In this document: positions 1 through 11,751 of the stretch, one piece after another
Layout: each line of letters opens with the position of its first letter
Numbering within the stretch: position 1 is the stretch's first letter
Source: Pseudoselenomonas ruminantium
GTDB taxonomy: Bacteria > Bacillota > Negativicutes > Selenomonadales > Selenomonadaceae
Direction: 5' to 3'
Assembly (NCBI GenBank): GCA_002448495.1
Contig: DJYL01000229.1
Span: forward strand, 1-11,751
Length of the DNA stretch: 11,751 nt
Translations under genes and position numbers: made by a program
Notes under the pieces: model-generated
The model's input: only the letters and a program-made list of their open reading frames with translations
Told to the model about the DNA's origin: nothing
Databases searched by the model: none

Positions 1-1480
1 CCTTGGAAATCATGCTCATCTTGAGGAAGGAGCAGAAGACAAAGGCATGGTCATCGAGTACGACCTGCTGCATCTGCAGGGCCAGCTGCGCACGCTTAGC
101 GGGGTCAAATTCGCGGCTCAGCTGTGCTTCCAAAGCATCCAGTTTGGCACTCTGGTACTTGCCCTGATTCTTGGTGGCATTCCCGGCGGCAAACACCGTG
201 AACCAGTATTCGGGGTCACCAGTAGGCGCCTGCACATTGGCCATGGCGTAGATATCCCAGCCCTTCACATCCTTGACTGCCTGATTGTTGTCCGCGGTGC
301 AGTTGACTTCCACCTGCATGCCGATGTCCTTCAAGGTTGACTGGGCAGATTCTGCCAGCAGCGGCAGTTCCTGACGGCTCGGATAGGTCAGCCACTTGAG
401 GACGAGCTTCTTGCCGTTCTTCTCGCGGATGCCATCACCATCCGTATCGACCCAGCCCGCAGCTTCAAGTACCTTCTTGGCACCTTCCGGGTCAAACTTT
501 TCGGCTTTTACCTTATCGCCGCCGAAAGCCGGGCCTGCGGGGAAAACACCGTTAGCCGGGAAGCCGTTGCCATCCAAAAGTTTGGCCACGAAGTTTTCCT
601 TGTCAATGCCCATGGAAATAGCCTGACGCACAGCCGGGTCAGCGCACACCGAATCCGGGTCGAAGTTCATCTTCCCAAAGAAGCAGCGGGAAGTAGAAAT
701 CTGCGAGATATTATACTTGTCATTGCGGAACAGCGGATAGCTTTCATAAGCCATGCCGTAAGCGGCCTGCACTTCACCAGACTGCAGGGCATTGGCGAGC
801 GTATTGCCGTCCGTAATCGTGCGGATGGTAATCTTGTCGAGCTTCGGCGTGCCGCCCCAATAGTTTTCATTTTTCTTGAGTATCAGATGGTCATCCGTCT
901 TGATATCCGTGGCAATATACGGGCCAGTACCGGCCACAATGCCTTTTTCAAAGCCAGCATCCACATCAATGATGCAGCCATAAGGGTCGCCGAGGTAGTT
1001 GAGGAGCGCTGGTTTCGGCTCCTTGGTTTTAATGATAAGCTCCTGCCCATTGGCCTCGATAGAAGCAATATTCAAATCCTGTGCCGCCCGCTTATTATTT
1101 GCAATCAGATGCTCAAAGCACTGCTTGACGGCTGCGGCATCCAGCGCACGGCCGCTGGAAAATTTCACACCATCACGCAAAGTGAACTTCCAGGTAAACT
1201 CGTCCACATTTTCCCATTTGACCGCCAGCCAGGGCTGAATCTCCATATTGTCGCTGTACTTAATCAGCGTTTCCCCGATACCATAACGGATGCAGGCCCA
1301 GCCCGCATAGGTGTTATGCGGATTTACATCCGGCTCCTCGTTGGAACTGTTAAAGGTCGTGTCACCGATGGTCAGCACCTTTTCACCAGTCTTGCTGGCT
1401 GTATCCGTGCCGCAGCCTGTAAGCACGCCGGCACTCAGGACTGCTCCCAATGCCAATGCCACTAATTTTTTCCATTTCAT
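1..1480 (-). CDS. nikA: Nickel/peptide-type ABC transporter substrate-binding lipoprotein (3' end outside window)
   Basis: Extracytoplasmic binding protein of the SBP_bac_5 (NikA/CntA/DppA) family that captures the substrate for the permeases encoded just upstream. The ATG at 1480 follows a strong GGAAGGAG ribosome site. Residues 1-23 form a lipoprotein signal with a KWKK start and the lipobox VLTGC, so Cys23 should be lipidated. Family landmarks are the ETLIKY stretch, PWLA near the N-terminus, WKFTLRDGVKFSSG, GTGPY and the later AVRQAISMGIDKENF region. About 493 codons are visible; relatives have roughly 520-540, so only a short C-terminal part is missing beyond the left edge. It is the last gene of the operon, whereas binding-protein genes often come first. 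The symbol is a family assignment: nickel, a metallophore complex or a peptide could be the ligand, and sequence alone does not decide. Confidence 0.88.
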   Translation of the reverse strand, partial: MKWKKLVALALGAVLSAGVLTGCGTDTASKTGEKVLTIGDTTFNSSNEEPDVNPHNTYAGWACIRYGIGETLIKYSDNMEIQPWLAVKWENVDEFTWKFTLRDGVKFSSGRALDAAAVKQCFEHLIANNKRAAQDLNIASIEANGQELIIKTKEPKPALLNYLGDPYGCIIDVDAGFEKGIVAGTGPYIATDIKTDDHLILKKNENYWGGTPKLDKITIRTITDGNTLANALQSGEVQAAYGMAYESYPLFRNDKYNISQISTSRCFFGKMNFDPDSVCADPAVRQAISMGIDKENFVAKLLDGNGFPANGVFPAGPAFGGDKVKAEKFDPEGAKKVLEAAGWVDTDGDGIREKNGKKLVLKWLTYPSRQELPLLAESAQSTLKDIGMQVEVNCTADNNQAVKDVKGWDIYAMANVQAPTGDPEYWFTVFAAGNATKNQGKYQSAKLDALEAQLSREFDPAKRAQLALQMQQVVLDDHAFVFCSFLKMSMISK

Positions 1481-1526
1481 TTGTCAAAATCTCCTTCCTT
1501 TATGTAAAAAAATTCTACTGCCTCTG

Positions 1527-2285
1527 TTACAAAACGCTGTCAATCAGCTTTTTGGTATATGCTTGCTGCGGATTGTTGATAATCTCATCCGGGATGCCTT
1601 CCTCCACAATTTTGCCTTCGTGCATCACGATTACCCGGTCGCAAAAATCCTGCACGAGCGCAATGTCGTGACAGATAAAGAGATAGGCAATGCCCCGGTC
1701 TTCCTGCAGGCGGTTCAGCAAATCCAAGACCTCTGCCTGCACCGTCACATCGAGCGCCGAGGTCGCTTCGTCGAGAATGACCAGTTCCGGCTCGATAGCC
1801 AAGGCCCGGGCAATGGCCGCCCGCTGGCATTGGCCGCCGCTGACTTCATGCGGATATCGCTGAGCAAATTCCTCTCCCAGACCGCAGAGCGCCAGCAGAT
1901 TTTTCGTCATCTCTGCCGCCTGACGTTTGCTTTTGCCATGATTCAGCAGGCTCTCGCTAATGCCATCCCCTAATGTACAGCGCGGGTCAAAACTGTCCAC
2001 GGGATTTTGAAAGACCATCTGCATTCTGGTGTAGACCTCTTTGAGCTTCGCACCACCGGCATTCGTGATGTCCTCTCCGGCCAGCATAACCTGACCTGCC
2101 GTTGGTTCCAGCAAATGAGCAATCATACGGGCCACGGTGGTCTTGCCACTGCCACTTTCCCCGATAATGGCCAGCTTCTCACCTTTTTTCAAGGAGAAGG
2201 TAACATCATCCACCGCCACAATATCTTCCCCATCCTTGCGTGGAAAGACTTTTTTAAGATGCGCAGTTTGCAGTATCGTATCCAT
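1527..2285 (-). CDS. nikE: ABC transporter ATP-binding protein, NikE/DppF type
   Basis: Cytoplasmic ATPase, 252 residues, one of two that should pair to drive the importer. All ABC motifs are present: Walker A GESGSGKTT at 42-50, Q-loop Gln93, signature VSGGQ at 148-152, Walker B LVILDEA at 168-174, the D-loop SALD and the switch His206. The C-terminus ends shortly after the NPQQAYTKKL segment typical of oligopeptide/nickel ATPases. The ATG at 2285 has AAGGAGG ten bases upstream and lies inside the end of the preceding ATPase gene (32-base overlap), implying translational coupling. The second-ATPase position fits NikE or DppF. The ATPase function is near certain; the substrate is inferred only from the family. 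Confidence 0.9.
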   Translation of the reverse strand: MDTILQTAHLKKVFPRKDGEDIVAVDDVTFSLKKGEKLAIIGESGSGKTTVARMIAHLLEPTAGQVMLAGEDITNAGGAKLKEVYTRMQMVFQNPVDSFDPRCTLGDGISESLLNHGKSKRQAAEMTKNLLALCGLGEEFAQRYPHEVSGGQCQRAAIARALAIEPELVILDEATSALDVTVQAEVLDLLNRLQEDRGIAYLFICHDIALVQDFCDRVIVMHEGKIVEEGIPDEIINNPQQAYTKKLIDSVL

Positions 2286-3072
2286 CCGCTGTCCGCCTCC
2301 TTAGCCTTGGCATTGCCGCCAAAAGTTTTTGCGTATAGGGCGACTGGGGATTTGCCAATATCTCCCCCGCCTTGCCATACTCCATCATTTCCCCTTGATG
2401 AAGCACCAGCATCTTGTCTGACATAGCCCGGACGACACCAATATTATGGGTCACGAGAATGATGGCTGTGCCAAAGAGTTTCCGCGCCAAAAGCATTTCC
2501 TCAATAACCTGCTTCTGCACGGTAACATCGAGTGCCGAAGTGGGTTCGTCGGCCAAGAGAAGCTTCGGTTTTAAGAGCATGGCGGCCGCCACGCCGACAC
2601 GCTGCTGCATTCCTCCGGACAATTCAAAGGGATAGCTGTCCCAGATGCGCTCTGGCTCACTAAAGCCAAACTTCGTAAAGAGCGCACAGGCTTCTGCCTT
2701 TACGGCCACAGCGTTCTCATTTCCATGAGCCGCCATCATTTCCTTAATCTGCGCACCTACGGTACGGATGGGGCAGAAAGAATTGCCTGCCATCTGAAAA
2801 ATCATGCCGATTTCCGTACCGCAGATTTTCTGCATTTCCTTGTCGCTGATATCCGGCAGGTCGAGTCCCTTGTAGTAAATATCGCCACGCGTCACCAGCC
2901 CATCCCGGCCAAGCATCCCCAAAGCAGCCTTAATCAGCGTAGACTTGCCGCTGCCACTTTCCCCGACGATGCCCAAAATCTCCCCTGCACCGAGGGAAAA
3001 ACTTATATCGTGGACAGCTAGTTCCCCATTGTAGCTAATGTCCACATGTTCATAACGGATAATTTCTGACAT
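2254..3072 (-). CDS. nikD: ABC transporter ATP-binding protein, NikD/DppD type
   Basis: Cytoplasmic ATPase of 272 residues and likely partner of the downstream ATPase. Visible motifs are Walker A GESGSGKST at 37-45, Q-loop Gln93, signature LSGGMQQR at 151-158, Walker B LLLADEPT at 171-178, D-loop SALD and switch His209. The C-terminal NPQSPYTQKLLAAMPRL stretch is the oligopeptide/dipeptide ATPase tail motif seen in OppD, DppD and NikD. The ATG at 3072 is preceded by AGGAGATAAT, a good ribosome site. It starts 11 bases after the second permease gene stops and overlaps the next ATPase gene by 32 bases, so it belongs to one operon. Nickel is the best family guess but peptides or metallophores are not excluded. 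Confidence 0.9.
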   Translation of the reverse strand: MSEIIRYEHVDISYNGELAVHDISFSLGAGEILGIVGESGSGKSTLIKAALGMLGRDGLVTRGDIYYKGLDLPDISDKEMQKICGTEIGMIFQMAGNSFCPIRTVGAQIKEMMAAHGNENAVAVKAEACALFTKFGFSEPERIWDSYPFELSGGMQQRVGVAAAMLLKPKLLLADEPTSALDVTVQKQVIEEMLLARKLFGTAIILVTHNIGVVRAMSDKMLVLHQGEMMEYGKAGEILANPQSPYTQKLLAAMPRLRRRTADGYDTANCAS

Positions 3073-3083
3073 ATTATCTCCTG

Positions 3084-3941
3084 TTACTTTCTATTTTTCG
3101 GATCAAGATAATCGCGCACGGTGTCCCCCAGCAGATTGAAAATCATCACCGAGAAGAAAATCGCAAAGCCCGGGGATAGCGTCACCCATGGCTGCGTGGG
3201 CAAAAGATTGCGGGTATCGCTCATCATACTGCCCCATTCCGGAATGGGCGGCTTAGCCCCCAAACCAAGGAAAGAGAGTCCAGCCAGCTCCATCATCATC
3301 GTACCGATATCCAGCATGGCCGTCACCAGAATTGGCCCGGCGATATTGGGCAGTACATGTTTGCGGATAATCTTGCAGGTACCGCTGCCCGCCATTTTTG
3401 CAGCCTGCATGAAAGCAGCTGACTGCAAAGCCAAGGTCTGGCTGCGGGCCAGGCGCGCATATTTTGGCCAACTGATGGCCGCCAGGGCAAAGATGGCATT
3501 ATGAACGCCGCCCCCTAAAACAGCCGCTACTGCCAAAGCAAATACCAACCCCGGGAAAGCCAAAAACATATCGGACATGCGCATGAGCAACGTGTCCACC
3601 CATTTTCCTGCCCAGGCACAGATAATACCGATAATGCTGCCAAAGACCGCAATAAAGCCCACGAGCAGCAAGGTGGAAAAGATACTGGTCTTGCTGCCGG
3701 CAATGACCCTTGATAACATATCCCGGCCATAACGGTCCGTGCCGAGCAAGTGTTCTGCCGAAGGAGCTGCCTTGGTCAAAGACATATCCTGCAGATAAGG
3801 GTCATAAGGGCAGAGATAGTCGCTGAAAAAGGAGGCCAGAATCAATAGAATGGCCAGCCCGCCAAAGAACCAGAGCTTGCGCTGCAGGCGATTTTGCCGT
3901 ACATTCTGTACCCGGATGGTCGGGGTTATTGCCTGACTCAT
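3084..3941 (-). CDS. nikC: ABC transporter permease, NikC/DppC type
   Basis: Inner-membrane permease of 285 residues, the second half of the translocation channel. The N-terminal part has a first membrane segment near residues 23-40, followed by the hallmark HLLGTDRYGRDMLSR stretch at 64-78 of the DppC/NikC branch. The EAA loop that contacts the ATPases lies at about 179-200 (QAAKMAGSG and KHVLPNI). Several hydrophobic segments and the PPIPEWGSMM motif before the last segments are also typical. Its ATG overlaps the stop of the first permease gene as ATGA, which indicates translational coupling. Family assignment is firm; the transported substrate is not. Confidence 0.9.
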   Translation of the reverse strand: MSQAITPTIRVQNVRQNRLQRKLWFFGGLAILLILASFFSDYLCPYDPYLQDMSLTKAAPSAEHLLGTDRYGRDMLSRVIAGSKTSIFSTLLLVGFIAVFGSIIGIICAWAGKWVDTLLMRMSDMFLAFPGLVFALAVAAVLGGGVHNAIFALAAISWPKYARLARSQTLALQSAAFMQAAKMAGSGTCKIIRKHVLPNIAGPILVTAMLDIGTMMMELAGLSFLGLGAKPPIPEWGSMMSDTRNLLPTQPWVTLSPGFAIFFSVMIFNLLGDTVRDYLDPKNRK

Positions 3942-4879
3942 TTGGCATTCACCCCCAGACGGATACGCGGGTCAAGATGGTGGTATAGAAGGTCTGCCAC
4001 CAAATTCACCAGAACATAGATAATGGCCATCCACATGACATAGGCCTGAATGATGGGATAGTCCCGCATGTTGATGGCATCCACGGCCAGTTTGCCTACC
4101 CCATCCCACATAAAGATGCTTTCGATAATGGCCGTACCTCCCAAAAGGCTGCCAATAGACAGCGCCAGCAAGGTCATAATCGTAAGCATCGAAGCCTTCA
4201 TCACGTTTCTCCAGAGAATCACCTGCGCGCTTATACCCCGAGACTTCGCCCCGAGCACGTAATCCTTATTGAGTTCATCCAGCACCGCGCTGCGCACCTG
4301 CCGCAGATATTTAGCAGACATGGCAATCGCTAAAGTCAGGGTAGGCATAATGGCACTCCGAAAATCCGTACCGCTGGAAATGACCGGCAGCACGCCCAGC
4401 TGAATGCCCAAAAACTCCATCAAGAGCATCCCCACAAAGAAGTTCGGCATAGCATTGCCCAGGAAACTGCCGAAACGCAGCACAATATCCGCGATTTTAT
4501 CATGGCGAACCGCCGCCAGTATTCCACAGGGCAGGGAAATCATCACCGTCAGGGCAATGGAAAGCGCCGTCAACAATAAGGTTGCCGGTAGTTTTTTCAT
4601 AAAAGCCAGCAGCACATCCTCACCGGTCACATAGCTAATGCCCATATTGCCATGCAGCATGCCCCAGAGCCAGTTGATATACTGCTGAAAAAATGGCAGG
4701 TTCAGCCCCAAAGCCGCCTTCTTCTCATCAATGATTTCCTGCGCCACTTCCACGCCGCGGTTAGTATACATCTCCGTCACCGCATCACTGCCCGCCATAT
4801 ACATCAGCAAAAACGATAAAAATGTAATGCCAAACAAAATCGGTATCAGCTGGATAAAGCGTTTTACCGCGTAATTCAT
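3938..4879 (-). CDS. nikB: ABC transporter permease, NikB/DppB type
   Basis: First gene of the importer operon, an inner-membrane permease of 313 residues. It has an N-terminal membrane segment (RFIQLIPILFGITFLSFLL), an external stretch with GNMGISYVTGEDV, and then five further hydrophobic segments. The EAA loop is at about 206-217 (DYVLGAKSRGIS). From memory the overall pattern is closest to NikB and to the CntB permease of metallophore transport. Two starts are possible. ATG at 4888 lies only two bases after GGGGAGG; ATG at 4879 lies eleven bases after it and gives the short N-terminus usual for this family, so 4879 is preferred weakly. It is driven by the box-containing promoter at 4916-4957. 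Substrate specificity is inferred, not seen. Confidence 0.87.
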   Translation of the reverse strand: MNYAVKRFIQLIPILFGITFLSFLLMYMAGSDAVTEMYTNRGVEVAQEIIDEKKAALGLNLPFFQQYINWLWGMLHGNMGISYVTGEDVLLAFMKKLPATLLLTALSIALTVMISLPCGILAAVRHDKIADIVLRFGSFLGNAMPNFFVGMLLMEFLGIQLGVLPVISSGTDFRSAIMPTLTLAIAMSAKYLRQVRSAVLDELNKDYVLGAKSRGISAQVILWRNVMKASMLTIMTLLALSIGSLLGGTAIIESIFMWDGVGKLAVDAINMRDYPIIQAYVMWMAIIYVLVNLVADLLYHHLDPRIRLGVNAK

Positions 4880-4915
4880 GCTTGCCATGACCTCCCCTTT
4901 TTTCTATAATAATCT

Positions 4916-4957
4916 ATGATACATGATTTTTTTTTGAAAAATAAGCCCCCCAGGGGG
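4916..4957 (-). promoter_or_regulatory. Promoter of the ABC importer operon with C/G-tract box
   Basis: On the minus strand the 13-base box CCCCCTGGGGGGC (4957-4945) directly abuts the -35-like TTATTT (4944-4939). After exactly 17 bases comes the -10-like TATCAT (4921-4916). Transcription should begin near 4909, giving a leader of about 30 bases before the first permease gene. Outside the box, flanking bases extend the symmetry (AATAA on one side, TTATT on the other). The same arrangement occurs at three other promoters in the window. That a regulator binds the box is inference from its repetition and fixed placement. Confidence 0.72.
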
Positions 4958-5046
4958 TTATTCAGAACATTTTATCCCAATATAGCGTATAACATATATT
5001 TCATCCATATTATTGCCGGATTATTTTTTCTTTTTTTAGTAAAAAT

Positions 5047-5088
5047 CCCCCCAGGGAGCTTGTGAACTTTTTACATAATTTTTATAAT
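5047..5088 (+). promoter_or_regulatory. hydG promoter with C/G-tract box
   Basis: The box CCCCCCAGGGAGC (5047-5059) directly abuts the -35-like TTGTGA (5060-5065). A 17-base spacer leads to a perfect TATAAT at 5083-5088. Transcription should start near 5095, leaving a leader of about 164 bases before hydG. The region between this promoter and the divergent importer promoter (about 4958-5046) is AT-rich and holds no gene I can support. Confidence 0.78.
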
Positions 5089-5094
5089 AACTAT

Positions 5095-5258
5095 AAATAA
5101 CATTCCCTTTTCCTTCGGTGGCTCGGTTGAATGGGGAAAGCACCCTATGCAGAAAACAACATCCCGTTTGTCCTCTGCAATAAATTAAGACGCCGTGCAG
5201 CAGCCTTCCTGCTATGCCCGGCGTCTTGTTTCATATCAGCGAAAAGGAGATTAAGCGT
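5095..5258 (+). ncRNA. Structured 5' leader of hydG, candidate cis-regulatory RNA
   Basis: This untranslated stretch can form three elements in order. First is a possible H-type pseudoknot: CTTTTCC (5107-5113) pairs with GGGAAAG (5134-5140, one G-U), while loop bases GGTG (5117-5120) can pair with CACC (5141-5144) just beyond the stem. Second is a hairpin with TGCAGA (5148-5153) against TCTGCA (5174-5179), extended by ACAAC (5156-5160) against GTTTGT (5166-5171). Third is a long GC-rich hairpin, AAGACGCCG (5187-5195) against CGGCGTCTT (5219-5227), followed by TTGTTTC, which could be a weak terminator, and then the ribosome site. I do not recognise a known riboswitch class. All pairings were found by eye. 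Confidence 0.4.
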
Positions 5259-6674
5259 ATGTACAATCCGAAATCCAGCAAAGCAGATGAATTCATCAAT
5301 CACGAAGAAATTCTCGCCTCCCTTGCTTATGCAGACCAGCATAAAAACGATGCGAAACTCATCGATGCAATTCTCACTAAAGCACGGGAATGCAAAGGCT
5401 TGAATCATCGGGAAGCCTCCGTACTTCTTGCCTGCGACATTCCCGAAAAAAATGAGGAAATCTATCACCTGGCAGAAGAAATAAAAAAAGAATTCTACGG
5501 CAACCGCATTGTTCTTTTCGCCCCGCTTTACCTCTCCAATTATTGTATCAACGGCTGTATCTATTGCCCCTATCATGGCATCAATAAAAATATTCCCCGG
5601 GTAAAACTTACCCAGGAACAGGTCCGTGATGAAGTCATTGCTTTACAAGAAATGGGACACAAACGGCTGGCTATCGAAGCTGGTGAAGATCCGGTAAACA
5701 ATCCCATCGAATACATCCTCGACTGCATTCATACCATTTATTCCGTCAAACATAAAAATGGCGCCATCCGCCGCGTCAATGTAAACATTGCCGCCACCAC
5801 CGTAGAAAATTACCGCCGTCTGCACGAAGCCGGCATTGGCACCTATATCCTGTTTCAGGAAACCTATCATAAGGACTCCTATGAGGTACTTCATCCCACC
5901 GGCCCCAAACATGATTATGCCTACCATACGGAAGCGATGGACCGTGCCATGGAAGGCGGCATTGATGATGTGGGGCTGGGCGTTCTCTTTGGCTTGGATA
6001 AATACCGCTACGAATACGCCGGCCTCTTAATGCACGCAGAGCATCTGGAAGCCAAATTCGGCGTAGGGCCGCATACGATTTCCGTACCGCGAATATGCCC
6101 CGCTGACGATATCGATGTAAACACCTTCAGCAATGCCATTGACGATGACACCTTCGCCAAAATCGTCGCCTGCATCCGGATTGCCGTACCCTATACAGGC
6201 ATGATTGTTTCCACCCGCGAGTCACAAAAATCCCGGGAGAGGGTTCTTCATCTGGGCATTTCCCAGATTTCCGGCGGCTCCCGTACCTCTGTAGGCGGTT
6301 ACACGCAGGAAACACGCCCCGAAGATACCGTGCAGTTCGATGTATCCGATACCCGTTCACTGGACGAGGTGATGAAATGGCTGATTGATATGGACTACAT
6401 TCCTTCCTTCTGTACAGCCTGCTATCGGGAAGGCCGCACCGGTGACCGGTTCATGTCCCTCTGCAAGGCCAAGCAGATTCAAAACTGCTGTCTGCCCAAT
6501 GCACTGATGACGCTGAAGGAATATCTTGAAGATTACGCCTCCCCGGAAACCAGGGCTGCCGGCGAAAAGCTCATCGTGAAAAACATTCCCCGGGTAAGCA
6601 ATCCTGCTGCGCAAAAAACATTACAAAAGCATTTACAGCAAATCGAACAGGGCGAACGGGATTTCCGTTTCTAA
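5259..6674 (+). CDS. hydG: [FeFe]-hydrogenase maturase HydG (radical SAM tyrosine lyase)
   Basis: HydG cleaves tyrosine with S-adenosylmethionine and builds the Fe(CO)2(CN) units for the H-cluster of [FeFe] hydrogenases. The start at 5259 follows AAGGAG nine bases upstream and gives 471 residues, the usual HydG length; an upstream in-frame ATG at 5214 lies inside the leader hairpin and has no ribosome site. The radical SAM cluster motif CX3CX2C is at Cys96, Cys100 and Cys103 (CINGCIYC). The second cluster motif CX2CX22C, which separates HydG from the thiamine enzyme ThiH, is at Cys385, Cys388 and Cys411. It stands alone, convergent with the hydrogenase operon, sharing a terminator and the same promoter box. 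HydE and HydF are not in the window. Confidence 0.95.
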   Translation: MYNPKSSKADEFINHEEILASLAYADQHKNDAKLIDAILTKARECKGLNHREASVLLACDIPEKNEEIYHLAEEIKKEFYGNRIVLFAPLYLSNYCINGCIYCPYHGINKNIPRVKLTQEQVRDEVIALQEMGHKRLAIEAGEDPVNNPIEYILDCIHTIYSVKHKNGAIRRVNVNIAATTVENYRRLHEAGIGTYILFQETYHKDSYEVLHPTGPKHDYAYHTEAMDRAMEGGIDDVGLGVLFGLDKYRYEYAGLLMHAEHLEAKFGVGPHTISVPRICPADDIDVNTFSNAIDDDTFAKIVACIRIAVPYTGMIVSTRESQKSRERVLHLGISQISGGSRTSVGGYTQETRPEDTVQFDVSDTRSLDEVMKWLIDMDYIPSFCTACYREGRTGDRFMSLCKAKQIQNCCLPNALMTLKEYLEDYASPETRAAGEKLIVKNIPRVSNPAAQKTLQKHLQQIEQGERDFRF

Positions 6675-6676
6675 AA

Positions 6677-6720
6677 AAAACAGGCATAGCGAAGAGTAAA
6701 TTCTCCGCTATGCCTGTTTT
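6677..6720. terminator. Bidirectional terminator between hydG and the hydrogenase operon
   Basis: AAAACAGGCATAGCG (6677-6691) pairs with CGCTATGCCTGTTTT (6706-6720), a perfect 15-base stem with a 14-base loop. Runs of T follow on both strands, so it can end the rightward hydG transcript and the leftward hydA operon transcript. It begins three bases after the hydG stop codon. Confidence 0.9.
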
Positions 6721-6737
6721 TCGTCATCCTGAAGTTC

Positions 6738-7397
6738 TTATTTGGTTTCCTTGATTTCATGCTTCGTCCACAGGGGATGATGTTCCTGCGCATACCGGGC
6801 ATTGATTGTCCCGTCACCAAACATACTGCAGAACTCCGGCCAATTATAAATCCCCAGGGGAATATGCCCCCCTACAATGCACATGAACAGGAAAATGCCT
6901 ACTACCAGATGGATGCGGTCAGCATAGAAAGCAATTTCCTTGGGCACCAGCGGCAGGGCGATATAGAGAACCAAGCCCGTCAATATCAGCAAAATCGTCC
7001 CCACCAGTACCATAACGCCCATCATTTTTTGACCGGAATTCAGCTTATTCATGGGCGGAACCTCATATTCGAGCAACAGCAATTTATGAATATAGCCCCC
7101 GGAAATTTTCATCCAGGCATAATCATCATCCGTCCAGGTGGTAATCTCCCGCCAAAAAGCAATCACCCGCCCGGGGCAAAGCAAAAAGAACAAAGCACAA
7201 GCGATAAATAAAACCATACCGCCAACGATATGCACCTGCATCGCCAGATTCATGCCGGCGTCCCCCAGGGGGCGGAAAAAAAGGATTAATCCGGTAAAAC
7301 CTGCTGGCAAAAAGCTGAGCACCAGGCACCAGTGAAACAATCTTGTCGGCAATTTATGATGCAGGATACGCTCATTTCCCTTGAATTTTTTCATCAT
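6738..7397 (-). CDS. Cytochrome b subunit of membrane-bound [FeFe] hydrogenase (FdnI/FdhI-like)
   Basis: Integral membrane diheme cytochrome b of 219 residues, related to the gamma subunit of formate dehydrogenases. It should take electrons from the hydrogenase on the outer face of the cytoplasmic membrane and reduce quinone. Four hydrophobic segments are visible, at about residues 22-41, 53-74, 125-148 and 162-182. Candidate heme ligands are His22 (RLFHW), His56 (QVHIVGG), His163 and His178. The family-typical NKLNSGQK stretch precedes the third segment. A start at 7433 is possible, but it overlaps hydB and lacks a good ribosome site; ATG at 7397 has AAGG seven bases upstream and lies 13 bases after hydB. 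It is the last gene of the operon. A different partner dehydrogenase is possible but unlikely given the gene order. Confidence 0.87.
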   Translation of the reverse strand: MMKKFKGNERILHHKLPTRLFHWCLVLSFLPAGFTGLILFFRPLGDAGMNLAMQVHIVGGMVLFIACALFFLLCPGRVIAFWREITTWTDDDYAWMKISGGYIHKLLLLEYEVPPMNKLNSGQKMMGVMVLVGTILLILTGLVLYIALPLVPKEIAFYADRIHLVVGIFLFMCIVGGHIPLGIYNWPEFCSMFGDGTINARYAQEHHPLWTKHEIKETK

Positions 7398-7410
7398 TCT
7401 CCCGCCTTTC

Positions 7411-7719
7411 TTACAAGATGCTGCGATCGACATAATGGGTATGGAACAACTCTTCAGCCAGCGGGCTCATGGGGTGAAAGTTAAGGCTCTTATACATATT
7501 CAACAGGCTTTGGTTGTTATGGCTCTGGCGTTTCGCCTGCTTCTCATCATCCTGATAAAGGCCAGCCGTACGCATTTTGATGTATTTCGTCCGGTCAACG
7601 ATTAAATCGGTCATCGTATAAGCACCAGTCCAAAGGAAAGCGCTCACGACCCCCACAAAGCCCAAAAACTCCCGGCGGCTGATTTTCACACCTTTTTCTT
7701 CATAGGAATATCTTTTCAT
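7411..7719 (-). CDS. hydB: [FeFe]-hydrogenase small subunit HydB with Tat signal
   Basis: Small subunit of a periplasmic-type [FeFe] hydrogenase, 102 residues. It begins with the twin-arginine motif SRREFLG (Arg15, Arg16), followed by a hydrophobic stretch to about residue 40, which directs folded export of the HydA-HydB complex by the Tat system. The mature part (GLYQDDEK, then KRQSHNNQSLLNMYKSL, then LFHTHYVDRS) matches the Desulfovibrio small subunit; it corresponds to the C-terminal end of one-piece hydrogenases. No clear AxA cleavage site follows the hydrophobic segment, so it may stay as a membrane anchor. AGGAGG precedes the ATG at 7719 by six bases. It lies between hydA and the cytochrome b gene. 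Confidence 0.92.
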   Translation of the reverse strand: MKRYSYEEKGVKISRREFLGFVGVVSAFLWTGAYTMTDLIVDRTKYIKMRTAGLYQDDEKQAKRQSHNNQSLLNMYKSLNFHPMSPLAEELFHTHYVDRSIL

Positions 7720-7729
7720 GGTGTACCTC

Positions 7730-8989
7730 CTACAACCACGGCAAAATTGCCTTAAACTTGCCCGTCCATGATGTTCCCATCGGATTTATGGGCTGACCGC
7801 CACCATTTACGCAGCCGCCCGGACAGTTCATGACTTCGATGAAATGATATGGCGAGCTCCCTGCCTTAATCTCCTTCAGCAAGGGTTCCACATTTTTGGT
7901 TCCATGAACGACTGCTATCTTCAGGGTGATTTCCTGGCCACCGTCCTTGAGCTTCAACGGAATTGATGCCGATTTCACTTCATCCAAACCACGCACAGGC
8001 TTATACGAGAGGTCGTCCATTTCCTGCCCCGTCAGTACATAGTAAGCCGTTCGCAGCGCGGCCTCCATCACACCGCCTGTGGCACCAAAAATCGTTCCGG
8101 CTCCGGTATATTCTGCCAAGGGATTGTCTTTTTCCTCGGCAGGCTGTACATTGCGGATATCAATATCCAACTTTTTGAGCAGTCTTGCCAAATCTCTGGT
8201 CGTCAGTACCACATCCGTATCCTGATAAGTCGCCGTATGCCCCTGTTTCTTCCAATAGTCAGCCGCCGCTGTAAATTCCGGCCGTGAAGCCTCCAGCTTC
8301 TTCGCCGTACACGGATAGACACCTACGCAGAAAATCTGTTCCGGCTCAACCTTCCAGATTTCTTTGGCACCATAGATTTTTGCCACCGGCCCTGCCATCC
8401 CCTGTGGCGATTTAGCCGACGAGAGATGCTGGCGCAAATCCGGATGGTATAGTTCCATATAACGCACCCATGCCGGACAGCAGGAAGTAAACTGGGGCAG
8501 CGGTCCCAATTCCTCGGCTACCGGTTTCTGCAGCACATATTTCTGTATTTTGTGGATGAGTTCCGTCCCCTCCTCCAAGATAGTGTTATCCGCAGCAAAA
8601 TTGACATCCATGATTTTGAAGCCCGCCTGTTTCAGCGCGCCATACATCTGCCCGGTTATCAGCTTCCCGGGTTCCATCCCGAACTCCTCGCCGAGCGCCA
8701 CACGCACAGCCGGCGCTACCGTTGCCACCACCGTTGTCCTGCCGTCCTGCAGTTTCTCAATCACCTGATCGACCACATCCGTAGTGTCCTCAATGGCACC
8801 AAAGGGACAATTCACCAGACACTGCCCGCATTGCAGGCAGCGCTCGCTGTTGATGCGGTGATTCGCTCCATAAGGGCCGTCAATAGCATCAGCCGGACAA
8901 AACGACTTGCAGGTGTCACAGCCCTTGCATTTCGACTCATCAATCCTGATGATGCTGGATAGTTCATTCTCCTGATAGGATTTTGGCAT
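7730..8989 (-). CDS. hydA: [FeFe]-hydrogenase large (catalytic) subunit HydA
   Basis: Catalytic subunit, 419 residues, of Desulfovibrio-type size. Two ferredoxin-like [4Fe-4S] clusters come first (Cys21, 24, 27, 31 and Cys51, 54, 57, 61). Then come the H-cluster motifs: L1 TSCCPAW at 168-174, L2 around Cys227 (YPCTAKKLE), and L3 with Cys389 and Cys393 (MNCPGGCVNGGGQP). The four H-cluster ligands are therefore Cys171, 227, 389 and 393, with Cys170 as the usual proton-relay thiol. The residue two before Cys227, normally Met, is Tyr225. HydA has no signal of its own and should be co-exported with HydB by Tat. It heads the operon, with GGGAGG before the ATG at 8989 and the box promoter about 65 bases upstream. 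H2 oxidation is the likely direction. Confidence 0.95.
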   Translation of the reverse strand: MPKSYQENELSSIIRIDESKCKGCDTCKSFCPADAIDGPYGANHRINSERCLQCGQCLVNCPFGAIEDTTDVVDQVIEKLQDGRTTVVATVAPAVRVALGEEFGMEPGKLITGQMYGALKQAGFKIMDVNFAADNTILEEGTELIHKIQKYVLQKPVAEELGPLPQFTSCCPAWVRYMELYHPDLRQHLSSAKSPQGMAGPVAKIYGAKEIWKVEPEQIFCVGVYPCTAKKLEASRPEFTAAADYWKKQGHTATYQDTDVVLTTRDLARLLKKLDIDIRNVQPAEEKDNPLAEYTGAGTIFGATGGVMEAALRTAYYVLTGQEMDDLSYKPVRGLDEVKSASIPLKLKDGGQEITLKIAVVHGTKNVEPLLKEIKAGSSPYHFIEVMNCPGGCVNGGGQPINPMGTSWTGKFKAILPWL

Positions 8990-9053
8990 AATTACCTTAC
9001 CTCCCCGTCCCTGAAAAAATATCAGTCCACAATCGTATCATTTTCTTTAGTCC

Positions 9054-9095
9054 ATTCTAAAAAAAAACGAATATTCTCACAAGCTCCCCAGGGGG
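9054..9095 (-). promoter_or_regulatory. hydA operon promoter with C/G-tract box
   Basis: On the minus strand CCCCCTGGGGAGC (9095-9083) abuts TTGTGA (9082-9077), then exactly 17 bases, then TAGAAT (9059-9054). Transcription should begin near 9047, giving a leader of about 58 bases. The box, -35 element and preceding AT nearly match the hydG promoter: 19 of the 21 bases from AT through TTGTGA agree. Confidence 0.8.
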
Positions 9096-9118
9096 ATATA
9101 GACTGCATATTTTTTCAA

Positions 9119-9152
9119 CAAAAAACAGGACCATGCATAAGCACAGTCCTGT
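9119..9152 (-). terminator. Terminator downstream of the porin remnant
   Basis: Read on the minus strand, ACAGGAC (9152-9146) pairs with GTCCTGT (9131-9125), followed by a run of T (9125-9120). It lies just beyond the ancestral porin stop at 9161-9159 and upstream of the hydA promoter, which it insulates. Confidence 0.75.
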
Positions 9153-9158
9153 ATGTTA

Positions 9159-10122
9159 TCAGAACATGAAGCGGGCACGAGCAAAAAGCCAGGCTGGCAT
9201 TCCGCCCGATATAACGATAAGCTGCATAAGCACCCCAGGTGCCGGGATTTTTGCGGTTAATGCCCTTGTAGTTCAGGCAAATGTTACCAGCCTTTGCATA
9301 ATTATCAGCGTTGGAGTTTTGTGCATAAGCTCCTGCCAAACTGAAATTCTTATCAAACCGATAGTTGACACCTGCGGACCAGATGTTAAAGTTATCCTCA
9401 TTGGCACTTACGCCTGTAATTCCTTTGAAACTATCCGAGGAAAAATGACGATAACCTAAGCCAGCAAAAACTTTTCCGGAATTATAGTTAAACTGTATGC
9501 CCTGATAATCCGCAGCATTATTTTTACTAACAGTGGAATTTCCTAAATTCCAGCGTCCGTATTTCAACACTGTTTTGAGTTTTTTGCCAAATGTCAGCTG
9601 TCCCCCTGAGAAGAAGTCATCCACAACCAAGCCTTCATCATTGGTACTGGTCAATGGCATCTTACCTGCGGCAACCGTGAAGTTTTTGTATGCGCCTTCT
9701 GCATAAATATAGGTCAAGGTTGCATTCGTAGTAGTATCATTCTTCATGTCATTGCGGGCAGTGATACGCGCTTTAACATGCCAATGGTCATTTACTTCAG
9801 CAGTCGGGAACAGACGCAGTTCTGCACGATTGTGACTACCATCTACACTGCCTTCATTGTTTGTTCTTTGGAAAATATAACGCAATTCCCCGGTCCATTT
9901 CAGCATGTCGGCATTCCGCTCCAAATTAGAAACTCGCACGCCAAGATTATTTAACTCCTCAGCAAATTCTGCTGCTAATTTGTCCACGATTGCTTTATCA
10001 GCACCGGCAGTATTTTTAGCCATGGCTTTGGCCACCATCTGCGCCATTTCATAGCGGGTTATGTTGCGATTGCCCTTAAAAGAACCATCACCATAACCTT
10101 CGATAACTCCATCAAAAGATAC
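9159..10122 (-). pseudogene. Broken SLH-domain outer-membrane porin (OmpM-like)
   Basis: Remnant of a Negativicutes outer-membrane porin, in which an N-terminal SLH domain binds the cell wall and a coiled coil leads to a beta barrel. The open frame begins at 10122, right after a stop codon, in the middle of an SLH domain (VIEGYGDGSFKGNRNITRYE). The signal peptide and first part of SLH are gone. A coiled-coil-like stretch (LAAEFAEELNNLGVRVSNLE) and many barrel strands follow. Near 9200 the frame leaves the family pattern after YRYIGRNASLA, while another frame gives the expected last strand WLFARARFMF and a stop at 9161-9159. That suggests an internal out-of-frame deletion that also removed several strands. 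The longest ATG frame is 10047-9115, 310 residues. It is either a decayed gene or a silent recombination cassette; no functional porin is expected. Confidence 0.8.
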
Positions 10123-10128
10123 TCATTT

Positions 10129-10170
10129 AGGATACCATACTATCCTTCTGAAAATAAGTCCCCTAGAGGG
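10129..10170 (-). promoter_or_regulatory. Promoter of the porin remnant with C/G-tract box
   Basis: On the minus strand CCCTCTAGGGGAC (10170-10158) abuts TTATTT (10157-10152), then 17 bases, then TATCCT (10134-10129). The start site would fall near 10122, exactly where the truncated porin frame opens, so no leader or ribosome site remains between promoter and coding remnant. The box is less regular than the other three, but its placement is identical. Confidence 0.62.
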
Positions 10171-10174
10171 ATAA

Positions 10175-10222
10175 AATAAAAACAGATGGTGAAGTTATGG
10201 TTGCTTTCACCATCTGTTTCTC
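10175..10222 (-). terminator. Terminator downstream of the MsrA-like gene
   Basis: AAACAGATGGTGAA (10180-10193) pairs with TTCACCATCTGTTT (10206-10219), a perfect 14-base stem. On the minus strand it is followed by TTTATTTTAT. It ends the meaB-msrA transcript a few bases after the stop codon and borders the porin promoter box. Confidence 0.88.
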
Positions 10223-10227
10223 CAAAA

Positions 10228-10800
10228 CTAGAATTTCACATAGGCCCTCAATTTGTCAAAATCAATATAAGTCTCTGCCTCAGGATGACGTGCAAGGTAA
10301 TCCTGATGTTCAGCCTCTGCTGGCTGAAAGTTTTCCAAGGGTGCCGCTATAGCACATAATTTTCGCGCCAGCTTGGGATTGCTGTTGGGGTCATTCACCG
10401 TCAGTCCGGCATTGCCCACAACGGGCGCTTTACCGCGATTTGCGATAAAGTTCAGATGCAGCTGCACCTGCGGTTCATCTTCGGCTGAGGCGTAGAAAAC
10501 TCCCGCCCGGTACATCTCCCCACGGGCCTTCCCCTGACCATCGGGCACATAGGGATTGACCACGCCAAAGAGTAAATCCAGCAGCTGCGAAATATCCATC
10601 TTCTTGGGATTGTAGGTGACTTCCACGCCCATATAGGCTTTGACTTCACCTGCAACAATCTCTGCGTAGGCTGTATCCCTTTCCCCATTGATATAGCCTG
10701 TGCAGGTTGACACCACACCCGGTACATGAGCAAATACTTCCTGCAGTTCATGAAAATCCCCGCCGGAAAAATAGATTTTCTTCGTATATACGACACTCAC
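10228..10800 (-). CDS. MsrA-like protein (peptide methionine sulfoxide reductase fold) lacking the catalytic cysteine
   Basis: A 190-residue protein aligning along its length with MsrA, which reduces methionine-S-sulfoxide. Shared landmarks are PGVVSTCTGYING at 27-39, the YAEIVAG region, MYRAGVFY (family YRSAIFY) and the late PLENFQPAEAEHQDYL stretch. The active-site motif GCFWG is replaced by GGDFHE at 13-18, so Asp15 stands where the nucleophilic cysteine should be; the change needs three base substitutions and is unlikely to be a sequencing error. Other cysteines are present (Cys33 and one near residue 150), so a relocated active site or a non-redox role is possible. The GTG start overlaps the meaB stop as GTGA, with AGAGG just upstream, so translation is coupled. 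The fold assignment is firm; activity is doubtful. Confidence 0.82.
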   Translation of the reverse strand: MSVVYTKKIYFSGGDFHELQEVFAHVPGVVSTCTGYINGERDTAYAEIVAGEVKAYMGVEVTYNPKKMDISQLLDLLFGVVNPYVPDGQGKARGEMYRAGVFYASAEDEPQVQLHLNFIANRGKAPVVGNAGLTVNDPNSNPKLARKLCAIAAPLENFQPAEAEHQDYLARHPEAETYIDFDKLRAYVKF

Positions 10801-11751
10801 CTCTTTTCCTGCTCGGGATGAAAGATATCCACCTGACGATGCGCCGCCCGCTCCACATCAAAGAGCTTCACGAGCTCGGCCACCGCCTGCGTGGGCGAAA
10901 TCGTGCCGTCGAGCACGGCCTCACGCACCTCCGGCATTCTCCCCGTAATCACCGGGTCTTCAAAGAACAGATTGTGCAGATGCTCGTCAATCATGCTGTG
11001 CATCCAGTCCAAAAGCTGGCCGTCACGGCGTTTATGCCAAATCCCACTCTTTTGCGTATTTTCCCGAAAGCCCTTGATGACTTCCCAGAGTTCTTTTAAG
11101 CCCGTCTTTTCGAGAGCCGAACACATATAGGCATGCGTTGGCCAGCCCGGAGTTGCCGGGCGAATGTATTCGAGCATTCGCTCATACTGGCCCCGCGATA
11201 CCTTCGCCTTGACCAAATTATCCCCATCGGCCTTGTTGACGACAATGGCATCGGCCAGTTCCATAATCCCCTTCTTGATGCCCTGCAATTCATCCCCGGC
11301 GCCGGTGAGCACCACGAGCAGGAAGAAGTCCACCATCGAGCGCACGGTGGTTTCTGACTGGCCCACCCCAACGGTCTCAATGATAATCACATCATAACCT
11401 GCTGCCTCGCACATCAACATGGTTTCGCGGCTCTTGCGGGCAACGCCCCCCAGCGTCCCGCCTGCCGGTGAAGGGCGGATAAAGGCTTCCCGCCGCCGTG
11501 ACAGGGTCCCCATCCGGGTCTTATCCCCCAGTATAGAGCCCTTGGTGACGGAACTTGTCGGGTCAACGGTCAGCACCGCGACCTTATGCCCCGCATCGCA
11601 GAGCATATTGCCGAAGGCTTCAATCATGGTGCTTTTGCCCGCTCCCGGCACACCGGTAATGCCAATGCGCAGAGCGCTCCCCGTATGCGGCAGCAACCGT
11701 TGCAGCACCCTTTGCGCCTTGGCAAAGTGGCGGGGGCTGTTGCTTTCAATC
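10797..11751 (-). CDS. meaB: Methylmalonyl-CoA mutase-associated GTPase MeaB (5' end outside window)
   Basis: G3E-family GTPase that gates cofactor loading and protects B12-dependent methylmalonyl-CoA mutase, an enzyme of succinate-to-propionate conversion. The visible 317 residues include the P-loop GVPGAGKST at visible positions 33-41, VDPTSS, GDKTRM, the ETVGVGQSE switch region and the NKADGD base-recognition motif. The C-terminal helical dimerisation region is complete. The frame stays open to the right edge (IESNSPRHFAKAQR precedes the internal GTG at 11708), and comparison with E. coli ArgK/YgfD suggests about 30 residues are missing. The stop overlaps the GTG start of the MsrA-like gene by four bases. 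The mutase genes probably lie beyond the edge, but this is not visible. Confidence 0.95.
   Translation of the reverse strand, partial: IESNSPRHFAKAQRVLQRLLPHTGSALRIGITGVPGAGKSTMIEAFGNMLCDAGHKVAVLTVDPTSSVTKGSILGDKTRMGTLSRRREAFIRPSPAGGTLGGVARKSRETMLMCEAAGYDVIIIETVGVGQSETTVRSMVDFFLLVVLTGAGDELQGIKKGIMELADAIVVNKADGDNLVKAKVSRGQYERMLEYIRPATPGWPTHAYMCSALEKTGLKELWEVIKGFRENTQKSGIWHKRRDGQLLDWMHSMIDEHLHNLFFEDPVITGRMPEVREAVLDGTISPTQAVAELVKLFDVERAAHRQVDIFHPEQEKR

Follow-up and report, generated by a model that had tools for sequence, protein, structure and literature searches.

The window, i. e. the whole stretch of 11,751 nucleotides of Pseudoselenomonas ruminantium analysed here, carries an importer operon of the nikBCDEA type, genes for an [FeFe]-hydrogenase (hydA-hydB-cytochrome b) and its maturase HydG, and an S-layer-type porin remnant (Table 1). 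The NikA-type lipoprotein has Opp5A_nikA as its best NCBIfam match (327.9 bits, cut-off 600); the start of HydG (ATG at 5259) was deduced from the preceding GGAGA, and the porin was judged to be a remnant by eye against a 412-amino-acid relative in L022. Four copies of a C/G-tract box precede these transcription units, and the coordinates, strands, abutting -35-like hexamers and 17-bp spacing to the -10 that the sequence-only reading had given for them were all reproduced. Boxes 1 and 3 match the consensus of that reading without mismatch, box 2 with one and box 4 with two. If two mismatches are allowed, the window contains eight strand-matches compared with a mean of 1.00 in shuffled sequences, a number reached in 0 of 200 shuffles; since the box is palindromic, the eight matches correspond to five distinct places. 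The fifth, absent from the earlier reading, is located inside the cytochrome b gene (7260-7273) and is followed by neither a -35 nor a -10 element. Box 4 is the weakest of the four in the window, and the orthologous porin promoters of two relatives with a longer porin gene have a stronger box, CCCTCTAGGGGGC in L022 and CCCCCTAGGGGGC in L059.

Table 1. Genes and promoter elements in the window.
Feature	Position	Strand	Remarks
NikA-type solute-binding lipoprotein	2..1480	-	cut by window edge; Pfam SBP_bac_5
NikE-type ATPase	1527..2285	-	resembles NikE/Dpp/Opp ATPases, below equivalog cut-offs
NikD-type ATPase	2254..3072	-	resembles NikD/Cnt/Opp ATPases, below equivalog cut-offs
NikC-type permease	3084..3941	-	NCBIfam Opp2C, nickel transporter permease, 301 bits, cut-off 300
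NikB-type permease	3938..4888	-	importer operon gene 1; NCBIfam Opp2B 346 bits, just below cut-off 350
Box 1 -10-like TATCAT	4916..4921	-	17 bp from -35
Box 1 -35-like TTATTT	4939..4944	-	abuts box
Box 1 CCCCCTGGGGGGC	4945..4957	-	5' of nikBCDEA-type importer operon; kept ahead of nikB in relatives
Box 2 CCCCCCAGGGAGC	5047..5059	+	5' of hydG; kept ahead of hydG in G005 and G006
Box 2 -35-like TTGTGA	5060..5065	+	abuts box
Box 2 -10 TATAAT	5083..5088	+	17 bp from -35
HydG, [FeFe]-hydrogenase maturase	5259..6674	+	NCBIfam rSAM_HydG 916 bits, cut-off 312
Membrane cytochrome b subunit	6738..7433	-	Pfam Ni_hydr_CYTB
HydB small subunit	7411..7719	-	Pfam Fe_hyd_SSU; Tat-like signal SRREFLGF, motif spotted by eye
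HydA, [FeFe]-hydrogenase large subunit	7730..8989	-	NCBIfam FeFe_hydrog_A 446.7 bits, cut-off 406
Box 3 -10-like TAGAAT	9054..9059	-	17 bp from -35
Box 3 -35-like TTGTGA	9077..9082	-	abuts box
Box 3 CCCCCTGGGGAGC	9083..9095	-	5' of hydA-hydB-cytochrome b
S-layer-type porin remnant	9115..10047	-	without start and signal peptide; Pfam Porin_4
Box 4 -10-like TATCCT	10129..10134	-	17 bp from -35
Box 4 -35-like TTATTT	10152..10157	-	abuts box
Box 4 CCCTCTAGGGGAC	10158..10170	-	degenerate; ahead of porin remnant

The box recurs throughout the genus. The bare 13-mer CCCCCYRGGGRGC is present at 56 sites in 20 of the 22 congeneric genomes, compared with 2 sites for the reversed-pattern control, and TT follows directly at all 56 (52 with flanks; the other four read CTT). 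At the 52 flanked Selenomonas sites, which represent 46 distinct contexts, TANNNT stands 17 bp further on at 30 and 18 bp further on at 22, against a background of 1.3%. Thus, the spacing of exactly 17 bases is correct for the four boxes of the window but widens to 17 or 18 bp in the genus, and the boxes are not scattered relative to predicted promoters: all 52 flanked sites have the promoter geometry. With up to one mismatch, the box was detected in 19 of 22 congeneric genomes (reversed control: 0), and the remaining three have a box variant ahead of cbiM. A matrix of 48 sites from the congeners yields the consensus TAT-CCCCC-YR-GGGRG-C-TTR, the flanks of which are symmetric only in part. Across the 46 contexts, the -35 hexamers match TTGACA at a mean of 2.9 of 6 positions and the -10 hexamers match TATAAT at 5.07 of 6: a weak -35 combined with a strong -10 is the pattern expected of activator-dependent promoters. 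The near-fixed spacing and the poor -35 might also be explained by an alternative sigma factor that recognizes the box as part of its -35 sequence; however, the -10 elements are standard, the box is palindromic, and its loss at cbiM tracks the loss of a metalloregulator (see below), which makes this explanation highly improbable. Each of the 15 congeneric genomes found to encode this hydA has a box ahead of it, close upstream in 14 of them. Outside the genus, none of the three hydA orthologues (G161, G069, G070) has a box, although their genomes carry an InrS-like gene, complete or in part, indicating that the link to hydrogenase is confined to the genus. Beyond the genus, the pattern with one mismatch loses its specificity: it matches 73 of 167 genomes, as compared with 24 of 167 for the reversed control.

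A longer exact form of the box is found in many Oscillospiraceae and Lachnospiraceae, ahead of CbiM/Nik importers, methyltransferases and FecCD transporters. Public genomes yielded 126 copies in 119 stretches, retrieved with a pattern from which the -10 was left out. Among these copies, TANNNT is present at a distance of 17 bp in 95 cases, 18 bp in 18 and 16 bp in seven, and is missing in six; a spacing of 16-18 bp thus occurs at 120 of 126 sites, with a background of 0.84%. Taking as target the best match among the query proteins that start 20-450 bases after each box, we assigned the 126 boxes to CbiM-like proteins (37), methyltransferases (21), FecCD (12), NikA/B/D-like proteins (12), InrS-like regulators (11), MATE transporters (3), BtuF-like proteins (2), HydE (2) and others (5), with 17 unassigned and four without room for a target. 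Box, geometry and gene set are read directly from the sequences, as are the co-occurrence of the box with the regulator gene and their linkage, described below. The gene families behind the boxes had been regarded as unrelated; this holds for the porin, whereas the other targets belong together functionally, as genes of nickel/cobalt uptake, joined in the genus by [FeFe]-hydrogenase. The recurrence of box and geometry throughout the genus and in the 119 public stretches supports the initial proposal that these promoters share a regulator or belong to a special class.

Indeed, no regulator is encoded in the window, but what had been stated for this stretch does not apply to the genome: Outside the window, the source genome carries an InrS-like gene (G000:C117:3066-3419), and the His-rich InrS-like protein of the CsoR/RcnR family appears, from its sequence, to be the best candidate for the regulator. 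The PF02583 domain scores 96.6 bits in the L111 protein of the source genome (cut-off 22.8); proteins with this domain are present in 22 of 22 congeners, as is the InrS-like type (E 1e-52 or better). The closest solved relative of the candidate is InrS (PDB 5fmn, best match, E 4e-24). The His-Cys-His-Cys set at InrS spacing (His21-Cys53-His78-Cys82, numbered from the 5fmn alignment and the accessible parts of PMC4235346 and PMC7055735) is conserved in 44 of 45 distinct InrS-like proteins, which were selected by a motif that already held the first Cys, and the remaining one is truncated. Copper-type CsoR was not found in the box-bearing genomes G001, G009 and G015, which are 99-100% complete.

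Regulator gene and box are also linked. The 11 InrS-like proteins encoded directly behind a public box are all His-rich. In G070, a weaker box leads a run methyltransferase-nikABCDE-inrS with the regulator gene in last position, and in L325, where two boxes are located between a methyltransferase gene and nikB, an inrS-like gene lies between larC and larE-larB, nickel-pincer cofactor genes that score above the NCBIfam cut-offs. In three Selenomonas loci, the regulator gene adjoins ileS rather than a box target; its other neighbour is an HPt gene in G005 and G001 and an RND-type pump gene in the source genome. Moreover, regulator and box are lost together: Among 43 genomes, the cbiM promoter has a box score of at least 8, a cut-off chosen after the scores were known, in 29 of the 38 regulator-bearing genomes (E below 1e-25, our own choice) and in 0 of 5 without it, the congeners used for the matrix being partly included in this comparison. 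The five regulator-less genomes score between -9.3 and -24.5, and these losses are not independent since four of the five belong to one genus. Nine of the 38 regulator-bearing genomes score below 8, among them G143, in which the palindrome is present but its flank is shifted.

Both linkage and co-loss bear on the idea that another activator, CRP/FNR-like or other, acts at the box and that the InrS-like gene only shares the nickel lifestyle. Class II activators of the CRP/FNR type typically bind near -42, and CRP/FNR-like proteins are encoded in 22 of 22 congeners; as boxes, including variants, are also present in all 22, presence does not tell the two candidates apart. CRP/FNR proteins recognize half-sites such as TGTGA-N6-TCACA or TTGAT-N4-ATCAA, whereas in the box a C tract and a G tract directly flank a central YR, and two separated half-sites are lacking. 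This, the box directly ahead of inrS-like genes and the coinciding losses at cbiM render another activator quite doubtful. In contrast, the likeness to CsoR/RcnR operators, at first only a resemblance, is now the leading explanation, since an InrS-like protein co-occurs with the box, its gene follows boxes elsewhere, and the NreA operator is similar.

We consider it fairly probable that the box, in its full form approximately TATCCCCCYRGGGRGCTTRY, acts as the operator for a nickel-sensing CsoR/RcnR regulator of the InrS-like type that works in its metal-free form as a class II activator and serves nickel sparing in Selenomonas. The metal-free protein would bind a site centred near -42.5, touching the weak -35, and help RNA polymerase to start transcription; with enough nickel, the metal would fill the His-Cys-His-Cys site, the regulator would leave the DNA, and the promoters would fall silent. 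The core regulon would comprise nickel/cobalt acquisition, i. e. Nik/Opp, CbiM-type and FecCD-type importers, a SAM methyltransferase and a MATE transporter, and in Selenomonas the same switch would also drive hydA-hydB-cytochrome b, hydG and hydE. The nickel-free [FeFe]-hydrogenase would then replace the [NiFe]-hydrogenase, the large subunit of which is encoded in 22 of 22 congeners; with the box over the [FeFe] genes and the [NiFe] genes also present, this arrangement is probably a nickel-sparing switch. The promoters have the features of class II activation, i. e. a site near -42 at a near-fixed distance from a good -10 and a poor -35, and the site centre together with the poor -35 makes activation by the metal-free protein most likely. 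We infer that the InrS-like protein binds the box and activates by binding, that nickel and not cobalt alone is the signal, and that the purpose is to spare nickel.

It is also conceivable that the same regulator works at the same box with reverse logic, the nickel-bound protein blocking polymerase from an operator that includes the TT of the -35. The right flank GCTTR is conserved and does overlap the -35, and bases common to operator and -35 would result in fixed spacing. Metal usually represses importers, as does nickel-bound NikR, a repressor in other bacteria, and an inrS gene repressed by its own product would be nothing unusual, whereas activation implies positive autoregulation where the box precedes inrS, a point that we count against our best explanation. 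However, -35 elements as poor as these (2.9 of 6) are unlike those of promoters that fire unaided, metal releases InrS and RcnR from DNA (accessible parts of PMC4235346 and PMC7055735), and the operator of the repressor NreA is not upstream of the promoter elements but between them (PMC12724321, as far as accessible). Taken together, we regard repression by the nickel-bound form as unlikely.

The sequences do not separate nickel from cobalt. The same promoters might respond to cobalt, or to both metals, with the hydrogenase genes included through, e. g., iron or redox control: CbiM is often the target, boxes adjoin CbiK as well as a second importer with a Cobalamin riboswitch at its head, and RcnR senses both metals (accessible part of PMC7055735). 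Nickel is favoured instead by the nikA-type genes, the lar genes for the nickel cofactor and the InrS-like ligand set, and we find a cobalt signal rather improbable. [FeFe]-hydrogenase needs neither metal, thus nickel sparing is the simplest reason for its inclusion.

The box and its InrS-like partner provide a concrete candidate for nickel control in many gut and rumen Firmicutes. The wider proposal that an InrS-like metal-free class II activator runs nickel homeostasis in many anaerobic Firmicutes (Negativicutes, Clostridia), and that Selenomonas under nickel starvation swaps [NiFe] for a membrane-bound, apparently periplasmic [FeFe]-hydrogenase with its maturases, seems to us evenly balanced. 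The CsoR/RcnR proteins described are mostly repressors, which also counts against our best explanation; if the activator reading is right, the family has a widespread activating branch. If the hydrogenase part is correct, nickel supply would pick the hydrogen-handling enzyme in Selenomonas and thereby affect rumen hydrogen flow. Among the titles and abstract openings of open-licence PubMed Central articles, we found no report of the box or of nickel control of [FeFe]-hydrogenase genes.

The NikR regulon of Escherichia coli likewise places the nikABCDE importer under nickel control, but nikR was not found in the congeners (PF08753 in 0 of 22, compared with 5 of 14 control genomes), and the NikR operator, with its widely spaced half-sites, is unlike the box. 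Methanogens use Hmd under nickel limitation, a nickel-free hydrogenase in place of a nickel enzyme; the proposed exchange is similar but concerns other enzyme classes and organisms, with [FeFe] against [NiFe] in a bacterium and one shared promoter box. InrS of Synechocystis resembles the candidate in its His-Cys-His-Cys spacing and represses the nickel exporter gene nrsD in the cyanobacterium (accessible parts of PMC4235346 and PMC7055735), whereas the box marks a multi-operon regulon of anaerobic Firmicutes with near-fixed promoter geometry, including [FeFe]-hydrogenase genes in Selenomonas and the regulator gene itself in Clostridia. The accessible part of PMC12724321 describes the type 1 operator of CsoR/RcnR proteins as a central GC tract with short flanking inverted repeats, a layout also seen in the box consensus, and reports for the nickel-responsive family member NreA of Mesorhizobium a 19-bp operator, TATCCYCtccrgGRGGATA, that is close to TATCCCCCYRGGGRGCTTR. 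The promoter-blocking placement of the NreA operator was not found for the box, which directly precedes the -35-like hexamer at each of the 52 flanked Selenomonas sites. According to the same source, NreA represses a nickel tolerance operon from a site between -35 and -10, whereas the box lies just upstream of the -35 and mostly precedes uptake genes.

The box is a recurrent promoter element of the source genome. The sequence-only reading had described four boxes of identical geometry in the window, which carries a nikBCDEA-type importer operon, hydG, hydA-hydB-cytochrome b and a decayed porin gene, and had proposed a common regulator: re-reading of the window sequence confirmed the positions of the boxes, hexamers and 17-bp spacings exactly, the promoter observation is real, and the idea of a common regulator is supported. 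At up to two mismatches, eight strand-matches correspond to five distinct places in the window, four of them the promoters (shuffle mean 1.00; none of 200 shuffles equalled the window). The source assembly spans 2.10 Mb at 68.8% completeness; six places in it match the 17-mer CCCCCTRGGGRGCTTRT with up to two mismatches: in addition to the four window promoters, one site precedes a SAM methyltransferase gene and another a MATE transporter gene. Exactly three mismatches add 12 sites, and the reversed control (the box pattern reversed, same search) gave 4 at up to three. The porin gene lacks the start, signal peptide and first residues of a 412-aa relative (locus L022), and its end is also unlike that relative when compared by eye; its box promoter is still recognisable, and the state of the gene reflects either decay or an assembly fault.

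Coordinates of the features discussed, with their readings
Sequence	Position	Feature	Reading
Window	2-4888	Opp/Nik importer operon, of the methyltransferase, MATE and importer set that shares the box	
Window	5090-5262	hydG leader	Possible riboswitch or attenuator, unrecognised so far
Window	~5187-5227	Terminator-like GC hairpin of the hydG leader, running into TTGTTT	
Window	7260-7273	Fifth near-perfect palindrome, within the cytochrome b gene and lacking promoter elements	Probably chance
Window	9115-10134	Porin gene	Decay or assembly fault
Source genome G000, contig C117	3066-3419	InrS-like regulator	
L111 (regulator locus, source genome)	1-3041	Gene resembling an RND-type efflux pump	Possible metal exporter
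L057, L060, L064 (genomes G004, G017, G012)	7465, 7316, 5763	Box promoter directed towards the 3' end of the cytochrome b gene, with no evident target gene	Possibly what is left of a hydG or hydE promoter
L063	5199-6551	Part of the methyltransferase, MATE and importer set that shares the box	
L058	4722-5480	Part of the methyltransferase, MATE and importer set that shares the box	
L155	3702-3965	MCKECGC small protein, 3' of the [NiFe]-hydrogenase cytochrome b gene	Candidate nickel chaperone
L067 (other genus)	1584-1826	MCKECGC small protein behind a box	Candidate nickel chaperone
L285	6287-6306	Box before a gene resembling the redox repressor Rex (by eye); two more boxes nearby, opposite direction	

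Across the genus Selenomonas, 19 of the 22 congeneric genomes have the box followed by TTRT at up to one mismatch, against none for the control; in the remaining three (G003, G019, G020), a box that ends in TTCC precedes cbiM. The genes behind the genus boxes comprise nikB operons and those for MATE transporters, methyltransferases, CbiM, hydE, hydG, hydA and porins. In pairs of divergent promoters some 50 bp from each other (loci L033 and L043), each member has its own box in the correct orientation. At loci L047 and L052 a second Nik-type operon with a Cobalamin riboswitch at its head adjoins the MATE gene, and at L047 CbiK also occurs with the Cobalamin-riboswitch-led Nik-type operon.

The geometry of these promoters bears on how the box might work. 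The bare 13-mer occurs at 56 sites in the 22 genomes (control: 2); TT directly follows the box in all 52 sites with flanks read (46 distinct contexts), with TANNNT 17 bp on in 30 and 18 bp on in 22, and the other four sites read CTT after the box. The -35 elements share a mean of only 2.9 of 6 positions with TTGACA, and the -10 elements a mean of 5.07 of 6 with TATAAT. If the -10 is placed at -12 to -7, the box centre lies at about -42.5, the position of a class II activator. This argument makes activation by the apo form of the regulator fairly probable, whereas nickel-dependent repression through the box appears unlikely: the operator of a repressor needs neither one constant distance nor a poor -35.

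The box extends far beyond the genus. An exact search of public genomes for TATCCCCCYRGGGRGCTTRY gave at least 119 stretches with at least 126 boxes. Among the matches listed, 13 are labelled Selenomonas in their titles and the rest are mostly from Oscillospiraceae, Ruminococcaceae, Lachnospiraceae and other Clostridia, together with two records each from Synergistaceae and actinobacteria; a match in Chitinilyticum is without a -10 and is probably due to chance. In the 126 boxes of the matches listed, TANNNT follows at 17 bp in 95, at 18 bp in 18 and at 16 bp in 7, and is absent in 6 (background 0.84%). When the target was called as the best match among the query proteins with a start 20-450 bases 3' of the box, these 126 listed boxes led CbiM-like proteins (37), methyltransferases (21), FecCD (12), NikA/B/D-like proteins (12), the InrS-like regulator (11), MATE (3), BtuF-like proteins (2), HydE (2) and others (5), with 17 unassigned and 4 without room. 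Strict matches in nine genomes of other genera precede a gene for a Ni/Co importer, MATE, methyltransferase or an 80-aa heavy-metal-associated protein in six cases; at L074 the box is directed away from such a gene, and at L068 and L069 no target was recognisable and the matches may be chance. The looser pattern with one mismatch matched in 95 of 189 genomes of the order as compared to 24 of 189 for the reversed control, so that lone loose matches outside the genus mean little; they include recurrent coding-region matches such as CCCACATGGGAGCTTGT and were left out of the counts beyond the genus. The box is very probably the operator of a nickel regulon.

A very likely reader of the box, again judged from genome comparison, is an InrS-like protein of the CsoR/RcnR family (PF02583), which is present in every congener (22/22). 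Its closest relative in the PDB is InrS, the nickel sensor of Synechocystis, and the N-terminus is His-rich in all InrS-like proteins examined. Of 45 distinct relatives examined, 44 have all four nickel ligands of InrS and the last is truncated; these relatives were picked by a motif that included the first Cys. Among the matches listed, the box lies directly 5' of the inrS-like gene at 11 of 126 public sites, and all 11 proteins are His-rich. A methyltransferase-nikABCDE-inrS run in genome G070 is headed by CCCCTAGGGTGGG, a weaker box with a matrix score of 10.2, and at the Oscillospiraceae locus L325 the inrS-like gene stands between larC and larE-larB, genes for the nickel-pincer cofactor, with two boxes between the methyltransferase gene and nikB. 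At three Selenomonas loci examined, the inrS-like gene adjoins ileS and no box target is adjacent. The gene resembling an RND-type pump by eye lies 3' of the regulator gene on the same strand in the source genome; relatives have an HPt gene at this position.

At cbiM, absence of the regulator coincides with absence of the box. In a set of 43 genomes of the order that encode a close relative of CbiM, the cbiM promoter reached a matrix score of at least 8 in 29 of 38 genomes with an InrS-like gene (E below 1e-25) but in 0 of 5 without, a comparison in which the cut-off was picked after the scores had been seen and in which the genomes do not count as independent, four of the five regulator-less ones being of one genus. 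The nine exceptions, with regulator and a score below 8, are G170, G143, G064, G065, G067, G068, G059, G069 and G070; G143 has the palindrome with a shifted flank, and half-sites are kept in some of the nine.

Other regulators were considered as well. NikR was not found in the 22 congeneric genomes. The copper CsoR was rejected because its gene adjoins a P-type ATPase gene (by eye) and because it was not found in the box-bearing genomes G001, G009 and G015, which are 99-100% complete. For CRP/FNR, the half-site form does not fit the box; the presence of this family is uninformative since it occurs in all 22 congeners, as does the box.

The boldest step of our interpretation concerns hydrogenases and is limited to Selenomonas. 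Close relatives of the window's [FeFe] hydA occur in 15 of 22 congeners (incomplete assemblies are among the seven without one), and the box is located just 5' of hydA in 14 of these 15 and about 860 bases upstream in G007; none of three hydA relatives outside the genus has a box. A full-length [NiFe] large subunit is encoded in all 22 congeners; at two loci examined it adjoins a cytochrome b gene, at L158 also a small subunit with a Tat-like signal. Six [NiFe] loci (of 22) show no box within a readable reach that extends some 300 bases 5' of the small-subunit gene (less in L155). Placing nickel importers and a nickel-free hydrogenase under one nickel-sparing switch would make sense as a response to nickel shortage. 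Nickel control of [FeFe]-hydrogenase was not met in our searches of titles and abstract starts in open-licence PubMed Central.

Several further observations touch on this regulon. The leader of hydG, which is long, folds strongly (z -3.27), is kept in G005 and G006 and, as far as aligned, in G002, and matched no Rfam family at threshold. The small protein, which has MCKECGC close to its N-terminus, is weakly similar to CopZ/MerP. Methyltransferase, MATE transporter and Opp/Nik importer genes all have the box and form a single cluster in some relatives; it is tempting to speculate that they could make, export and re-import a small nickel chelator. In Clostridia (L245, L263, L277, L298), box-led runs join by eye a methyltransferase with an FmdE-like protein, at L277 also with FecCD/BtuF-type importers, which suggests another route of nickel-chelator import.

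A survey names the NikR-independent regulation of nikABCDE as a gap (PMC2667541), and a study on CsoR in gut Firmicutes has copper as its subject, with no 'nickel' in the main text (PMC4938975). In a report on NreA, a nickel-responsive member of the family, this protein represses, and its operator TATCCYCtccrgGRGGATA is located between the -35 and -10 (PMC12724321).
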